From positions 3,100,001 through 3,164,000 of the forward strand of contig NZ_CP084090.1 of the NCBI RefSeq assembly GCF_020217425.1: a stretch of DNA of 64,000 bases. Reading direction: 5' to 3'. The notes below the pieces were generated by a model. That model was not told the DNA's origin. It did not search any database and saw only the letters and a list, made by a program, of their open reading frames with translations. Below, one piece after another: positions 1 to 64,000 of the stretch. Every line of letters starts with the position of its first letter. Position 1 is the stretch's first letter. The DNA comes from Halomicrobium urmianum (GTDB taxonomy: Archaea > Halobacteriota > Halobacteria > Halobacteriales > Haloarculaceae). The translations under genes and the position numbers were made by a program.

Positions 1-688
1 TGGTCATCCGAATCTCGACGAGGACGGGGTGGTCGTCGCCGGGCTGGAGCGAGACGCGCTCGATGGCCTGACTGGAGACGGTGTTGATGCCGCGGCCGCC
101 CTGGTGGTAGGGGATCCGCGAGCGGCCGGCCTCCATGTCCAGCGCGTCGGAGACCCGGACGACGCCGGCCTCGGTGGTCAGCGGCTCCTCGGAGGTGTGG
201 TGACAGAGGATCGCGTGTAGGACCTCGCCCTTCATCCGGACGGCGTCGGCGACGTCGTAGAACTCCGGCAGGATCTCGTCGAGCAGGTCGGCGGCCAGCG
301 GGATCGAGTAGTACGCGTGCTCGTCGCGGTGGACGACGTGGCCGATGTCGTGGAGGGTCGCCGCCAGCGCGACGATGACGGCCTCGTCGGCCTCGGCGAG
401 GCCCTGGTCGCTCGCGCCGTTGAACGGGACGTCGCCTCGCTTGAGGAGGTCGTAGAGACACATCGCCCGGTTGCGGACGATCGAGATGTGCTTGGCCCCG
501 TGATCGTTGTACCGCTTGCGGGTCACCGGGTTGACGTTCTGGGCCTCCAGGTAGGCCTGGACTTGCTCGTCGTTTTTGACGTACTCGAGGACCTCGTTGA
601 CTCGCTCGTCGGGGAACGAGTGCTCGTCGTCGGGATCGTAGACACGCCACCGCTCCGCAGCCTGCTCTCGCTCGGCGCTATCGCTCAT
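1..688 (-). CDS. HD-domain metal-dependent phosphohydrolase-like protein (3' end cut by window)
   Basis: The frame is open from the ATG at 688 (minus strand) to the left edge, so the C-terminus is missing; about 229 residues are visible. The N-terminus is acidic. An HD motif (LHDIGH) lies near residue 112, a second His pair (CHHTSEE) near residue 160, and a later SDALDME segment near 180, which matches the metal-ligand order of HD phosphohydrolases. No partner domain is seen before the edge. Family membership is clear from the HD motif; the substrate cannot be told. The gene runs convergently or alone: the next gene upstream is the minus-strand peroxiredoxin ending at 726, 38 bp away. Confidence 0.8.
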   Translation of the reverse strand, partial: MSDSAEREQAAERWRVYDPDDEHSFPDERVNEVLEYVKNDEQVQAYLEAQNVNPVTRKRYNDHGAKHISIVRNRAMCLYDLLKRGDVPFNGASDQGLAEADEAVIVALAATLHDIGHVVHRDEHAYYSIPLAADLLDEILPEFYDVADAVRMKGEVLHAILCHHTSEEPLTTEAGVVRVSDALDMEAGRSRIPYHQGGRGINTVSSQAIERVSLQPGDDHPVLVEIRMT

Positions 689-725
689 GAAACACGGTTG
701 ACGGCCGACCGAGAAAAGCCCTCGC

Positions 726-1199
726 CTACTCGGCGTGGACGGCGCCGAGGACCTCGTCGTAGTCGGGTTCGACGCCGGGGTCGTCGCTGACCCAGGAGTA
801 AGTGATCTCGCCGTCGCCGTTGACGACGAACACCGACCGCTTGGCGACGTTGTCGACGCCGAGTTCGTCGAAGTCCATGGTCAGGTCCCACTCCTCGACG
901 ACGTCTCGGTTGGTGTCGCTGATCAGGCCGAAGGAGAGGTCGAGCTCGTCGCGGAACGCGTTCTGGCTGAAGGGCGTGTCGACGCTGACGCCGTAGACGG
1001 ACGCGCCCGCGTCCTCGAACTCTCCGAGGCGGTCGTCGAAGGTGTTCATCTCGTGGCTGCAGACGCTGGTGAACGCGCCGGGGAAGAAGGCCAGCACCAG
1101 CGGTGCCTCGTCGAGGCGCTCCGAGAGAGTGAACGAATCGACGTCGCCGTTGGCGAGCGGTGCCGAAAAGTCCGGAGCTTCGTCGCCGGTCGTTGGCAT
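726..1199 (-). CDS. Peroxiredoxin (AhpC/TSA family)
   Basis: About 157 residues, the usual length for a thioredoxin-fold peroxiredoxin that reduces hydrogen peroxide and organic hydroperoxides. The start of the fold is GDEAPDFSAPLANG, and the peroxidatic cysteine sits in PGAFTSVCSHEM near residue 47, with the preceding Pro and Thr of the active site. A late segment SVFVVNGDGEITYSWV fits the substrate-binding strand. Only the peroxidatic Cys is present, so this looks like a 1-Cys or BCP-like enzyme whose reductant is not shown here. A GTG lies one codon upstream of the ATG chosen. Cytosolic; no signal peptide. Confidence 0.9.
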   Translation of the reverse strand: MPTTGDEAPDFSAPLANGDVDSFTLSERLDEAPLVLAFFPGAFTSVCSHEMNTFDDRLGEFEDAGASVYGVSVDTPFSQNAFRDELDLSFGLISDTNRDVVEEWDLTMDFDELGVDNVAKRSVFVVNGDGEITYSWVSDDPGVEPDYDEVLGAVHAE

Positions 1200-1298
1200 C
1201 ACGCCCGTGATTCTGGCGGCACGGGCAAGTGCGTTCCGTCTTCGACCGACTCCAGTCCTCAGGGGCGGTAACGTCCTATTTCAACTGAGCAAAAAGCC

Positions 1299-1306
1299 TA
1301 TAATAG
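1299..1306 (+). promoter_or_regulatory. TATA-like box of tatA
   Basis: TATAATAG lies about 27 nt before the ATG at 1330, so the transcript would begin at or next to the start codon (leaderless). This is the spacing expected for haloarchaeal promoters. Confidence 0.6.
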
Positions 1307-1329
1307 CCACCACGTTAAGTCCTGCTACG

Positions 1330-1608
1330 ATGGTAGTATCCGTACTTCAGATCGGACTGCCGGGGACCCAGGAGATGATGATCATCCTCCTGATCGCGGT
1401 CCTCCTGTTCGGTGCAAACAAGATCCCCAAGCTCGCCCGGTCGACGGGTCAGGCAATGGGTGAATTCCAGAAGGGTCGCGAGGAAGTCGAGCAGGAGCTC
1501 GAGGAGATCAAGGACGGCGGCACCGGTTCCGGTAGTACCGCCTCCACCGACGACGTCGGTACGGACGTCGACGCCACGGAGTCGACCACCGAAACGACCG
1601 AGCGGTAA
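1330..1608 (+). CDS. tatA: Sec-independent protein translocase subunit TatA
   Basis: 92 residues with the TatA/Hcf106 plan: a short N-terminal membrane helix (MMIILLIAVLLFGANKIPKL, residues about 16-35), the FGxxKIPKLAR hinge, an amphipathic helix up to about residue 60, and an acidic Ser/Thr-rich tail. It forms the pore component of the twin-arginine pathway, which haloarchaea use for most secreted proteins. I chose the internal ATG at 1330 because the preceding TATA box sits 27 nt upstream; the longer open frame from 1042 overlaps the peroxiredoxin on the other strand. No tatC is near. Confidence 0.93.
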   Translation: MVVSVLQIGLPGTQEMMIILLIAVLLFGANKIPKLARSTGQAMGEFQKGREEVEQELEEIKDGGTGSGSTASTDDVGTDVDATESTTETTER

Positions 1609-1689
1609 TCCTTCCCCGGTTTTCCCACTCTTTCCCGACCGACAGTGGAACGCAAAGCGTTTTTCGCAGGCGCACGCTATCGGCCGGTA

Positions 1690-1762
1690 GGGCGTGTGGC
1701 CTAGCGGACAGGGCGAGGGGTTCCTAACCCCTCGATCGCGGGTTCGAATCCCGCCACGCCCG
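1690..1762 (+). tRNA. tRNA-Arg (anticodon CCT)
   Basis: A full cloverleaf can be drawn. Acceptor GGGCGTG (1690-1696) pairs perfectly with CACGCCC (1755-1761), with G at 1762 as discriminator. The anticodon stem AGGGG/CCCCT (1716-1720, 1728-1732) encloses the loop TTCCTAA with CCT at 1723-1725. The T-arm GCGGG-TTCGAAT-CCCGC spans 1738-1754. CCA is not encoded. It reads AGG codons. Its last 22 nt are repeated several times in the following 330 bp. Confidence 0.95.
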
Positions 1763-2091
1763 TGCAAGGAACCGACGAGCGTAGCGAGTCGGTGACTGAA
1801 CCGGAACGGGATTCGAACCCTGCCAGTCGCAGCGGCCGAGCGGAGCGAGGCCGACCGTCTGGCTCCGGTTCGAATCCCGCCACGCCCGTTTTCCGGCGAA
1901 CGAAGTGAGCCGTGAAAACGGCACGGTGGGATTCCGAAGCAGGGAGGTCGCGCGCAGCGTAGCAAGCACGTCCGACCGTGGTTCGAATCCCGCCACGCCC
2001 GCTTCGCGGTTCCTCACGTCCGTTCGGAACACGCTCGCGGGCGTGGCGACCCTCGCGAAGCCTGCGGCTTCGCTCAGTCCCGCCACGCCCG
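1763..2091 (+). repeat. Tandem remnants of the tRNA-Arg 3' end, separated by hairpins
   Basis: The last 22 nt of the tRNA (T-loop plus 3' acceptor strand, 1741-1762) recur perfectly at 1867-1888 and 1980-2001, and the last 14 nt (TCCCGCCACGCCCG) recur at 2078-2091. A degenerate T-arm-like copy may sit at 1808-1825, and an inverted GGGCGTGGCGA occurs near 2039. Copies are 90-126 bp apart. Between them lie hairpins with the loop GARCGNAGYGA: 1771-1793, 1834-1852, 1888-1919, a decayed one near 1951-1980, and another hairpin (GCGAAGCC-TGC-GGCTTCGC) at 2055-2073. This resembles a stack of attachment-site scars. From 2092 to 2279 I see no gene or strong structure. Confidence 0.85.
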
Positions 2092-2279
2092 TTCTGCGAC
2101 GCGCGGACGCGAGGACCGGACGAGACGGGGCATTCGAGTTCCTGATCGTGGAAACTTGACCTTTCGAGCACAGGCTGTGCGTTCACGTGGCTTCGGCGTG
2201 CCCGGTGAGTCCTGAACTCCAGCAACGCGGATTGGTGGAAGTGCGGCCTGTCGGTTCGTTTCGAGGAGATTGTGATCTC

Positions 2280-2585
2280 TCAGACAGTCTCGTTGTCCTC
2301 GCCAGTTTCGTTGCCCACTCCCACGTCCGTTTCGTTGTCCATTTCGGTCTCGTTGCCCGCTCCACCGTCCGGAGTCGCAGTCGTGTCGCCCTCGACGCCG
2401 AGCCCTTCGGTCGGCGTGCCCTCGCCGGTACGGGTGTCGTTTGCCTCGGGTTCCCCCGGTTCCTCGGCACCGCCGTCTTCGCCGTCTTCGCCCCCGCCGC
2501 CGTCGCCGCAACCGGCGAGCGCTCCGACGACTGCGACCGATCCGGCGCGCTTGATAAGGGAGCGTCTGTCGAGAGAATCTGTCAT
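2280..2585 (-). CDS. Short Tat-dependent lipoprotein, low-complexity, unknown function
   Basis: 101 residues. The N-terminus DRRSLIKRAGSVAVVGALAGC has a twin-arginine motif followed by a hydrophobic stretch and a lipobox ending in Cys near residue 26, so it should be exported by Tat and anchored by a lipid at the membrane. Everything after the Cys is Gly/Glu/Asn/Thr-rich and acidic, with several NET-type repeats (NETE, NETD, NETG, NETV) that are also potential N-glycosylation sequons. No folded domain is recognisable; it may be a surface spacer or a decayed remnant of a longer binding lipoprotein. Gap 2586-2830 upstream holds no gene I can support. Confidence 0.65.
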   Translation of the reverse strand: MTDSLDRRSLIKRAGSVAVVGALAGCGDGGGGEDGEDGGAEEPGEPEANDTRTGEGTPTEGLGVEGDTTATPDGGAGNETEMDNETDVGVGNETGEDNETV

Positions 2586-2830
2586 GGTACGGTACAGTTT
2601 AGGGTCAGAAGTCGAAAAAGGCGCGCGAAGCCGGGAATTGCCGCCGGGACGCGGTCAACCACCGTCGACGTGGATGGTTACTGGCTCCCTGATAGGCGGT
2701 AATAGCGACTTCTGTACGTCGAACCAGTAGTCGACGGGGACGAGAGGCGTCAGCCAAGTGGGAACCAGCGGCCGCGCCGGCTCGGGCCGCGGTCGCACCG
2801 ACGCGCTACCGGCGGCCGCAGCGCGTCACG

Positions 2831-5425
2831 TCAGGGCCGCAGGAAGCCCAGCAGGCGGTAGTCCTCCTCGGGCTCGTAGCTCCGGAAGGCGAGGCTGTTG
2901 GTCAGCACGGAGACGCTGGAGGCGGCCATCGCGGCGGCGGCCAGGACGGGTTCGAGCAGGCCCAGGCTGGCCAGCGGGATCATGACGGTGTTGTAGCCGA
3001 GCGCCCAGAAGAGGTTCTGCTTGATCTTCCGGAGCGTGGCGTCGGAGACGCGGATGGCCTTCAGCACGTCGGCGGGGTCGTCGCGCATCAGCGTCACGTC
3101 GGCGGCCTCGATGGCTACGTCGGTACCGCTCCCGATGGCGCAGCCGACGTACGCGGTAGCCAGTGCGGGGGCGTCGTTGACGCCGTCGCCGACCATCATC
3201 GCGCGGCCCTCCTCCTGGCTGGCCTCGACGGCGTCGGCCTTGTCCTCGGGGAGGACCCCCGCCTTCACCTGGTCGGGGTCGATGCCGACGCGCTCGGCGA
3301 CGGCGCGGGCGGTCCGCTCGTTGTCACCGGTGATCATCCACACGTCGAGGCCCCGCCCACGCAGGTCCGCGACCGCCCGCTCGGCGGAGTCCTTGACCGT
3401 GTCGGCGTCGGCCAGCACGCCGACGAGGCGGCCGTCGACGGCGACGAGCACGGCGGTCTTGCCCTCGCGCTCGAGTTCGTCCATCGTCGCCTCGGCGGGG
3501 CCGACGTCGATACCGCGCTCCGCCAGCAGGCCGCGGTTGCCGACGACCACCTCGCCGTGGCTCGTCTCGGCGACGACGCCCTTGCCGGGGACGTTCTCGA
3601 ACGCCGCGGGCTCCTCGACGTCGACGCCGCGCTCGCGGGCGCCCTCGACGATGGCCTGTGCCAGCGGGTGCTCGCTGGCGCTCTCGGCGCTCGCAGCGGC
3701 TCCGAGGACGAACTCCTCGGTGATCTCGCGGGGTTCGAGCGCGCCGCCGTCAGCGACGGCTCCTCCGTCCGCGGCCGCGTCGATGGGGACGACGTCGGTC
3801 AGCTCCATCTCGCCCTGAGTCAGCGTTCCGGTCTTGTCGAAGACGACGGCGTCGACGTCGCGGACGCGTTCGAGGACGTCGCCGCCCTCGAAGAGGACGC
3901 CGTTGCGGGCGCCGATAGCGGTCCCGACCATCGTCGCGGCGGGCGTCGCCAGCCCCAGCGCGCAGGGGCAGGCGATCAGTACGGCGCTGGCGAACACGAC
4001 GATGGAGAACTCGGCGACGCCGAGCGTCCCGCCGACGACGGCGGGGCCGCCGCCGAGCGGGCCCCACAGCGGCAGGGAGTTCACGAAGCCGGCCAGCGCC
4101 TGCGGGAACTGCCACCACAGCAGGCCCCACAGGACGGCGTTGCCGATGACCGCGGGGACGAAGTACGCCGAGATGCGGTCGGCGACGCGCTGGATGTCGG
4201 GCTGGCGCGACTGGGCGTCCTTCACGCGGCGGACGAGCTGCTGGATCGCCGTCTCCTCGCCGACCTGCGTGGCCTCGACCACGAGGACGCCGTTCTGGTT
4301 GACCGTCGAGCCGATCACCTCGTCGCCCTCGCCTTTCTCGACCGGGACGGACTCGCCGGTGACCATCGACTCGTCGACCGCGCTGTTCCCGTCGACGACC
4401 ACGCCGTCGGTCGGGATCTGCTCGCCGGGCCGGGCTTTCATCCGGTCGCCGACTTCGACGTCCTCGAGGGGGACCTCCTCCTCGACGGTCCGGCCGTCCT
4501 CCTCGCGGACGACCGTCGCCGTCTCGGCCTCCATCTCCAGCAGCGAGCGGATCGCCTCGCCGGCCTGGCCCTTCGAGCGGGCCTCGAGGTAGTTGCCCAG
4601 CGTGATGAACACCAGGATCAGCGCCGCGGTGTCGAAGTACGTCTGGGCGGGGAGCAGCCCGATGACGACGGCGACGCTGAAGACGTACGCGGTCGTCGAC
4701 CCCAGCATGATCAGCACGTCCATGTTCGCCCGGCCGTTGGTCGCGAGCGCGCGGTAGGAGTTCTCGTAGAACGGCTTGCCCAGCGCGATCTGGACGGGCG
4801 TCGCCAGGGCGAAGGCGATCCACTCGGTGGGTATCCCGAGGACGGCGTCGCCGATCAGGCCGAGGTCCAGCAGGTGATCGGCCATGATCGCCAGCAGGGG
4901 CAGCGACAGGACGGCGCCGAACAGGAAGCGGTTCCGCTGGTGGCGGATCTCCTCCTGCCGGGCGACGTCGCGTGCGTCCTCGTTCTCGTCGGCGTCGTCG
5001 CTCTCTTCGCGGACCGGGGTGTAGCCGGCCCGTTCGATGGTCCCGTAGAGGTCAGCCCGGTCGGCGTCGGCCGGGTTGTACCGGACCTGCGCCTCGTCGG
5101 TCGCGTAGTTGACCTCCGCCTCGATCACCCCGGGCGTTCCCTCGAGGGCCGTCTCGTTGCTCTCGGCGCAGTTCGCACATCTCAGGTCCGTGATGGCGAC
5201 TGTCGTCGTCGCCGAGACCGCGCCGTACCCCGCGTCCTCGACCGCGTCGTATATCGCCGCGAGCGACGTGCGCTCCGAATCGTACTCGACCTGCGACTCG
5301 TCGGTCGCGGCGTTGACGTCGACCGACGTCACCCCGTCGAGGTCGCCGAGCGCGTCCTCGACGGTCGCTGCGCAGTTCGCGCAGGTCATCCCCGTGACGT
5401 CCAGCCTGGCCGTCCGGTCACTCAT
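2831..5425 (-). CDS. copA: Copper-translocating P-type ATPase (CopA, P1B-1)
   Basis: 864 residues from the ATG at 5425. Two N-terminal heavy-metal-associated domains each carry a Cys pair: GMTCANC (15-18) and LRCANC (83-86). Eight membrane helices follow, with the TGES actuator loop near 357, the CPC metal site in helix 6 (486-488), the phosphorylated Asp in DKTGTLT (530) and GDGVNDAP near the C-terminal ATP domain. CPC plus two HMA domains predicts Cu(I) export. An in-frame ATG ten codons upstream (5455) is possible; the nearest TATA-like stretch on the minus strand is around 5500-5512. The upstream Lrp-TRASH gene on the same strand is the likely copper-responsive regulator. Confidence 0.93.
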
Positions 5426-5576
5426 TTTGGTCTGGAGTAGGGCCCGACCGTTCATGCGGTTTGTCCTTTCAGCGGATCGGCGAAGGCCGCTCGTTAGCCG
5501 GGTAAACTAGACGATACCACCATCCAGCGTAGACTTCCCGCGTAGAACCCGCCCTCAGTCTCGGAACCCGAACTGG

Positions 5577-6167
5577 TCACGCGCCCTCGCGGAGCTCCTC
5601 GTACTGATCGACGAACCGCGATTCGCAGGACTCACAGCAGAAGTAGTAGGTCTCCCCGTCCAGCGTCGCCGACGCTCCCTCGACGTCGACGGAGTTCCCG
5701 CACTCGGCGCACTCGGGGGCCAGTTCCGCGTCGCCGAGGCCCGGCGTCCACTCAGCGTCGACCAGGACGCGCACCTCGTACTCTCGGACGTCGTCCAGCA
5801 GGTCGTGGGTGCCGAGCAGCGCCGTCACGTCGCCGTCGGGCACCGTTGCGGTGAAGGTCACCCGGGCGTCGACGCTCCGGAAGACGTGTTCGACGGCGTC
5901 GACGCCGGCCAGCGCGTCCGCGACCTGCTCGGCGGCCGCGGGCTCGACGTCGAGCGCGACGAACACGTGGACGCCCTCGCGGAGCAGCGACCGGTCCAGT
6001 TCGAGCGTGAACCGCTCGATGAGCCCGCGTTCCCGGAGCCGGTCGATGCGGTCGGCGACCGCGGGCCCCGACAGGTCGACGGCGTCGCCAATCTCGCTGT
6101 AGGGGCGGCGGGCGTCTTCGAGCAGCAGGCGGAGGATCTCTCGGTCGGTGTCGTCGAGTCCCTCCAT
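5577..6167 (-). CDS. Lrp/AsnC-family transcriptional regulator with C-terminal TRASH metal-binding domain
   Basis: 196 residues. Residues 1-60 form an Lrp/AsnC winged helix (DDTDREILRLLLEDARRPYS, then SGPAVADRIDRLRERGLI). The middle is an alpha/beta RAM-like region. The C-terminus from about 150 is a TRASH domain with Cys pairs CAECGN and FCCESCESRF. Archaeal Lrp-TRASH proteins are known copper sensors, and the gene lies immediately upstream of copA on the same strand, so it very probably controls copA. Its ATG overlaps the stop of the preceding DtxR-type gene (TGATG), so the two are translationally coupled. Confidence 0.9.
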   Translation of the reverse strand: MEGLDDTDREILRLLLEDARRPYSEIGDAVDLSGPAVADRIDRLRERGLIERFTLELDRSLLREGVHVFVALDVEPAAAEQVADALAGVDAVEHVFRSVDARVTFTATVPDGDVTALLGTHDLLDDVREYEVRVLVDAEWTPGLGDAELAPECAECGNSVDVEGASATLDGETYYFCCESCESRFVDQYEELREGA

Positions 6168-6841
6168 CAGGCGGTCGCCTCCCTGTCGGCGGTCCGGACG
6201 TGGATCAGGCCGGCGATCCGGTCCGGTAGCGCCACTTCCTCGCCGTCGACCTCAACGGTGACCATCCCGATAGGTGCGACGTCGACGACGGTCAGTTCGG
6301 TCCCGGGCGCGATGCCGCGCTCGGAGAGGTAGGCCAGTTCTTCGGGGTCGCGGTCGCTGACCCGCTCGACGACGAGGACGTCGCTGACCCCGTGCTCGCC
6401 GAGCGTGTCCGGCGGTTCCTCGTCGACCGGTTCGAGCGTCTCGCTGGGGATGGGATCCCCGTGTGGGTCGACCTTCGGGTCGTCCAGCGCCGCGGCGACG
6501 CGGCGCTCGAACTCCTCGCTGATGTGGTGTTCAAGCCGGTCGGCCTCGTCGTGAACTTCGGCCCAGTCGTAGCCGAGGTACTCCGTGAGATACGTCTCCA
6601 GCAGGCGGTGGTGCCGGATGACCTCGAGCGCGACCGTCTCGCCCTCGGGGCTCAGGCGCGCGCCGGCGTACTTCTCGCGCTCGACGAATCCCCGGTCCTC
6701 GAGCTTCTCCAGCGAGCTCGATGCCGTCGGCGGGGTGACGTCGAGCGCGTCGGCCAGCGCCGAGGTCGAGACGGGCCCCTCCTCGTCGCGCTGGAGCCGG
6801 TAGAGGGCCTTGAGGTAGTCCTCCATCGTCGCGCTCAGCAT
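6167..6841 (-). CDS. DtxR/MntR-family metal-dependent transcriptional repressor
   Basis: 224 residues. The N-terminal winged helix is the classic TMEDYLKALYRL... start with ALDVTPPTASSSLEKLEDRG as recognition helix. The dimerisation and metal region has HHRLLETYL and HHISEEFERR. The C-terminal SH3-like FeoA domain follows (LSERGIAPGTELTVVDVAPI). Family members repress iron or manganese uptake genes when metal-loaded. The start at 6841 gives five residues before the conserved TMEDY; an ATG at 6826 is the alternative. It overlaps the Lrp-TRASH gene by one base and should be co-transcribed with it. Confidence 0.92.
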   Translation of the reverse strand: MLSATMEDYLKALYRLQRDEEGPVSTSALADALDVTPPTASSSLEKLEDRGFVEREKYAGARLSPEGETVALEVIRHHRLLETYLTEYLGYDWAEVHDEADRLEHHISEEFERRVAAALDDPKVDPHGDPIPSETLEPVDEEPPDTLGEHGVSDVLVVERVSDRDPEELAYLSERGIAPGTELTVVDVAPIGMVTVEVDGEEVALPDRIAGLIHVRTADREATA

Positions 6842-6850
6842 CACCACTAG

Positions 6851-6870
6851 TTTGCGCCATGGGACGCAAA
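6851..6870. promoter_or_regulatory. Inverted repeat upstream of the DtxR-family gene, candidate operator
   Basis: TTTGCGCCATGGGACGCAAA is a 6-8-6 inverted repeat centred about 20 bp before the start codon at 6841. Its position in the promoter zone suggests an autoregulatory site for the DtxR-type protein. The site is seen directly; its function is inferred. Confidence 0.5.
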
Positions 6871-6873
6871 AGG

Positions 6874-7023
6874 CTATCCCTCCGCCTCGTCCTCGGCCGT
6901 CCAGTCGTCGCCCCGGCCGGTCAGGAGCCACAGCACGGCGTACCCGACGACCCCGACGACGAACAGCGTCGCCGGGATCAGGAAGGGGCCGAACGTCTCG
7001 ACCAGCCGCGCCAGGACCTGCAT
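6874..7023 (-). CDS. Small one-helix membrane protein, unknown function
   Basis: 49 residues from the ATG at 7023: a short N-terminus (MQVLARLVETFGPF), one hydrophobic helix (LIPATLFVVGVVGYAVLWLL) and an acidic tail (TGRGDDWTAEDEAEG). It is on the same strand as the DtxR gene and ends 32 bp before it, with the inverted repeat between them. Small single-span proteins with acidic tails are common in haloarchaea. No homologue is recognised, and the call rests on composition, position and a clean start. Confidence 0.55.
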   Translation of the reverse strand: MQVLARLVETFGPFLIPATLFVVGVVGYAVLWLLTGRGDDWTAEDEAEG

Positions 7024-7115
7024 GTTTCGACCTAGCGCGAGGAGCGACAAAAGTCCGTCTGCGAGGGGCCCGCAGCCCCACTGGCCGCGGCCCGTCGCCA
7101 GCGATGCCACGGTTT

Positions 7116-7625
7116 ATGTCGGAACGGGACAGACACGCGAGCGTGTACCGGAACGGGCACCTCGGGGCGGCGCTACTGCTGTACGCGCCGGTGGGGTTCG
7201 CGACGATCGTGGCGGGCCACCAGGCGCTCGCGCTCGTCGGCGGCGCCGTCGTCGTCTCGCTGGCGACGCTGCCGGACTGCGACCACCGACTGCCGTTCGT
7301 CGAGCACCGCGGTCCGACGCACACGCTGGCGTTCGCGGGGCTGATCGGCGCCGGCGTCGGCGCGGCCGGCCACCTCGCTGCCGGCGTCGTTCCCGGCTAC
7401 GACGCCGCGGCGCTGTCCGGGTTCGGCTTCGCCGCCGGTGCGCTGGCCGTCCTCTCCCACCTGCTGGCCGACGCGCTGACGCCAATGGGAATCACGCCGT
7501 TCTGGCCGCTCTCGAAGCGGTGGTTCTCGGCCTCTATCGTCCGGGCGGACAACTGGCTGGTCAACCAGTTGCTGCTCGGACTGGGGCTGGCCGCGGTCGG
7601 CGCGGTGATCGTCCTGGCGCGATAG
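7116..7625 (+). CDS. Membrane-bound metal-dependent hydrolase of the YdjM/DUF457 family
   Basis: About 169 residues with four to five hydrophobic helices. The conserved polar residues of the family are visible: LPDCDHRLPFVEHRGPTHT (residues about 50-70), with Asp, His and the RGPTHT motif, and a later SHLLADALTPMGI segment with His and Asp. These are the predicted metal ligands of YdjM-type proteins; the substrate is unknown. I start at the ATG at 7116, but an in-frame ATG at 7104 is also possible. It is convergent with the MTH865-like gene, with 6 bp between stops. Confidence 0.82.
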   Translation: MSERDRHASVYRNGHLGAALLLYAPVGFATIVAGHQALALVGGAVVVSLATLPDCDHRLPFVEHRGPTHTLAFAGLIGAGVGAAGHLAAGVVPGYDAAALSGFGFAAGALAVLSHLLADALTPMGITPFWPLSKRWFSASIVRADNWLVNQLLLGLGLAAVGAVIVLAR

Positions 7626-7631
7626 CCGGCC

Positions 7632-7880
7632 CTAGACGAGGTCCTGCTCGGCGAGTTCGTCCATGACGTCGTCGACGAAGGCGTCGACGTCGTCGTAGGG
7701 GAAGTCCCCGGAGAGCTTCGTGTTCAGCTCCATCGCGGTCATCGAGAACTCGCCCGACTCGAACGTCGTCGAGGGGCCGTTCGGGAGCGCCGGCACGAGA
7801 TCCATCGGGCTGGAGACGGGGTAGTCGGCGTCCTCGAAGGCGTCGACGAACTGCTCTCTGAGCTCCGCTCGGTCGACCAT
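7632..7880 (-). CDS. MTH865-like small protein
   Basis: 82 residues, the size of the MTH865-like family, with the characteristic order: a helical N-terminus (RAELREQFVDAFEDADYPV), MDLVPALPNGPSTTFESG, then FSMTAMELNTKL and a C-terminal helix. The family has an EF-hand-like helical fold but no known function. The ATG at 7880 is preferred over one two codons upstream. Confidence 0.8.
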   Translation of the reverse strand: MVDRAELREQFVDAFEDADYPVSSPMDLVPALPNGPSTTFESGEFSMTAMELNTKLSGDFPYDDVDAFVDDVMDELAEQDLV

Positions 7881-8017
7881 ACGCACCGTTCGCCGACCGC
7901 CACAAAAAAGGGTTCGGAGGGGCCTCGCTAGCGCTCGCCCTCGCGGCTCGCGTGTCGCTCCTCACGTCGCTCCCGCTCGCACATTCCGAGATTCTTCCCG
8001 TCGGTCAGAACCTCGCG

Positions 8018-8608
8018 TCAGTCGTCGGCGGCGACCGCCTCTCCGTGGCTGACCTCCGTCCCGAGGAGGTCGAGGAACTCGGCGATCCACTCGGAGTGGT
8101 CGGGCCACGCCTGCCCGGTGACGAGGTTGCCGTCTCGCGTGACCTCGTCGACCCACGAGCAGCCGGCGGCCTCGCACTCGGCGCGGACGGCCGGGTAGGC
8201 GGTCATCTCGTAGCCGTCGAGGACGTCCGCTGCCGCGAGGATCTGCGGCCCGTGACACAGCGCCGCCACGGGCTTGTCCTCCTCGAAGAAGTGTCGGACC
8301 GCGTCGAGCACCTCGTCGTAGGTCCGGAGGTACTCCGGCGCCCGGCCGCCGGGGACGACGAGCGCGTCGTACTCCGCCGGGTCCACGTCGTCCATGGTCG
8401 CGTTCAGCTCGAAGTCGTGTCCTCGCTCCTCCACGTAGGTCTGGTCCCCGCGGAAGTCGTGGATGGCGGTCTTGATCGAGTCGCCCGCCTCCTTCTCGGG
8501 GCACACCGCATCGACGTCGTGCCCGACCGCTTGCAGCGCCTGAAACGGCACCATTATCTCGTAGTCCTCGCCGAAGTCGCCGACGATCATGAGTATGTCC
8601 TTGCCCAT
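8018..8608 (-). CDS. DJ-1/PfpI-family protein
   Basis: About 196 residues with the class I glutamine-amidotransferase-like fold of DJ-1/PfpI. The nucleophile-elbow Cys is in ALCHGPQIL (near residue 116), preceded by the Glu loop (DFGEDYE, near 15) and [11 protein letters not shown]. Members include deglycases, chaperones and intracellular peptidases; the sequence alone does not decide. The start at 8608 (MGKDILM) is preferred to an ATG three codons upstream. The flanking stretch 7881-8017 holds no gene I can support. Confidence 0.87.
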
Positions 8609-8669
8609 TGGGAACACCGCGCGTAGCGCGCGTCGGGAGCTACGTCGCCTGCCACGATAAAATAGACGG

Positions 8670-9452
8670 TCAGTTGATGAGTCGGCCGACGTCGGCCAGG
8701 GAGTCGAGGACGTGGTCGGGGGAGACGTCGCTGGCCTCGACGTCCGCCCTGTTGGTGACGCCGGTCAGCACGACGGCCGTCTCCATGCCCGCCCGCTCAC
8801 CCATGGCGATGTCGGTGTCCAGTCGGTCGCCGACGACGAGGACGTCCTCGGCGGGGACGTCGAGTCGCTCCAGCGCCGCCGCGAGCGCCTCCTCCGAGGG
8901 CTTGCCCAGCACGCGGTCAGGCTCCCGCTCCAGCACGCCGGCGACGGCGTTGATGACGGCGCCGGACCCGGGGATGGGCTTGCCCTCGCTGCCCGGGAAG
9001 GTCCGGTCGGGGTCGGTGCCGAGCAGTACGGTCCCGTGACCGTCGGCGACCCGGAGCGCGTCGACCAGGTCGTCGTAGCCGAACTCGGGCGTCCACGAGG
9101 CCAACAGGACGTCGGCCGACTCGGGCTCGTCGGTCAGCGCTACGCCCGCCGTCCGGAGCATGTCGCCCAGCGCGTCGGTCCCCACCAGGAAGAGCTCGTC
9201 GTCGGCGTGACGCTCGACCAGGTACTCGCGTGTCACGTCGGCCGACGAGACGGCCTCGCCGTGGCGGACGTCCAGCCCCATTCCCCGGAGCCGTTCGACG
9301 TAGTCCTCGCCGTCGTAGATCGGGTTGTTCGAGAAGAACAGCAGCGACGCGCCCGCGGCCCGCAGCGCGTCGATGCCCTCGCTCGCCCCCGACAGCGGTT
9401 CGTCGCCGTGGTACACCGTCCCGTCGAGATCGACGATCGCGGCCTCGACCAT
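8670..9452 (-). CDS. HAD-superfamily sugar/nucleotide phosphatase, NagD-like
   Basis: 260 residues. HAD motif [10 protein letters not shown] is near residue 8 (nucleophile Asp and acid Asp); motif II is the LLFFSNNP segment near 37; the motif III Lys is in GKPSEEAL; motif IV is [10 protein letters not shown], followed by VVLTGVTN. The C2-type cap and overall length match the NagD/p-nitrophenylphosphatase subfamily. Substrate unknown. It lies 26 bp before the YqjF-like gene's stop on the same strand. Confidence 0.9.
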
Positions 9453-9478
9453 CGGACCCGGTTACGGGCCGCCCGGGG

Positions 9479-10204
9479 TTATACCTCCCCGTCTCGGCGA
9501 CGCCCCGCGGCCGTCGAGCGGACCGGTCCCGGCGGCCCGATCCGGATCCGGACGCCGGGACTGTAGTGATAGAGCGGGTCACCGCCGGTCTCGATTCCCT
9601 CCGCCGACAGGAGCCCGTCGACCTCGACCGTCGCGTCGACCGACTGGAGCGGCCACGGCTCGTGCCCCACCGATCCGACGAGCCGCGTTCCGAGCGGCCC
9701 CTCCGTGAAGTAGCGGTACCGCTCCGTCAGGAAGGAGTGGAGCGTGTCCGCCTCCGGCGGGTCGGGGTCGCCCTTCGGCGAGAACGTCGCCGTGACGCCG
9801 GCGCCCGACCCGTCTCGCCGTCGAGAGAGGACAGTCGTCTTCCCGCCCTCGGTCGACCGCTCGACCGTCGCGCGGTGATACGGGAGCCTGAACAGTCGCC
9901 GGGCCGTCTCGACGGCCAGCCGGTCCGTCGTGTCGAGCGAGAGGAAGTAGACGCCGCGGTCGCCAGACGGCCCCCGGACGTACGTCCGCAGGTTCACGGC
10001 CTCCAGCCCCTCCCGCACCGGCAGCCCGAACGCGTCGAAGCGGTCCATCCGCAGGGCGACGACGCTGGTCCATGCCGACCCCGCGAGCGTGTCCGGCGAG
10101 AGCCACGGCGGAACGACGTCCTCGGCCGCGTCCTCGGCGATCGGCCAGTGGCAGAACAGCACGTCGCTGACCGCGACCGCCAGCGGTTCGACGCCCGAGT
10201 TCAT
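9479..10204 (-). CDS. YqjF/DUF2071-family protein
   Basis: About 241 residues from the ATG at 10204. The pattern of the DUF2071/YqjF family is visible: an N-terminal VLFCHWPIAEDAAEDVVPPWL, then VVALRMDRFDAFGLPV, NLRTYVRGPSGDRGVYFLSL, RLFRLPYHRA, and a C-terminal HSFLTERYRYFTEG. Family function is unresolved (acetoacetate-decarboxylase-like fold). The upstream neighbour, the macro-domain gene, is divergent, with 149 bp between starts. Confidence 0.8.
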   Translation of the reverse strand: MNSGVEPLAVAVSDVLFCHWPIAEDAAEDVVPPWLSPDTLAGSAWTSVVALRMDRFDAFGLPVREGLEAVNLRTYVRGPSGDRGVYFLSLDTTDRLAVETARRLFRLPYHRATVERSTEGGKTTVLSRRRDGSGAGVTATFSPKGDPDPPEADTLHSFLTERYRYFTEGPLGTRLVGSVGHEPWPLQSVDATVEVDGLLSAEGIETGGDPLYHYSPGVRIRIGPPGPVRSTAAGRRRDGEV

Positions 10205-10353
10205 ACGGCCGCTTCGGTCGCCCGTCGTTTCAGTATTCTCCCCCAATCCGATCCCCGTCCCGTGCTTCGGGGGCGTTCCCGCACGCTCCGCCGCTGTCGT
10301 TCAGTTCCGCCCGCCGGGAAGAGCATTTGGGAATCCGTCACGAATCGCTGCAC

Positions 10354-10863
10354 ATGGACTTCGAGGTCGTTCAGGGCGACATCGCCGCACAGTCGGCGGA
10401 CGTGCTCGTCAACGCCGCCGGGACGAGCCTCCAGATGGGGTCGGGCGTCGCCGGCGCGCTCCGCCGCGGCGCGGGTCAGGAGATCAACGACGCGGCCGTC
10501 GAGAAGGGACCCGTCGACCTCGGCGAGGTGGCGGTCACGGACGCGTACAACCTCGACGCCGATCGCGTGATCCACGCCGCCGCGATGCCCCACTACGGCG
10601 ACGGGAAGGCGACGGCCGAGAGCATCCGCGACGCGACCCGCAACGCGCTGGAGAGCGCCGACGAACTCGGGGCCGTGTCGATGGTGATCCCGGCGCTGGG
10701 CTGCGGCGTCGCCGGGTTCGACCTCGCCGAGGGCGCGGAGATCGTCGCCGGGGAGATCCGCGACTACGAGCCCGACTCGCTGGTGGACGTGCGCTTCATC
10801 GCCTACAGCGAGGGGGAGTACCAGACCGTCCAGCGCGTGGCCGACCAGGTCCGGGCGCGGTGA
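10354..10863 (+). CDS. Macro-domain protein (ADP-ribose-binding; possible O-acetyl-ADP-ribose deacetylase)
   Basis: 169 residues, one macro domain. Visible ligand-loop motifs: VVQGDIAAQSADVLVNAAG (residues about 5-23), GSGVAGALRRGAG (loop near 28), and IPALGCGVAGFD near 117. The Asn of VNAAG and the Gly-rich loop contact ADP-ribose in this family. Whether it hydrolyses O-acetyl-ADP-ribose or ADP-ribosyl-protein is not decidable. The gene is followed after 3 bp by a small Cys-pair protein that is probably co-transcribed. An in-frame TTG lies 27 bp upstream. Confidence 0.9.
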   Translation: MDFEVVQGDIAAQSADVLVNAAGTSLQMGSGVAGALRRGAGQEINDAAVEKGPVDLGEVAVTDAYNLDADRVIHAAAMPHYGDGKATAESIRDATRNALESADELGAVSMVIPALGCGVAGFDLAEGAEIVAGEIRDYEPDSLVDVRFIAYSEGEYQTVQRVADQVRAR

Positions 10864-10866
10864 CCG

Positions 10867-11100
10867 ATGGCGGCGTCAGACCCACCTGACGACTGTCCGA
10901 TCTGCAACAGCGACTACGCCTCGGTCTCCGTCCACGAGGAAGGCGTCGCCGTAAATCTGATCGAGAACGAGCGGTTCCGACGCGTCTGCTTCGAGCCGAT
11001 CGGTGGCGATGACGACCGGCCTCTGCTCCGCTTCTACCACCACACCCACGAGCAGGCTGGGACGAGCGAGCGCGGGACGCCCGGCGGTCGGGTGCCCTGA
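10867..11100 (+). CDS. Small CPxC protein, unknown function
   Basis: 77 residues. It has one CPIC motif (residues about 10-13) and a lone later Cys (RRVCFEP), so a full zinc ribbon is not formed unless it dimerises. The core is mixed beta strand (YASVSVHEEGVAVNLIENERFRRVCF, LLRFYHHTHEQ). It begins 3 bp after the macro-domain stop, which argues for one transcript. I do not recognise the family. Confidence 0.65.
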   Translation: MAASDPPDDCPICNSDYASVSVHEEGVAVNLIENERFRRVCFEPIGGDDDRPLLRFYHHTHEQAGTSERGTPGGRVP

Positions 11101-11287
11101 CGGCTGTCGAGCGCGCTACTCGCGGCTCCCTGCAGTCGCCGTTCGTCTGTGACGAGGCCTCACGCCGTTCGGCCTCGCTCCGCTCGGCTCCCGCTCGCTT
11201 CGAGGCCGTTTGCTCACGACCTCGCTACTCACGGCTCGCTTCGCTCACCGTTCGTTTCGACGTGGTCTCCGCTTCGCTCAGACCACG
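11101..11287 (-). repeat. Gap with three GARCGNAGYGA-loop hairpins downstream of the aldo/keto reductase gene
   Basis: No gene. Read on the minus strand (sense for the gene ending at 11288), three hairpins carry the loop GAGCGNAGCGR: 11261-11287 (8-bp stem CGTGGTCT/AGACCACG, abutting the stop codon), 11232-11250 (CGGT/GCCG stem) and about 11171-11188 (short GCC/GGC stem). The stop context GAGTAGCG recurs twice further downstream. Confidence 0.7.
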
Positions 11288-12262
11288 CTACTCGTGCCCG
11301 GAGACTTCCACGGGCTCGTAGGGCTCCTCCAGCCACTCCACGTCGCTCTCGGCGAGGTCGATGTCAAGCGCCTCGACGGCCTGTTCGAGGTGCTCGACGC
11401 TCGTGGTGCCCACGATGGGCGCGTCGACCCAGTCCTTGTGGAACAGCCAGGCGAGGGCTATCTGGGCCATCGTGGCGTCGTACTCGTCGGCCAGTTCCTG
11501 GACGCGCTCGTTGACCTCCTTCCCGCCGCCCTCGCGGTACGGGTGGTCGTAGATGCGCTCTTCCGTCTCGCCGCGGGTGGTGGCGTCGATGTCCTCGTGC
11601 GGCCGGGTGAGGTACCCGCGCGCCAGGGGACTCCACGGGACGACGCCGACGTCCTCCCGCTCGCAGAGGGGCAGCATCTCCCGTTCCTCCTCGCGGTAGA
11701 CGAGGTTGTAGTGGTTCTGCATCGTCTCGAAGCGCTCCAGGTCGAGGTCGTCGGCCGCGTGCAGCGCCTCCTGGAACTGGTGGGCCCACATCGAGGAGGC
11801 CCCGACGTGGCGGACCTCGCCGCGGCGGACGGCGTCGTCGAGCGCCCGCAGCGTCGTCTCGATGGGCGTGTCGTAGTCCCAGCGGTGGATCTGGTAGAGG
11901 TCGACCGTGTCCATGCCGAGGCGATCCAGCGAGTGGTCCAGTTCCTGCTCGATGGCCTTCCGCGAGAGCCCCTGCTTGTTCGGGTCGTCGCCCATCTCCC
12001 CGTAGACCTTGGTCGCGACGACCTGCTCGTCGCGGTCGTACCCGGAGAGCGCGTTCCCGAGGACGCGCTCGCTCTCGCCCGTCGAGTAGACGTTGGCCGT
12101 GTCGAAGAAGTTGATCCCCAGGTCGATGGCCCGGTCGATGATCTCGCGGCTCTCCTCCTCGTCGAGGACCCACTTGCGCCATTCGGGGGTGCCGAAGCTC
12201 ATACAGCCCAGGCAGATCCGGCTGACCTTCGTTCCGGTCGTACCGAGGGTGGTGTACTCCAT
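11288..12262 (-). CDS. Aldo/keto reductase
   Basis: 324 residues, typical for the family. An N-terminal beta-hairpin (MEYTTLGTTGTKVSRICLG) is followed by the TIM barrel. Catalytic residues are recognisable: Asp and Tyr in FFDTANVYSTGESE (near residues 54-59), Lys in VVATKVYG, His in LYQIHRWD. The NADPH-binding end is APIVGTTSVEHLEQAVEAL. It most resembles the YhdN/Tas-type general-stress reductases. The ATG at 12262 is nine codons inside a longer frame. Confidence 0.92.
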   Translation of the reverse strand: MEYTTLGTTGTKVSRICLGCMSFGTPEWRKWVLDEEESREIIDRAIDLGINFFDTANVYSTGESERVLGNALSGYDRDEQVVATKVYGEMGDDPNKQGLSRKAIEQELDHSLDRLGMDTVDLYQIHRWDYDTPIETTLRALDDAVRRGEVRHVGASSMWAHQFQEALHAADDLDLERFETMQNHYNLVYREEEREMLPLCEREDVGVVPWSPLARGYLTRPHEDIDATTRGETEERIYDHPYREGGGKEVNERVQELADEYDATMAQIALAWLFHKDWVDAPIVGTTSVEHLEQAVEALDIDLAESDVEWLEEPYEPVEVSGHE

Positions 12263-12333
12263 ACGAACTCGGCCGGCCGGCTGGAGCAAAAAAGTGCGCC
12301 GACGTGTCCCCGAAACGACAGTCTCTCCCGGGA

Positions 12334-13401
12334 CTACAGGCCTTCAGGTTCGACCCGCTCGACGTAACGCCGGGCCAGCGCGTACAGCGCGACGGCGGCG
12401 ACGGCGTAGCCGGCGACGTGGGCGTAGGTGAGCGCGGTCGGGCTGTCGACGGCGAGCTTCGCGGCGGTCGTCGCCGGATGCTCCGGCAGCACCACGGCGC
12501 CGCCGAAGACGACGAGCGTCCCCACGGAGTAGAGCAACTGGGCGGGCCGCCGCCGGCCCGTCCGTAGGCCGAGGACGACGCCGATGACCACGGTCAGCGT
12601 CGCGACAGCGGCGACGAACGCGAGCAGCGCGAGCGGGTGGGCGACGTCGATGCCGTTGAACCGCAGCAACAGGATCCACAGCGCGGCCTGAGCGGGCGCG
12701 AGCAGGACCATCGCCAGCGACTTGCCGTCGACGACGTCCACCAGCGACACCGGCGCGGCCCGCAGCAGCTCCAGGGTCCCCCGCTCGATCTCCTCGGTCA
12801 CCGCGTCGACCGCCACGGAGCCGCTGATAAAGGGCGGCAGGAAGAGCAACAGCGGGAGGAGGACGGTGTAGGTGAACCCGAAGTACGGGCTGCCGTCGCT
12901 CTCCGGCGGCAACGGAACCGGCGAGGTCCCGAGGTGGTCGACGCGCTCGAACCGCTCCTGGCGCTCCAGCGTCTGCAGCACCTGCCGAACCTGGACGACC
13001 ACGAGCGTCGTGCGGATGCTCCCCTCCGGTGCCGTCGCTCGGACCTGCAGTATTCGTCTGCCACCATCTGAGGCGTCGGCGTAGGAACCCGCCAGTATCG
13101 CGTGGACGCGCCCCGACTGGAAGGCCGTCCGCGCCGCGTCGGCGTCCTCGACCGGGACGGCCTCGACGGAGTCGTGGCGTTCGGCGGCCGCGAGGAGTTC
13201 GTCCCGCGCGTCCCCCGTGACGGCCATCTCGACCCCGCCCGACTCCACCGACGAGGGGTCGTACATCGAGGTCAGCCCGACCACGAGGAACGAGGAGAAG
13301 GCCGCCACGAACAGCTGGATCAGCAGTGCGAGGACGATGGTCTTCTCGCGCCGCAGGCCGGCGAGGTCCCGACGCGCGATCGCCAGGCGCGGATCAGCCA
13401 A
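12334..13401 (-). CDS. ABC-2 type exporter permease (first permease of the operon pair)
   Basis: 355 residues. One N-terminal helix (TIVLALLIQLFVAAFSSFLV), an extracellular domain of about 130 residues, then five to six C-terminal helices starting at YTVLLPLLLFLPPFISGSVA. This is the ABC-2/NatB layout. Between them is VTEEIERGTLELLRAAPVSL, the cytoplasmic coupling segment seen in these permeases. Its start overlaps the end of the preceding permease-protease gene by 8 bp, so the three genes 12334-16150 form one operon (ATPase, permease 1, permease 2). Substrate unknown. Confidence 0.87.
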   Translation of the reverse strand: MADPRLAIARRDLAGLRREKTIVLALLIQLFVAAFSSFLVVGLTSMYDPSSVESGGVEMAVTGDARDELLAAAERHDSVEAVPVEDADAARTAFQSGRVHAILAGSYADASDGGRRILQVRATAPEGSIRTTLVVVQVRQVLQTLERQERFERVDHLGTSPVPLPPESDGSPYFGFTYTVLLPLLLFLPPFISGSVAVDAVTEEIERGTLELLRAAPVSLVDVVDGKSLAMVLLAPAQAALWILLLRFNGIDVAHPLALLAFVAAVATLTVVIGVVLGLRTGRRRPAQLLYSVGTLVVFGGAVVLPEHPATTAAKLAVDSPTALTYAHVAGYAVAAVALYALARRYVERVEPEGL

Positions 13402-15253
13402 GGGTGACCACCACCGTGTAGTTGTAGGCGAAGTGAACCGCCATCGCTACCCCGAGCGCGGCGGTGTAGGCGCGGCGGTCCCGCCGCGCGCCAAGCGCCG
13501 AGACGGCGGCCGTCGCGACGTGCAGGACTAGCGGGGCCAGCAGGAGGCCGGCGATCAACAGCGGGTTCAGGTCCGACGGTACCAGGCCGGTCGCCAGCGC
13601 CGCCCGGCCGGCGTCGATCTCCTGGAGACCGACCACCTGCGCGACGGCGACGAACTTCTCGGCGACGAAAAAGCCCAGGCCGGACAGCGCGCCGACGACG
13701 AGGGCCGTCCGGAGTGAGCGGTCGTAGCGCCCGCTCTCGAAGCCCGCGTACAGGTGGAGGCTCTTGGCGACCTCCTCGATCACCACGACCGGGAGCAGCA
13801 CGAGCACGACTGAGATTTCCCCCAGCGCGAAGAGGAAGGCGACGGCGACCAGCTCCGCGACGAAGACGAACGGCAGCAGGATCACCGAGAGCGTCGCCGC
13901 GCTCCGCTTCGACGCGATCCGGCCGGAGAGCGCGTCGAGCACCTTCAGCGGGACGGGCCGCTGGGTGAACATGTCCTCCTCGCGGTAGAGGCCGGCGCCC
14001 AGTCCGAACAGCGCCACGGCCGTCAGCGTCGGCGGCAGCGTCGAGAACAGGGCGCCGCCCAGTCCGACGGCCTCGCCCTGGAGGTCCCGGACGACGACCG
14101 TCAGCGGGGATATCAGCGCGATGGGCGTCACGTCCGTGAAGATGGCCGGGACGAACGCGTAGCTCGTCAGCGCGACGGTGACCGTCACCGTGACGAAAGT
14201 CAGTTCCTTGAACGAGCGGGCGAACATGGCGCCGCAGAACGTCGCCGCGAGGAAGAGCAGCGCCAGCGGTGCCATCGCCAGCACCGCGACGCGGCTCCCG
14301 CCCGCGGCGAGCCCGCTCGCCCGCAGCGCCAGCGTGATTGCCGCCACGACGCCCATCGCGCCGGCGAAGTACGGTAGCGTCTTCCCCGCCACGATGTCGG
14401 TACGGGTCACCGGAGCCACCAGCAGCAGTTCGCCGCGGCGATTCAGCCGCTCGGAGAGCATCGAACTCCCGTAGGCCTGGATGACGAAGTTCAGCGGGAC
14501 GACGAAGAGGAAGGCCAGCACGAGCGACTCGAAGGGGAACGGCGGCGAGATGTCCCCCGGCGTCCCCGACGTGTCGCCGCCGGTGAGGCCGGCCCCGAAG
14601 TCGCTGAGGCCGCCCGCCGCGTCGCCCGACCCGCCGCTTCCGCTGACCGTACCGCTACCACCGCTGCCGTCGCCGGATCCATCGTTGCCGCCGTCCGATC
14701 CAGTGCTGCCGTCGCCCCCGTCGCTACCGCTGGCCGTGCTCTCGTCGTCGCTGCCGCCGTCACCGGACCCACCGCTTCCCGAGCGCACCGTGACGCCGCT
14801 CTGTTCCTCGTAGACCAGGGTCACCGAGACGGGGTACGCCGCGGTCCGGTTGCCCGATTCGGCCGCCGCCGCCATCCGCCGTTCGTTGTACCCCTGGACG
14901 CTCTCGCGGAAGGCCGTCAGCGCGGCGCGCTGCTTGTCCGTGACGGGCCGGTTCGCGAGGCCGCCGTTCCGGAAGAGCAGGTCCTGCTCGCCCCGCCGGA
15001 CCGCCGCGGGGTCCGGTTCCTGGACGACGAACGACGGGTCCTCCTTCGCGGGGCCGTAGTAGGGGCTGTTCTCGGCGACGCCCACGCGGTAGATGCCACT
15101 GTCCATCCCGGTGCCGCCGGCGGCGGCCACCGCGCCGACGAGCGCCATCGCTAGGACGGCGACGACGGTGACGGCGACGGTCCGGCGGTCGACGCCTCCG
15201 GCGTTCTTCGTCACCTCCCACTTCGCGATCCGCAGGAGCTTCCGCGGGTTCAT
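13394..15253 (-). CDS. Fusion of ABC-2 permease and PrsW-type intramembrane protease
   Basis: 619 residues with two halves. Residues 1 to about 430 are an ABC-2 permease: first helix near 25-47, an extracellular region with a roughly 55-residue Gly/Ser/Asp linker (about 158-215), and helices beginning FESLVLAFLFVVPLNFVIQA with coupling segment LSERLNRRGELLLVAPVTR. Residues about 460-619 form a separate polytopic domain with the PrsW motif set: EEVAK (EExxK), FFVAE (FxxxE), LHVATAAVSALG, and HFAYN (HxxxN). All four motifs are intact, so it could be catalytically active. The gene abuts the ATPase stop (start at 15253, stop at 15254). Confidence 0.85.
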   Translation of the reverse strand: MNPRKLLRIAKWEVTKNAGGVDRRTVAVTVVAVLAMALVGAVAAAGGTGMDSGIYRVGVAENSPYYGPAKEDPSFVVQEPDPAAVRRGEQDLLFRNGGLANRPVTDKQRAALTAFRESVQGYNERRMAAAAESGNRTAAYPVSVTLVYEEQSGVTVRSGSGGSGDGGSDDESTASGSDGGDGSTGSDGGNDGSGDGSGGSGTVSGSGGSGDAAGGLSDFGAGLTGGDTSGTPGDISPPFPFESLVLAFLFVVPLNFVIQAYGSSMLSERLNRRGELLLVAPVTRTDIVAGKTLPYFAGAMGVVAAITLALRASGLAAGGSRVAVLAMAPLALLFLAATFCGAMFARSFKELTFVTVTVTVALTSYAFVPAIFTDVTPIALISPLTVVVRDLQGEAVGLGGALFSTLPPTLTAVALFGLGAGLYREEDMFTQRPVPLKVLDALSGRIASKRSAATLSVILLPFVFVAELVAVAFLFALGEISVVLVLLPVVVIEEVAKSLHLYAGFESGRYDRSLRTALVVGALSGLGFFVAEKFVAVAQVVGLQEIDAGRAALATGLVPSDLNPLLIAGLLLAPLVLHVATAAVSALGARRDRRAYTAALGVAMAVHFAYNYTVVVTLG

Positions 15254-16150
15254 TCAGGCCTCCTCGACGTATCGAGTTCCCGGCGTCTCGTCGTCGGCGA
15301 CGTTCAGGAAGACCTCCTCGAGGCTCGACTCCTCGGTGCGGATGTCGACCACCTCGCCGCCGTTCCCGGCCGCTGCCTCGCGGGTCGCCTCCACGCCGTC
15401 CATCGACTCGACGACCCGCCGCCAGGTTCCGTTCTCGCTGACCGCCTCGGGCACCTCGACGGTCGTGTACACGTGGTAGCGGCGGTCGCCGTACTCGTCC
15501 TGTAACTCGTCGAGGTCGCCGCGAGCGACGATTCGCCCCTCGTTCATGATGGCGACGCGGTCGCAGATGGACTCGACGTGATAGAGGTTGTGCGCCGAGA
15601 AGACGATGGTCTTGCCCTCCTCGGCCAGTTGCTCGGTGAAGTCGATGACGTAGTTGGTCGTCAGCGGGTCCAGCCCGCTGGCCGGTTCGTCGTAGATCAG
15701 CACGTCGGGATCGTTGATCAGCGAGCGCGCGATGGCCACCTTCCGCTTCATCCCCTTGGACATGTCCCCCAGTTTCCGCTCGCGGTGCTGGAGGTCCAGT
15801 TCGTCCAGCGTCTCGTGCATGCGCTCGCGGGCGACGTCGTCGGGGACGTCGTAGAGGTCGGCGAAGAAAGAGAGGTAAGAGACGGGCGTCATCTCCTCGT
15901 AGAGGGGCGACTCCTCGGGCAGGAATCCCAGCCGCCGGCGCATCTCCGTCTCGCCGGCGTCGTACCCGGCGACGGACACCTCGCCCCCGGTCGGTTCGAT
16001 CAGCCCGGCGAGCATCTTCAGCGTCGTCGTCTTGCCCGCTCCGTTCGGGCCGATGACGCCGAACACCTCGCCACGCTCCACCGAGAAGGTGCTGCCCGCC
16101 ACGGCGACGAACTCGCCGTACTCCTTGCGTACGTCCCGCGCTTCGATCAT
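15254..16150 (-). CDS. ABC transporter ATP-binding protein (NatA-like)
   Basis: 298 residues. Walker A GPNGAGKTTT near residue 35, Q-loop region FLPEESPLYEEMTP, a signature region DMSKGMKRKVAIARSLINDP that deviates from LSGGQ as is usual in NatA-type exporters, Walker B VLIYDEPASGLDP, and H-loop VFSAHNLYHVESI. It powers export through the two permeases encoded directly downstream. A C-terminal extension of about 85 residues (YHVYTTVEVPEA...) follows the ATPase core, as in many NatA proteins. The upstream gap 16151-16443 holds no supported gene. Confidence 0.93.
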   Translation of the reverse strand: MIEARDVRKEYGEFVAVAGSTFSVERGEVFGVIGPNGAGKTTTLKMLAGLIEPTGGEVSVAGYDAGETEMRRRLGFLPEESPLYEEMTPVSYLSFFADLYDVPDDVARERMHETLDELDLQHRERKLGDMSKGMKRKVAIARSLINDPDVLIYDEPASGLDPLTTNYVIDFTEQLAEEGKTIVFSAHNLYHVESICDRVAIMNEGRIVARGDLDELQDEYGDRRYHVYTTVEVPEAVSENGTWRRVVESMDGVEATREAAAGNGGEVVDIRTEESSLEEVFLNVADDETPGTRYVEEA

Positions 16151-16443
16151 CTTCTCGCCCGTTACGTGCCGACCTCCGTATAGCTGGTCCCCGTTTATTA
16201 ACAGTGATATCGCCGGCCTCGGGGGCCGACCGCGCGCGGCGGCCGGACGTGCTCGTCGACGGGACCACCGTGAGGAGAGCGATCAGCGACCGCCGGAGAG
16301 CGTCGAAAACGGGCGTGATGAGAGTCGGCACGACGAGAATCGACACCTGCCGGGGACGAGCGGGAAGCGCGTCCTGCCGGTACGGACGACCGGGACGACT
16401 GGCCGATCTGCGGTCCTCGTTCGGTGAGCGACACGTCGCTCTG

Positions 16444-16680
16444 TCAGTTCGTCTCTACGCGGATGTCGTCGATGCGGTGGATGTCGTCGCCGATGCCCTC
16501 GCCGTCGCAGTCCTCGTTCGGGCATCGATAGTGCCAGCCGTCCGTGGTGGCCGTTCGCTCGGCGAACCGCTCGCCGCAGTCGTCGCAGATGAGCTCGCCG
16601 GCCGAGCACGTGTCGCGGTGGAGTTCGAGTTCGAGTTCCGTGCTGAAGGTCCGCTTGCAGTTCCGACAGGTGTGGGGCAT
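16444..16680 (-). CDS. Small zinc-finger protein (C2H2-like plus zinc ribbon)
   Basis: 78 residues. A single C2H2-like finger CRNCKRTFSTELELELHRDTC (Cys-X2-Cys, then His-X3-Cys) is followed by a zinc ribbon-like pair CDDCGERF and YRCPNEDCDG. Two metal sites in so small a protein suggest nucleic-acid or protein binding. The start at 16680 (MPHTC) places the first Cys pair at residues 5-8. The 192 bp separating it from sucD contain nothing I can name. Confidence 0.75.
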   Translation of the reverse strand: MPHTCRNCKRTFSTELELELHRDTCSAGELICDDCGERFAERTATTDGWHYRCPNEDCDGEGIGDDIHRIDDIRVETN

Positions 16681-16872
16681 ATTCGAAGCTTCCGCTTCCC
16701 GGCATAAAGCTACATCGGAACGTTCACGGCGGTCGTGTCGCCCGTAATCGACCGATTGCGATACGGTAGCGTTCGTCACGGATCGGGACCGCCGGCCGCA
16801 GTCAGCGTCCGATTTCGGAAACTGAGAACGGTACTATCGCGGCCCTGCCGCGGAGTACCGGTCAGCTACCGG

Positions 16873-17742
16873 TTACAGCAGGTCCTCGACGTGCTCGGCG
16901 ACCTCTTCGGGCGTGTCGCCCACGGGGACGCCGGCGTCGTTGAGGGCGTCGATCTTCGACTCGGCGGTGCCGGTTCCGGAGCCGGAGACGATGGCGCCGG
17001 CGTGGCCCATGCGCTTGCCCGGCGGGGCGGTGCGGCCGGCGATGAAGCCGGCGACGGGCGTGTCCATGTGCTCGGCGATGTACTGGGCGGCGTTCTCCTC
17101 GTCCTCGCCGCCGATCTCGCCGCACATGACGACCGCCTTCGTGTCGGGGTCGTTCTCGAACAGCTCCAGGGCGTCGATGAACGACGTGCCGATGATCGGG
17201 TCGCCGCCGATGCCGATGGCGGTGGTCTGGCCGATGCCCCGCGAGGTCAGGTCGTCGACGACCTGGTAGGTCAGCGTGCCCGAGCGGGAGACGAGGCCGA
17301 CGTCGCCCTCGGAGAAGATGTTGCCTGGCAGGATGCCCAGCTTGGCGACGCCCGGCGTGATGACGCCCGGGCAGTTCGGGCCGACGAGGTGCGTGTCGGT
17401 CTCCCGCAGCTTGCGCTTGACGCGGGCCATGTCCTGGGTCGGGATGCCCTCGGTGATGGCCACGACGAGGTCGACCGGGGAGTCCAGCGCCTCGAACAGC
17501 GCGTCGCCCGCGAACGCCGGCGGGACGAACACGACGGAGGCGTTGGCGTCCTCCTCGCGGGCGGCCTCGTGGACCGTGTCGTAGACCGGGACGCCGGCCA
17601 CTTCCTGGCCGCCGCGGCCCGGCACTGCGCCGGCGACCACGTTGGTCCCGTACTCCAGCATCTGCTCGGTGTGGAACTTGCCCTCACCGCCGGTGATACC
17701 CTGCACCACGACGCGCGTGTCTTCGTCGACTAGAACGCTCAT
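16873..17742 (-). CDS. sucD: Succinyl-CoA synthetase (ADP-forming) alpha subunit
   Basis: 289 residues. CoA-binding Rossmann domain at the N-terminus ([21 protein letters not shown]), then the ligase domain with the active-site phosphohistidine region [20 protein letters not shown] near residues 225-245. The GPNCPGVI segment near 120 is typical. With SucC it makes ATP from succinyl-CoA in the citric acid cycle. Its ATG overlaps the sucC stop by four bases (ATGA), so the two are coupled. Confidence 0.96.
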
Positions 17743-18887
17743 GCATCCACCTCCTGTGCGTACTCCACTGCACGCTGGACGGCGTCCTCCAGCGTGTGCT
17801 CGACCGTGACCAGGTCCTCGTTGAGAATCTCCATTCCTTCCTCGGCGTTCGTGCCGGCCAGGCGGACGGTGACGGGCTTGGGGATCTCGTCGAACTGCTC
17901 CAGCGCCTGGTTGATACCTTCCGCGACCTCGTCGCCGCGGGTGATCCCACCGAAGATGTTGAAGACGACGGAGTCGACGTTGTCGTCGGAGAACACCATG
18001 TCCAGCGCGTTCGCGATGCGCTGGGCCTTGGCGCCGCCCCCGACGTCGAGGAAGTTGGCAGGGGAGCCGCCGAAGTGGTCGACGAGGTCCAGCGTCGTCA
18101 TGACGAGGCCCGCGCCGTTGCCGATGATGCCGACGTTGCCGTCGAGTCGGACGTAGTCGAAGCCGTACTCGTCGGCCTTCTGCTCGAGTTCGTCGCCGCC
18201 GCTGGCCTCCTCCTCCATCTCCTGGATCTCGGGCTGGCGGAAGAGGGCGTCGGAGTCGACGTTGAAGACGGCGTCGGCCGCGACGACCTCGTCGTCGGCC
18301 GTGATCATCAGGGGGTTGATTTCGGCGTCGGAGCCGTCGCGGTCGTCCCAGATCTGGTAGAGCGTCTGCAGGACGCTCGCGACGTCGTTGGCCACGGCGC
18401 GGTCGACGCCGGCCTCGTAGACGACCTTGCGGGCCTGGTAGGGGTGCATGCCGAACGCGGGGTCGATGTGCTCGCGCGCGATGGCGTCGGGGTCCTCCTC
18501 GGCGACCTCCTCGATGTTGACGCCGCCGCGGGTCGAGACCATGGCTACGGGCTCGCCCTCGCCGCGGTCCATGGTGACGCCCACGTACAGCTCGTTCTCG
18601 AAGTCGACGGCCTCCTCGACGAGCACGCGGTCGACCTCGTAGCCCTTGAGGTCCATACCGAGGATGTCGTCGGCGTACTCGCGGGCCTCCTCGGCGTCCT
18701 CCGCGAGCTTGATGCCGCCGGCCTTGCCCCGGCCACCGACGTGGACCTGCGCCTTGATCGCGACCGGATAGCCGATGTCCTCCGCGGCCGCGACCGCGTC
18801 GTCGACGGTCTCGGCCAGCGTCGATGCCGGGGTCGGAATCCCGGCGTCGGCGAAGACCTGCTTCGCCTGGTATTCGTGCAATCTCAT
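17739..18887 (-). CDS. sucC: Succinyl-CoA synthetase (ADP-forming) beta subunit
   Basis: 382 residues, standard length. ATP-grasp start [20 protein letters not shown], the [18 protein letters not shown] loop near residue 45, EINPLMI near 190, and the C-terminal CoA-ligase domain with [15 protein letters not shown] and [13 protein letters not shown]. It is first in the sucCD operon. A TATA-like box lies about 27 nt before the ATG, predicting a leaderless or near-leaderless mRNA. Confidence 0.96.
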
Positions 18888-18913
18888 GTCACACGATACG
18901 GGGTCTCGCGGAC

Positions 18914-18921
18914 GCTTAAAT
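18914..18921 (-). promoter_or_regulatory. TATA-like box of sucCD
   Basis: ATTTAAGC on the minus strand, with its centre about 30 nt before the sucC ATG at 18887. Spacing fits a very short or absent leader. Confidence 0.6.
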
Positions 18922-19015
18922 CCCGCTCATCTGCCCCTGTCGCCCCGCCGTCTCCCGGAAAATATCATCGTTAACCACAACAAAGGATAAGTGATATCTG
19001 GTCTACGTGTTCCGC

Positions 19016-19064
19016 CGTGGCATCTCACGATGCCACGCTGCCACTGCCGAATGCAACGGTAGTG
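19016..19064. other. Two adjacent hairpins in the sucC-sir2 gap
   Basis: Hairpin 1 is a perfect 8-bp stem CGTGGCAT/ATGCCACG (19016-19023, 19030-19037) with a 6-nt loop. Hairpin 2 is CACTGCCG/CGGTAGTG (19042-19049, 19057-19064), 8 bp with one G-T wobble and a 7-nt loop. Only four bases separate them. An A-rich stretch (TTAACCACAACAAAGGATAA) lies about 25-45 bp before them on the plus strand. They could belong to a small RNA or a long leader of the sir2 transcript. The rest of the 519-bp gap 18888-19406 holds the sucC promoter and the MITE-like element, and no gene. Confidence 0.45.
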
Positions 19065-19143
19065 CGGCCCGACCAAGGGCGACATCTATCTCTCTTCCGT
19101 CCTGTCCGTTTTGCACACCGCTCGGCCAGGTAGATGTACTCGG

Positions 19144-19228
19144 CTATAGTAGAAATTGAAACTATTTACACATCGAGGGGTACCCCGGGTGCCCCTCGAG
19201 CGTGTCAATGCGTTCAATTTCTACTATC
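19144..19228 (+). mobile_element. MITE-like palindromic element, copy A
   Basis: About 84 bp with terminal inverted repeats TATAGTAGAAATTGAA / TTCAATTTCTACTATA-type (last base differs) and a GC-rich inner palindrome around CGAGGGG...CCCCTCG. The whole sequence can fold into one long hairpin. It is AT-rich at its ends in an otherwise GC-rich genome. A second copy (34869-34953) in the opposite orientation matches at all but about five positions. No transposase and no clear target duplication are seen. Confidence 0.75.
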
Positions 19229-19406
19229 GTCACGCGTCCTGAAAAACAGGCACCAGAAAGCCCCGGGAGAGCGAATCTCTCCCGAAATCTCGGTGACTTC
19301 GCCGCCGTGAACGTCCCCTTCTGATCGTTCCCACCTGCGAGGACTCCGTTCGAGGACTCGACTGCCATCCGTGAACTTCACTTCTGCCCGACGACAAACC
19401 AACGTC

Positions 19407-20147
19407 ATGGACGACGTCGACGCGGTCGCGAACGCGCTGCGCGAGGCCGACACCGCCGTCGCCTTCACCGGTGCGGGCGTCAGCACTGCCTCCGGAGTGC
19501 CCTCGTTCCGCGGCGAGGACGGCCTCTGGGAGGAGTTCGACCCCGAATCGTTCCACCGCCGTCGGCTGGACGCCGACCCGGAGGGCTGGTGGCGCGACCG
19601 GCTCGAGCTCCGCGAGCGCCTGGCTCCCGGCGACTACGAGCCGAACGCCGCCCACGATGCGCTGGCGGAGCTGGAGTCGGCGGGCCACCTCGACGCGGTG
19701 GTGACCCAGAACGTCGACGGCCTCCACGCCGAGGCGGGGACGGCGGAGCTGATCCGGCTCCACGGGACGAACCGCCGGGTCAGGTGCGAGGACTGCGGCG
19801 AGCGCAGCGAGGCGGCTCCGGCCTTCAAGCGGGCGCGGGGCGGCGACGTCCCGCCGCGGTGCGACTGCGGCGGCCTGCTCCGGCCGGACGTGGTGCTGTT
19901 CGGGGAGTCGCTGCCGGCCGACGCGATGGAGCGCGGCCGGCGACTGGCCCACGAGAGCGACTGCTATCTGGCGGTCGGATCGTCGCTGACGGTCCAGCCC
20001 GCAGCGGGGCTCCCGCGGGCGGCGGCCCGGTCGGGCGCGACGCTGGCGATCGTCAACCTGGCGGAGACGCCGCTGGACGACGCCGCTGACCGAGTCGTCG
20101 GAGCGGACGTGACGGACGTGCTGCCTGCCCTGGCGGCGCGCGTCTAG
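19407..20147 (+). CDS. Sir2-family NAD-dependent protein deacylase
   Basis: 246 residues, the sirtuin catalytic core. NAD-binding GAGVSTASGVPSFRG (near residues 21-35), catalytic-base region TQNVDGLH with His near 112 in RLHGTNRRVRC, a Zn site CEDCGE plus CDCGG (Cys residues near 125-128 and 152-154), and GSSLTVQPA near the C-terminus. It removes acyl groups from lysines with NAD consumption; class II or III is likely. The ATG at 19407 is chosen over an ORF start 36 bp upstream. Its stop overlaps that of the convergent DUF5793-like gene (CTAG). Confidence 0.93.
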   Translation: MDDVDAVANALREADTAVAFTGAGVSTASGVPSFRGEDGLWEEFDPESFHRRRLDADPEGWWRDRLELRERLAPGDYEPNAAHDALAELESAGHLDAVVTQNVDGLHAEAGTAELIRLHGTNRRVRCEDCGERSEAAPAFKRARGGDVPPRCDCGGLLRPDVVLFGESLPADAMERGRRLAHESDCYLAVGSSLTVQPAAGLPRAAARSGATLAIVNLAETPLDDAADRVVGADVTDVLPALAARV

Positions 20148-20578
20148 AGCTCGACGCCGCCCGGGATCAGGCTCTCCCCCCGCCGCAGGCTCCCCTCCCG
20201 GTCGTAGACCAGCAGCGTCTCCTTGTCGTAGACGGTCGACTTGCCGTCGGCGTCCGTGACGCGGACGCGATAGCGCGGTTCGCCGTCGGCTCGCGACCGG
20301 GCCGCGTCCACCAGCGCCCGGACGGCCTCGACGTCCGCGTTGGCCTCGAGCACGAACTCGCCGGTGATCCGGTTGGACACGGAGAGGACGCCCACGTCGT
20401 CCGTCTCCGTCCGGCGGAACGTCACGTCGATCTCGTCGGCGTCGAGCGTGCCGTCCGCCGTGACGAGGCGGTCTGCCAGCAGCCCGCCGGGCCCGTCGAA
20501 GGCCACCGTGACGACCGGCGGTTCCCGCTCGTTCTCGTCTACGTTCCGCATGTCGACCTCGAAGTAGTCACGCCGCAT
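20144..20578 (-). CDS. Haloarchaeal conserved protein, DUF5793-like
   Basis: 144 residues starting MRRDYFEVDMRNVD. The composition is soluble and strand-rich: VVTVAFDGPGGLLADRLV, DEIDVTFRRTE, a middle segment NRITGEFVLEANADVEAVRALVDAAR, and a C-terminus with YRVRVTDADGKSTVYDKETLLVYD. The opening and the two-part layout match what I recall of the haloarchaeal DUF5793 family; the function is unknown. Convergent with sir2, sharing the 4-bp CTAG at the stops. Confidence 0.7.
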   Translation of the reverse strand: MRRDYFEVDMRNVDENEREPPVVTVAFDGPGGLLADRLVTADGTLDADEIDVTFRRTETDDVGVLSVSNRITGEFVLEANADVEAVRALVDAARSRADGEPRYRVRVTDADGKSTVYDKETLLVYDREGSLRRGESLIPGGVEL

Positions 20579-20781
20579 TTCGGTACCCGTCCCTACGTGT
20601 CGGGACGCCAAGAACGTAACGGCGATTGGTACCGTCCCGCATACACCGCCCGACCGGGTGCCCGTCGAGGGCAGCCTGGACGCCCGTCGACGTCCAGCCC
20701 GTCGCCCTCGCGCGAAACGTTTGATAATCGGGCTCGCCGCTTAAGTAGGACGCCACGTAAGGGCCAGGTACTTCGAACAGC

Positions 20782-22407
20782 ATGGCAGACGATCAGTCGC
20801 CCGGTGGAGGCTCGACCGGCCCGCTCTCGGGGGTCAGGCGGTGGCTCTCGCGGACGGCGCGAGCGCTCGGCGGGCCGGCGGTACCCGACTCGAACTACGA
20901 CCCCGGCCGCCACGGCCCCCTCGTCTCCTTCGACGGCCTCGACGGCCACGATGAGGTCGACCGCTACTGGCTCAACGCCCCCTACGCCTTCGTCTCGATC
21001 AACCGCGACCCCGCGGCCGACGAGCACCGGTACCACGTGGTCGAGCCGTCGCTGGACGAGTTCGAGGCCGACCTGCTCGACCGGCTCTTCGATGACGTCC
21101 GCGGCCCGCTGATCTACCGGACGGACGTCGCCGACCATCCTGAGCGGGCCCTCCGCGAGGAACTGCGGGCCCGGCTCGTCGAGTACGGCGTCGACGTCGA
21201 GCCGGAGACGTTCTACCGGCTGTACTACTACCTCTATCGCTCCTTCCGCGGGTACGGCCGCATCGACCCGATCATGCACGACCCGCACGTCGAGGACGTC
21301 TCCTGCGACGGCGCCGGCCTCCCCATCTTCGTCTACCACGAGGACTACACCGACGTCGAGACGAACGTCGTCTTCGACGCCGACGAACTCGACGACTTCG
21401 TGGTCCAGTTGGCCCAGCGCTCGGGCCGGCACGTCTCCGTCTCCGACCCAGTCGTCTCGACGACGCTGCCCGACGGCTCCCGGATCGAACTCGCCCTCGG
21501 CGAGGAGGTCACGCCCCGGGGGTCGGCCTTCACCATCCGCAAGTACGCCGACGAGCCGTTCACGCCCATCGACCTCCTGGAGTACGGCACCTTCAGCCTG
21601 GAGATGCTTGCGTACATCTGGCTGGCCATCGAGCACAACAAGTCGCTGATCTTCGCCGGTGGGACGGCCGCCGGCAAGACCACGTCGATGAACGCCGTCT
21701 CGATGTTCGTCCCGCCGCGCTCGAAGGTACTGACCATCGAGGACACCCGGGAGCTGTCGCTGTACCACGACAACTGGCTCTCGGCGGTGACCCGCGAGCG
21801 GCTGGACGACTCGGACATCACGATGTACGACCTGCTGCGGTCCGCGCTGCGCCACCGCCCGGAGTACATCGTCGTCGGCGAGGTCCGCGGCGAGGAGGCC
21901 ATCACCCTCTTCCAGGCGATGAACACCGGCCACACGACGTTCTCGACGATGCACGCCGACTCCGTCCAGACGGTGATCAACCGACTGGAGAACGAGCCCA
22001 TCAACGTCCCCCGGCCGATGGTCCAGTCGCTGGACGTCCTCTGCGTCCAGGTGCTGGCCCGCTCCGGGGGCGAGCGGGTCCGCCGGGCCAAGACGCTGGC
22101 CGAGATCGAGGGGATCGACCAGCGGACCGGCGAACTCGACTACTCCAACGCCTACGCCTGGCAGCCCACGGAGGATCGCTTCACCGACTCCAGCAGCGAC
22201 CTCCTCGACGAGATCCGGCGGGAGCGCGGCTGGAGCCAGTCGGAACTGCTCGGCGAGATAGACGACCGCAAGCGGTTCCTCCGGTACCTGCAGCGCGAGG
22301 GCATCGACGACTACCGCCGCTTCACCGCGATGGTCAACAAGTACTACGCGGACAGCGAGGCGGTGATGGACCGGATCGACGCCGCGGGGGTGACCGCCGG
22401 CGACTGA
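20782..22407 (+). CDS. Type II/IV secretion (type IV pilus) ATPase, PilB/TadA-like
   Basis: 541 residues. The N-terminal 230 residues are the archaeal lead-in domain; the ATPase follows with Walker A FAGGTAAGKTTSMNA (near 290-302), the Asp box EDTRELSLYHDNW, Walker B ILRHRPEYIVVGEVRGEEA-type segment with the His box TGHTTFSTMHADS. A TTAAGTA box lies 35-41 nt upstream of the ATG. It should power assembly of a type IV pilus-like fibre together with the next gene, which starts 2 bp after its stop. No pilin or prepilin peptidase gene lies in this window. Confidence 0.93.
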   Translation: MADDQSPGGGSTGPLSGVRRWLSRTARALGGPAVPDSNYDPGRHGPLVSFDGLDGHDEVDRYWLNAPYAFVSINRDPAADEHRYHVVEPSLDEFEADLLDRLFDDVRGPLIYRTDVADHPERALREELRARLVEYGVDVEPETFYRLYYYLYRSFRGYGRIDPIMHDPHVEDVSCDGAGLPIFVYHEDYTDVETNVVFDADELDDFVVQLAQRSGRHVSVSDPVVSTTLPDGSRIELALGEEVTPRGSAFTIRKYADEPFTPIDLLEYGTFSLEMLAYIWLAIEHNKSLIFAGGTAAGKTTSMNAVSMFVPPRSKVLTIEDTRELSLYHDNWLSAVTRERLDDSDITMYDLLRSALRHRPEYIVVGEVRGEEAITLFQAMNTGHTTFSTMHADSVQTVINRLENEPINVPRPMVQSLDVLCVQVLARSGGERVRRAKTLAEIEGIDQRTGELDYSNAYAWQPTEDRFTDSSSDLLDEIRRERGWSQSELLGEIDDRKRFLRYLQREGIDDYRRFTAMVNKYYADSEAVMDRIDAAGVTAGD

Positions 22408-22408
22408 C

Positions 22409-24859
22409 ATGGCGTTCGATCCCCTCGGTCTCGCGCCGCTCGCGGTCGTCGCCGCCGTCGCCGTCGGGGCCGCCCTGACGTCGGTCAGCGACGGGTGGGA
22501 CCGGTCGGTCACGCGCTACGCGCGGCGCTTCTTCGGCCGGTACGTCGAGCCCGACCCCGAGCGCGAGCGCCTGCTCCGGTCGGCCTACGTCGCCGCGACC
22601 TACCGCTCCTACGCCGCGCGGACGCTGCTGTACACCGCCGTCGCGGCCCTGGCCGGCGCCGTCGCCGGCGTCTACGTCTTCGGCGGGATTCTGCTCGCCA
22701 TCCCGACCGTCGTCGACCTCCTGATGGGCCTTCCCCCGACGATGGTATCGGCGCTGGGCCTGTGGGGGTTCGAACTGGTCCTCTCCGAGACGGGGACGTT
22801 CGCCGTCGTCACGGCCGGCGGCGTCGTCGTCGGCCTCGGGACGGCGGGGGCGACCTACGGGCTCCGGTGGACGCTCCCGCGGAGCCGCGCCGCCGAGCGC
22901 CGCCGGGGCATCGACGAGGGGCTGGCCCGCACCGTCGCCTTCACGTACGCGCTCTCGCGCGGCGGCGTCGCCGTCCCCGCGGTACTGCGGACCCTCTCCG
23001 AGAACCGGGCCGTCTACGGTGAAGGGGCGGCCGAGGTCGGCGTCGCCGTCCGCGAGATGGATCTCTTCGGCCGCGACGTGATCACGGCGGTCCGGCGAGC
23101 GGCCCGGCGGACGCCCAGCGAGCGCTTCGAGACGTTCGCCGAGAACCTCGCCAGCGTCCTCCAGAGCGGCCAGTCCCTCTCCGAGTTCCTCCGCCAGCAG
23201 TACGACCGCTACCGCGACGAGGCCGAGGACCGACAGGAGGAGGTGCTGGAACTGCTCGCGACCGTCGCCGAGGCGTACGTGACCGTCCTCGTCGCCGCCG
23301 TCCTCTTCCTGCTGACCATCCTGCTCGTGTTCGGGCTGACGCTCCGGGACACGCTCCCGTTCATGCGGATTCTGGCGTACCTGCTGATCCCGCTCGCCAA
23401 CGCGGGCTTCGCGGTCTACCTCGCCCAGAAGCTCGACTCGCTGGGCGTCGGCGGGAACGGAACCAGCGCGGTCCTCGACGAGTACGAGACGACGACGTTC
23501 GGCCGGCCCGACGCCGGCGGAACGTCGGACGCTGCCACCGGTGTCACTGACGAAGCCCGTACCGACGGCGGCGCCACCGCCCGTCGCGACCACCGACGAC
23601 AGTTGCGACTCGCGGACAAGATCGCGAGCGTCAAGCGCGTCGTCCGGTCGCCCCTGGCGACGCTGCGCTGGCACCCGGACCGGATCTTGTACGCGACCGT
23701 CCCGCTGGCCCTGCTCTACGTCGCGGTCCGCGCGCCGGGCGCGTTCGCCACGGAGGCGGTCAACCTCTACCGCCTCGACGACGTGTTGATCCAGGCGACG
23801 CTGTTCGTCCTCGCGACCTACGCCGCGGTCCGGGAGGCGTACGCCCGCCGCATCCGCCGCATCGAGGCGGCCACGCCGGAACTGCTGGAGCGGCTGGCCA
23901 GCCTCAACGAGGCCGGGATGTCCGTCGTCGAGAGCCTCCGGCGGATCCGCGGGAGCGACGTCGGCGTCCTCACGCCCGAGGTGGAGCGGATCTGGGCGGA
24001 CGTGCGGACGGGAGCCAACGTCGAGGACGCCCTCGTCCGGTTCGGCCGGCGCCTGCGCACCACGGCCGTCACCCGGGTCGTCGTCCTGCTCGTCAACGCC
24101 ATGCGGGCCAGCGGGAAGCTCGGCCCCGTCCTTCGGATCGCCGCCGAGCAGGCCCGCGCCGACCGCCGTCTGCGCCGGAAGCGCCGCCAGACGATGTTCA
24201 CCTACCTCGTGGTCATCTACGTCTCCTTTCTGGTCTTCCTCGTGATCATCGCCGCCGTCCAGGAGGTGCTGATCCCGAGCCTCCCGTCGCAGGTCCCCAC
24301 CCCGGAGAACACCGGTCGGCTGGCCGTCAGCGTCGACCAGTTCGCTCGCTTCGGTCGGGTCGACAAGGCCGCCTACACGCTCGTGTTCTTCCACACCGCG
24401 CTGATCCAGGCCGTCCTCTCCGGGTTCGTCGGCGGCCAGCTGGGCGAGGGGTCGCTGCGCGACGGCGCCAAGCACGCCGCTATCATGCTCGGTGTCGCCT
24501 ACGTCGCCTTCCTGCTGCTGTCCTCCCCGGTCGCCTCGGTCACCCTCGACGGCGTCGACGCCGGCAGCGAGGCCGTCGTCGTCGACTCCGTCTCCGCCTC
24601 GGAGGGCGGCTTCCTCGTCCTCTACGACGGCGACCGGAACGGAACCGTCCTCGGCGCCTCCGGGTACCTCCAGTCCGGGACCCACCGCGACGTCCGCGTC
24701 GACGTCTCCGGCGGCGTTCCACCGAGGCGCACCGTCGTCGCCGTGGTCCACCGCGACACCGACGGCGACGGGTCGCTGACGCTGGACGGGTCCGCGGACG
24801 CTCCCTACCCCGAGGCGGGGCAGGGCGACGTGGTCGAGGTCGCCGTCGAGGCGGCGTGA
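22409..24859 (+). CDS. Type II secretion F-family membrane platform protein, PilC/TadC-like
   Basis: 816 residues. Two T2SSF cytoplasmic domains (about 160-270 and 490-590), each flanked by membrane helices, as in archaeal PilC and ArlJ double-length platforms. Helix groups lie near 65-120, 285-345, 420-470, 595-625 and 655-710. The C-terminus (about 715-816) is a strand-rich, Asp/Gly-rich extracytoplasmic tail not required by the family core. It starts 2 bp after the ATPase stop, so both are in one operon. Confidence 0.9.
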   Translation: MAFDPLGLAPLAVVAAVAVGAALTSVSDGWDRSVTRYARRFFGRYVEPDPERERLLRSAYVAATYRSYAARTLLYTAVAALAGAVAGVYVFGGILLAIPTVVDLLMGLPPTMVSALGLWGFELVLSETGTFAVVTAGGVVVGLGTAGATYGLRWTLPRSRAAERRRGIDEGLARTVAFTYALSRGGVAVPAVLRTLSENRAVYGEGAAEVGVAVREMDLFGRDVITAVRRAARRTPSERFETFAENLASVLQSGQSLSEFLRQQYDRYRDEAEDRQEEVLELLATVAEAYVTVLVAAVLFLLTILLVFGLTLRDTLPFMRILAYLLIPLANAGFAVYLAQKLDSLGVGGNGTSAVLDEYETTTFGRPDAGGTSDAATGVTDEARTDGGATARRDHRRQLRLADKIASVKRVVRSPLATLRWHPDRILYATVPLALLYVAVRAPGAFATEAVNLYRLDDVLIQATLFVLATYAAVREAYARRIRRIEAATPELLERLASLNEAGMSVVESLRRIRGSDVGVLTPEVERIWADVRTGANVEDALVRFGRRLRTTAVTRVVVLLVNAMRASGKLGPVLRIAAEQARADRRLRRKRRQTMFTYLVVIYVSFLVFLVIIAAVQEVLIPSLPSQVPTPENTGRLAVSVDQFARFGRVDKAAYTLVFFHTALIQAVLSGFVGGQLGEGSLRDGAKHAAIMLGVAYVAFLLLSSPVASVTLDGVDAGSEAVVVDSVSASEGGFLVLYDGDRNGTVLGASGYLQSGTHRDVRVDVSGGVPPRRTVVAVVHRDTDGDGSLTLDGSADAPYPEAGQGDVVEVAVEAA

Positions 24860-24901
24860 CGAGCAGGGGAGGTCCGCCGCCAGTGCGTCCGTCCCGGAAC
24901 G

Positions 24902-24907
24902 ATTTAA
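24902..24907 (+). promoter_or_regulatory. TATA-like box of the MBL-fold gene
   Basis: ATTTAA lies 26-31 nt before the ATG at 24933, which predicts a leaderless transcript separate from the pilus operon. Confidence 0.55.
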
Positions 24908-24932
24908 CCCCGCACGCGGTCACTGTTCTACC

Positions 24933-25676
24933 ATGACCGTCCACTACGACGGGCTGACGCTCGACTGGCTCGGCTACGCGACGCTGCGGATCGAGGGCGA
25001 CGAATCGGTCGTCTACTTCGATCCCGGCCGCTACGGCGTGCTCACCGGCGAGTGGGAGCCCCACGCCGACGTCGCCCACCCGCCCGCGCAGGACTACGCC
25101 GCCCACGACGCCGACGTGGTCTGCGTGACCCACGTCCACCACTACGACCCCGACGGGATCCGCCGGGTCGCGAACGACGACACCACACTCGTCGTCTTCG
25201 AGGGCATCGACGTCCACCGGACCGACCGCGACCTCGACCGGCCCGCGGACCTCCCCTACGACCGCGTCGAGGTGTCGATGGAGGACGACCGCCTCGTCGA
25301 CGATCTCCCGCTGTGGACCGTCCCCGCGTACAACGAGCCCGACGGCCCCAACGTCGACGCGTCCGGCGACCCCATCCACCCCGAGGGCATCGGCTGCGGC
25401 TTCCTCGTCGCCGTCGACGGCACCCGCGTCTTCTGGTCCGGCGATACGGACGTCCTCCCCGGCCACGAGGAACTGGACGTGGACGTGTTCGTCCCCTCCA
25501 TCGCGAAGAACCTCACCATGGACCGCCGCGACGCGGCCGACCTCGCCGAGGCGATGGACCCCGGGCTCGTGCTGCCGATGCACTACAACACCTTCGAGGC
25601 GTTGGAGAGCGACTCCGGCGCGTTCGCCACGGACGTCGCCCGGCGCGGCGTTCCCGTCGCTCTGGACGAGCGGTAG
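24933..25676 (+). CDS. MBL-fold metallo-hydrolase
   Basis: 247 residues. The metal-binding THVHHYDPDG motif (HxHxxD variant) is near residue 65; later ligand positions are SGDTDVLPGH near 170 and LPMHYNTFE near 214. The first motif places Tyr before Asp, so it fits the broad UlaG/YycJ-like branch of the metallo-beta-lactamase fold. Two metal ions are expected; the substrate is unknown. It has its own promoter and ends 20 bp before the first top6A-derived repeat unit. Confidence 0.87.
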   Translation: MTVHYDGLTLDWLGYATLRIEGDESVVYFDPGRYGVLTGEWEPHADVAHPPAQDYAAHDADVVCVTHVHHYDPDGIRRVANDDTTLVVFEGIDVHRTDRDLDRPADLPYDRVEVSMEDDRLVDDLPLWTVPAYNEPDGPNVDASGDPIHPEGIGCGFLVAVDGTRVFWSGDTDVLPGHEELDVDVFVPSIAKNLTMDRRDAADLAEAMDPGLVLPMHYNTFEALESDSGAFATDVARRGVPVALDER

Positions 25677-25696
25677 CAGTCGGTTCGGAAGAAGGC

Positions 25697-25893
25697 GGAC
25701 GCCCATCTCAGAGAGCCGTTCGGGCACATCTTCCGGAGACGCGCTTCGATGCGCGTGCTTATAGCACGCCCATCTCAGAGAGCCTCTCCGGATTCATCTC
25801 CATGAACCTCGGTTCGATGACTGTCCTTACAGGACGCCCATCTCACTGAGACGTTCAGGTCATCTCCCGGAAACGCGCTTCGATGAGCGTCCT
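25697..25893 (-). repeat. Three tandem copies of the top6A 3' end (67-68 bp period)
   Basis: On the minus strand, the codons for [10 protein letters not shown] and the stop, at the end of top6A, recur downstream three more times. Unit landmarks (the GGACGCCCATCTCA-type core on the plus strand) start at 25899 (the gene), 25832, 25764 and 25697: periods of 67, 68 and 67 bp, not multiples of three. Two copies keep [10 protein letters not shown]-stop, the most distal reads [10 protein letters not shown]. Codons differ synonymously among copies (CGT/AGG/CGG for Arg, AGT/TCT for Ser, CTG/CTA for Leu). The post-stop stretch with ATCGAAGCGCG is also repeated. Confidence 0.9.
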
Positions 25894-26994
25894 TTACAGG
25901 ACGCCCATCTCAGAGAGCCTTTCCGGGAGATACGTGTCCGTCACGAAGTCCAGTCCGTGGCTGGCCAGCGCCTGCTGCTCGGACTTCTTCTCGATGTCCA
26001 GCTGCAGTTCGATCTGCTCCTCCCAGAACTCGGTCTGGAAGCGGGGGTCCTCCAGTTCGGACTCCAGGGCGTTGATGTCCGAGTCCGACAGGGGGTCAGT
26101 CGGGAGGTCGTACTCGACGATGTCCTCGGGCCGGATGCCGATGAAGTCGGCCTCCGGTGTGGCGAGGTACTCCGAGAGGTGGGCGGACTTGATCGAGCCG
26201 TATGCGACGGAGCCGTAGATGCGGTACGACCACGGGTCACCGTCCGTGAAGACAACCACAGGCAGGTCGAGTTCGTCGTGGAGGCGCTTGGTGATCCGGC
26301 GGGTCGCCCGGGCTGGCTGGCCCTTGAGGTGGACGATCAAGGCGTTGTAGTCGTCGTCGAAGCCATTCTCGACGAGGCGGTCGCGCATACCGCCGGTCTC
26401 CACGGCGAGCACGAAGTCGGCGTCGTTGTCCAGGAACTCGATGGTGTCGGGGTTGTTGGGAATCTGGTAGCCGCCCTCGCCGACGTCCTCCTGGCAGTGG
26501 ATCTCCCGCTCGCCGCGGCGGGTCTGCTCGCGCAGTTCCAGCGGGCCCATGAGAGTCGCGCCGGACTCCTCCGGGCGCATGTGGAAGTCCTCGCGGGTGA
26601 CGTTGGAGACGATCTCCAGGTCCTCGACCAGCTGGTTGGACTCGTCCTGGCTGTTGAACTGCGCCTCCTCGAGGTCCCACGACTCCGAGAGGTAGTACAG
26701 CTCACGCAGGGTGGACGAGCGGTCCTCCTCCAGTTGCTGCTGGAGGAAGTCGATGGCGTAGATGGCCTTCAGCAGCTTCTGGGCCCCGGAGACGGTCTTG
26801 GCCGTCCGGGTGGAGGTCCGGTCGCCGTACACCCAGACGCTCTTGTCCTCGTCGTACTCGATGTTGGACTTGGTCCGGGTGGGGACCTGCATCTTCGGCA
26901 CCTCGCCGTCTGCGAACTGGTCGTAGAACGTCTCGGCCAGCTCGATCAGCTTCTCGCGCGCTTCCTCGTCGTTCAGTTGCGTCTCTGCGCTCAT
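25894..26994 (-). CDS. top6A: DNA topoisomerase VI subunit A
   Basis: 366 residues, normal length. The CAP/winged-helix domain has the catalytic Tyr in [12 protein letters not shown] (Tyr100/Tyr101). The Toprim domain has the acidic residues VETGGM (near 200) and [13 protein letters not shown] (near 250). With subunit B it makes transient double-strand breaks and passes DNA through them in an ATP-dependent way. It starts 1 bp after the top6B stop and ends [10 protein letters not shown], which is the sequence repeated downstream. Confidence 0.97.
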
Positions 26995-26995
26995 G

Positions 26996-29377
26996 TTATG
27001 CGTTCACCGTGAGCTTCTCGTCCTCCACGCCGTCGACGGAGATGTCGAAGTCGGCGTCCTCTGTCACGCTGTACTCCAGTACCGCCTCCTCGCCCGAGGC
27101 GATCGTCGTCGACCACTTCACGAACCACTCGCCGTCCATCTCGACGACCTGTGCGCCGTTGGTGTCCTGCGGCTCGGCGGTGACGATGTCGGTCATCTCG
27201 ACGTCGGCGCTGGTGTCGGCGTTGTTCTCGACGACGACCCGGACGGTGTCGTCCTCGACCTCCCGCTCGACGAGGACGTTGTTCATGATCCGGGCCAGCG
27301 AGTCGTCGATCACCAGCTCGTCCTCGCCGGTCACCTCCGTCAGCTTCTCGGCCATCTCCGGGAGGATGGTGGCCAGCTTGTTCTGCTTCTTCCGGCGCTG
27401 CTGCATCGAGCGGCGCTTGTTCAGGTAGCTCTTCAGGTCGCGTGCGGCCTCCCGGATGGCCAGTTCGATCTCCGACTCGATCTCGGGGACGTTGGCCACG
27501 GCGTCCTTGGACTCGCTGGTGAAGGGCACGTTCGTCGACGCGATGTGGACCATCACGACGACGGGGCCGTTCGGGATGCCGGAGCCGCCGGGTTGGTCGA
27601 GCCCGTAGTTGCGCCAGTTGATGTCCTTGACCACGTCGGTCGTGGCGCAGGCACCGCGCTGGTAGACCAGCGGAACGCGGTTGGCGAAGCGCATCACCTG
27701 TGCTTTCCCGTCGGCCTCGACGTCGCCGCCGTAGGCGATGCCGGCCTCGACGATGAACGGGTCGCCGCCGTGGACGGAGGCGTCACGGGTCGAGGCGGCG
27801 TAGAAGTCCGCGTCGAACTCCTTGGTGAGGCCGGCCTCGACGAGTTCGTCGGTGATCGGGGCGAGGCAGTCGGTCGGCGGCGCGATGATGTCCGTCTCGC
27901 GCATCGCCTCCAGCAGGTCGCTGGCGTCGTCGCGGTCGTCGGCCACCTCGGAGACGTTGGGAGCCTCGTCCGGCACCCGGCGGGCCCGAGACCAGAGCTG
28001 GTCGACGACGTTCTCGCGGGCGGTGTCGCCGAAGGTGGCGTCGTCGCGCTCCTCGGTCATGTCCGCGGCACGGTCGACGTACTCCTCGAGGTCCGCGAGG
28101 GTCACGCGATGGCGCTCGCTGTCCTCGAACTTCGCGGCGACGCGCTCGGCGAGCCCCTGGACGGCGGCGTCGTCCTTGCGCGTGGTGGTCGCCTCGTCGA
28201 CGAGCTGGTAGACGTCGCCGGTGCGCTCGTCGGTGATCGCCTCCCAGGCGGCCTCGACGGCGGCCTCGCGGACGGTGTCGCCGAAGGTCTTGTCGTGCTC
28301 GTCGGCGACGCGGGCCGCGACGTTGTCGACGACGTCGGCCAGCTCGTGATGAGCGAGCGTCTCGTTGTTGCCGACCGTCTCCGCCACCTCGTCGGCGAAG
28401 GCGTCGGTGGCCTCCTTGCCCTTGTTCGAGACGGCCCCCTGAACGGCGCGGGCGACGTCGGCGTCCTCGTGGGCCTCCGGCGGCGACCAGGCCATCTCGC
28501 GACCGTAGTAGCGGTCCTTGAAGTTCGCGATGACGCCGTCGGCGGTCTTTCCGCCCACGCGAGTGAACTCCTCCTGCAGGAAGCCCGACAGGGAGTAAGA
28601 GTCGGTGGCCTCCAGCATCTTCAGGAGCGTCCCGAGTTCGACGCCGTGGGGGTGCGGGCGGATCTCCTCGGTCTCGGCGGGGAGCTGGTCGGTCGCCCGC
28701 TCGTACTTGAAGTGCTCCTGGGGCTCACGCAGCTCGATGCGGGCGTGCGGGTTCACGACCGCGGTGTGCTTGACGTAATCGTGGAGCTGGTTGCGGGCCC
28801 GCATGTTGGCCTCCATCTCCAGTTCGATGCGGGTCCCGTGCGGGCGGTCCCAGCTGGTCGTGTCCTCGACGTCGATCTCCGGCTCGTTGGTGTCCGTGTC
28901 GACGATCAGCTCGAAGTACTGGGCCTCGTCGCTGCCCTGCGTCCGGCTGGTGATCTTCGCGGGCTTGCCGGAGGTCAGCTGGGAGTACAGGACGGCGGCG
29001 GAGATACCGATCCCCTGCTGGCCCCGGTTCTGCTCGCGCTTGTGGAACCGGGAGCCGTAGAGGAGCTTCCCGAAGACCTTGGGGAGCTGTTCCTTCGTGA
29101 TACCCGGCCCGTTGTCCTCGACGATCAGGGTGTAGTAGTCGCCGGACTCCTGGATCTCGACGTAGACGTCGGGCAGGATGCCGGCCTCCTCGCAGGCGTC
29201 GAGCGCGTTGTCGACGGCCTCCTTGACCGCGGTCACGAGACCTCGGGCTCCGGAGTCGAACCCGAGCATGTGCTTGTTCTTCTCGAAGAACTCGGCGATC
29301 GAGATCGCCCGCTGGCTCTCGGCCAGCTCCTCGGCGACCCCTTCGCCCTCACCGAGTCGCGACTGGTACGACGTCAT
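26996..29377 (-). CDS. top6B: DNA topoisomerase VI subunit B
   Basis: 793 residues from the ATG at 29377 ([11 protein letters not shown]). The GHKL ATPase motifs are [21 protein letters not shown] and [12 protein letters not shown], followed by the H2TH region and the transducer domain. It is much longer than the roughly 530-residue non-halophilic enzymes: an acidic insert of about 190 residues (approximately 325-515) contains an internal repeat (TFGDT-V/A-RE twice). The C-terminal 90 residues form an extra strand-rich domain. A TTTTATC box sits about 25-30 nt upstream. Longer in-frame starts up to 29485 exist but pass the TATA box. Confidence 0.95.
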
Positions 29378-31675
<2,298 letters not shown>

Positions 31676-31684
31676 GGTGAGAGG

Positions 31685-34165
31685 ATGAGTTCAGAAGCAC
31701 CAGACCCAGACGACGTGACGGCAGCGCACAGAGTGGAGAACGTCCGCATCGAGGACGAGATGGAGCAGAGCTACATCGACTACGCGATGAGCGTCATCGC
31801 GGGTCGCGCGCTCCCGGACGTCCGGGACGGCCTCAAGCCCGTCCAGCGCCGCATCCTCTACGCGATGCACGAGATGGGCGTCACCTCCAACTCCTCCCAC
31901 CGGAAGTCCTCCTCCATCGTGGGTGAGACGATGGGTGACTACCACCCCCACGGCGACAGCGCCATCTACGACACGCTCGTCCGGATGGCCCAGCCGTTCT
32001 CGATGCGGTACCCCCTGGTCGACGGCCAGGGCAACTTCGGTTCGATGGACGGCGATCCGGCGGCCGCCATGCGGTACACGGAGGCCCGGATGGCACCCAT
32101 CGCCGAGGAGATGCTCGACGACATCGAGAAGGACACCGTCGACTTCCAGGCCAACTACGACGACCGCCTGACCGAACCCGGGGTCCTGCCCGCGGCGCTC
32201 CCGAACCTCCTGCTGAACGGCTCCTCGGGCATCGCCGTCGGCATGTCGACGAACATCCCGCCGCACAACCTCGGCGAGATCGTCGACGCCACGGTCCACC
32301 TCATCGACGAGCCCGACGCGGGCGTCGAGGACCTGATGGAGCACGTCAAGGGCCCGGACTTCCCGACCGGCGGCAACATCGTCGGCAAGGACGCCATCTA
32401 CTCCGCCTACTCGACCGGCCGCGGGCGCCTCCGCGTCCGCGCCGAGTACGAGGTCGACCCCGAGGAGGGCCGGATCGTCGTCACCGAGATCCCCTTCCAG
32501 GAGAACAAGGCCCGGATGGTCGAGCGGATCGCCGAGGACGTCAACGAGGGCGTCATCGAGGGCGTCGCCGACCTCCGCGACGAATCCGACCGCGACGGCG
32601 TCCGCGTCGTCATCGAGCTCAAGCGCGGCGCCAACGTCGACGTCGTCGAGAACCAGCTGCTGGAGAGCCACCTCGAGACCACCTTCGGCGTCATCAACCT
32701 CGCCCTGGTCGACGACCAGCCCCGGGTGCTGACGCTGAAGGAGACCCTGGAGCACTACGTCGACCACCGTCGCGAGGTCGTCCGCCGCCGCTCCGAGTTC
32801 GACCTCCGGGAGGCCGAGGATCGCGCGCACATCCTCGAAGGCCGCCTGAAGGCCCTGGAGAACGTCGACGACGTCGTCGAGCTCATCCGGAACTCCGAGG
32901 ACCGCAACGCCGCCAAGGAGGGCCTCAAGGAGGAGTACAACTTCTCCCAGGACCAGGCCGACCACATCGTCCGGATGCAGCTCGGGTCGCTGACCTCCAT
33001 GGAGGCCCAGGAGATCGAGGAGGAGTACGAGGAGGTCCAGGCCGAGATCGAGCGCCTCGAGGCCATCCTCGCCTCCCGCGAGAAGCTCGACGAGGTCATC
33101 AAGGACGAACTCCGCGAGCTCAAAGACGAGTACGACGACGACCGCAAGACCGCCATCCTCGAGGACGAGGGCGAGGTCACCCACGAGGACCTCATCCCCG
33201 AGGAGGACAACGTCGTCGTCATCACCGAGGACGACTACATCAAGCGGATGCCCGCCGAGAACTTCGATCCGCAGAACCGCGGCGGCAAGGGCATCATCGG
33301 CGCCGACCCCAAGGAGGGCGACCGCGTCTCGAAGGTATTCAAGGCCAACAGCCACGACTACCTGCTCTGTTTCACCAACCGCGGGCAGGTCTACAGCCTG
33401 AAGACCTACGAGATCCCGGAGATGTCCCGCACCGCCCGCGGGAAGTCGGCGATCAACCTCGTCGACCTCGACGACGACGAGGAGATCACCGCCGTCGTCT
33501 CCACCGACGACTTCGACGCCGACGAGTGCCTGACGATGGTCACCCGGAACGGCTACGTCAAGCGCACCCACGCCGACGAGTTTGAGAACATCCGCTCGAC
33601 CGGCATCATCGCCGCCAAGGTCGAGGAGGGCGACGCGCTCGTCGACGTCGAGGTCACCGACGGCACGAAGGACCTGGTCGTCGCCAGCGAGGGCGGCATG
33701 ACCATCCGCTTCGACGAGGCCGAGGTCCGCGAGATGGGCCGCTCCGCCCGCGGCGTCCGCGGCATCGACCTGCAGGGCGACGACAGGGTGGCCGCGATGG
33801 TCGCCACCGACGATTCGGACGAGCGCGCGCTGCTGACGGTCACCCGGAACGGCTTCGGCAAGCGGACGAAGCTCTCTGAGTACCGCCGGCAGTCCCGCTA
33901 CGGCAAGGGCCTCATCGACATCAAGACCGACGACCGCAACGGCCCGGTCGCCACGGCCAAGGCCGTCACCGCCGAGGACCACCTCGTCATCATGAGCGAG
34001 GACGGCCAGATCATGCGCATCCGCGCCGGCGACGTCTCCGAGGTCGGCCGGAACACGAAGGGCGTCACCATCATGGAACTCGACGGTGACGACAAGGTCG
34101 CGAGCGTGTCCGTGATTCCGGCGGAGAGTGACGAGGAAGTCGTTGAGGAAGCAGCCGAAGAGTAG
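31685..34165 (+). CDS. gyrA: DNA gyrase subunit A
   Basis: 826 residues. The breakage-reunion domain has the quinolone-region segment [18 protein letters not shown] and catalytic Tyr in [10 protein letters not shown] (about residue 131). A long coiled region ([18 protein letters not shown]) leads to the C-terminal six-bladed DNA-wrapping domain with the GyrA box as QNRGGKG near 535. Presence of the GyrA box and wrapping domain marks a true gyrase and not topoisomerase IV. It ends in an acidic tail and is followed within 4 bp by a set of hairpins. Confidence 0.97.
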
Positions 34166-34168
34166 TAT

Positions 34169-34273
34169 CCGCGCGAACGAAGTGAGCGCGGTTCTCCGGC
34201 CCGAGCGAAGCGAGGGCCGGCCTTTTTCGCCCACGTTTTTCGAGGAGTGGTTCGGGAGCGCAGCGACCGAACC
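34169..34273 (+). terminator. Three consecutive GARCGNAGYGA-loop hairpins after gyrA
   Basis: CCGCGC-GAACGAAGTGA-GCGCGG (34169-34191), CCGGCCC-GAGCGAAGCGA-GGGCCGG (34196-34220, followed by CCTTTTT) and GGTTCGG-GAGCGCAGCGA-CCGAACC (34249-34273). Stems differ completely, the 11-nt loop is nearly constant. T-runs follow the second hairpin (34223-34227, and 34236-34240 further on), so a role at the gyrA mRNA 3' end is likely. The convergent CBS gene ends at 34292. Confidence 0.7.
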
Positions 34274-34291
34274 CGACGACGAAAAAGGTGG

Positions 34292-34726
34292 TTAGACGTG
34301 TTCGTAGGGCGGTATCTCGGCCTCGACGACGTCGCCAAGCTGGTCGAGTTCCCTGCCGAGCAGGACGACGAAGTCGTCGAAGGCGACGATGCCGGCGAGT
34401 CGACCGTCCTCGTCGACCGCAGGGATCCTGCGGACGCTCTCGTCCTGCATGGTCCGTATCACCTCGAAGATGCCGGCGTCGAGGGGGACCGTCACGACGT
34501 CTCCGGTCATGACGTCCTCGGCGGTCACGTCCGCCGGGTCCTCCCTCCGAGCGACGACCTTGACCGCGACGTCGCGGTCCGTCACGATGCCGACCGGTCG
34601 ATCGTCCTCGACGACGATGACGCTGCCGACGTCCTCCTCGTCCATCAGCGTCGCGACGTCGGACACGGGCGCGTCGGGGGCGGCAGTGACGACGTTCTCC
34701 CTGACGATAGATCTGATTTCGGGCAT
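34292..34726 (-). CDS. CBS-domain pair protein
   Basis: 144 residues made almost wholly of two CBS motifs: IVRENVVTAAPDAPVSDVAT... DVGSVIVVEDDRPVGIVTDRD and VMTGDVVTVPLDAGIFEVIRT... RRIPAVDEDGRLAGIVAFDD. Such stand-alone Bateman modules bind adenine nucleotides and regulate partners. The start at 34726 (MPEIRS) is preferred to a longer frame from 34798. The gap upstream (34727-34994) holds the second MITE-like element and otherwise nothing I can name. Confidence 0.9.
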   Translation of the reverse strand: MPEIRSIVRENVVTAAPDAPVSDVATLMDEEDVGSVIVVEDDRPVGIVTDRDVAVKVVARREDPADVTAEDVMTGDVVTVPLDAGIFEVIRTMQDESVRRIPAVDEDGRLAGIVAFDDFVVLLGRELDQLGDVVEAEIPPYEHV

Positions 34727-34868
34727 CGGGAACACCTCGGAGTCGCCGCGAACGGCGACGTCTTCGACTTCGTGGCAGAGTACGTTAATAACTAGCACGG
34801 GCGGCGGTTGCGCCAGACCCTATAGCCCCAGGTTCGGATAGGGCACCGGCACCGCGGTACGGACGCGG

Positions 34869-34953
34869 TATAGTAGAAATTGAACGCATTGACACACTCG
34901 AGGGGCTCCCGGGGTGCCCCTCGATGTATAAATATTTTCAATTTCTACTATAG
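34869..34953 (-). mobile_element. MITE-like palindromic element, copy B (inverted relative to copy A)
   Basis: Reverse-complementing this 84-bp sequence gives copy A (19144-19228) with about five substitutions. The ends TATAGTAGAAATTGAA and TTCAATTTCTACTATA are perfect inverted repeats here. The inner CGAGGGG/CCCCTCG stem is conserved; differences cluster near the apex and just inside the termini. Confidence 0.75.
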
Positions 34954-34994
34954 TCGTGCCACAGACGGGTCAACTGATCGCGACGGAGTGAGCG

Positions 34995-36209
34995 TCAGGC
35001 CTCCACGTAGCCGCTCGCCCGCAGCGTCTCGAAGATGGCGTTGAGCTGGTGGTAGCCGACCTTGACCTCGGGCGAGTCGTCGATGGCGTCGCGGGCCACC
35101 TCGTTGTCCGGGGTCAGCTGGAAGTACCAGTTTCCGTACTTCTCGTTGACCACCTCGTCCAGCGCGTACTCCCAGATGCGGTCGTACCACTCCGCGTAGC
35201 GGCCCTCGCCGAACCGGTCGTAGAGGAGCGCCGTCGCCCCGATGCCCTCGCACAGCGGCCAGTAGTACTTGTTCTCGACGATGGGTTCGCCGTCGCGGTC
35301 GAAGTTGTAGACGAAGCCGCCGCGCTCGTCGTCCCAGCCGGACTCGACTGCCGCGTCGAAGAAGCGGTCGGCCCGCTCGGCCAGCCAGTCCTCGTCGCGG
35401 TGCTCGTCGAGCAGGAGCAGGAGCTTGGCCCACTCCAGGAGGTGGCCGGGCTGGTAGCCCCATGGGCGGAAGAGGTCGCCGGGCTTGTCGCGGTTGTACT
35501 CCCAGTCGTGTTCCCAGTCGCCGTCGTAGTGCTCCCAGAGGAGGCCGTCGCCCCGATCGGTCAGGTCGCGGGCGAGGGTCTCCGCGATGGAGTACGCCCG
35601 GTCGAGGTAGCGGTCGTCACCGGTGGCCTCGTAGGCCGAGAGCAGCGCCTCGCAGGTGTGCATGTTGGCGTTCTGGCCGCGGTAGCCGCTGGTCTCCGAC
35701 CAGTCACGCTCCAGTTCGACGCGGCAGAGGCCGTGCTCGTCCTCCCAGAAGTGCTCGTCGATGAGGTCGAAGGCGGGTTCGATGCGCTCGGCCGCGCCCT
35801 CGATGCCGGCGCGAGCGGCCGTCGAGTACGCCAGCAGCGCGAAGGCGTGGCCGTAGCAGCGCTTGGCGCCGTCCTCGACGTCGCTCCCGTCGAGGACCCA
35901 GGCGTAGCCGCCGTGCTCGCGATCGAGGTGGTGGCGTTCGAGGTGGTCCATCCCGTGGACGGCGGCCGACTCGCACCAGTCGGGGCCGCTGAGCATCGTG
36001 CCGACGCTGAAGTTGAAGACGAACCGGCAGGTCGCCGGCAGCAGCTTCGCGCGGCTGTCGTAGACGGTGCCGTCGACGTCGCTGATCTGCGCGACGTACC
36101 CGCCGTGGGTGTGGTCGATGCTCCGGTGGAAGTAGAAGGAGAGCAGCGTCCGGGCGTGCTCGCGGAGCCAGCGCGGGTCGCGCGCGATGGAACCGTGCCG
36201 GTCTATCAT
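34995..36209 (-). CDS. AGE-family (N-acylglucosamine 2-epimerase-like) epimerase/isomerase
   Basis: 404 residues, the usual length for the (alpha/alpha)6-barrel AGE family. Recognisable blocks: HGGYVAQISDVDGTVYDSRAKLLPATCRFVFNFS near the N-terminus, HHLDREHGGYAWVLD, RCYGHAFALLAYS with the conserved His, NANMHTCEALLSAYEATGD near 190, PWGYQPGHLLEWAKLLLLL and ENKYYWPLCEGIGATALL. YihS-type aldose-ketose isomerase or cellobiose 2-epimerase-like activity is possible; substrate not decided. It is a single gene, 39 bp upstream of arginase's stop on the same strand. Confidence 0.88.
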   Translation of the reverse strand: MIDRHGSIARDPRWLREHARTLLSFYFHRSIDHTHGGYVAQISDVDGTVYDSRAKLLPATCRFVFNFSVGTMLSGPDWCESAAVHGMDHLERHHLDREHGGYAWVLDGSDVEDGAKRCYGHAFALLAYSTAARAGIEGAAERIEPAFDLIDEHFWEDEHGLCRVELERDWSETSGYRGQNANMHTCEALLSAYEATGDDRYLDRAYSIAETLARDLTDRGDGLLWEHYDGDWEHDWEYNRDKPGDLFRPWGYQPGHLLEWAKLLLLLDEHRDEDWLAERADRFFDAAVESGWDDERGGFVYNFDRDGEPIVENKYYWPLCEGIGATALLYDRFGEGRYAEWYDRIWEYALDEVVNEKYGNWYFQLTPDNEVARDAIDDSPEVKVGYHQLNAIFETLRASGYVEA

Positions 36210-36248
36210 CGGCCGGTACGGCGGCCGGAGCCCTGTTAGGTGTGTCGG

Positions 36249-37157
36249 TCAGAGAATCCGCTTGCCGACGGCGCTGGCGGCCAGTTCGCACGCGAGTTCG
36301 GCGGTCTCGTTGTGGTGGTCGAGGATGGGGTTCACCTCGACCAGTTCGAGGCTCCGCAGGTCGTCCGCGTGGTGGGCGACGTGCTCCATCGCTACGTGGG
36401 CCTCCCGGTAGGCGACGCCGCCGCGGACGGGAGTGCCCACGCCCGGCGCCTCCGTCGGGTCGAGCCAGTCCATGTCCAGGCTGACGTGGAGCCCGTCGGT
36501 CCCGTCGGTCGCCCGCTCGATGGCCTCGTCGACGACGGTCGTGACGCCGCGTTCGTCGAGGTCGGACATGGTGTAGGCCGTCACCTCGGACTCTCGGATC
36601 GCCTCGCGCTCACCGGGATCGAGGGCCCGGACTCCGATCAGCGCGACGTTTGCCGGGTCGACCGCCGGCGTGTGCGCCCAGTCCAGTTCCTCGAACGGCC
36701 CCAGGCCGAGAACCGCCGCCAGCGACATCCCGTGGACGTTGCCGCTCGGCGTCGTCTCTGGCGTGTTGAAGTCGCCGTGGGCGTCGAACCAGAGGATCCC
36801 CAGGTCCTCGCCGTCGGCCGCGCCGGCCGTGGTCCCGACGGCGATGGAGTGATCGCCGCCCAGCACTAGCGGCATCTGATCGTGTGCGCGGGTCTGAGCG
36901 ATCGCGTCGGCCACGCGTCGGCAGACCGCCTCCACTTCGTCGAGGTACTTGGCCCGTCCGTCGGCCCACGACGCGTCGGGGTCGCGCCCCTCGGGACGGG
37001 GGACCTCCAGGTCGCCCCAGTCGACGCACTCGATCCCGGCGCCCTCCAGCTGCTCGACGAGGCCGGCGTACCGGATGGCCGACGGCCCCATGTCGACGCC
37101 CCGCCGGTCGGCGCCCAGGTCCATCGGGACCCCGATCACGCGAACTGGTCGGTCCAT
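36249..37157 (-). CDS. rocF: Arginase
   Basis: 302 residues. Mn-binding motifs are complete: GGDHSIA (near residue 98), WFDAHGDFNTPETTPSGNVHG (near 122-142) and HVSLDMDWLDPTEAPGVGTPVRGG (near 225-250). The SGNVHG segment and the start VIGVPMDLGADRRGVDMGPSAIR are of the arginase rather than agmatinase branch. It splits arginine to ornithine and urea. No ornithine aminotransferase is adjacent. Confidence 0.93.
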   Translation of the reverse strand: MDRPVRVIGVPMDLGADRRGVDMGPSAIRYAGLVEQLEGAGIECVDWGDLEVPRPEGRDPDASWADGRAKYLDEVEAVCRRVADAIAQTRAHDQMPLVLGGDHSIAVGTTAGAADGEDLGILWFDAHGDFNTPETTPSGNVHGMSLAAVLGLGPFEELDWAHTPAVDPANVALIGVRALDPGEREAIRESEVTAYTMSDLDERGVTTVVDEAIERATDGTDGLHVSLDMDWLDPTEAPGVGTPVRGGVAYREAHVAMEHVAHHADDLRSLELVEVNPILDHHNETAELACELAASAVGKRIL

Positions 37158-37205
37158 CGGTGGTGGCTCTGCGCTCGACGGGCAAAAACCCCGTCGACCC
37201 GCGCG

Positions 37206-37670
37206 TCACCGCGCCGGCGGGTTGTACTCGCTGGGCAGCACCACGCGCCGGAGGACCGTTCCGAGGGAGGCGAAGAAGCCGCCCGCGAGGGCGTACACCG
37301 GCACCAGCATGACGATGCCGAGCATCCCGATCAGCGAGGAGACGAGCAGGAACGCCTGTCCGGAGGCGCTGAACCAGAGCGCGAACGACCCGACGCCGAC
37401 CACGACGCTGACCAGCGCCATCCCGACGCCGCCGGCCCTCACGCCGTAGGCGAACGCGTCCACTGGGTTGGTCCCGAGGGCGACGCCGGCGACGAACCCG
37501 GCGACGGCACCGCCCGCGTAGGTGACGGCGGTCGGCAGGTCGAGCACCGTCCCCGCGACCACCATCGCCAGCGTGTAGAGGGCCGCGACGCCGACCCCGA
37601 GGACCGACACGCGCCACCGCTTCCCGAAGGTCGTGCGGACGGCGTCCCGCCTGAAGCGATTCCAGTTCAT
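37206..37670 (-). CDS. DUF5518-like four-helix membrane protein
   Basis: 154 residues. A basic N-terminus (NWNRFRRDAVRTTFGKRWR) is followed by four hydrophobic segments: LGVGVAALYTLAMVVAGTVL, VTYAGGAVAGFVAGVALG, GVGMALVSVVVGVGSFALWF and AFLLVSSLIGMLGIVMLVPVYALAGG. The GGAVAGFVAG... NPVDAFAYGVRAGGVGM pattern is typical of haloarchaeal glycine-zipper membrane families such as DUF5518. No function is known. Confidence 0.7.
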   Translation of the reverse strand: MNWNRFRRDAVRTTFGKRWRVSVLGVGVAALYTLAMVVAGTVLDLPTAVTYAGGAVAGFVAGVALGTNPVDAFAYGVRAGGVGMALVSVVVGVGSFALWFSASGQAFLLVSSLIGMLGIVMLVPVYALAGGFFASLGTVLRRVVLPSEYNPPAR

Positions 37671-37754
37671 ATCGGAGAGCCGCTCGGCAGCGGAATAAAG
37701 GTTGGTTCGATCCGTGACCGAGGTCGGGCCCGGTGCCGGGATCCGGCCGGGACG

Positions 37755-38672
37755 TTACGTGTACTGCTCGCAGACCCGCCGGATGCCCTCCTCGAAGTCG
37801 ATCTGGGGCTCCCAGCCGGTCGCCTCGCGCATCTTCGAGGCGTCGGCGCAGGTGTCGTGGACGTAGACGTCGTCCGGGATGGGGTTCTCGACGAACTCCG
37901 GTTCGACGTCGGTGCCCAGTTCGTCGTTGATCATGTCGACGACGGTCACGAAGTCGTAGCTCTCGCCGGTCCCGAGGTTGTAGATGCCCTGTAGCCGGTG
38001 GTCGCCGGCCAGTTCCAGCCCCCGGACGATGTCGGAGACGTGGGTGAAGTCGCGGGTCTGTCGCCCGTCGCCGTACAGTTTCGGGGAGCGGCCGTTGGCG
38101 ACGTCGTCGGCGAACTGCGCGATGACGTTGGCGTACTCGCCCTTGTGCTCCTCGGCGCCGCCGTAGCCCTGGTAGACCGAGAAGAAGCGCATCCCGGCCA
38201 GCGAGAGGTCGTAGTGGTTGTGGAAGTACTCGGCGTAGGTCTCCCGGGCCATCTTGGAGGCCTCGTAGCCGGTGTTGACAGTGACGTCCATGTCCTCCGG
38301 CGAGGGATCGGTCCGGGAGCCGTAAATCGAGGACGTGGAGGCGTAGACGACCGTGTCGCAGCCGTCCTGTCGCGCCTGGTCGACCGTGTTGACGAACCCC
38401 TCGACGTTGACGCGGGCGCCGCGGGTGGGGTCGTCCTCGTGCATGGCGTAGGAGGACAGCGCCGCGAGGTGGAAGACGACGTCGACGTCGGTCGGCAGGT
38501 CCTCGTCGACGACGCTGGCCTCGACGAACTCGACGCCGTCGTCGAGGTTCTCCGGCGTCCCCAGATAGCCGTCGTCCAGCGCGACGACCTCGTTGTACTC
38601 CGCGAGGCGGTTCGCCAGGTTCGATCCGATGAACCCGGCGCCACCCGTTACCAGAACGCGCTTGTCTCGCAT
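37755..38672 (-). CDS. NAD-dependent nucleotide-sugar epimerase/dehydratase (SDR extended family)
   Basis: 305 residues. Rossmann motif TGGAGFIGSNLANRL (near 8-22), acidic NAD-ribose residue in VVALDDGYLG, HLAALSSYAMHEDDP, and catalytic Ser/Tyr/Lys as ASTSSIYG and TGYEASK (Tyr near 144, Lys 148). The end GWEPQIDFEEGIRRV is typical of UDP-glucose 4-epimerase-like enzymes. It may supply sugars for glycosylation, although the agl-like cluster is 15 kb away. The ATG at 38672 is nine codons inside a longer frame. Confidence 0.92.
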   Translation of the reverse strand: MRDKRVLVTGGAGFIGSNLANRLAEYNEVVALDDGYLGTPENLDDGVEFVEASVVDEDLPTDVDVVFHLAALSSYAMHEDDPTRGARVNVEGFVNTVDQARQDGCDTVVYASTSSIYGSRTDPSPEDMDVTVNTGYEASKMARETYAEYFHNHYDLSLAGMRFFSVYQGYGGAEEHKGEYANVIAQFADDVANGRSPKLYGDGRQTRDFTHVSDIVRGLELAGDHRLQGIYNLGTGESYDFVTVVDMINDELGTDVEPEFVENPIPDDVYVHDTCADASKMREATGWEPQIDFEEGIRRVCEQYT

Positions 38673-38770
38673 ATTCCAGACCCCTCTGTGGAGCAACAAA
38701 TGGGTATCGCTTTTCGCCGCCCACAGCGGGCTCCGTGAGTCGGTTTCGCAGTACTGAGACTCACCGCCGG

Positions 38771-38778
38771 GTTTAAGA
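38771..38778 (+). promoter_or_regulatory. TATA-like box of the wHTH gene
   Basis: GTTTAAGA, about 27 nt before the ATG at 38802; leaderless transcript predicted. Confidence 0.6.
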
Positions 38779-38801
38779 CGCGGTGCGCCGAATAATTCCT
38801 T

Positions 38802-39335
38802 ATGTCATCGATCGAACTCACGCCCAGTCAGAAGAACATCCTCCAGGAGCTCGTCAACCTCTACAAAGAGGAGGAGAGCGCCGTCAAGGGGGAGGACATC
38901 GCCGAGAACGTCGACCGCAACCCCGGCACGATCCGCAACCAGATGCAGAGCCTGAAGGCGCTCCAGCTCGTCGAGGGCGTCCCCGGGCCGAAGGGCGGGT
39001 ACAAGCCCACGGCCAACGCCTACGACGCGCTTCAGATCGAGACGATGGACGACGCCGCGAGCGTCCCGCTGCGCCTCGAGGGCGAACTGCTCGACGACGC
39101 CAACGTCGAGGAGATCGACCTGACCAGCGTCCACCACCCCGAGCAGTGCCGCGCCGAGATCCAGCTGCAGGGTTCGATGTCCGACTTCCACGAGGGCGAC
39201 GCCGTGACCGTCGGCCCGACCCCGCTCTCGAAGCTCCAGATCATCGGCACGCTGGCCGGCAAGGACGACACCAGCAACAAGCTCATCCTCACCATCGACG
39301 ACATGCGCGCACCGGCCGAAGAGCCGGAGCACTGA
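38802..39335 (+). CDS. Winged-helix regulator, often annotated Rrf2-like in haloarchaea
   Basis: 177 residues. An N-terminal winged helix (QKNILQELVNLYKEEESAVK, GEDIAENVDRNPGTIRNQMQSLKALQLVEGVPGPKGGYKPT) ends in the GPKGGYKPT wing that is shared with Rrf2 proteins. The C-terminal 100 residues form a soluble sensor domain with strands (ASVPLRLEGELLDDANVEEIDL, AEIQLQGSMSDFHEGDAVTV) of unknown ligand. No Fe-S Cys ligands are seen (one Cys only), so the Rrf2 label is structural only. Confidence 0.82.
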   Translation: MSSIELTPSQKNILQELVNLYKEEESAVKGEDIAENVDRNPGTIRNQMQSLKALQLVEGVPGPKGGYKPTANAYDALQIETMDDAASVPLRLEGELLDDANVEEIDLTSVHHPEQCRAEIQLQGSMSDFHEGDAVTVGPTPLSKLQIIGTLAGKDDTSNKLILTIDDMRAPAEEPEH

Positions 39336-39504
39336 GCCGCCCCGCATCTCCTCTCTCGTCGGCTGTCTGCAGATATCTTTGCCCTGCCCCGAGAACGACC
39401 TATTATTCAGTGCCTCCGGTACAGAACTGAACGCTCGCGACGACCCGCCAGTACACACCCGATTTCAAAGCCTTTGTATCCGGTCACTACGCAGGAGCAC
39501 GTAC

Positions 39505-40680
39505 ATGACTGACAACGTCGTCGTCCTCGGCGCGGGCTACGCCGGGGCGGGCGCGATAAAGAGCCTCGAGGCCGAACTGAACGGCGAAGCCAGCGTCACC
39601 TGGATCTCCGATCAGGACTACCACCTCGTTCTCCACGAGTCCCACCGCTGCATCTCCGACCCGAGCGTCCAGCACAAGATTACCATCCCCGTCGACGAGA
39701 TCAAATCGCCCGGCACCGACTTCGTCCAGGGCGAGGTCACGAACGTCGACACCGACGACCGCGTCGTCGAACTGGCCGACGACTCCGAGGTCGAGTTCGA
39801 CTACCTGCTGGTCGCTATCGGTTCCCGGACCGCCTTCTTCGGCATCGACGGCCTCCAGGAGCACGCCCACACGCTCAAGAGCCTCGACGACGCGCTCGGC
39901 ATCCACGACGCCGTCGTCGACGCCTACCGCGAGGCCTCCCGCAGCGACCCCGCCCAGGTCGTCGTCGGCGGCGCCGGCCTCTCCGGCATCCAGACCGCCG
40001 GCGAAATCGCCGAGCTCCGCGACGACCGTAGCGCCCCCATCGACATCAAGCTGGTCGAGGGCCTCGACAGCGTCCTCCCCAACGGCGACCCCGAACTCCA
40101 GGGCGCGCTCCGCAAGCGCCTGGAGAACAAGGACGTCGACATCCTGACCGGCGAGTTCATCGGCGAGGTCGACGAGGAGACCGTCTACGTCGGCGACGAC
40201 ACCGAACTCGACTACGACGTCCTCATCTGGACCGGCGGCATCACCGGCCGCGAGGCCATCCGCGACGCCGACGTCGACAAGGACGAGCGCTCTCACCGCA
40301 TCTTCGCCGAGCGCGACTTCCAGACCGACGACGAGCGCGTGTTCGCCATGGGCGACTGCGCGCTGGTCGACCAGCCCGGCGACGACCCCGCGCCGCCGAC
40401 CGCCCAGGCCGCCTGGCAGGCCGCCGAAGTCGCCGGCGAGAACCTCGCCCGCGCCGTCCGCGACCAGCCCCTGAAGACCTGGACCTACGAGGACCGCGGC
40501 ACCGTCGTCTCCGTCGGCGAGGACGCCGTCGCCCACGGCGTCTCCTACATGGGCTTCGACGTCCCCATCGCCACCTTCGGCGGCGTCTTCGCGGAGAACC
40601 TCAAGAAGGCCATCGCCGCCAAGTGGATCAACTCCATCACCGGACCCGGACAGGCCGCGAAGGCCTGGCCGGACATGTAA
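39505..40680 (+). CDS. NAD(P)/FAD-dependent oxidoreductase, type II NADH dehydrogenase-like
   Basis: 391 residues. FAD-binding VVLGAGYAGAGAIKSLEAEL at the N-terminus, a second dinucleotide fold VVVGGAGLSGIQTAGEIAEL near 155, and the FAD C-terminal motif VFAMGDCALVDQP near 280. The ending AIAAKWINSITGPGQAAKAW resembles the membrane-associating tail of NDH-2 enzymes. It would pass electrons from NADH to quinone without proton pumping. The ATG at 39505 is chosen because upstream in-frame sequence lacks coding character. Confidence 0.9.
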   Translation: MTDNVVVLGAGYAGAGAIKSLEAELNGEASVTWISDQDYHLVLHESHRCISDPSVQHKITIPVDEIKSPGTDFVQGEVTNVDTDDRVVELADDSEVEFDYLLVAIGSRTAFFGIDGLQEHAHTLKSLDDALGIHDAVVDAYREASRSDPAQVVVGGAGLSGIQTAGEIAELRDDRSAPIDIKLVEGLDSVLPNGDPELQGALRKRLENKDVDILTGEFIGEVDEETVYVGDDTELDYDVLIWTGGITGREAIRDADVDKDERSHRIFAERDFQTDDERVFAMGDCALVDQPGDDPAPPTAQAAWQAAEVAGENLARAVRDQPLKTWTYEDRGTVVSVGEDAVAHGVSYMGFDVPIATFGGVFAENLKKAIAAKWINSITGPGQAAKAWPDM

Positions 40681-40701
40681 CCGTACATTTTTACTTCGTC
40701 G

Positions 40702-40741
40702 GGTGTCCTCGGGCGCTCTCCGAGCGCCCTGCGGGCACCAC
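40702..40741 (-). repeat. GGTGTCC-type nested hairpin, copy 1
   Basis: Outer arms GGTGTCCTCG and TGCGGGCACCAC enclose an inner 8-bp stem GGGCGCTC/GAGCGCCC with loop TCC (GGA on the minus strand). The same outer arms with a different inner stem occur at 47598-47635. The rest of the gap to 40879 carries two GARCGNAGYGA-type hairpins read on the minus strand: near 40771-40805 (outer stem CTTCTCGC/GCGAGAAG) and 40814-40830. Confidence 0.65.
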
Positions 40742-40879
40742 TCCTCGTAAAAATCTACGCTAAAAACTACCTTCTCGCTCGGTCGCTGCGCTCCCTCGCG
40801 AGAAGTGAACCGTGCCTCGCTCCGCTCGGCGCGGATGCTGGATCGAGATTTGTTCAGTTCTCGTGATTCCGGCCGCTAG

Positions 40880-41230
40880 TCAGTATCGCTCGTACGCCTC
40901 CAGAACGAGCGCTATCGCCAGCCCGCAGACCAGCACGCCGGCGATCAGTTCGGAGGTCAGCCGCGACAGCAGGAACTCCGGGAACGCCACGTACAGCGGT
41001 GCGACGAAATCGATGGCGAAAAACCTGCCCGCGACGCCGAGCGCACCGCCGAGGACGTTGATCTCCGGCGGGAGTTCGATGGTTCGGGCCATACGGCGTG
41101 CGGCGGGGAACGAGAGCAGGAACGCCAGGGTCAGCGCGGCGAACAGCGAGCGGACGAGTCGCGCGTACGCCTTCAGGTAGTGATTTCGGCCGCGTGACAC
41201 TGGCGGCACGTCGGGGCCGGCGGCCCTCAT
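40880..41230 (-). CDS. Small two-helix membrane protein, tandem paralogue 4 (last of array)
   Basis: 116 residues. The shared N-terminal signature SRGRNHYLKAYARLVRSL is followed by a first helix (FAALTLAFLLSFPAA), a roughly 50-residue loop with its own hydrophobic patch (EINVLGGALGVAGRFFAIDFVAPLYVA), and the C-terminal helix with ELIAGVLVCGLAIALVLEAYERY. It is the most divergent member: the loop is more hydrophobic and the basic C-terminal tail is missing. Its ATG overlaps the previous stop by four bases. Unknown family. Confidence 0.72.
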   Translation of the reverse strand: MRAAGPDVPPVSRGRNHYLKAYARLVRSLFAALTLAFLLSFPAARRMARTIELPPEINVLGGALGVAGRFFAIDFVAPLYVAFPEFLLSRLTSELIAGVLVCGLAIALVLEAYERY

Positions 41231-41583
41231 CTGTCCCGACCCCCGCTTCGCTTCCGGGCTTCTACGACGAGCGTGCACACCAGTCCGCCCAGCAGAACGG
41301 CGACGAACGGCACCGACGTGAACGCGGCTGTCTGTTCGTGATAGAAGTCGACGTATGGCGTCGGTCCGGGTAGATTTATCGGCGGTTCGTGAGGGATGCC
41401 CCCATACACACTGAACCAGGTGCGATGCGTCTGGTATCCGTACCTCGGGCTGTCTATCAGCCCGCCGAGGAGGACCACCGCTGGGACGGCCAGTCCGAGC
41501 GAGACGACGAGCCGTCGGTAGGCGGCGACGTGTCTGTTTCGTCCCCGCGGCGTGGCCTGCGGCTTCGATTTGATGGTCCTCAT
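41227..41583 (-). CDS. Small two-helix membrane protein, tandem paralogue 3
   Basis: 118 residues. Signature PRGRNRHVAAYRRLVVSL, helix 1 LGLAVPAVVLLGGLI, a polar loop rich in Tyr, Pro and His (SPRYGYQTHRTWFSVYGGIP, then PPINLPGPTPYVDFYH), helix 2 VPFVAVLLGGLVCTLVVEA and a basic tail RKRSGGRDR. Predicted topology is both ends in the cytoplasm with the loop outside. ATGA overlaps on both sides tie it to its neighbours. Function unknown. Confidence 0.75.
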   Translation of the reverse strand: MRTIKSKPQATPRGRNRHVAAYRRLVVSLGLAVPAVVLLGGLIDSPRYGYQTHRTWFSVYGGIPHEPPINLPGPTPYVDFYHEQTAAFTSVPFVAVLLGGLVCTLVVEARKRSGGRDR

Positions 41584-41936
41584 GGTTCTCGACGCCTCAC
41601 GCGCTCGTGGATCTCCAGCGCGACAGTGCAGAGCAACCCGATGACGAGGAGCGCAACTGTCGGATCGTAGGAGAGTCGCGCGATCAAGAAATCCGCGAAA
41701 CCGTGAACGAGCGGTGCATCGTAACGGAACGTGATCGACTCGGCGAAGCCGTGGCTGTGCCGCCAGAAGGGACTCTTCTGATAGTGCCTGACGAACGCGG
41801 CTAACCAGTTTGTGGCGATGACTTGGAACGAGATGAACGAGGCCACGAACAGGACTGCTACACCGCGAGCGAACGCTTTGACGTGCCAGTACCGACCTCG
41901 CGGCATCGCCGGCGGTCTCGGTCTCGTGGTCGTCAC
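41580..41936 (-). CDS. Small two-helix membrane protein, tandem paralogue 2
   Basis: 118 residues. Signature PRGRYWHVKAFARGVAVL, helix 1 FVASFISFQVIATNWLAAFV, an outer loop with YQKSPFWRHSHGFAESITF and DAPLVHGFADFLIARLSYD, helix 2 PTVALLVIGLLCTVALEI, basic tail HERVRRREP. The C-terminal helix motif LLCTVALE matches VCTLVVE and VCTVVVE of the neighbouring paralogues. The ATG overlaps the previous stop by four bases. Confidence 0.75.
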   Translation of the reverse strand: MTTTRPRPPAMPRGRYWHVKAFARGVAVLFVASFISFQVIATNWLAAFVRHYQKSPFWRHSHGFAESITFRYDAPLVHGFADFLIARLSYDPTVALLVIGLLCTVALEIHERVRRREP

Positions 41937-42313
41937 GGTGAGGTCTCCCGTCTCCGCTGGCGCATCTCCACGACCACTGTGCAGACGAAACCGCCGACGA
42001 GGACGGCCAGGATCGGTTCGTACGAGAACACTCTGACGAGGTAGTCGTCGAGACTCGCGATATACGGTATCCCGACGGCGTCTGTCAGCACTGGGTACTT
42101 CGCAGCCATCTCGGCGGCCCGTTCGGGGTACAGAAGCGGATTGAAGCCGGTGGCGCGCGTGAACGTATCGACCGCGTTCGCGGCGATGACGAAGTGTGCG
42201 ATCGCTGCGACGAGGCCTATCGCTCCGACCGCACGCAGGTACGCTCTGACGTGCCAGTTCCGGCCGTCCGCGATGGCGCGCGGCCGCGGAGTAGCGCCTG
42301 CCATTGATCGCAT
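41933..42313 (-). CDS. Small two-helix membrane protein, tandem paralogue 1 (first of array)
   Basis: 126 residues (or 123 from the ATG at 42304). Signature DGRNWHVRAYLRAVGAIG, helix 1 LVAAIAHFVIAANAV, outer loop with TRATGFNPLLYPERAAEMAA and the YIASLDDYLVRVFSYEP block that parallels DFLIARLSYDP in paralogue 2, helix 2 ILAVLVGGFVCTVVVEM, basic tail RQRRRETSP. It is the first gene of four linked by ATGA overlaps, 50 bp after the udp stop, so it may have its own promoter in that gap or be read from the udp-cdd transcript. Confidence 0.75.
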   Translation of the reverse strand: MRSMAGATPRPRAIADGRNWHVRAYLRAVGAIGLVAAIAHFVIAANAVDTFTRATGFNPLLYPERAAEMAAKYPVLTDAVGIPYIASLDDYLVRVFSYEPILAVLVGGFVCTVVVEMRQRRRETSP

Positions 42314-42363
42314 CCAGTATCGACCAGATGAAAAGGTTTGTGACGGACTATCATTCCGGACCG

Positions 42364-43221
42364 TCAGATCGACAGCCCCGGGTGCCAGGCGTCGGCGTCG
42401 GACTCCGCGACGGCGTCGTCCATCTCGTCGAGGTACTTCACCGCGAGGCTGGCCGTCTCGGCGGCCTTGCGCTCGCCCTCGGTGCGGAACTCGCCGGTGA
42501 CGCGGTTGGCGTAGACGGTACAGACCGCGCCGGCGCGGAGGCCGTAGAGGTTCGCCAGCGTCAGGACGGAGCTGGCCTCCATCTCGAAGTTGAGGACGCC
42601 GGCCTGCCGGAGCTCCTCGATGCGCTCGTCGCTGCCGCGGGCCTCGAACCCCTCGAAGCCGGGGCGAGACTGGCCGGCGTAGAAGGAGTCCGTCGAGCAG
42701 GTCAGCCCGCGGTGGTAGTCGTAGCCCAACTCCTCGGCGGCGGCGACGAGCGCGGACACGACGCGGTAGTCCGCGGTGGCGGGGTAGTCCTCGCGGACGT
42801 ACTCGTCGCTGGTGCCCTCCTGGCGGACCGCGCCGGTGGTGATGATCAGGTCGCCGACCGACGCCTCCTCGCGGATGGCCCCGCAGGAGCCCACCCGCAG
42901 CAGCGTGTCCGCGCCGACGCTGGCCAGTTCCTCGACGGCGATGGCCGCCGAGGGCGAACCGATCCCCGTCGAGGTGACCGAAATAGGCGTGTCCTCGTAG
43001 GTGCCCGTGGCGGTGCGGAACTCGCGGTGGCTGGCGACCGCCTCGTAGTCGTCCCAGGCGTCGACGATCTTCTCGACGCGCTCGGGGTTCCCGGGGAGGA
43101 GGACGGAGTCCGCGACGTCGCCCGGTGCCACTTCGAGGTGGTACTGCTCGCCGTCGTTCGGGTCTTCGCTGTCCGCGACGTCGCTCGATCCGTCACCGCT
43201 CCCGCTCGCGGGCTCGCTCAT
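42364..43221 (-). CDS. udp: Uridine phosphorylase-family nucleoside phosphorylase
   Basis: 285 residues from the ATG at 43221. PNP/UDP phosphorylase domain: phosphate-binding LLPGNPERVEKIVDAWDDYE, TSTGIGSPSAAIAVEEL, LLRVGSCGAIREEASVGDLI, and the nucleoside-binding FEMEASSVLTLANLYG near 215. The first 30 residues are an acidic Ser/Gly leader. It cleaves (deoxy)uridine with phosphate to base and ribose-1-phosphate. Its ATG overlaps the cdd stop by four bases, so deamination and phosphorolysis genes are coupled. Confidence 0.92.
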   Translation of the reverse strand: MSEPASGSGDGSSDVADSEDPNDGEQYHLEVAPGDVADSVLLPGNPERVEKIVDAWDDYEAVASHREFRTATGTYEDTPISVTSTGIGSPSAAIAVEELASVGADTLLRVGSCGAIREEASVGDLIITTGAVRQEGTSDEYVREDYPATADYRVVSALVAAAEELGYDYHRGLTCSTDSFYAGQSRPGFEGFEARGSDERIEELRQAGVLNFEMEASSVLTLANLYGLRAGAVCTVYANRVTGEFRTEGERKAAETASLAVKYLDEMDDAVAESDADAWHPGLSI

Positions 43222-43604
43222 TCGAGGTCCTCCCGCTCGATAGTCGTCGGCAGCAGGTCGCCCAGCCGGTACTCCGTGACCTCGTCGCCTTCGTCGCAAA
43301 GCACGGCGAAGTCCTCGTCGCAGAACTCCGTCAGGGACTGGCGGCACATCCCGCAGGGGGTCTGGCCGTCCCGCTCCGCGGTCGAGACGGCGATGCGGGC
43401 GAACTCGCGGTGGTCGTCCCGGACCGCCGAGCCCAGCGCGACCTCCTCGGCGTGGAGGCTGTTGCTGTAGTTGGCGTTCTCGACGTTGCAGCCAGTGTAG
43501 ACGGTGCCGTCGGCGGTCTCCAGCGCCGCGCCGACGTAGTACTCCGAGTAGGGCGCGTAGGAGGCCTCGACGGCCTCGCGGGCGGCCTCGATCAGCGAAT
43601 CCAT
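43218..43604 (-). CDS. cdd: Cytidine deaminase
   Basis: 128 residues, standard for the tetrameric form. Zn and catalytic residues: HAEEVAL (His and Glu near 51-53) and PCGMCRQSL (two Cys near 83-86); substrate motif GCNVENANYSNS. It turns cytidine into uridine, which the next gene's product phosphorolyses. The start at 43604 (MDSLIEAAREAV) fits the family. Confidence 0.95.
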   Translation of the reverse strand: MDSLIEAAREAVEASYAPYSEYYVGAALETADGTVYTGCNVENANYSNSLHAEEVALGSAVRDDHREFARIAVSTAERDGQTPCGMCRQSLTEFCDEDFAVLCDEGDEVTEYRLGDLLPTTIEREDLE

Positions 43605-43663
43605 GCCGGACAGGTCGCCCGCGCGGGCCAAATAGCCACCGGCACCGTCGGGCGATCAGAGCG

Positions 43664-45016
43664 TCACACCACGTCGTCGACGGCCCGCTCGACGGCGTCG
43701 ACGACGGTGTCCACGAGCGCGTCGACGTCCTCGCTCTCGGCGTAGGCGCGGACGTACGGCTCGGTCCCGGAGGGTCGAACCAGCGTCCAGGATCCGTCCG
43801 GTAGCTCCAGCCGGACGCCGTACTCCGTGTCGACGCTGGCGTCGGGGAACTGGTCGGGCAGCCTCGCCTCCAGTCGCTCCATGACGGCCGGCTTGGCCTC
43901 GTCGGGGCAGTCGACGCTGACCTTCCGGTAGGGGCGCTCCGTGACGGACTCGCGCAGTGAGTCGAGTCCCTGCTCGGCGACCAGCCGCATGAGGACGGCG
44001 GCGCTGGCGACCCCGTCGATCCAGCCGCCGAAGGCCGGGTGGACGTGCTTCCAGGGCTCGGCGGCGAAGACGACTTCGGTCTCAGCGCCGCCCTCGGCGC
44101 GGGCGCTGGCGACGCCCTCGTGGAGCGCGCCGAGGCGGACCCGCTCGACGCGGCCGCCGGCAGCGCGGACGCGCTCGTCGATGCGCGCCGAGGCGTTGGG
44201 CGTCGTCACGACGACGGGGTCGCCGGCCGCAGAGGCGCGCGTGTACGCCTCCGCCAGGATCGCGACGACGGTGTCCTCGTGAACGACCTCCCCGTCGCCG
44301 TCGAGGACGACGATCCGGTCGGCGTCGCCGTCGTGGCCGATTCCCAGGTCCGCCCCGGAGCGGGCGACGAACTCCCGCAGCGCCGACAGCGTCTCCGGCG
44401 TGGGCTTGCTCTCGCGGGCGGGGAAGTGGCCGTCGACGTTGGCCTCCAGCGCCTGGACGTGCGCGCCCGTCCGACCCAGCACCTGCGGCGTCGCGACGCC
44501 GGCCATCCCGTTGCCGCAGTCGACCGCGACGCTCAGGTCCGCCGGTGAGGCGCCCCACTCCTCGGCGTAGTCGGCGACCGCCTCGCGGTAGTCGGGCAGG
44601 GGCGACTCCGTCCTGTCCGCGCCCCACTCGTCCCACGGCACGGCCTCGTCGTCTTCGACGGCGGCCTCGACGCGGCGCTCGGCCTCGCGGTCGTACTCGG
44701 TCCCGTCGGCGAAGAGCTTGATCCCGTTGTCGTGTGGCGGGTTGTGGCTGGCCGTGACCATGACGCCGCGGCGTCCGCGGGAGGCGAACGCCAGCGTCGG
44801 CGTGGGCACGCGGCCGACGTCGACGACCCTGGCGCCGCCGCTCTGGAGGCCGGCGGCGACCGCCGACCGGAGCGCGGGGGTGGACTGCCGTCCGTCGCCG
44901 CCGACGACGAACTCGTCTCCGTCCGCCGCGACCGCCCGGCCAACGCGGAGCGCGAGGTCCGGCGTCACCTCGGTGCCGACGTCGCCGCGGATCCCGGCGG
45001 TCCCGAACAGGTCCAT
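43664..45016 (-). CDS. Phosphohexomutase-superfamily enzyme (phosphoglucosamine/phosphomanno- or phosphopentomutase)
   Basis: 450 residues, four-domain alpha-D-phosphohexomutase fold. Start MDLFGTAGIRGDVGTEVTPDL, active Ser in MVTASHNPPHDNGIK (near 92), Mg loop GHDGDADRIVV (near 225), sugar-binding segment FAAEPWKHVHP (near 318) and phosphate loop VRPSGTEPYVRAYAE. The sugar loop reads EPWKH instead of the GEQSGH of GlmM, so the substrate is not simply assigned. Proximity to udp and cdd (60 bp upstream, same strand) suggests conversion of ribose-1-phosphate as one possibility. Confidence 0.88.
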   Translation of the reverse strand: MDLFGTAGIRGDVGTEVTPDLALRVGRAVAADGDEFVVGGDGRQSTPALRSAVAAGLQSGGARVVDVGRVPTPTLAFASRGRRGVMVTASHNPPHDNGIKLFADGTEYDREAERRVEAAVEDDEAVPWDEWGADRTESPLPDYREAVADYAEEWGASPADLSVAVDCGNGMAGVATPQVLGRTGAHVQALEANVDGHFPARESKPTPETLSALREFVARSGADLGIGHDGDADRIVVLDGDGEVVHEDTVVAILAEAYTRASAAGDPVVVTTPNASARIDERVRAAGGRVERVRLGALHEGVASARAEGGAETEVVFAAEPWKHVHPAFGGWIDGVASAAVLMRLVAEQGLDSLRESVTERPYRKVSVDCPDEAKPAVMERLEARLPDQFPDASVDTEYGVRLELPDGSWTLVRPSGTEPYVRAYAESEDVDALVDTVVDAVERAVDDVV

Positions 45017-45142
45017 ACCAGATGGTACGCTGGCGGGGACTTGGAAATGGCGGTCGAACGAGTGTCAACAGAGCGAACGACGGGAGAACGAGCTGCCGCG
45101 GGGACGACACGTTCCCCGCAGGACTACGGACCGTCGCCGGCG

Positions 45143-45853
45143 CTACAGCAGTTCATCGAACTCGTAGCCGTCGATGTCGACGCCCTCGGCGGTGACCTCG
45201 GCGAGGTAGATGCCGTTACCGGAGCCGGTGTCGCGCTCGGCGGCGGCGTTGATGGCGGCCGCGGCGACTTCGCGGGCCTCCTCGTTGGACATGTCCTCCT
45301 CCCAGCGGTCCTCGAGGGTCCCGTAGGCGACGGTCAGGCCGGAGCCGGTGACGGTGTAGTCGTCTTCCATCACGCCGCCGGCGGGGTCGATGCTGTAGAC
45401 GTGGTGGCCGTCGTCGTCGACGCCGCCGAGGATGGGGTTGATGGCGAAGAACGGGCCGCCGCGGGCGAAGTTGCCCGCAAGCGTCGCCAGCGCCTCGATG
45501 TCCATGTCCTCGCCGCGGCGGGCCTCGTAGAGGTCCGCCTCGGCCCGCAGCGTCCGGATGAACGACTGGGCGCCGCCGACGCTCCCCACGAGCGTCAGCG
45601 CAGCGGTCGGGTGGATCTGCTCGACCTTCTGGACGTTCTTGTTGGAGACGAAGCGGCCGCCCAGCGACGCGCGCTGGTCGGTCGCCACGACGACGCCCTC
45701 GGACGTCGTCAGCCCGATCGTCGTCGTCCCCGTCTTGTTGACGGCGTCCTCGTCGTGGTCGACCTCGGGCAGCGACCCCAGTTCCGGCTCGTAGGGGTCG
45801 CGCGGCCCGTCGTGGAGAGGCAGCTCGGAGAGGTCGTCGAGTGGGTCCTGCAT
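45143..45853 (-). CDS. psmB: Proteasome beta subunit
   Basis: 236 residues. A 40-residue acidic propeptide ends at VNK, and the catalytic Thr follows in TGTTTIGL (Thr41 of the precursor). Further Ntn-hydrolase residues are DQRASLGG and the Lys/Asp region, with SGSGNGIYLAEV near the C-terminus. It forms the proteolytic chamber of the 20S proteasome with an alpha subunit not in this window. ATG at 45853. Confidence 0.96.
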   Translation of the reverse strand: MQDPLDDLSELPLHDGPRDPYEPELGSLPEVDHDEDAVNKTGTTTIGLTTSEGVVVATDQRASLGGRFVSNKNVQKVEQIHPTAALTLVGSVGGAQSFIRTLRAEADLYEARRGEDMDIEALATLAGNFARGGPFFAINPILGGVDDDGHHVYSIDPAGGVMEDDYTVTGSGLTVAYGTLEDRWEEDMSNEEAREVAAAAINAAAERDTGSGNGIYLAEVTAEGVDIDGYEFDELL

Positions 45854-45953
45854 TACCCTCGGCTATCAGTCCTGCGCTGATAAAAGCATCTCCTCGGTGG
45901 TCGGTCGGCGGGCGATGCGGGGACCGCACGCCGTCGTGCGGTCTGGTAGAAGA

Positions 45954-46127
45954 TCAGGCGGGCCGGGCGCTCTCGTGGGCCTCCTCGAGGCGGCGCACCA
46001 CGCGGTGCATCGGCACGGAGAGGCCGAGCCGTCGCATCAGGAGCGCGACGGGGAGTAGCAGGATACCGGTGAGCACGCTGAGCTGGTACAGGGCGAACAC
46101 GACCCCGGAGTACAGTTGGGATTCCAT
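45954..46127 (-). CDS. Small one-helix membrane protein (57 aa)
   Basis: A complete short frame: MESQLYSGVVFALYQLSV, then a hydrophobic helix (LTGILLLPVALLMRRLGL) and an amphipathic C-terminus (VPMHRVVRRLEEAHESARPA). A strong TATA-like CTTATATAG on the minus strand (46158-46166) lies about 31-39 nt upstream of the ATG, which supports real expression. It sits 100 bp upstream of psmB on the same strand. No function recognised; the second half could bind a partner at the membrane surface. Confidence 0.68.
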   Translation of the reverse strand: MESQLYSGVVFALYQLSVLTGILLLPVALLMRRLGLSVPMHRVVRRLEEAHESARPA

Positions 46128-46157
46128 CGTCCCTCGAACACGTCTCCGCGGCTGGCA

Positions 46158-46166
46158 CTATATAAG
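46158..46166 (-). promoter_or_regulatory. TATA box of the 57-aa membrane protein gene
   Basis: CTTATATAG on the minus strand, 31-39 nt before the ATG at 46127. Confidence 0.6.
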
Positions 46167-46412
46167 CATTCTGGCACGGACTGATACGCCATATCCGGTT
46201 GATCGGCAGATATGAGCCCTCTATGGTGCATTCTGCGTTATGGCGGTGAAAGTGCGGGCGCGCGGCTGCTCCTGCCCGCGTACCGGGTAACGAAACCGGC
46301 GCTGATGACTCCGGTTCGCATAAGTTATGGAGATACTCGGCGTCACGTGCGCGGCCCGGACTGTCGACCGAGAATCAAAACGTACGAGTAGCCGGCCTGT
46401 GCACCTACGTCC

Positions 46413-46784
46413 ATGAACTACCTCGTGGCGATGGAAGCAGCCTGGCTGGTGCGAGACGTCGAAGACATCGACGACGCCATCGGCGTCGCGGTGAGCGAAG
46501 CGGGCAAGCGGCTCAACGAGTCCGAGATGGACTACGTCGAGGTCGAGGTCGGCGCCACCGGGTGCCCCGCATGCGGCGAGCCCTTCGACTCCGCGTTCAT
46601 CGCCGCCGACACCGCTCTCGTCGGACTGGTCCTCGAGATGAAGGTGTTCAACGCCGAGTCGATCGAACACGCTCAGCGCATCGCCAAGAGCGAGATCGGC
46701 AGCGCCCTCCGGGACGTTCCGCTGAAGGTCGTCGACACCGTCGAGTTCGAGGGCGAAGAGATCGACGGCGAGGCCGAGGCCTGA
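46413..46784 (+). CDS. DUF555/UPF0212 family protein
   Basis: 123 residues. Start [34 protein letters not shown], then the Cys pair [23 protein letters not shown] near 50, as in the archaeal UPF0212 family. One Cys pair suggests metal binding by a dimer, or a redox role. The family is widespread in euryarchaea and has no assigned function. Confidence 0.85.
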
Positions 46785-46847
46785 CGCGGGCCACCCGCCG
46801 CAAGCGGTGACCGACGCCGTCCGCAGCGGCTGTCGGTGCCTTTTTGT

Positions 46848-46862
46848 ATTACCTTGGGTAAT
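46848..46862. promoter_or_regulatory. Palindrome at the XRE-CBS promoter, candidate autoregulatory operator
   Basis: ATTACC-TTG-GGTAAT, a perfect 6-3-6 inverted repeat that ends 7 bp before the ATG at 46870. It overlaps the expected transcription start, so a bound repressor would block initiation. The XRE protein encoded directly downstream is the natural candidate. Confidence 0.6.
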
Positions 46863-46869
46863 CACGGGC

Positions 46870-47412
46870 ATGGACCTCCCGACGCCCGAGGACCTGCGAG
46901 AGCGCCGGACCGAACTGGGGCTCACGCAGAGCGAACTCGCCGAGCGGGCCGACGTCTCGCAGCCGCTGATCGCCCGCATCGAGGGCGGCGACGTCGATCC
47001 CAGGCTGTCGACGCTGCGGCGCATCGTCGAGGCCCTGGAGGAGGCCGAGGGCGGCATCCTCCGGGCGCGCGACCTCATGAACTCGCCCGTCGTCAGCGTC
47101 GCGCCCGACGATTCCGTCAGCGAGACGAAGACGCTCATGGACGAGAAGGGCTACTCGCAGGTACCGGTCGTCCGCGACGGCACGCCCCAGGGGCTGATCG
47201 GCAACTCCGACATCCGCCAGCGCACCGAGGAGAACGTCGGCGACCTGCCCGTGGCCGACGTGATGCACGAGTCGATCGCCATCGTCGAACCGAACGCGAC
47301 GATCGACGAGATCGACGCCTACCTCAACCACAACGCCGCCGTCCTCGTCGTCGAGAACGGCCAGACGGTCGGCATCATCACCGAGGCGGACATCGCCGCC
47401 CACGTGAGCTGA
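46870..47412 (+). CDS. XRE-family helix-turn-helix regulator with two CBS domains
   Basis: 180 residues. The HTH spans about 5-60 (LRERRTELGLTQSELAERAD, SQPLIARIEGGDVDPRLSTLRRIV). Two CBS motifs follow (LMNSPVVSVAPDDSVSETKTL... GTPQGLIGNSDI and VMHESIAIVEPNATIDEIDAYL... VGIITEADI). HTH-CBS proteins couple DNA binding to adenine-nucleotide or related ligand sensing; the archaeal family is common but poorly studied. ATG at 46870; an in-frame start at 46807 would include the palindrome and is rejected. Confidence 0.9.
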   Translation: MDLPTPEDLRERRTELGLTQSELAERADVSQPLIARIEGGDVDPRLSTLRRIVEALEEAEGGILRARDLMNSPVVSVAPDDSVSETKTLMDEKGYSQVPVVRDGTPQGLIGNSDIRQRTEENVGDLPVADVMHESIAIVEPNATIDEIDAYLNHNAAVLVVENGQTVGIITEADIAAHVS

Positions 47413-47447
47413 GCGCCGTCGCAACGCGAGCTGTTCCCCGCAGGTCG

Positions 47448-47577
47448 CTTCAGTTCCAGCCCGCGGACCGCGACGCACTCCTCGCCCTCCTCGACGCGAC
47501 CGACCACGCGCCCGTCAGTGGCCACCGCCACCGCCTCGGCGTCGGATTCGGACAATGCCGCCACGAACCCGGTCCCC
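47448..47577 (-). pseudogene. Duplicated 3' end of purM (fragment, 43 codons)
   Basis: On the minus strand this reads GTGFVAALSESDAEAVAVAT and onward to VAVRGLEL, matching the last 43 codons of purM with five amino-acid changes and several silent ones. It has no start, and the purM stop is replaced (Lys codon, read-through into unrelated sequence). The register is offset by 296 bp from the intact gene end. It lies directly downstream of purM, in the same orientation, with hairpins in between. Confidence 0.88.
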
Positions 47578-47597
47578 CATCCACCTTTTCCGCTTGT

Positions 47598-47740
47598 GGT
47601 GTCCTCGCGTCGCTTCGCGACGCTGCGGGCACCACTCGCGCAAAACGTGGTCCTCCTGAGCGGAGCGAAGGAGGGCTCGAAAGACGAGCGAAGCGGGTCT
47701 TTCGGTGGCGAAAAAGGCGCTCCTCGCTCCGCTCGGAGCG
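47598..47740 (-). repeat. Hairpin cluster between purM and its duplicated 3' end
   Basis: Four structures. 47598-47635 is copy 2 of the GGTGTCC nested hairpin with inner stem GCGTCGC/GCGACGC. 47652-47674 is CCTCCT-GAGCGGAGCGA-AGGAGG and 47679-47703 is GAAAGAC-GAGCGAAGCGG-GTCTTTC, both with the loop motif on the plus strand. 47718-47740 is a CGCTCC/GGAGCG stem with the loop motif on the minus strand, abutting the purM stop codon. No gene lies here. Confidence 0.7.
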
Positions 47741-48721
47741 TTACTGTAACTCCAGCCCGCGAACCGCGACGCACTCCTCGCCCTCCTCGACGCGACCGAT
47801 AACGCGCCCGTCAGTCGCTTCCGCCACCGCCTCGGCGTCGTCTTCAGGCAACGCAGCCACGAATCCCGTGCCCATGTTGAACGTCCGGTGCATCTCCTCG
47901 TCGTCGACGTCGCCCTCCTCCTGGACGAACTCGAAGACGGGCTGGGCGTCGAAGGGATCCGTGATCTCGTAGCGGTGGGCGCCCATCCGGGTCAGGTTCG
48001 TCCAGCCGCCGCCGGTGACGTGGGCCGCAGCGTGTGTCTCGTGCTCGCGGAGCGGTCCGAGGACGTCGCTGTAGATGCGCGTCGGCGTCAGGAGCTCCTC
48101 GGCGATGGTCTCGTCCTCGTCGTGCGGGAAGGGATCCGCGTACTCGTGGTCGCGGGTGACCGCCTCCCGCGCGAGCGTCAGCCCGTTGGAGTGGATGCCG
48201 GAGGAGGGCCAGCCGACGATTGCGTCGCCGGGCTCGGCCTCGCCGGGGAAGACGCCGTCCTTCGGCGCCAGGCCGGCGCAGGTGCCGGCGATGTCCAGGC
48301 CCTTGATGACGTCGGGCATGACGGCCGTCTCGCCGCCGACCAGCGCGACGCCGGCGCGCTCGGCCCCCTCGCGGAGCCCCTCGCCGATCTGTTCGCTGGT
48401 CTCCTCGCTTGGCGCCTCGACGGCGAGGTAGTCGACGAAGGCGACGGGCTCGACGCCGGTCGCGATCAGGTCGTTGGCGTTCATCGCGATGCAGTCGATG
48501 CCGACGGTCGAGTAGTCGTCGACGGCCTCGGCGACGAGCAGCTTCGTCCCGACGCCGTCCGTCGCCAGCGCGAGGTACTGGTCGCCGATGTCGACCAGTC
48601 CCGCGTAGTCGCCCTCGAACTCGCCCGCGGCGCCGATCAGCGCCGCCGTGGCGGCCTCGCTGGCGTCGATGTCGACGCCCGCCTCGGCGTAGGTCAGTCC
48701 GTCGTCGTCCTCGTCGGTCAT
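47741..48721 (-). CDS. purM: Phosphoribosylformylglycinamidine cyclo-ligase
   Basis: 326 residues. AIR synthetase motifs: YAEAGVDIDASEAA at the N-terminus, LATDGVGTKLLVAEAV, CIAMNANDLIATGVEPVAFVDYLA, LVGGETAVMPD, and the C-terminal THAAAHVTGGGWTNLTRM and NMGTGFVAAL. It closes FGAM to aminoimidazole ribotide in purine synthesis. ATG at 48721 is nine codons inside a longer frame. Its last 43 codons are duplicated downstream. Confidence 0.95.
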   Translation of the reverse strand: MTDEDDDGLTYAEAGVDIDASEAATAALIGAAGEFEGDYAGLVDIGDQYLALATDGVGTKLLVAEAVDDYSTVGIDCIAMNANDLIATGVEPVAFVDYLAVEAPSEETSEQIGEGLREGAERAGVALVGGETAVMPDVIKGLDIAGTCAGLAPKDGVFPGEAEPGDAIVGWPSSGIHSNGLTLAREAVTRDHEYADPFPHDEDETIAEELLTPTRIYSDVLGPLREHETHAAAHVTGGGWTNLTRMGAHRYEITDPFDAQPVFEFVQEEGDVDDEEMHRTFNMGTGFVAALPEDDAEAVAEATDGRVIGRVEEGEECVAVRGLELQ

Positions 48722-48781
48722 GTCTGAGCGGGCGCGTGCGGCGGGCAAAAGCCCACCGTTTAGCCGGCGGCGGACGACCGC

Positions 48782-49411
48782 TCAGAGGCCGAAGATGACC
48801 AGCAGCGCGAGCCCGATCGACGGGATCGCGACGGCGGCGTAGACGACCTTGCTCCAGGCGAGCACCTTCCTCCCGTCGAGGGGGCCGAAGGGGATCATGT
48901 TGAACCCGGCCAGCAGGAGGTTGAGCCACAGGCCGAGGTTGCCGACCCTCCCGAGGAGGTCGGCGTCGGACGCCGCCCCCGCCAGAAGCACGCCGAAGAA
49001 GACCGCCGCGAGTGCGAGGTTCGTCACGGGCCCGGCCACGGAGATGAGACCGTTCTCCCGGGCGGTGATCCGGCCGCGGTGGTAGACGGCGCCCGGCGCG
49101 GCGAACAGGAAGCCGGCAAGCCCGCCGACGACGGCCAGGAACAGCATGTTGTAGTCGGCGCGGAACTCGGCGACCTGGCCGAACCTGATCGCTACGACCT
49201 TGTGCGCCAGCTCGTGCAGGAGAAAGCCCACGCCGGCCGTCAGCAGACTGAGCAGGAACGTCTCGCCAATCCCGGCGAGGTCGAGGGCGCCCGGCGCTCC
49301 AGAGAGGGCGCGGACGAGGCTTCGGTCGATGAAGACGGCGAACGCGAACCCCAGCGCGAGCCACGCGATCGCGAGGTCCCGCAGCTCCCGGTCGCTGAAC
49401 TGCACGTTCAC
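48782..49411 (-). CDS. Site-2-protease-like peptidase M50 family membrane protein
   Basis: 209 residues, about six helices. The zinc motif HELAHK (near residue 66) lies in a membrane helix, and the third ligand region is NMIPFGPLDGRKVLAW near 170-185, with Asp in the LDG motif. The ENGLISVAGPVTNLAL segment near 117 matches the family. It is a regulated intramembrane protease candidate. Its ATG overlaps the TraB-family stop by four bases, so the two are coupled. Confidence 0.9.
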   Translation of the reverse strand: MNVQFSDRELRDLAIAWLALGFAFAVFIDRSLVRALSGAPGALDLAGIGETFLLSLLTAGVGFLLHELAHKVVAIRFGQVAEFRADYNMLFLAVVGGLAGFLFAAPGAVYHRGRITARENGLISVAGPVTNLALAAVFFGVLLAGAASDADLLGRVGNLGLWLNLLLAGFNMIPFGPLDGRKVLAWSKVVYAAVAIPSIGLALLVIFGL

Positions 49412-50967
49412 GTCAGGACCCCCCAGAGCAACTCCGCGCTGTTGCGGGCGCCTTGGAGCATCAGGCGCGTGATGCCCTCGATGCCGCCCACGTCGGCGGC
49501 CAGTGAGGGCAACACGATGGCGGCGAACAGCGCGCTGGCGATCATGCTGGCGACGTTCGTCATGGCTACTACGAGCATCAGCCGGAACAGCGGGACCTCG
49601 CGCATGCGGGCGACGAGGTCGGCGAGGGGCGACTCCTCGTCCTCGAGGATCCTGTTGAGCGTCGCGATGTCGCCGACGTTCACGTCGAGGTAGCGCAGCT
49701 CGACGTAGCCGGCGAACCAGCCGGGCGCCAGCAGCGGGTTGACGCTGGTCAGCCAGGCGACCGCGCCGCCGACGCCGGCGCTGGTCCAGTGGCCTCCGGC
49801 GACCTTGGCGAAGGCGAACGCGAAGACGCCGTTGACGAGGAACCAGGCGCCGAAGACCCGGATCAGCAGGCCGCTGGAGGCCCCGGGGACGCCCGTCGCG
49901 ACCGCCATCGCGAGCAGCAGGAAGAAGGCCAGAAAGCCGAGCGTGATGGCGTACCCGAAGAGCTTGTACAGCGAGAAGCGACCGCCGGTCTCCTTGCCGA
50001 CGAGCGACTCCTTGGGCGGGAGCCGCTCGGGGTGGGCGAGGTACTCCTCGATTCCCTCGCGGTGACCGGCACCGACGATGGCCACGACCTCGTGGCCGGC
50101 CTCCCGGAGGGAGACGAGTTCGTGGGCGATGTAGGCGTCGCGCTCGTCGATCAGGGCCTCGGCCCCGCCCGGGGAGAAGCGCCGGAACTCCTCCATCATC
50201 GCCGTGACCACGTCCGCGTCGGTCAGGTCCGACATGTCGAGTTCCTCTTCCTCCTCCTCGGGCGCGTAACGACGGATCAGCACGGCCAGGGGGACGGCGA
50301 ACAGGAGCGTCAGCGCGCCGACGAGCAGCGCCCCGTCCGCGACTGCGACGCCGAGACCGCCGAGCGCCCCGCTACCGGGGAGGGCGCCGCTCGACCACGC
50401 GCCCGGCGAGAGCAGGACGGGCCCGGCGAAGGCCTCGATCATCATGCCAGCGACGGCCGAGAAGCCCAGGCTCAGGCCCGTCGCGACGGCCAGCGGATCG
50501 CCGAGGCCGGCGAAGAGGCTCAGGAACATGGTGAACTTCTCCCTGAGGCTCAGCCGCGCCCAGAACCGCTGGATGGTCATCTGGATGTCGCGGTCGACGA
50601 GCGCGACGCCCAGGCCCAGTTCCTCGGCCGTCTCGACGGCTGCCAGCATGTCCGCGCCGGGCGACACGTCGAACTGCTCGCCGAGCCTGGTCTGGACGTA
50701 CGAGAGCATCCAGTAAGCCAGGAACTGGAAGACGGTGTTCCCGCGAAGCAGGTCGCCCGCGTCGAGGTCCTCCGGCGTCTCCCCCTTCATCTGCCGGTAC
50801 CGTCCCTCGTCGAGCTCCACGGCGACCACGTCCGGGCGGCGCTGTTCGATGGTCCGTTCGACTTCCTCGACGCTGTCCTCCGAGACGTGTGCGGTGCCGA
50901 CGACCGTGACGCTGCCCCCGCCCTCGCCGTCGGGAGGAGCGTCGGTCGACTCGACGCGGTCGGTCAT
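49408..50967 (-). CDS. TraB/PrgY family membrane protein
   Basis: 519 residues from the ATG at 50967. The conserved N-terminal domain starts VTVVGTAHVSEDSVEEVERTI with VVAVELDEGRYRQM and continues to EELGLGVALVDRDIQMTIQR; the other family motif is VVAIVGAGHREGIEEYL near 300. Seven or so helices lie between and after (near 165-250 and 345-510). TraB/PrgY proteins are related to metalloproteases of the EreA/TIKI fold, with GxxH and Glu residues conserved. PrgY limits peptide pheromone activity in enterococci; the archaeal role is not known. The gene precedes an M50 protease with a 4-bp overlap. Confidence 0.88.
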   Translation of the reverse strand: MTDRVESTDAPPDGEGGGSVTVVGTAHVSEDSVEEVERTIEQRRPDVVAVELDEGRYRQMKGETPEDLDAGDLLRGNTVFQFLAYWMLSYVQTRLGEQFDVSPGADMLAAVETAEELGLGVALVDRDIQMTIQRFWARLSLREKFTMFLSLFAGLGDPLAVATGLSLGFSAVAGMMIEAFAGPVLLSPGAWSSGALPGSGALGGLGVAVADGALLVGALTLLFAVPLAVLIRRYAPEEEEEELDMSDLTDADVVTAMMEEFRRFSPGGAEALIDERDAYIAHELVSLREAGHEVVAIVGAGHREGIEEYLAHPERLPPKESLVGKETGGRFSLYKLFGYAITLGFLAFFLLLAMAVATGVPGASSGLLIRVFGAWFLVNGVFAFAFAKVAGGHWTSAGVGGAVAWLTSVNPLLAPGWFAGYVELRYLDVNVGDIATLNRILEDEESPLADLVARMREVPLFRLMLVVAMTNVASMIASALFAAIVLPSLAADVGGIEGITRLMLQGARNSAELLWGVLT

Positions 50968-51124
50968 CACCCTCGCTTCACGGCGGTGGTTGTTATGCGT
51001 ATCGTCATAGCATGCTAACGTGTTACATTCATACGATACGCTCCGAGCGGCGTCGCCCCCACCCCGTTCTCGCTCGCACCGTCGCTTCACCGGGTCGAAC
51101 GCCGGAATCCGGCGATACGTGCAC

Positions 51125-51138
51125 TTACCTTCGGGTAA
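51125..51138. promoter_or_regulatory. TTACC-N4-GGTAA palindrome upstream of the PadR gene
   Basis: TTACC-TTCG-GGTAA, a perfect 5-4-5 inverted repeat about 60 bp before the PadR-family start. It resembles the XRE-CBS site at 46848 but with one more spacer base. Confidence 0.5.
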
Positions 51139-51199
51139 CCTTCTTTCAAAAATCTCAGAAAAACTGATATGTACGTAGACGAACCATCCGATGGGATCA

Positions 51200-51475
51200 A
51201 TGCACGACCTGACTGGCTTCCAGCGGGACCTGCTGTACGTCATCGCGGGGCTGGACGAACCCCACGGGCTGGCGATCAAGGAGGAGCTGGAGAAGTACTA
51301 CGAGAGCGAAGTGAACCACGGCCGGCTGTATCCGAACCTCGACACGCTCGTCGACAAGGGGATGGTGGAGAAGGGACAGCGCGACCGCCGGACGAACGTC
51401 TACACCCTGACCCGCCGCGGCGAGCGCGAACTGAACGCCCGGCAGGACTGGGAAAAGCAGTACGTCACGGCCTGA
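51200..51475 (+). CDS. PadR-family transcriptional regulator
   Basis: 91 residues: DLTGFQRDLLYVIAGLDEPHGLAIKEELEKYY, then GRLYPNLDTLVDKGMVEKG and YTLTRRGERELNARQDWE. This is the short PadR winged helix without the second dimerisation domain, a form widespread in haloarchaea. The start MHDLTGF at 51200 is preferred to an ATG three codons upstream by family resemblance. A TTACC/GGTAA palindrome lies upstream. Confidence 0.9.
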   Translation: MHDLTGFQRDLLYVIAGLDEPHGLAIKEELEKYYESEVNHGRLYPNLDTLVDKGMVEKGQRDRRTNVYTLTRRGERELNARQDWEKQYVTA

Positions 51476-51593
51476 GACAGCGTCGTTCCGGCCGCGTCAG
51501 CCTCCTGGGGTGGGGACGCGCTCGAACGATAGACCGCTGACACTCCGGGACCGTCCCGGTACACTCATTTCCCGTCCACGGCTAGGCGCGCCC

Positions 51594-52046
51594 ATGCCGA
51601 CCGTGTTGGAGACGCGTCTCGAGAACCGCTGGATGGTCCAGCCCAACCACGCCAACCACCTGGGGACGACTCACGGGGGGAACGTCCTCAAGTGGATGGA
51701 CGAGCTGGGAGCGCTGTCCGCGATGCGCTTCGCCGGCGAGCAGTGCGTCACGGCGCGGATGGATCAGGTCAACTTCAAGCGGCCGATTCCGGTCGGGGAC
51801 ACGGCCGTCGTCGAGGCGTACGTCTACGACGCCGGGGAGTCCAGCGTCCGCGTCCGGCTGGTCGCCTACCGCGAGGACCCCGAGACCGGGGAGCGCGAGC
51901 GCACGACCGAGTCCCACTCCGTCTACGTCGCCGTCGACGAGAACCTCTCGCCGACCGCCGTCCCCGACCTGACCGTCGACTCCGAGCGCGGCGGTGAGCT
52001 CCGTGAGGCCGCGCTCTCGGACGCGAAGGCCGACGTCGAGCTCTGA
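51594..52046 (+). CDS. Acyl-CoA thioesterase (hotdog fold, BFIT/BACH type)
   Basis: 150 residues. Hotdog-fold block MVQPNHANHLGTTHGGNVLKWMDELGALSAMRFA with the Asn/Asp catalytic residues, then VTARMDQVNFKRPIPVGDTAVVEAYV and the Ser/Val strand pair VRVRLVAYRE. It hydrolyses acyl-CoA to free acid and CoA. The ATG at 51594 starts MPTVLETRLENRW. It is a single plus-strand gene. Confidence 0.9.
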   Translation: MPTVLETRLENRWMVQPNHANHLGTTHGGNVLKWMDELGALSAMRFAGEQCVTARMDQVNFKRPIPVGDTAVVEAYVYDAGESSVRVRLVAYREDPETGERERTTESHSVYVAVDENLSPTAVPDLTVDSERGGELREAALSDAKADVEL

Positions 52047-52112
52047 CTCGACCGCGCTCCGATCCCCATCGAGAGGCCCGACGCTTATCGCCGTCCGCCG
52101 CCAATCGTCCCT

Positions 52113-52544
52113 ATGACACTCGACGTAGAGACGCCGGACCCGCCGGAACTGGACCCCGACGGCGACGACGCGGGCGACTACCGGCGCGAGGAACTGTCCG
52201 ACTCCCTCCGCGATGGCGCCTGGGACCGGGCGTTCGACGACTGGCGCGACCGCACCGACCTCGACGCGGCGGCGTTCGGCGTCGTCGCGGACCTGGACAT
52301 GATCGACGGGTTCGACTTCTTCTGGGACGAGTTCGTCGGCCGCGTCGGTTTCCACGCGCCGGGCCTGCCCGAGGACTGGCGCGAGCGCGACCTCCACCCG
52401 GACCTGAACTCGTGGGAGACCGCCTCGACGATCAACGCGGACATGGCCGATCTCGGCCGGACCGTCGCAGACCTGCTCACCGAGGAGTACGTCGACTGGG
52501 AGGGCGACGACGCCGTCGGCGAGGACCTCCCCGACTTCGAGTGA
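52113..52544 (+). CDS. Conserved-looking acidic protein, unknown function
   Basis: 143 residues, extremely acidic. Distinctive aromatic segments: DGAWDRAFDDWRDRTDL, DMIDGFDFFWDEFVGRVGFH, LPEDWRERDLHPDLNSWETASTINADM and a C-terminal EEYVDWEGDDAVGEDLPDFE. Regular Trp spacing points to a folded helical domain. I do not recognise the family. An ATG at 52113 follows the thioesterase stop by 66 bp, and codon usage is normal for the genome. Confidence 0.7.
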   Translation: MTLDVETPDPPELDPDGDDAGDYRREELSDSLRDGAWDRAFDDWRDRTDLDAAAFGVVADLDMIDGFDFFWDEFVGRVGFHAPGLPEDWRERDLHPDLNSWETASTINADMADLGRTVADLLTEEYVDWEGDDAVGEDLPDFE

Positions 52545-52651
52545 TCGCTCCCCGCCGGCGCCCGCGGCCGCACCGCGTCGCCAGTCGGCGGCCCGCTCGC
52601 GGCGCCGCCGGGACCGGCACGCTGATTACTCGGGGGTCCCTTCGGCCGCAC

Positions 52652-52831
52652 ATGACGGACGTCGTTCCCCCCGGAGAGCGCATCTGCGAGCGGTGTGGTA
52701 GACACGACGAGTGGGACGATGACCGCGGCGCGTGGACCATCGTCACCGATGACGGCGAGCGGCAGTCAGGTGATCCCTTCTGCCTCCACGAGTGGGACAT
52801 CAACGGCAACTACAGTCCCCTCGCCGAGTGA
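52652..52831 (+). CDS. HEWD-family small protein
   Basis: 59 residues with one zinc-type Cys pair (RICERCGRHDEW) and the family-naming CLHEWDINGNYSP motif, with a third Cys just before it. A Cys-X2-Cys pair plus Cys-X-His could hold one zinc. It belongs to the class of very small zinc proteins common in haloarchaea, most of unknown function. ATG at 52652. Confidence 0.75.
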   Translation: MTDVVPPGERICERCGRHDEWDDDRGAWTIVTDDGERQSGDPFCLHEWDINGNYSPLAE

Positions 52832-52877
52832 CGAGTCAGAAGGAACACACTTGTGGCTGGTTGGAGTGTGTCCGCGC

Positions 52878-53036
52878 ATGCCACGGTGCAAGCTGTGCGG
52901 GGCGACCCTTCCCGGCGCACGCTCGCGGACCCGCTGCTCGTGCGGCTGGCGACTCGACGACCGCTGTCACGAGGCCCACGGCGACTGGTGTCCCGACGGC
53001 GGACGGGACGCCTGGATCGGCGCCGTCGAGTTCTGA
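52878..53036 (+). CDS. Small zinc-finger protein (52 aa)
   Basis: 52 residues with up to six Cys: CKLCG (residues 4-7), TRCSCGWRLDDRC and DWC, plus two His (CHEAHGD). Two zinc sites are feasible, of the CPxCG-related type described among haloarchaeal microproteins. It starts 46 bp after the HEWD gene, on the same strand. The following 212 bp (53037-53248) hold no gene I can support. Confidence 0.65.
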   Translation: MPRCKLCGATLPGARSRTRCSCGWRLDDRCHEAHGDWCPDGGRDAWIGAVEF

Positions 53037-53248
53037 CGGCATAGCTGCGACTTTGCGCTGCGTGGCGCTCGGTGACCCGGACCGATCGCGCGCCGGCGAC
53101 GTTCTTTCACGACCGTCTCGATACCCGCGTGCCGAGGGCGGGCGGGAGAACTAGCGGGCGGTAGACAGCGAGCGGAACGGAGAGAGCGACGGGACGAGAC
53201 AGCGGAATCGAAGAAGACAGCTGACTGCGCCTGCGCGCCTCGGGACTG

Positions 53249-56200
53249 CTACCGCCGGGGCGCCGCGGCGACGCCGATGCTGCTGGCCGTCTCCGTCGTC
53301 GCGTTTCCGCCGCCGGTCGTCCCGTCGGTCTCGTTCGCGGCGCCGTCGTCGGTCAGGGCCCCGCCGCTCTCGGTCTCGTTACCGACGGTGGCGTTGCCGT
53401 CCGTCGCGTTGCCGCCGGACTCCTGCTGCTGGATCGTGCTGCTCTCCATCTCGACGGTGACGGCCGATTCGTTCTCGCCGATGACCTGTCCCTCGGTCAC
53501 GTCCGCGGTGCCGAACCAGATCTGCGGGGTGGCGTTCTGGCCGGCGGTGCTGGCGCTGAACTGGTAGCTGGAGTTGGCTCGGACGCTCACGTTCGTGTAC
53601 CCCTCCTCGGGGCCGTACTCGCCGTAGCCCGTGGTCGAGTACGGGAGCGTCATCTCGAAGTTGCCCTGGTCGTCGGTCTGGGTCCGCTGGGTGTACGTGA
53701 ACGTCTCGTTGGCCGCGGGGTTCTCCATCTCGACGCGGGCCGTGACGGTCGCGTTCTCGGGGCCGGTGCCCTCGACTGTGGCGCCGGGCACGCGCTCGAA
53801 GAACTTCACCCACTGCGGATCGGTGTTCGTCAGCGCGTTCTCGGTCCCCTCCGTCAGGCAGGCCTTCTGCCCGTTGCCGAGGCCGACGGAGACGTCGCTC
53901 GGACACTGGCTCCCGTTGGCGGCGCCTGTCGTCTGGAGTCCGAGACCGTAGGCCTCGTAGAGCTTGCCGACGTTGTACTCGCGGCTCTCCGTGGCCGACT
54001 GCTCGCTCGCGCCGACCATGCGGTAGTGCTCCAAGGCGGGGACGCGTTCGCTGGGGATGCCGCCGATGCCGCCGATCGCGGCCGTGCCGTCCTCCTGGAC
54101 GTACTGGCGGGCCTCCTGCATGCTGTCGAACGAGCGGACCGTCTGTCCGTTCTCGGGTGCGACGCGTACCGACTGTCCCCGGGCGTTCTCTGAGACGTCC
54201 CAGTCGACGACGACCGGCTGGGGCCGGGCGGCGCTCCCGTGGAACTTGTAGAGCCGCACCATCTGCGTCTCGTAGTAGGCCTGCCGGTGCTGGATGAAGA
54301 AGCCGTTACCGCCCTGCAGCGGGAAGGAAATCTGCCGCGTGTAGGGCCCCGGCCGCTCCTCGGTCACGTTGTAGAACGCCGGCGGGGCGCCGAACTTCCC
54401 GCCGTAGCTGGTTCCGACCATCTGCCAGTCGACGGCGACGTAGCGGGTCTTCGCGTCGTCCTCGTCGATCTGCTCGAGGACGTCGTTGGCCTGCGTCTCG
54501 TTGGGCGCCAGCAGGTAGTTGGCCGCCATCGTCGCGCCCTGCTGGAACGGGTTGGCGTTGGGAATCGCCTTACCCTGCGTCGTTATCCAGTGGCCGTAGT
54601 CCCACCAAGACATGACGCCGTACTGCCCCGACTCGTAGTCGAAGTCGTCGGTGACGTCGTAGGTCCCGTAGTAGTCCAGTTCGTTGTTCGCGCCGCCGAA
54701 CTGCCCCTCGGCGGGCGTGCTCTCGTTGAACCAGCCCAGCCCGTCGGACCAGCCCTCGATGTCCTCTCCCGGCCTGTCGTAGCCGGCGATGCTCGTCGCG
54801 GGATTGACGGCGGCCATCGGAGCGAACACGACCAGCAGCGTCGCGACCACGGTGATCGCCTGATAGGTCTTGATACCGTCCTCGCGGACGTCAGCGGCGA
54901 TCCACCGGAAGATACCCGCGACGACGTAGCCCGTCATCACGGCGACCGGAACGGTGAGGTAGTACTCGAACCGGCCCTGCGTGAACGTCGCGGCCGTGAT
55001 GAAGGCCAGCCAGACGACCAGCAGGAACTCCTGGGCCGAGACGCGGCCGGTCACCTCGCGGACGAGGACGGCGACCGCACCGACCATCGCGACGAAGAAC
55101 GTGAACCCGTAGAACGGGAACACGGCGCTGAATTCGAGGGGCTGGACCTCGCCGACTGTCAGGGCCGATCCCGACGCGCCGAACCCGACCACGCGCTCGA
55201 CGTTGTTCGCGATGTAGCCGAAGACGTCCGGGAGGAGCACGGCGACCAGGCCGGCGCCGACGATCAGGATGCCGCCAACGGTGGCGGGGTACAGCAGCCG
55301 CCCGGCGTCCCGGCGCTCGAACTCCCGGGCGAGCCAGGCCATGAAGACGCAGCCCGCGGCCACGCCGTAGGACAGCAGCGGATGCAGCAGCGAGAAGTCG
55401 GTCGCGGTGATCTGGAGGGTCTGGAAGGCCGGCAGGATCAGCGTCCCGGCGGTGGCCATCGTGATGGCGCCCGCGATGGCGGTGTGCTCCGGACTCTCGC
55501 CGCGGAGGAACTCGATCGTGAGCTGGAGCAGGAAGTACACCCCCAGGATACCGAGCAGGAGGACGCCCGGCGGCCACGTCCAGAGGTACAGCACGACGGC
55601 GAACCCCGCGAGGAGGCTCCAGCCGACCGTCTCCCGGAGCGGGGTGAACTCCCGGTCGCGGAACTGCTCGTAGACGGGCTTGTCGCGCTGCGCGACGGTT
55701 ACGGCGACCATCACGCCCAGAATGCCCAGTGCCTGAAACAGCGCCTCGGCGACGTGGTGGTCGGTGAACCCGACCATGCTACGCTGGAGGAACCGGCCAG
55801 CCGCCAGCGCGACGACGGCGAGGGTCACCACGCCCCCGGCGCGACCGCCGACGCGCTTGCCGATGACGTACGCGACGACGGCGACTGCGAGGGCGAACAC
55901 CGGCGGCGTGAACAGCATCACCATCTTGATCGTCTCGGTGGAGGGGGACCCGAGACCGACGACGAGCGCCGCCGTCGCCATGATCTGGTCGTACAGCGTC
56001 CCGAACTGACCCGACGAGGTCCCGTTAGGGAAGTACGTCCACGGATCGAACGGCATCGTCGTCGGCCAGTTCTGCACCGTGTAGACGGTCGTGCGGTAGT
56101 GGTACCACGGGTCGTTCCCGCTGAACAGGATCTCCCCGTCTACCACGAAGTTGTCCCAGGGACGGACGCGATTCCACAGCATGAACCCGAGCAGGAGAGC

Positions 56201-56290
56201 ACCGAGGACGAGGTGGTAGTACTCGTCCAGCCAGTCGACGGCCCGCTCGAGTTCGGGGTTCTCCTCAAGGCGGCCCCGCCATTGACTCAT
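53249..56290 (-). CDS. aglB: Dolichyl-phosphooligosaccharide-protein glycotransferase (oligosaccharyltransferase, STT3/AglB)
   Basis: 1013 residues. About 13 helices in the N-terminal half with the acidic loop motif SGNDPWYHYRTTVYTVQNWP (near 57-76), then GFTDHHVAEALFQAL near 172 (second metal-binding motif). The extracytoplasmic C-terminal half has the sequon-binding WWDYGHWITTQGKAIPNANP (near 560). The tail (about 940-1013) is an Asn/Gly/Thr-rich stretch with many NETE and NATD sequons. It transfers lipid-linked glycans to Asn of surface proteins. It heads the glycosylation cluster, divergent from the first glycosyltransferase across a 156-bp gap. Confidence 0.96.
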   Translation of the reverse strand: MSQWRGRLEENPELERAVDWLDEYYHLVLGALLLGFMLWNRVRPWDNFVVDGEILFSGNDPWYHYRTTVYTVQNWPTTMPFDPWTYFPNGTSSGQFGTLYDQIMATAALVVGLGSPSTETIKMVMLFTPPVFALAVAVVAYVIGKRVGGRAGGVVTLAVVALAAGRFLQRSMVGFTDHHVAEALFQALGILGVMVAVTVAQRDKPVYEQFRDREFTPLRETVGWSLLAGFAVVLYLWTWPPGVLLLGILGVYFLLQLTIEFLRGESPEHTAIAGAITMATAGTLILPAFQTLQITATDFSLLHPLLSYGVAAGCVFMAWLAREFERRDAGRLLYPATVGGILIVGAGLVAVLLPDVFGYIANNVERVVGFGASGSALTVGEVQPLEFSAVFPFYGFTFFVAMVGAVAVLVREVTGRVSAQEFLLVVWLAFITAATFTQGRFEYYLTVPVAVMTGYVVAGIFRWIAADVREDGIKTYQAITVVATLLVVFAPMAAVNPATSIAGYDRPGEDIEGWSDGLGWFNESTPAEGQFGGANNELDYYGTYDVTDDFDYESGQYGVMSWWDYGHWITTQGKAIPNANPFQQGATMAANYLLAPNETQANDVLEQIDEDDAKTRYVAVDWQMVGTSYGGKFGAPPAFYNVTEERPGPYTRQISFPLQGGNGFFIQHRQAYYETQMVRLYKFHGSAARPQPVVVDWDVSENARGQSVRVAPENGQTVRSFDSMQEARQYVQEDGTAAIGGIGGIPSERVPALEHYRMVGASEQSATESREYNVGKLYEAYGLGLQTTGAANGSQCPSDVSVGLGNGQKACLTEGTENALTNTDPQWVKFFERVPGATVEGTGPENATVTARVEMENPAANETFTYTQRTQTDDQGNFEMTLPYSTTGYGEYGPEEGYTNVSVRANSSYQFSASTAGQNATPQIWFGTADVTEGQVIGENESAVTVEMESSTIQQQESGGNATDGNATVGNETESGGALTDDGAANETDGTTGGGNATTETASSIGVAAAPRR

Positions 56291-56446
56291 TATGTCGAAC
56301 GGATTGGTATCGCGCGCATAAGCCTTGTCATATTTCGAGACGCCGCCGTCGTGGGAACGCGGATCCGGCCGGCGTCCGGTAGTTCCACCGGCGTACTGTC
56401 ACCCTTAAGGGAAACGCCTTAGGAGGCGACCGCCCCATTCGACCGT

Positions 56447-57379
56447 ATGCGCGTCTCGGTCGTCCTGTGCACGCACACGATGGACCGGTACGAAGACTTC
56501 CGCGAGGCGGCCGAGAGCGTCCTCGACCAGACCCACGACGACGTCGAACTAGTGCTCGTCTCCGACGGCAACGACCGGGTCTGCGAGGCCATCGAGGACG
56601 ATTACGGCGATCGCGACGACGTCGTCGTCCACTGCAACGAGGCGAACGTCGGACTCCTGGAGAGTCGCAACAACGGCGCCGAGGCGGCCACCGGCGACGT
56701 CGTGGCGTTTATCGACGACGACGCGATCGCCGACGAGCGGTGGGTGGAGGAACTCGTCGAAGCCTACGGGTCCCGCGACTACCCCGCCGTCGGCGGCCGG
56801 ATGACCCCCGCCTGGGTCGCCGGGAAGCCGAGCTTCCTCCCCGAGGAGTTCTACTGGCTCGTCGGGGTCACCCACCGCGGGTTCGGTCCCCGCGGCGCCG
56901 ACCGGCCCGGCGAGGTCCGCAACACCTTCGGCTCGAACATCTCCTTCGACCGCGAGACGTTCCTCGAGCTCGGCGGCTTCGAGGGCGACATCGGCGGCCG
57001 CACGGGCGACAAGAACCTTCAGGGCGGCGAGACGGAGCTGTGCGCTCGCCTCCGAGAAGAACGGGGCCGCGGCGTCTACTACACTCCGGACGCCACTGTC
57101 GCGCACAAGGTCTTCGACTACCGGACCGATCCCGGCTGGCTGCTGGACCGCGCCTTCTGGCAGGGCTACTCCAAGCGCGGCATGGAGGTGTTCGTCCCCG
57201 AGTCCACCGGCGAGGAGTCGGCCTTCCTCGGCGACCTGCTGACTGAGTTCCTCCCACAGCGGGCTCTCGGACTGCTCCGGGGCCCCTCCGTCGCGAAGGC
57301 CCTGCAACTGGTGATGCTCGTCGTCTTCACCGGCACCGTCGGACTCGGATACCTCTACGGCATCTACGAGTGGGGGTGA
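56447..57379 (+). CDS. Family 2 glycosyltransferase, AglG-like
   Basis: 310 residues. GT-A start VSVVLCTHTMDRYEDFREAAESVL, nucleotide-sugar metal motif IDDDAIADERWVEEL (DxD as DDD near 90), and the FYWLVGVTHRGFGPRG... VRNTFGSNISFDRE block, which resembles Haloferax AglG (a hexuronic acid transferase in N-glycan assembly). One C-terminal helix (LVMLVVFTGTVGLGYLYGI) anchors it. It starts the plus-strand transcript of the glycosylation cluster; the next gene begins 3 bp after its stop. Confidence 0.87.
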   Translation: MRVSVVLCTHTMDRYEDFREAAESVLDQTHDDVELVLVSDGNDRVCEAIEDDYGDRDDVVVHCNEANVGLLESRNNGAEAATGDVVAFIDDDAIADERWVEELVEAYGSRDYPAVGGRMTPAWVAGKPSFLPEEFYWLVGVTHRGFGPRGADRPGEVRNTFGSNISFDRETFLELGGFEGDIGGRTGDKNLQGGETELCARLREERGRGVYYTPDATVAHKVFDYRTDPGWLLDRAFWQGYSKRGMEVFVPESTGEESAFLGDLLTEFLPQRALGLLRGPSVAKALQLVMLVVFTGTVGLGYLYGIYEWG

Positions 57380-57382
57380 CCG

Positions 57383-58576
57383 ATGAGCAGAGACAGCCCC
57401 GACGCCGCCGGTACTGTCGACAGTGCCGTGCCGCCAGAAGCGGACCTCCCCAACGTCTGCGTGGTCACCCACCCGCTGGCCGCCGCCGGCGAGAACGCGA
57501 CCCGAAGCCTGCTGGACGTGCTGGCGGCGATTACGGGGGTCGTCCTGGTGACCGCGGACCTCCCCGCCGACTCAGAGATCAGGGAGAAGCGAGAGCTGGT
57601 CGAGCTCACTCACAAGGGTGCTGGCGACTCGGTGCCCGTCGCCGCCGCCCGCTTCCTGCTGAACCAGGTCCGGATGTGTCGCGTCGTCGCCGACCGACCC
57701 GAGCGAGTCGTCCTCTTCTACGGTGCCACGTCGTACCTCCTGCCGATCCTCTTCGCCCGGGCGATCGGCAAGCGGGTGCTCGTCGAGCCGCGCGGCGACG
57801 TGCCGCTGACGCTCCGATTGAACTGGGAGCAGCGGATGCCCGACGACCTCGCCCGCGCGCTGGCCGGCCTCGTGCGAGCGCTCGAGCGCGCCGGGTTCGC
57901 GGCCGCGCACGGGGTGGTGACGTACACGCCCTCGATGGCCGAGCAACTGGACCTCGACCCGGCGGCGTCGGACGTGTACCCCTCCGGCGCCCGCTACGTC
58001 CGCACCGACGAGTTCGACGTCGACACGCCCTACGAGGAGCGCGACGTCGTCGTCGGTTTCCTCGGCCGCCTTGACGAGGAGAAGGGGATCCGCGAGCTGG
58101 CGCGGGTCGCGCAGAACCTGCCAGCGGACGTCACGTTCCGATTCGTCGGTGACGGCGACCTGCGCGAGTGGCTAGAGGCGGAGCTCGCCGAGGAGATAGC
58201 GGCCGGCCGCGTGGAGATGGCCGGCTGGGTCGACCACGACGACGTGCCCGGGGAACTCGGCCGGATGCGGCTGCTCGTCCTCCCGTCGCAGCCGACGGAG
58301 GGCCTCCCGACGACGATTCTGGAGTCGCTCGCCTGCGGGACGCCCGTCTACGCGACGCCCGTCTCCGGCGTGCCCGACGTCGTCCGCGACGGCGAGACGG
58401 GCTTTCACATCCGCTCGCGGGACCCCGAGGCGCTCCGGACGGGGATCGAGTCGATCCTCGACCGGGACGACCTCGCCGAATTCAGCGAGCGGGGCCGCGA
58501 ACTGATCGAGGACGAGTACAGCTTCGAGGCGGCCTGCCGGCGGTACCGGGAGATTCTCGCCCGGGTTGCCGCCTGA
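57383..58576 (+). CDS. Family 4 glycosyltransferase
   Basis: 397 residues, GT-B fold. The N-terminal domain has VTHPLAAAGENATRSLLDVL and ends with GVVTYTPSMAEQL; the C-terminal donor domain has GFLGRLDEEKGIRELARV, FRFVGDGDLREWL and the EX7E motif as EGLPTTILESLACGTPVYAT near 300. Retaining mechanism expected. It overlaps functionally with the GT2 gene 3 bp upstream; together they would add two sugars to a lipid carrier. Confidence 0.92.
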   Translation: MSRDSPDAAGTVDSAVPPEADLPNVCVVTHPLAAAGENATRSLLDVLAAITGVVLVTADLPADSEIREKRELVELTHKGAGDSVPVAAARFLLNQVRMCRVVADRPERVVLFYGATSYLLPILFARAIGKRVLVEPRGDVPLTLRLNWEQRMPDDLARALAGLVRALERAGFAAAHGVVTYTPSMAEQLDLDPAASDVYPSGARYVRTDEFDVDTPYEERDVVVGFLGRLDEEKGIRELARVAQNLPADVTFRFVGDGDLREWLEAELAEEIAAGRVEMAGWVDHDDVPGELGRMRLLVLPSQPTEGLPTTILESLACGTPVYATPVSGVPDVVRDGETGFHIRSRDPEALRTGIESILDRDDLAEFSERGRELIEDEYSFEAACRRYREILARVAA

Positions 58577-58607
58577 CCCGGGGCGTCTGTCGACGCCTCA
58601 CCACCCG

Positions 58608-60047
58608 TCACTTCCCGAGCGCGTCCGGCGCGACGTCGGCCGGCACGAACGCGACGGCCTTCTCGCGGACCCGGGTGGAGACCACCAGCAGCGCGACGCC
58701 GTAGACGGCCGCGCCGACCCCGACGAGGAGGACCGTCACGTAGTGGCTCCGCGGGAGGACCGCCTGGAGCGAGGCGACGGTGAGCGCCATGAGCGTCCCC
58801 GCCCCGACCTGTTTGCCCAGCTCCACCCAGGGGACGTCCGGCGGGCCGATGATGCCCCGCAGCGACCGGTACCCGAGAATCAGGACGAGCGATCCGGACA
58901 GCGCCGTCGCGGCGGCGGCCCCGCGCCAGCCGAACGCGTAGACGAAGGCGACGTTGAACACGAGGTTCGCCGTCACGAAGACGCTGTTGACGCGGAAGGC
59001 GACGTCGGGGCGGTCGACGGCGTTCGCGACGTTGAGCAACTGGTTGCCGTAGGCCGCGAGCATCCGGGCGAAGACGAGAACGACGAGTATCGTCGCGCCC
59101 TGCGTGAACTCGGTCCCGTAGATCTGCAACACGCCCCTGCCGACGACGGCCGCCCCGAACAGGCCGGGGATCAGGAACAGCCCCGTGAACACCATCCCCT
59201 CGTTCAGGAGGTGATGGACGCGATCGTACCCCTCGTCGGCCGCCAGTTCGCTCAGCTCCGGGAAGAGCGTACTCCGGACGGACGTGGCCAGCAGCGCGAA
59301 GATCGACGCGACGTTCCAGGCGATTTCGTAGACGCCGATCAGGCCGGGGCCGACCGCGAACGCGGCGAGGACGATGGTGTCCATCCAGCCGAACGCGCGG
59401 GTCTTCAGCTTGCCGAGCCACGAGAAGCGGGCGTAGTCGATCAGGCTCCGCGCCGCAGCCACCGACGGCCGGCCCACGTCGAGGTCCGACAGGTATACGC
59501 CGATCGCGGTGGCGATGACCAGCGAGACGACGTGGCCGGCGACCAGCGCCGACACCCGGTAGCCGAGGAGGACGAGGCCGACGTGCAGTGTGGAGCGGAC
59601 GACGCGCTCGGCCGTCTTCATCCCCCCGGACGCCGCGACCTTCTTCTCGCCCTGCAGGGCTCCGATGACGGTGATCAGTCCGACGTTGGCCGCGACCAGC
59701 AGCCCCAGCAGCGGTCCGACCGGGGCCGTCACGTAGCGCTGGAGGAGCGGACTCGCGGCGGCGATACCCAGTCCCAGGACGACGGCGAGGCCCCCCTCGA
59801 GCAGCAGCCCAGTCGCGAGGAACGTCGAGCGGTCGTCCCCCTCGCTCAGCCGCTTGGTCAGCGCGGTACTGATCGCCTTCGCGGGGACGTTCATCCAGAA
59901 CATGATGGCGACGGCGACGGAGTAGAGGCCGAACACGTCGGCGCCGCCGATGCGCGCGATGACGAACGAGGCGACGAACCCGGCGAGGGTGACTCCGACC
60001 TGCGAGGCGAAGTGGAGGATCGTCTCGCGGCCGATGCGGAGCGTCAT
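58608..60047 (-). CDS. Polysaccharide/lipid-linked glycan flippase (MOP superfamily, Wzx-like)
   Basis: 479 residues with 12-14 helices. Start RETILHFASQVGVTLAGFVASFVIARIGGADVFGLYSVAVAI, a typical MOP flippase opening, and matching second-half helices (LVVLVFARMLAAYGNQLLNVAN). It should move lipid-linked sugars across the membrane for AglB. Its ATG overlaps the stop of the upstream alkaline-phosphatase-superfamily gene by four bases (60044-60047). AglR in Haloferax belongs to the same superfamily. Confidence 0.9.
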   Translation of the reverse strand: MTLRIGRETILHFASQVGVTLAGFVASFVIARIGGADVFGLYSVAVAIMFWMNVPAKAISTALTKRLSEGDDRSTFLATGLLLEGGLAVVLGLGIAAASPLLQRYVTAPVGPLLGLLVAANVGLITVIGALQGEKKVAASGGMKTAERVVRSTLHVGLVLLGYRVSALVAGHVVSLVIATAIGVYLSDLDVGRPSVAAARSLIDYARFSWLGKLKTRAFGWMDTIVLAAFAVGPGLIGVYEIAWNVASIFALLATSVRSTLFPELSELAADEGYDRVHHLLNEGMVFTGLFLIPGLFGAAVVGRGVLQIYGTEFTQGATILVVLVFARMLAAYGNQLLNVANAVDRPDVAFRVNSVFVTANLVFNVAFVYAFGWRGAAAATALSGSLVLILGYRSLRGIIGPPDVPWVELGKQVGAGTLMALTVASLQAVLPRSHYVTVLLVGVGAAVYGVALLVVSTRVREKAVAFVPADVAPDALGK

Positions 60048-61426
60048 TCGAGGTATCCGAGATCCCGCAGCTGTCGCTGGACGGCCCCGGAGAACTCGCC
60101 GCTCTCGCCGGCCTCGACGGGCTGGCCGTACCGGTCGAGCCACGCGTCGAGCGCCTCCGAGAGGTCCGCCGCGACGTCCGGGTGCTCATCCGACACGTCC
60201 GTCTCCTCGTCCGGGAGGGCGAACAGGTCGGACCCGTCGTCGCTCTCCTGATAGCGGTACTCGTCGGTCCGGAGGGACGTCAGGGCCGGCAGGTGGAAGG
60301 GCGAGGCGTCGAAGTCCTCGTTGTACTCGTAGAACACCTCGAAGTCGACCGGGCCGCGCTGGGAGACGGCATACTCCCGGGTCTCGGACCGGAGGTCGAC
60401 GCCCAGCATCCCGTCAGTGTCGGCGTCAGCCGTCTCCAGTAGCGTCCGCATCACGTCCGCGTGCTGGACAATATCGTCCTCAGATGCGGCCAGTTCCTCC
60501 TCGAGCCCGGAGATCACCACGGGGACGCGCGTGACTGCGTCCGAGAGGACGTATCGGTGCGAGAGGAGCCCGTGCTCGCCGAACAGTTCACCGTGGTCCG
60601 CCGTCACGACGACGACCGTGTCGTCGAGCGGGAGCGACCGGACGTGGTCGACGAGCCGGCCGACCATCTCGTCGGTGTAGGCGATCTCTGCGTCGTACAT
60701 CGCCCGGAGCGCGTCCCACTCGTCGTCGCTCAGGTCACAGCCGTGGGCGACGATCTCCTCCATATTGTAGTGGACGTCCAGCGCGAACTCGGCCGCCTCG
60801 CGGGGAGACATGTCGAGGTCGTCAGCGTAGCGGTCGATGTACGACAGCGGCGGGTAGTAGGGACGGTGGGGCTCGTTGTAGTGGAGGTAGAAGAAGAAGG
60901 GCTGCTCGCCGCCGAAATCGTCGAGCCAGCGCTTGGCCGTCTCGTTCATGAGGTACGGCGAGGCGTGCTTCGCCGTGTCACGCGTCAGTCCGGCCGAGTG
61001 TTTCCGGATGTTGAGAGCGTATTTGAAGAGCGTAGAGAGCGGGAGGTCCGTGATCGTTTCCGAGGCGAGCCACTGGAACCGATCGAACCCGCGGTCGAGG
61101 TTCGTTGCGGAACTGACGAAGGAGTTCCGCGAGAGACACGCCGTGTGATAGCCGGCCTCGGAGAACCGATCGGCGACCGTCGTGACGCCGTCCGGGAGGA
61201 CGTCGCCAGTGATCCCGAGCGTCGTCCGCGACGGGGCGAAGCCGGTCAGAATCGCGCCGCTGGACGGCTGGGTCGACTTGCTGTGGCTGATGCAAGTCGG
61301 GAACGCGTGCCCGTCCGCACCGAGATCGGCGATCGCGGGCGTCGTGTCGCGCTCGTAGCCGTCCATCGTCGTGTGATCCGACCGGACGCTATCGAGGGTG
61401 ATCCAGACGACGTTGGGCGCGTCCAT
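60044..61426 (-). CDS. Sulfatase-like alkaline-phosphatase-superfamily enzyme (threonine nucleophile)
   Basis: 460 residues. The superfamily core is clear: VVWITLDSVRSDHTTMDGYERDTTP at the N-terminus with the metal Asp, VVVTADHGELFGEHG near 275, and HNEPHR-type substrate region HYNEPHRPYYPP. Where sulfatases have Cys/Ser-X-Pro-X-Arg, this has STQPSSGAILTG: Thr in the nucleophile place and no Arg. That points to phosphotransfer or phosphodiester chemistry and away from formylglycine sulfatase activity. The protein ends QLRDLGYLE, a tail shared with the two other members of the cluster. Confidence 0.85.
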   Translation of the reverse strand: MDAPNVVWITLDSVRSDHTTMDGYERDTTPAIADLGADGHAFPTCISHSKSTQPSSGAILTGFAPSRTTLGITGDVLPDGVTTVADRFSEAGYHTACLSRNSFVSSATNLDRGFDRFQWLASETITDLPLSTLFKYALNIRKHSAGLTRDTAKHASPYLMNETAKRWLDDFGGEQPFFFYLHYNEPHRPYYPPLSYIDRYADDLDMSPREAAEFALDVHYNMEEIVAHGCDLSDDEWDALRAMYDAEIAYTDEMVGRLVDHVRSLPLDDTVVVVTADHGELFGEHGLLSHRYVLSDAVTRVPVVISGLEEELAASEDDIVQHADVMRTLLETADADTDGMLGVDLRSETREYAVSQRGPVDFEVFYEYNEDFDASPFHLPALTSLRTDEYRYQESDDGSDLFALPDEETDVSDEHPDVAADLSEALDAWLDRYGQPVEAGESGEFSGAVQRQLRDLGYLE

Positions 61427-61543
61427 GGAGGTTATGTCGGAATTCTCACGTGCGGTCTTTTGTATTCCGGTTTTTTCTTCCGGCCGTATATTGACCGCCG
61501 CTCCGAAAGAGATTAACCTGCCACTACTGATATCGACCATAGC

Positions 61544-62512
61544 ATGGTCCTCGTCGTGCTGGGCATCGACGCGCTCGACCCCGACCTCGTCGACCCCTCG
61601 GCACACCCGAACCTCACGCTCGCGTCGCATCGCGCCATCGACACCATCGATAGCCACGCCGGTGAACCCAGCACCCACGAGCTCTGGCCGACCATTATCA
61701 CCGGGCTCCCGCCGGCCGAACACGGGCTCGAACTCGACGACGGCGTCGCCTGGGAGAACCCGCTGCTCCGCCACGGAAGCACCCTCGCCGACGCCCTGCT
61801 GCCGGACGTCCTCCAGACCCGTATCGGCGCGTGGCTCCTGACGAACACGGGCGCGGACGCCTTCCGGACGCCGGCGACCTACTACGATGAGCAGGGAATC
61901 GAAACGGTGTTCGACGGGCGGAACGCGAAACCCATCGGCATCCCGAACTACGTCGTCGACCCCGACGCCGAGGACCGGGAGCACGCGCTCAGGCGGAGCC
62001 TGGGCGACCTCTTCGAGCGCGACCCGGAGGCGACGGGCGGCCACCGCACCTCCGACCCCTACGAGTTCTACGAGCAGTGCATGGAGATGGCGATGATACG
62101 GATCGCCCGCGCCCGGCGCGCGCTGCGCGGTGCCGACCACGAACTCGTGTTCGCCTACACGAGCGGCCTCGACCTGATCGGACACGTCACGTACGACCTC
62201 CCGGACCTCCAGATGGAGGCCTACGCCGAGGTCGACGAGTTCGTCGGCGAACTCCGGGACGATCTCCGGGAGGGCGACGAGTTACTGCTCGTCAGCGACC
62301 ACGGGCTCCAGAACGGCGTCCACACCCACGAGGCGATGGTGGCCGGGACCGATCCCGCCAGAGTCGCGGAGATCGAGAGCGTTCTGGACGTCCGAGACTC
62401 GGTCGAATCGGGACTGGTCGGGCGGGAGCACACCCGCGACAGTCCTCAGTACGAACTCGAAGCCGGCGGGGACGACGTGAAACAGCAACTCGAAGACCTT
62501 GGATACATGTGA
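61544..62512 (+). CDS. Alkaline-phosphatase-superfamily enzyme (type I phosphodiesterase-like)
   Basis: 322 residues. Metal and nucleophile blocks: VVLGIDALDPDLVD at the N-terminus, STHELWPTIITGLPPAEHG (Thr or Ser as nucleophile near 44-53), the YTSGLDLIGHVTYD region near 205, and LLLVSDHGLQNGVHTHEAM near 248. It resembles PglZ/nucleotide pyrophosphatase-type enzymes more than sulfatases. Ends QQLEDLGYM. It is followed after 2 bp by the third member of the family on the same strand. Confidence 0.82.
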   Translation: MVLVVLGIDALDPDLVDPSAHPNLTLASHRAIDTIDSHAGEPSTHELWPTIITGLPPAEHGLELDDGVAWENPLLRHGSTLADALLPDVLQTRIGAWLLTNTGADAFRTPATYYDEQGIETVFDGRNAKPIGIPNYVVDPDAEDREHALRRSLGDLFERDPEATGGHRTSDPYEFYEQCMEMAMIRIARARRALRGADHELVFAYTSGLDLIGHVTYDLPDLQMEAYAEVDEFVGELRDDLREGDELLLVSDHGLQNGVHTHEAMVAGTDPARVAEIESVLDVRDSVESGLVGREHTRDSPQYELEAGGDDVKQQLEDLGYM

Positions 62513-62514
62513 CC

Positions 62515-63993
62515 ATGACTGCACCGAACATTCTCTTTCTCGTACTTGACGCGGTCCGCGTGGATCACGCCTCGACCTACGGGTACGAGCGCGAGACGAC
62601 GCCGACGATGTCCGAACTGGCGGACGACGGCGTCCGATACGACCACGCCTTCGCGCCGTCCATCTGGACACCGACCGTTCACGGCGCTGTCTTCACCGGC
62701 AGGTACCCGTCCCACACCGGCATCTACGGCAACTCGCTCGGAATCCCGGACGACGACGAGACACTACCGGAGACGCTCCAGCGTCAGGGGTACCGGACCT
62801 TCGCGGCGAGCGCAGGTGCGCACATCCGCGCCGGGCGCGGATACGATCGGGGCATCGACGAGTTCGTCGAGACGCGACGGATCTCCCCGGACGTCGACTT
62901 CTTTCGCAAAGTCCTCACTGATCGGTCGTTTGCGAGGCAGGTCCTCTTCTCGCTCACGCGTGGCCCGGACGACAAAACCCAGTACAAGTACGACCGCCTC
63001 GAGCGCTTCGTCGATCGATCGATCGACGACGGTGAGCCGTTCTTCGGGTTCATAAACGCCAAGACCGCCCACAACCCGTTCAATCCGCCGCGGCCCTACA
63101 AGGAGATGTTCTGTGACGGGTTCGACCGACCGAGGTGGGAGTTCCTGGAGCGACTCCGGGGACAACTCGGCGGCGAGACCCAGCGCCTCAGGGATCACGA
63201 CACGGAGAAGCTTCGACAGATCAGCAGCAGCGGCGGCGATGGCGTCATGGTCGACGCTGTCGAGATGACTGAGGAGGAGTGGGACGTCATCCGCGCCTGG
63301 TACGACGGCGCCATCAGATACCTCGACGACGTCGTCGGTCGGCTGGTGGCCCACCTCAAGGAGCGGGGCGTCTACGAGGACACGCTGATCGTGATGACGG
63401 CCGATCACGGCGACAACTTCGGCGACCACGGTCTGGCGAGACACGCGTTCTGTCTGTACGACACGTTACTCCACGTACCGCTGGTCATCAAGCCACCGGC
63501 GACCGGTGACGCTGCCTCCGTCGCCGGCCGGACCATCGACGAGCAGGTGTCTCTCGTCGACCTCCACCCGACATTCCTCGACGCGGCGGGTGCATCGATG
63601 CCGGAGTACGACTTCGCGGAGAGCCTCCTGAACTTCGAGCAGCGCCGCTACCACGACTTCACGTTCGCCGAGTACGCCGGATTCGAGGGATCGATCCAGC
63701 GGCTCCAGCGCAAGTATCCCGACTTCGACCCCACGCAGTTCGCTCGGACCATCCAGTCAGTCCGCGACGATAAGCACAAACTAATCGTCGACAACGACGG
63801 GAACAGGGAGCTATACGCGTGGCGAGCGGACCCCGGGGAGACCGAGGACCTCGCCGACCAGCGTCCCGAAGTCGTCGACGCTCTCGAAGCCGAACTGGAG
63901 GGCAGCCTGAACCCGCTCGATTCACCAGGGGATTTCGCCACGCCGGACGACCCGGAGCTCGAAGAGCAATTGCGCGACCTCGGGTACATCTGA
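62515..63993 (+). CDS. Sulfatase-like alkaline-phosphatase-superfamily enzyme
   Basis: 492 residues. N-terminal ILFLVLDAVRVDHASTYGYERETTP with metal Asp, nucleophile region SIWTPTVHGAVFTGRYPSHTG (Thr after Trp, His where sulfatases have Arg), FGFINAKTAHNPFNPPRPY, and the second metal site VMTADHGDNFGDHG near 300. The C-terminus is complete and ends QLRDLGYI 7 bp before the window edge. A longer in-frame opening at 62077 overlaps the previous gene and is rejected. With the two genes before it, it probably acts on glycans or lipid carriers at the cell surface. Confidence 0.85.
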   Translation: MTAPNILFLVLDAVRVDHASTYGYERETTPTMSELADDGVRYDHAFAPSIWTPTVHGAVFTGRYPSHTGIYGNSLGIPDDDETLPETLQRQGYRTFAASAGAHIRAGRGYDRGIDEFVETRRISPDVDFFRKVLTDRSFARQVLFSLTRGPDDKTQYKYDRLERFVDRSIDDGEPFFGFINAKTAHNPFNPPRPYKEMFCDGFDRPRWEFLERLRGQLGGETQRLRDHDTEKLRQISSSGGDGVMVDAVEMTEEEWDVIRAWYDGAIRYLDDVVGRLVAHLKERGVYEDTLIVMTADHGDNFGDHGLARHAFCLYDTLLHVPLVIKPPATGDAASVAGRTIDEQVSLVDLHPTFLDAAGASMPEYDFAESLLNFEQRRYHDFTFAEYAGFEGSIQRLQRKYPDFDPTQFARTIQSVRDDKHKLIVDNDGNRELYAWRADPGETEDLADQRPEVVDALEAELEGSLNPLDSPGDFATPDDPELEEQLRDLGYI

Positions 63994-64000
63994 CGGTGGA

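Follow-up and report, generated by a model that had tools for sequence, protein, structure and literature searches.

Hairpin units that carry a copy of the resident tRNA's 3′ end form a repeat family behind haloarchaeal tRNA genes

Behind the tRNA-Arg(CCT) gene of Halomicrobium urmianum, copies of the end of the tRNA recur within a tandem array of structured units. We conclude with high confidence that the array belongs to a repeat family present throughout the Halobacteria, in which arrays turn over unit by unit. The units follow a common plan, alike at about 20 loci: first comes a hairpin (hairpin 1), then a stretch complementary to the tail of the tRNA (the antisense segment), a second hairpin (hairpin 2) and finally a copy of the tail. 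Pairing between the antisense segment and the tail copy locks the surplus tail into a long hairpin, after which a T-rich stretch usually follows; between zero and three such units stand in tandem behind a given tRNA gene.

In the window, by which we mean the whole 64,000-nucleotide stretch of DNA that was analyzed, the tRNA gene occupies positions 1690–1762 of the plus strand (ARAGORN; Rfam RF00005, 67.2 bits), and its final 22 nt, GGTTCGAATCCCGCCACGCCCG, constitute tail D1 at 1741–1762. The first-pass annotation had reported direct repeats of this tail at 1867–1888 and 1980–2001 and of its last 14 nt at 2078–2091, with a hairpin in each interval. These matches are exact, all in direct orientation and spaced 90–126 nt apart, and the hairpins are real, the RNA folds of units 1, 2 and 3 being far stronger than those of shuffled sequence (z = −4.4, −3.5 and −5.4, respectively). 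Beyond that description, each hairpin includes an antisense segment paired with the tail copy of the same unit, which forms the foot of the large hairpin, and the pattern extends across the genome.

The repeats delimit three units, all on the plus strand. Unit 1 (1763–1888, 126 nt) comprises hairpin 1 at 1767–1797, an antisense T-arm at 1807–1819, hairpin 2 at 1820–1866 and the complete tail copy D2 at 1867–1888 (22/22), with perfect 13-bp pairing between 1807–1819 and 1867–1879. Unit 2 (1889–2001, 113 nt) opens with a T-tract and hairpin 1 (1889–1918), continues through an antisense arm at about 1925–1938 and hairpin 2, and closes with tail copy D3 at 1980–2001 (22/22); it is 84% identical to the first unit 3′ of the same tRNA in genome G003. 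Unit 3 (2002–2091, 90 nt) is of a different type, in which hairpin 1 (2006–2034) precedes an arm complementary to the tail's acceptor part (2038–2048, pairing with 2081–2091), hairpin 2 and a partial tail copy at 2078–2091, corresponding to the final 14 nt of the tRNA, TCCCGCCACGCCCG. This type is also present in G001, G003, G005, G006 and G011, and the order of unit types behind tRNA-Arg(CCT) varies between species. The exact 22-nt tail occurs only three times in the host genome. An Rfam 15 scan of window positions 1600–2300 brought the tRNA alone, and none of the units, to the gathering score. A 120-aa open reading frame on the minus strand (1724–2086) runs antisense to the array, with VAGFEP- and AWRDSN-like motifs repeating at the tail copies, and is probably spurious.

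We extended the comparison to the 4.25-Mb host genome (G000), fetching the DNA downstream of its tRNA matches, 50 in all, and testing 48. For 18 of the 48 tRNA genes, the gene's own 22-nt end recurs within 300 nt downstream with at most three mismatches, where swapped tails give an expectation of 0.02; an exact copy of the gene's own last 11 nt lies downstream of 15, again with 0.02 expected from swapped tails. Tail copies are specific to the tRNA behind which they stand. The antisense arm, which in most cases corresponds to 11–13 nt of the T-arm but in window unit 3 to the acceptor part, likewise follows the resident tRNA: where the T-loop has its variable position, antisense arm and tail agree in 92 aligned sequences and disagree in 9.

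From 21 cores, each spanning the antisense arm, hairpin 2 and the T-arm, we derived a covariance model, R1. Paired cells make up 88.5% of its alignment as opposed to 79.3% when shuffled, and the structure holds 32 double-changed cells versus 11.3 in shuffles; shifting the partners by one column lowers the signal clearly. Given the small alignment and the relatedness of its sequences, this covariation is supportive rather than proof. Matches to R1 are present in 285 of 292 Halobacteria genomes, the exceptions being G031, G032, G036, G049, G081, G213 and G292, and a search of 162 other Halobacteriota genomes returned none. Of the best R1 loci across the class, 28 of the 29 examined immediately follow the 3′ end of a tRNA encoded on the same strand, and all except two of the 23 matches in the host genome fall inside an array behind a tRNA. 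In the window, units 1 and 2 match R1 at 1808–1878 (82.7 bits) and 1928–1991 (54.8 bits). The intervals of units 1 and 2, which the first-pass annotation had proposed to align, belong to a class-wide family and are not unrelated leftovers.

No Rfam family matches the units, and neither phage records nor two scans of viral contigs yielded a match. Plasmid records gave weak matches, mostly haloarchaeal, plus three Paraburkholderia plasmids. On a Paraburkholderia terrae plasmid (L184), the hairpin query matches 44 nt at a distance of about 1.1 kb from a gene for a site-specific integrase; this may be a bacterial attachment site whose T-arm sequence is similar. In Haloquadratum, partial duplications of tRNAs have been linked to prophages (PMC3119063). 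Our literature searches, for which subscription journals were mostly out of reach, returned nothing on these tRNA-tail arrays, and as far as we could find the family is new to the literature.

The hairpin-2 core has a wider distribution. Its pattern occurs in 101 stretches among 84,980 species genomes, all 80 of those listed being from Halobacteria, and of 82 matches only 15 have a tRNA within 700 nt. The tRNA-distant cores mostly belong to a larger, different repeat that is common in Halorubrum and Halorussus, so the hairpin-2 core is a module of at least two haloarchaeal repeat families. The larger dispersed repeat has GACTCAAAGGGGCAG ... GGCTGGGGCTTTGG ends and several nested hairpins (L272, L279, L290), is also present in the host genome (L149, G000:C2:193122), and gave no Rfam match in the six loci scanned.

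Comparison of all tRNA loci between the sister species G001 and G003 reveals how the arrays change. At six tRNAs (Val, Gly, Arg, Phe, Ala and Tyr) the two genomes differ by one unit, and the empty site consists of a single tail joined straight to the downstream flank; whole units are thus present or absent with junctions exactly at the tails. Such precise empty sites are a hallmark of MITEs and transposons, but deletion between repeats would look identical, and the clean differences could be explained by losses through recombination between tails. No gain of a unit could be polarized with certainty in this comparison. The Met tRNA of G003 is followed by two identical 117-nt units in tandem. 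Among the 13 compared tRNAs at which either species has units, unit presence differs at 7 and is common to both at 6, and therefore no single array is indispensable. Arrays nevertheless favor the same tRNAs in the host genome as in G001 and G003 (odds ratio 7.8, p = 0.013). In orthologous units, tail copies have changed at 2 of 264 sites versus 27 of 563 in hairpin 1. Near-identical hairpin cores also stand behind different tRNAs, and the best shared stretches begin with the antisense arm and stop where the T-arm ends; the core, and not the whole unit, is therefore what different loci have in common.

These observations can be accommodated by an explanation that joins the repeat family and its turnover by recombination to a role in ending tRNA transcripts, and we give this explanation as a whole an even chance of being correct. 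Recombination or slippage between tail copies would lengthen and shorten arrays, and hairpin cores would spread among tRNA genes through their common T-arm sequence. In a read-through transcript the units may serve as structured 3′ trailers or fail-safe terminators, the antisense arm preventing surplus tail copies from misfolding the tRNA.

The trailer or terminator role taken by itself is a tentative proposal, drawn from sequence features. Haloferax volcanii uses T stretches to end transcription, and also hairpins, which are less efficient (PMC7237163). The hairpins in the window are strong, and the tracts that come after tails are T-rich but often short. After later tails, the frequency of T is 0.38–0.67 at positions 1–5 versus 0.14 at positions 13–24, although TTTT lies within 10 nt in only 18% of cases and T-rich starts also occur after tRNAs without units. 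Counts of G-U versus A-C pairs weakly favor RNA of the tRNA strand, the G-U excess in the antisense arm being confounded by core type and absent in helix 2. A terminator role leaves the exactness of the acceptor part of the tail copy unexplained. We also considered that the tRNA might prime a retroelement and dropped the idea, the antisense arm usually covering the T-arm and not the acceptor end. As a separate observation, the strand-specific motif GAGCGNAGCGAG occurs at 8 sites in the window against 0.32 expected, including 11174, 11235, 34203 and 40816; near 34203, behind a reading frame, it forms a hairpin with TTTTT after it.

The tail of tRNA-Arg(CCT) is also a site of true integration. 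We sought the exact 22-mer in 391 haloarchaeal genomes, finding zero to three occurrences per genome and none when it was read backwards. Among the places listed, copies are 94–228 nt apart, except in G192 (15,161 nt) and G303 (17,140 nt), which belong to another genus. In these two genomes the element at tRNA-Arg(CCT) measures 15–17 kb, is bounded by the same 22 nt on both sides and has an integrase domain at a distance of about 0.46 kb from the far tail copy. The search for inserted elements suggested by the first-pass annotation therefore succeeded in two genomes, the remaining listed copies enclosing only short intervals, and its statement that archaeal integrases use tRNA 3′ ends is borne out by both. 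Identity between the copies starts exactly at GGTTC and runs 4–6 nt beyond the tRNA, and the complete tail copies of the window array have the same 22-nt extent as this repeat, as would those of an attachment-site scar. Beyond the far tail copy in G303 come a hairpin and an antisense arm. In the host genome, similarly, a 13.8-kb stretch with an integrase domain (G000:C1:520443-534333, L378) separates tRNA-Gly from a partial copy in which 55 nt are identical, with a hairpin array beyond. Because the array lies beyond the far end of real elements, integration splits the tRNA from its array and does not create it.

Other features of these elements are worth recording. Both (L376, G192:C1:1932400-1950399; L377, G303:C1:2661000-2680200) have a hairpin insertion of ∼53 nt exactly before the GGTTC of the far copy, and in G303 the sequence upstream of it resembles the anticodon arm of this tRNA. 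On contig G000:C4, integrase matches with identical scores recur at 962, 15039 and 29116, a spacing of 14,077 bases, and other integrase matches have counterparts at C1:3310843-3314414; the recurrence reflects a concatemer, a tandem element or an assembly artifact.

The first-pass annotation had read the repeated tails as stacked scars of successive integrase-mediated insertions and deletions. Although the same tail flanks the elements in G192 and G303, we regard this as very improbable for the array, whose intervals are homologous structured units of one architecture, described by one covariance model and found behind many tRNAs class-wide. In addition, no cargo lies between the tail copies of the window locus in the host genome, the nearest integrase domain is about 92 kb away, and real integrations leave array sequence at their far end. 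Repeated use of the tail by a mechanism other than an integrase, which the annotation had offered as its alternative, fits better.

The arrays might instead be a neutral by-product without function: slippage and unequal recombination would spread the tail duplications, and gene conversion together with quasi-palindrome-templated mutation would sharpen the palindromes. The high turnover of units between the sister species and the existence of decayed units agree with this view, and quasi-palindrome correction is able to mimic covariation. We consider it rather unlikely, given the hairpin-2 sequence common across the class, the near-universal presence of the family in Halobacteria (285/292) and the better conservation of tail copies than of hairpin 1. 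Selfish mobility would account for other features: a recombinase would move a folded single-stranded hairpin, made of antisense arm and tail in the manner of attC, into the double-stranded tRNA tail. The clean empty sites, the hairpin cores common to different tRNAs, the occurrence of the hairpin-2 core elsewhere and the 22-nt extent of the flanking tails, equal to that around integrated elements, are all as such cassettes would have them. However, shared segments stop inside the tail and not at unit borders, no clear gain event was polarized, no enzyme was identified and two core patterns are absent from viral contigs; we judge this account doubtful. We would likewise give little credence to a dedicated haloarchaeal system that adds hairpin units to tRNA genes, in which arm and tail would be fitted to the resident tRNA, either through template-directed copying or through a recombinase that works on a folded single strand, and in which the units would then regulate tRNA 3′-end formation. 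If it exists, it would be a tRNA-specific cassette system without known counterpart.

Under the explanation we prefer, structured trailers with unit-wise turnover, the arrays bear on how archaeal tRNA transcripts end and offer a natural system for the unit-by-unit turnover of a repeat that is obliged to match a changing partner. In the three haloarchaea examined in full, between one-quarter and two-fifths of tRNA genes are followed by hairpins that lock up copies of their own 3′ ends. The arrays account for repeated tRNA-like fragments and for odd open reading frames drawn through them, and they caution that a duplicated tRNA end alone is not proof of integration.

Integron attC sites are foldable, and their two arms rebuild a double-stranded target; the units bear a resemblance to them, and neither an integron integrase nor gene cassettes were seen with tRNA-tail units. 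The attL/attR duplications left by tRNA-targeting tyrosine integrases (reviewed in PMC8371274) likewise repeat a tRNA 3′ end in direct orientation, and the same 22 nt flank the G192 and G303 elements, but the arrays have no cargo or integrase between copies, and the intervals, about 70–200 nt long, are homologous from one tRNA to another and include an antisense counterpart of the tail. Like haloarchaeal terminators (PMC7237163), the units present a hairpin and then a T-rich tract downstream of a gene; they differ in their tandem occurrence and in a hairpin whose 3′ strand is the tRNA's own T-arm and acceptor strand. REP/BIME-type palindromic repeats are also short, structured, often tandem and present in many intergenic copies, whereas the units described here are tied to tRNA 3′ ends and hold a copy of the resident tRNA's end.

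Follow-up and report, generated by a model that had tools for sequence, protein, structure and literature searches.

A tandem array of two-helix membrane proteins in Halomicrobium urmianum, probably related to the N-terminal domain of DppB-type dipeptide permeases

Four overlapping paralogous genes

The stretch of Halomicrobium urmianum DNA analysed here (64,000 nucleotides, hereafter the window) carries on its minus strand four open reading frames, placed head to tail between positions 40880 and 42313 and comprising 126, 118, 118 and 116 codons. Gene 1 (41933-42313, minus strand, 126 amino acids) has a possible alternative start at 42304; gene 2 (41580-41936, minus strand, 118 amino acids) begins with GTG; gene 3 (41227-41583, minus strand, 118 amino acids) is without a clear form of the helix-3 motif described below; and gene 4 (40880-41230, minus strand, 116 amino acids) is, of the four, the nearest to homologues found in Halosimplex. 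Each gene overlaps the following one by 4 nt on the minus strand, with the letters GTGA at the junction of genes 1 and 2 (41933-41936) and ATGA at those of genes 2 and 3 (41580-41583) and genes 3 and 4 (41227-41230). A first-pass annotation had described four genes of 116-126 codons joined by identical ATGA overlaps: the sizes and the overlaps hold, while the identity does not, since only two of the three junctions read ATGA. A possible, weak TATA-like element, TTTTCA, was noticed by eye on the minus strand at 42329-42334. With respect to the ATG at 42304 it occupies positions -30 to -25, a distance that would suit a leaderless start at this second ATG, and gene 1 would then encode 123 amino acids.

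The array frames are very likely coding, because homologues exist in other genera and because their third-position GC content (GC3) is 0.75-0.85 with a GC2 of about 0.5. GC3 reaches 0.96 in two other minus-strand genes of the window. That the four genes are paralogous, as had been proposed, is borne out by a likeness above chance: with gene 1 as a query against its own whole genome, gene 2 is recovered at an E-value of 2e-14 and gene 3 at 5e-8. Gene 4 is 25% identical to gene 1 and 38% identical to a Halosimplex homologue (L099). A profile built from all four found no further copy in this genome beyond the array. Elsewhere in the window (37206-37670), between agmatinase-like and epimerase-like genes, lies another membrane protein, of 154 amino acids, without a Pfam match.

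A membrane hairpin with three conserved elements

The layout given in the first-pass annotation, with a basic N-terminus, one helix, a loop and a C-terminal helix, was recovered in full by hydropathy analysis. Each protein opens with the basic signature G-R-[NY]-x-[HY]-[VL]-x-A-[YF] and continues with a first membrane segment (TM1), from which a 45-54-residue loop leads to another one (TM2) near the C-terminus. Alignment with relatives reveals a third conserved element, absent from the earlier description, in the form of a helix immediately before TM2. Its consensus is about P-[YFL]-x3-F-x-[DE]-[FY]-L-[VIL]-[SA]-R-[LVF]-[TS], near P-[YF]-x-F-x-F-x-[DE]-F-L-V-S-R-[LV]-T-S-P; it is clear in genes 1, 2 and 4 and in the relatives, and blurred in gene 3. 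The corresponding stretch of gene 4, and of a few relatives, is hydrophobic enough to score as a membrane segment itself. In gene 1, hydropathy places TM1 at residues 26-44 (42182-42238, minus strand) and TM2 at residues 99-117 (41963-42019, minus strand), and the pre-TM2 helix occupies residues 84-96 (42026-42064, minus strand).

The N-terminus is positively charged, the loop near neutral and the C-terminus neutral to positive, and this pattern therefore predicts that both ends lie inside, the proteins forming N-in/C-in membrane hairpins. The structures predicted by AlphaFold2 for gene 1 and for a Halosimplex homologue reach modest confidence (mean pLDDT 71 and 64, respectively). They begin with a long helix, which is followed by one or two short ones, by the pre-TM2 helix and by TM2; in gene 1 the helices span residues 20-55, 63-72, 74-80, 84-96 and 99-124. 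A Foldseek search of solved structures with these modest-confidence models returned nothing significant and no DppB, and VIA-align gave middling helical matches only.

Family libraries and the DppB N-terminal domain

Scans of Pfam and NCBIfam gave no convincing match, and those of PHROGs and PADLOC only weak and scattered ones. Tgi2PP, DUF6251, TrgA, Cas4 and REase_II, all weak matches of single members, were dismissed, as was interleukin-3, the sole PDB sequence match to the profile (E 1.7), which we attribute to chance. Among papers searched for small membrane proteins, for the scoop loop and for Halomicrobium, none was found to describe such arrays. The earlier statement that no described family has these features thus stands as far as library scans go, and has to be amended at the level of profile-profile comparison, where a relative appears: the N-terminal domain of DppB-type dipeptide permeases.

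This relative came to light in a class-wide search with a profile of 20 members, in which the matches below the true members were mainly the first 90 residues of such permeases (twelve of these weak matches were read individually). Aligned with hhalign to DppB N-termini partly chosen by that same search, a sample biased in favour of a match, the family scored 44.7 (probability 92.5), against a maximum of 20.4 in 60 shuffles. With 20 DppB N-termini chosen by PF19300 only, the 20 members still aligned over 75 columns with a score of 34.6 (probability 76, E 2e-5), and the best of 100 local column shuffles reached 16.6. When full-length DppB was cut into slices, the N-terminal one scored 39.1, the next, overlapping it, 24.6, and the others 9-13. 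The register is the same in separate subsets: the window's four proteins alone align 19-98 with 3-78 of the DppB N-terminus, and the Halosimplex members alone 17-91 with 3-77. Each of the two helical elements, taken by itself, finds its own counterpart, TM1 that of DppB and the pre-TM2 helix DppB alpha-3; in gene 1 TM1 and the pre-TM2 helix are so aligned, and TM2 matched no DppB counterpart. The other copies of the genus, taken alone, do not match (score 12.4). DppC N-termini, also considered as relatives, gave no score (three sequences only).

The resemblance to BPD_transp_1_N (PF19300) is one of layout as well as of profile. Both have a TM1 with a basic N-terminus and, beyond an external segment of similar length, a conserved helix that precedes the following membrane segment; this helix reads P-x-x-x-Q-[YF]-x-x-[YF] in DppB and has its counterpart in the array proteins. 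In profile comparison a single register is kept for about 70 columns. The scoop motif of E. coli DppB (residues 32-62, between TM1 and alpha-3) sits in the cleft of DppA, the peptide-binding protein (PMC12136057). A haloarchaeal DppB N-terminus aligns to the solved E. coli DppB chain (8z1v). The variable loop of the array proteins falls at the position where the scoop enters the peptide-binding protein. The scoop stretch proper yields no sequence match, the likeness being carried by its flanks.

There are also differences. The array proteins are below Pfam detection: none of the 20 members matches PF19300 at E-values up to 10, and a search of the genome with PF19300 does not list the array, its curated cut-off not being reached. 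The PGDP/PGGP motif which most DppB N-termini carry after TM1 is absent from all members aligned. The permease core PF00528, readily matched in DppB controls, is not matched in the array proteins, which are free-standing and tandem, possess a single TM2 directly after helix 3 and end after it, at about 109-138 amino acids. Because this core is absent, the array proteins are not permeases.

It may be asked whether the likeness to DppB could have arisen by convergence, since small membrane proteins of haloarchaea may often combine a basic first helix with an amphipathic one that rests on the membrane. A panel of 123 slices of 33 families bears on this question, with the reservation that only 16 of them are membrane-like, which makes for a small background. 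Setting the family itself aside, the DppB N-terminus scored 30.4 over 69 columns, and the N-terminus of a DoxX-like protein also rose above background, with 28.1 over 29 columns, located over helix 3 and TM2; all others stayed at or below 16.9. The DoxX-like hit and the loop middle, which matches nothing in DppB, are what convergence would account for; it accounts poorly for two separate segments matching in one register in independent subsets, and for controls (shuffles, DppB slices and the 123-slice panel) that are otherwise clean. We regard convergence as rather unlikely, and favour shared ancestry with the DppB-type N-terminal domain, to which, on these profile comparisons, we would give a probability of about 0.75.

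The second likeness, to the DoxX-domain protein, is weaker, and could reflect shared ancestry or convergence. The N-terminal segment of this haloarchaeal membrane protein (L048:7864-8895 and its orthologues) resembles helix 3 plus TM2 over 29-32 columns, through a stretch reading 'FL..LT.P.VVGPL.AG'; with an independent sample, in which five sequences were usable, the match was weaker (probability 32). The protein is otherwise much larger, with many helices and a signal-like N-terminus, and the likeness is limited to one short stretch. That stretch falls outside the DoxX domain itself (PF07681), which has no match in array members. The genome analysed here has its own DoxX-domain protein, outside the window (G000:C1:3070165-3071142).

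Distribution and genomic neighbourhoods

Few genomes have relatives of the array, and almost all of these genomes belong to a single family, the one that includes Halosimplex. Homologous arrays do exist in other genomes, as the first-pass annotation would lead one to expect, in Halosimplex, in species of the same genus and in a single genome from a different family, and the survey of copies and neighbours which it had called for shows that both number and site vary. Within the genus, copy numbers are 4 (our genome, G000), 1, 1, 0, 0, 3 and 2 for G000 to G006, one of the two genomes without a copy being incomplete. In two of these species a single copy occupies the site that the array has in the window, between NADH-dehydrogenase-like and nucleoside phosphorylase genes; in a further species devoid of the array the genes that flank it in the window are only 47 bases apart. 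The copies of two others, 2 in one and 3 in the other, lie at another site, between gyrA and an agmatinase-like gene (L040:8284-8969 and L044:9121-10201), which gives the cassette two sites no more than a few kilobases apart. In Halosimplex species the copies, one or two in number, are flanked by a gene for a helix-turn-helix-like regulator and by a lipoate-ligase-like gene (names read from the sequences of the neighbours, not from profile matches), and the genome from the other family has two copies, between pterin-dehydratase-like and uvrA-like genes. In three relatives a subtilisin-like protease gene lies just before the NADH-dehydrogenase-like gene (L041:5512-7359, L042:10497-12380 and L105:3-1295); the window has no such gene at that place, so that on this side, too, what surrounds the array site is variable.

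Wherever neighbours could be read, the array genes are co-directional with the gene just upstream, and other genomes, too, repeatedly show them just behind a housekeeping gene. No locus examined had dppACDF genes beside the array, the neighbours being housekeeping genes or others. A second genome of the different family just mentioned, which belongs to the same order, has a member split over two frames (L058, G429:C5:20834-21013), either a pseudogene or a sequencing error. Weak matches in G315, G328, G403, G425 and G509 were discarded as artefactual, their reading frames being interrupted by stops; in the one of these five that was read (L062), a ribosomal-protein-like frame covers the place.

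These numbers bear on the idea that the four proteins are subunits of one hetero-oligomer, in which diverged paralogues would be made in a fixed ratio by coupled translation and be placed side by side, the loops composing a common outer face, with a function unrelated to peptide import. The tandem paralogues with 4-nt overlaps at all three junctions, and the two to three adjoining genes seen in G005, G006 and G297, are what such an assembly would lead to; copy numbers that range from 0 to 4 within a genus and include single copies show, however, that no fixed stoichiometry is required, and we take this arrangement to be unlikely.

Rates of evolution and exchange of the loop

The family evolves fast in some lineages and only mildly fast in others, as dN/dS is 0.85 between the single copies of G001 and G002 (neighbouring genes: 0.02-0.10) and 0.30-0.38 between Halosimplex copies, against 0.22-0.25 in the adjoining ligase-like gene; other closely related pairs give 0.29-0.60. 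Loops had been thought to diverge more than helices. This is so among the paralogues, and fails as a general rule among orthologues, where the contrast is inconsistent. A hypervariable loop under positive selection was likewise rejected as a general feature, loop dN being zero for G090/G092 and high elsewhere.

A mosaic is seen among the copies of G006. At its ends this gene agrees with one of the G005 copies (24 of 24 bases in some blocks), and in its middle, approximately alignment columns 96-215, not with this copy but with its G005 sister (24/24, 21/24 and 21/24 in consecutive blocks). We interpret it as a probable gene conversion in which the loop was exchanged; recombination of a copy in the G005 lineage would give the same picture.

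Two further explanations must be weighed here. The genes may take part in a conflict, as immunity or exclusion proteins blocking a toxic peptide or a virus that enters via a peptide importer or its binding protein. Presence or absence at the same site, exchange of loops between copies and the ratio of 0.85 between G001 and G002 all go in this direction. Against it, the queries tried retrieved no relative from viral contigs or plasmids, PADLOC matches were isolated and weak, no toxin gene was recognised nearby and in Halosimplex the evolutionary rate of the copies is only slightly above that of the ligase-like gene next to them, which makes a conflict role improbable in our view. Alternatively, the array could be an expansion of weakly constrained paralogues, which would have a minor selected function or none and be tolerated where they lie, behind housekeeping genes. 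Its GC3, lower than the 0.96 of the two other window genes, the high dN/dS of one pair and the split relative L058 would all fit; yet four diverged copies have kept their open frames and overlaps, dN/dS remains at 0.29-0.60 in other closely related pairs and the motifs are conserved across genera, so that we find this explanation, too, doubtful.

A possible accessory to peptide uptake

The array belongs to a real family without a name. Its tandem proteins of two helices are new in being free-standing, and are most likely related to a known domain. Coming back to ancestry shared with, or derivation from, the first domain of DppB-type permeases, we may picture what these hairpins would do. Each would comprise TM1, an external scoop segment, an interfacial helix corresponding to alpha-3, then a single TM2 standing in for the permease core. 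As one membrane helix stands in place of everything after alpha-3, there is neither a channel nor a contact with the ATPase, and the proteins are incapable of transport and of ATPase coupling. Translational coupling would link the amounts of the four proteins. As a mode of action docking seems the likeliest: their external segments may touch peptide-binding lipoproteins, or the permease itself, and thereby modulate peptide uptake, different loops serving different partners.

That the proteins are stand-alone, scoop-like hairpins modulating peptide-binding proteins or permeases is a tentative proposal, which we consider plausible without expecting it to prevail. Small membrane proteins that modulate transporters exist as a general class, and the array proteins share with them the form of short hairpins devoid of catalytic parts; we know of no sequence relation to that class, and of no tandem diversified array related to a permease domain. 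A simple rule of one scoop per importer was rejected, as the numbers of DppB genes in G000 to G006 (4, 7, 6, 4, 7, 3 and 4) do not follow those of array copies. The variable copy number of the relatives and the one swapped outer segment suggest a fast-changing accessory to peptide uptake as a candidate function. A more elaborate version, where the scoop domain was made free-standing and tandem, its loops being swapped by recombination, so that a small set gates several peptide-binding proteins or importers, is a long shot.

Were this right, a domain otherwise known only from importers would work alone, as an exchangeable set of modulators, and such control of peptide uptake has, as far as we know, not been described in archaea. 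The array also offers a testable handle on a family without a name which family libraries miss, and it reminds us that profile-level relatives of pieces of transporters can hide in short membrane open reading frames.
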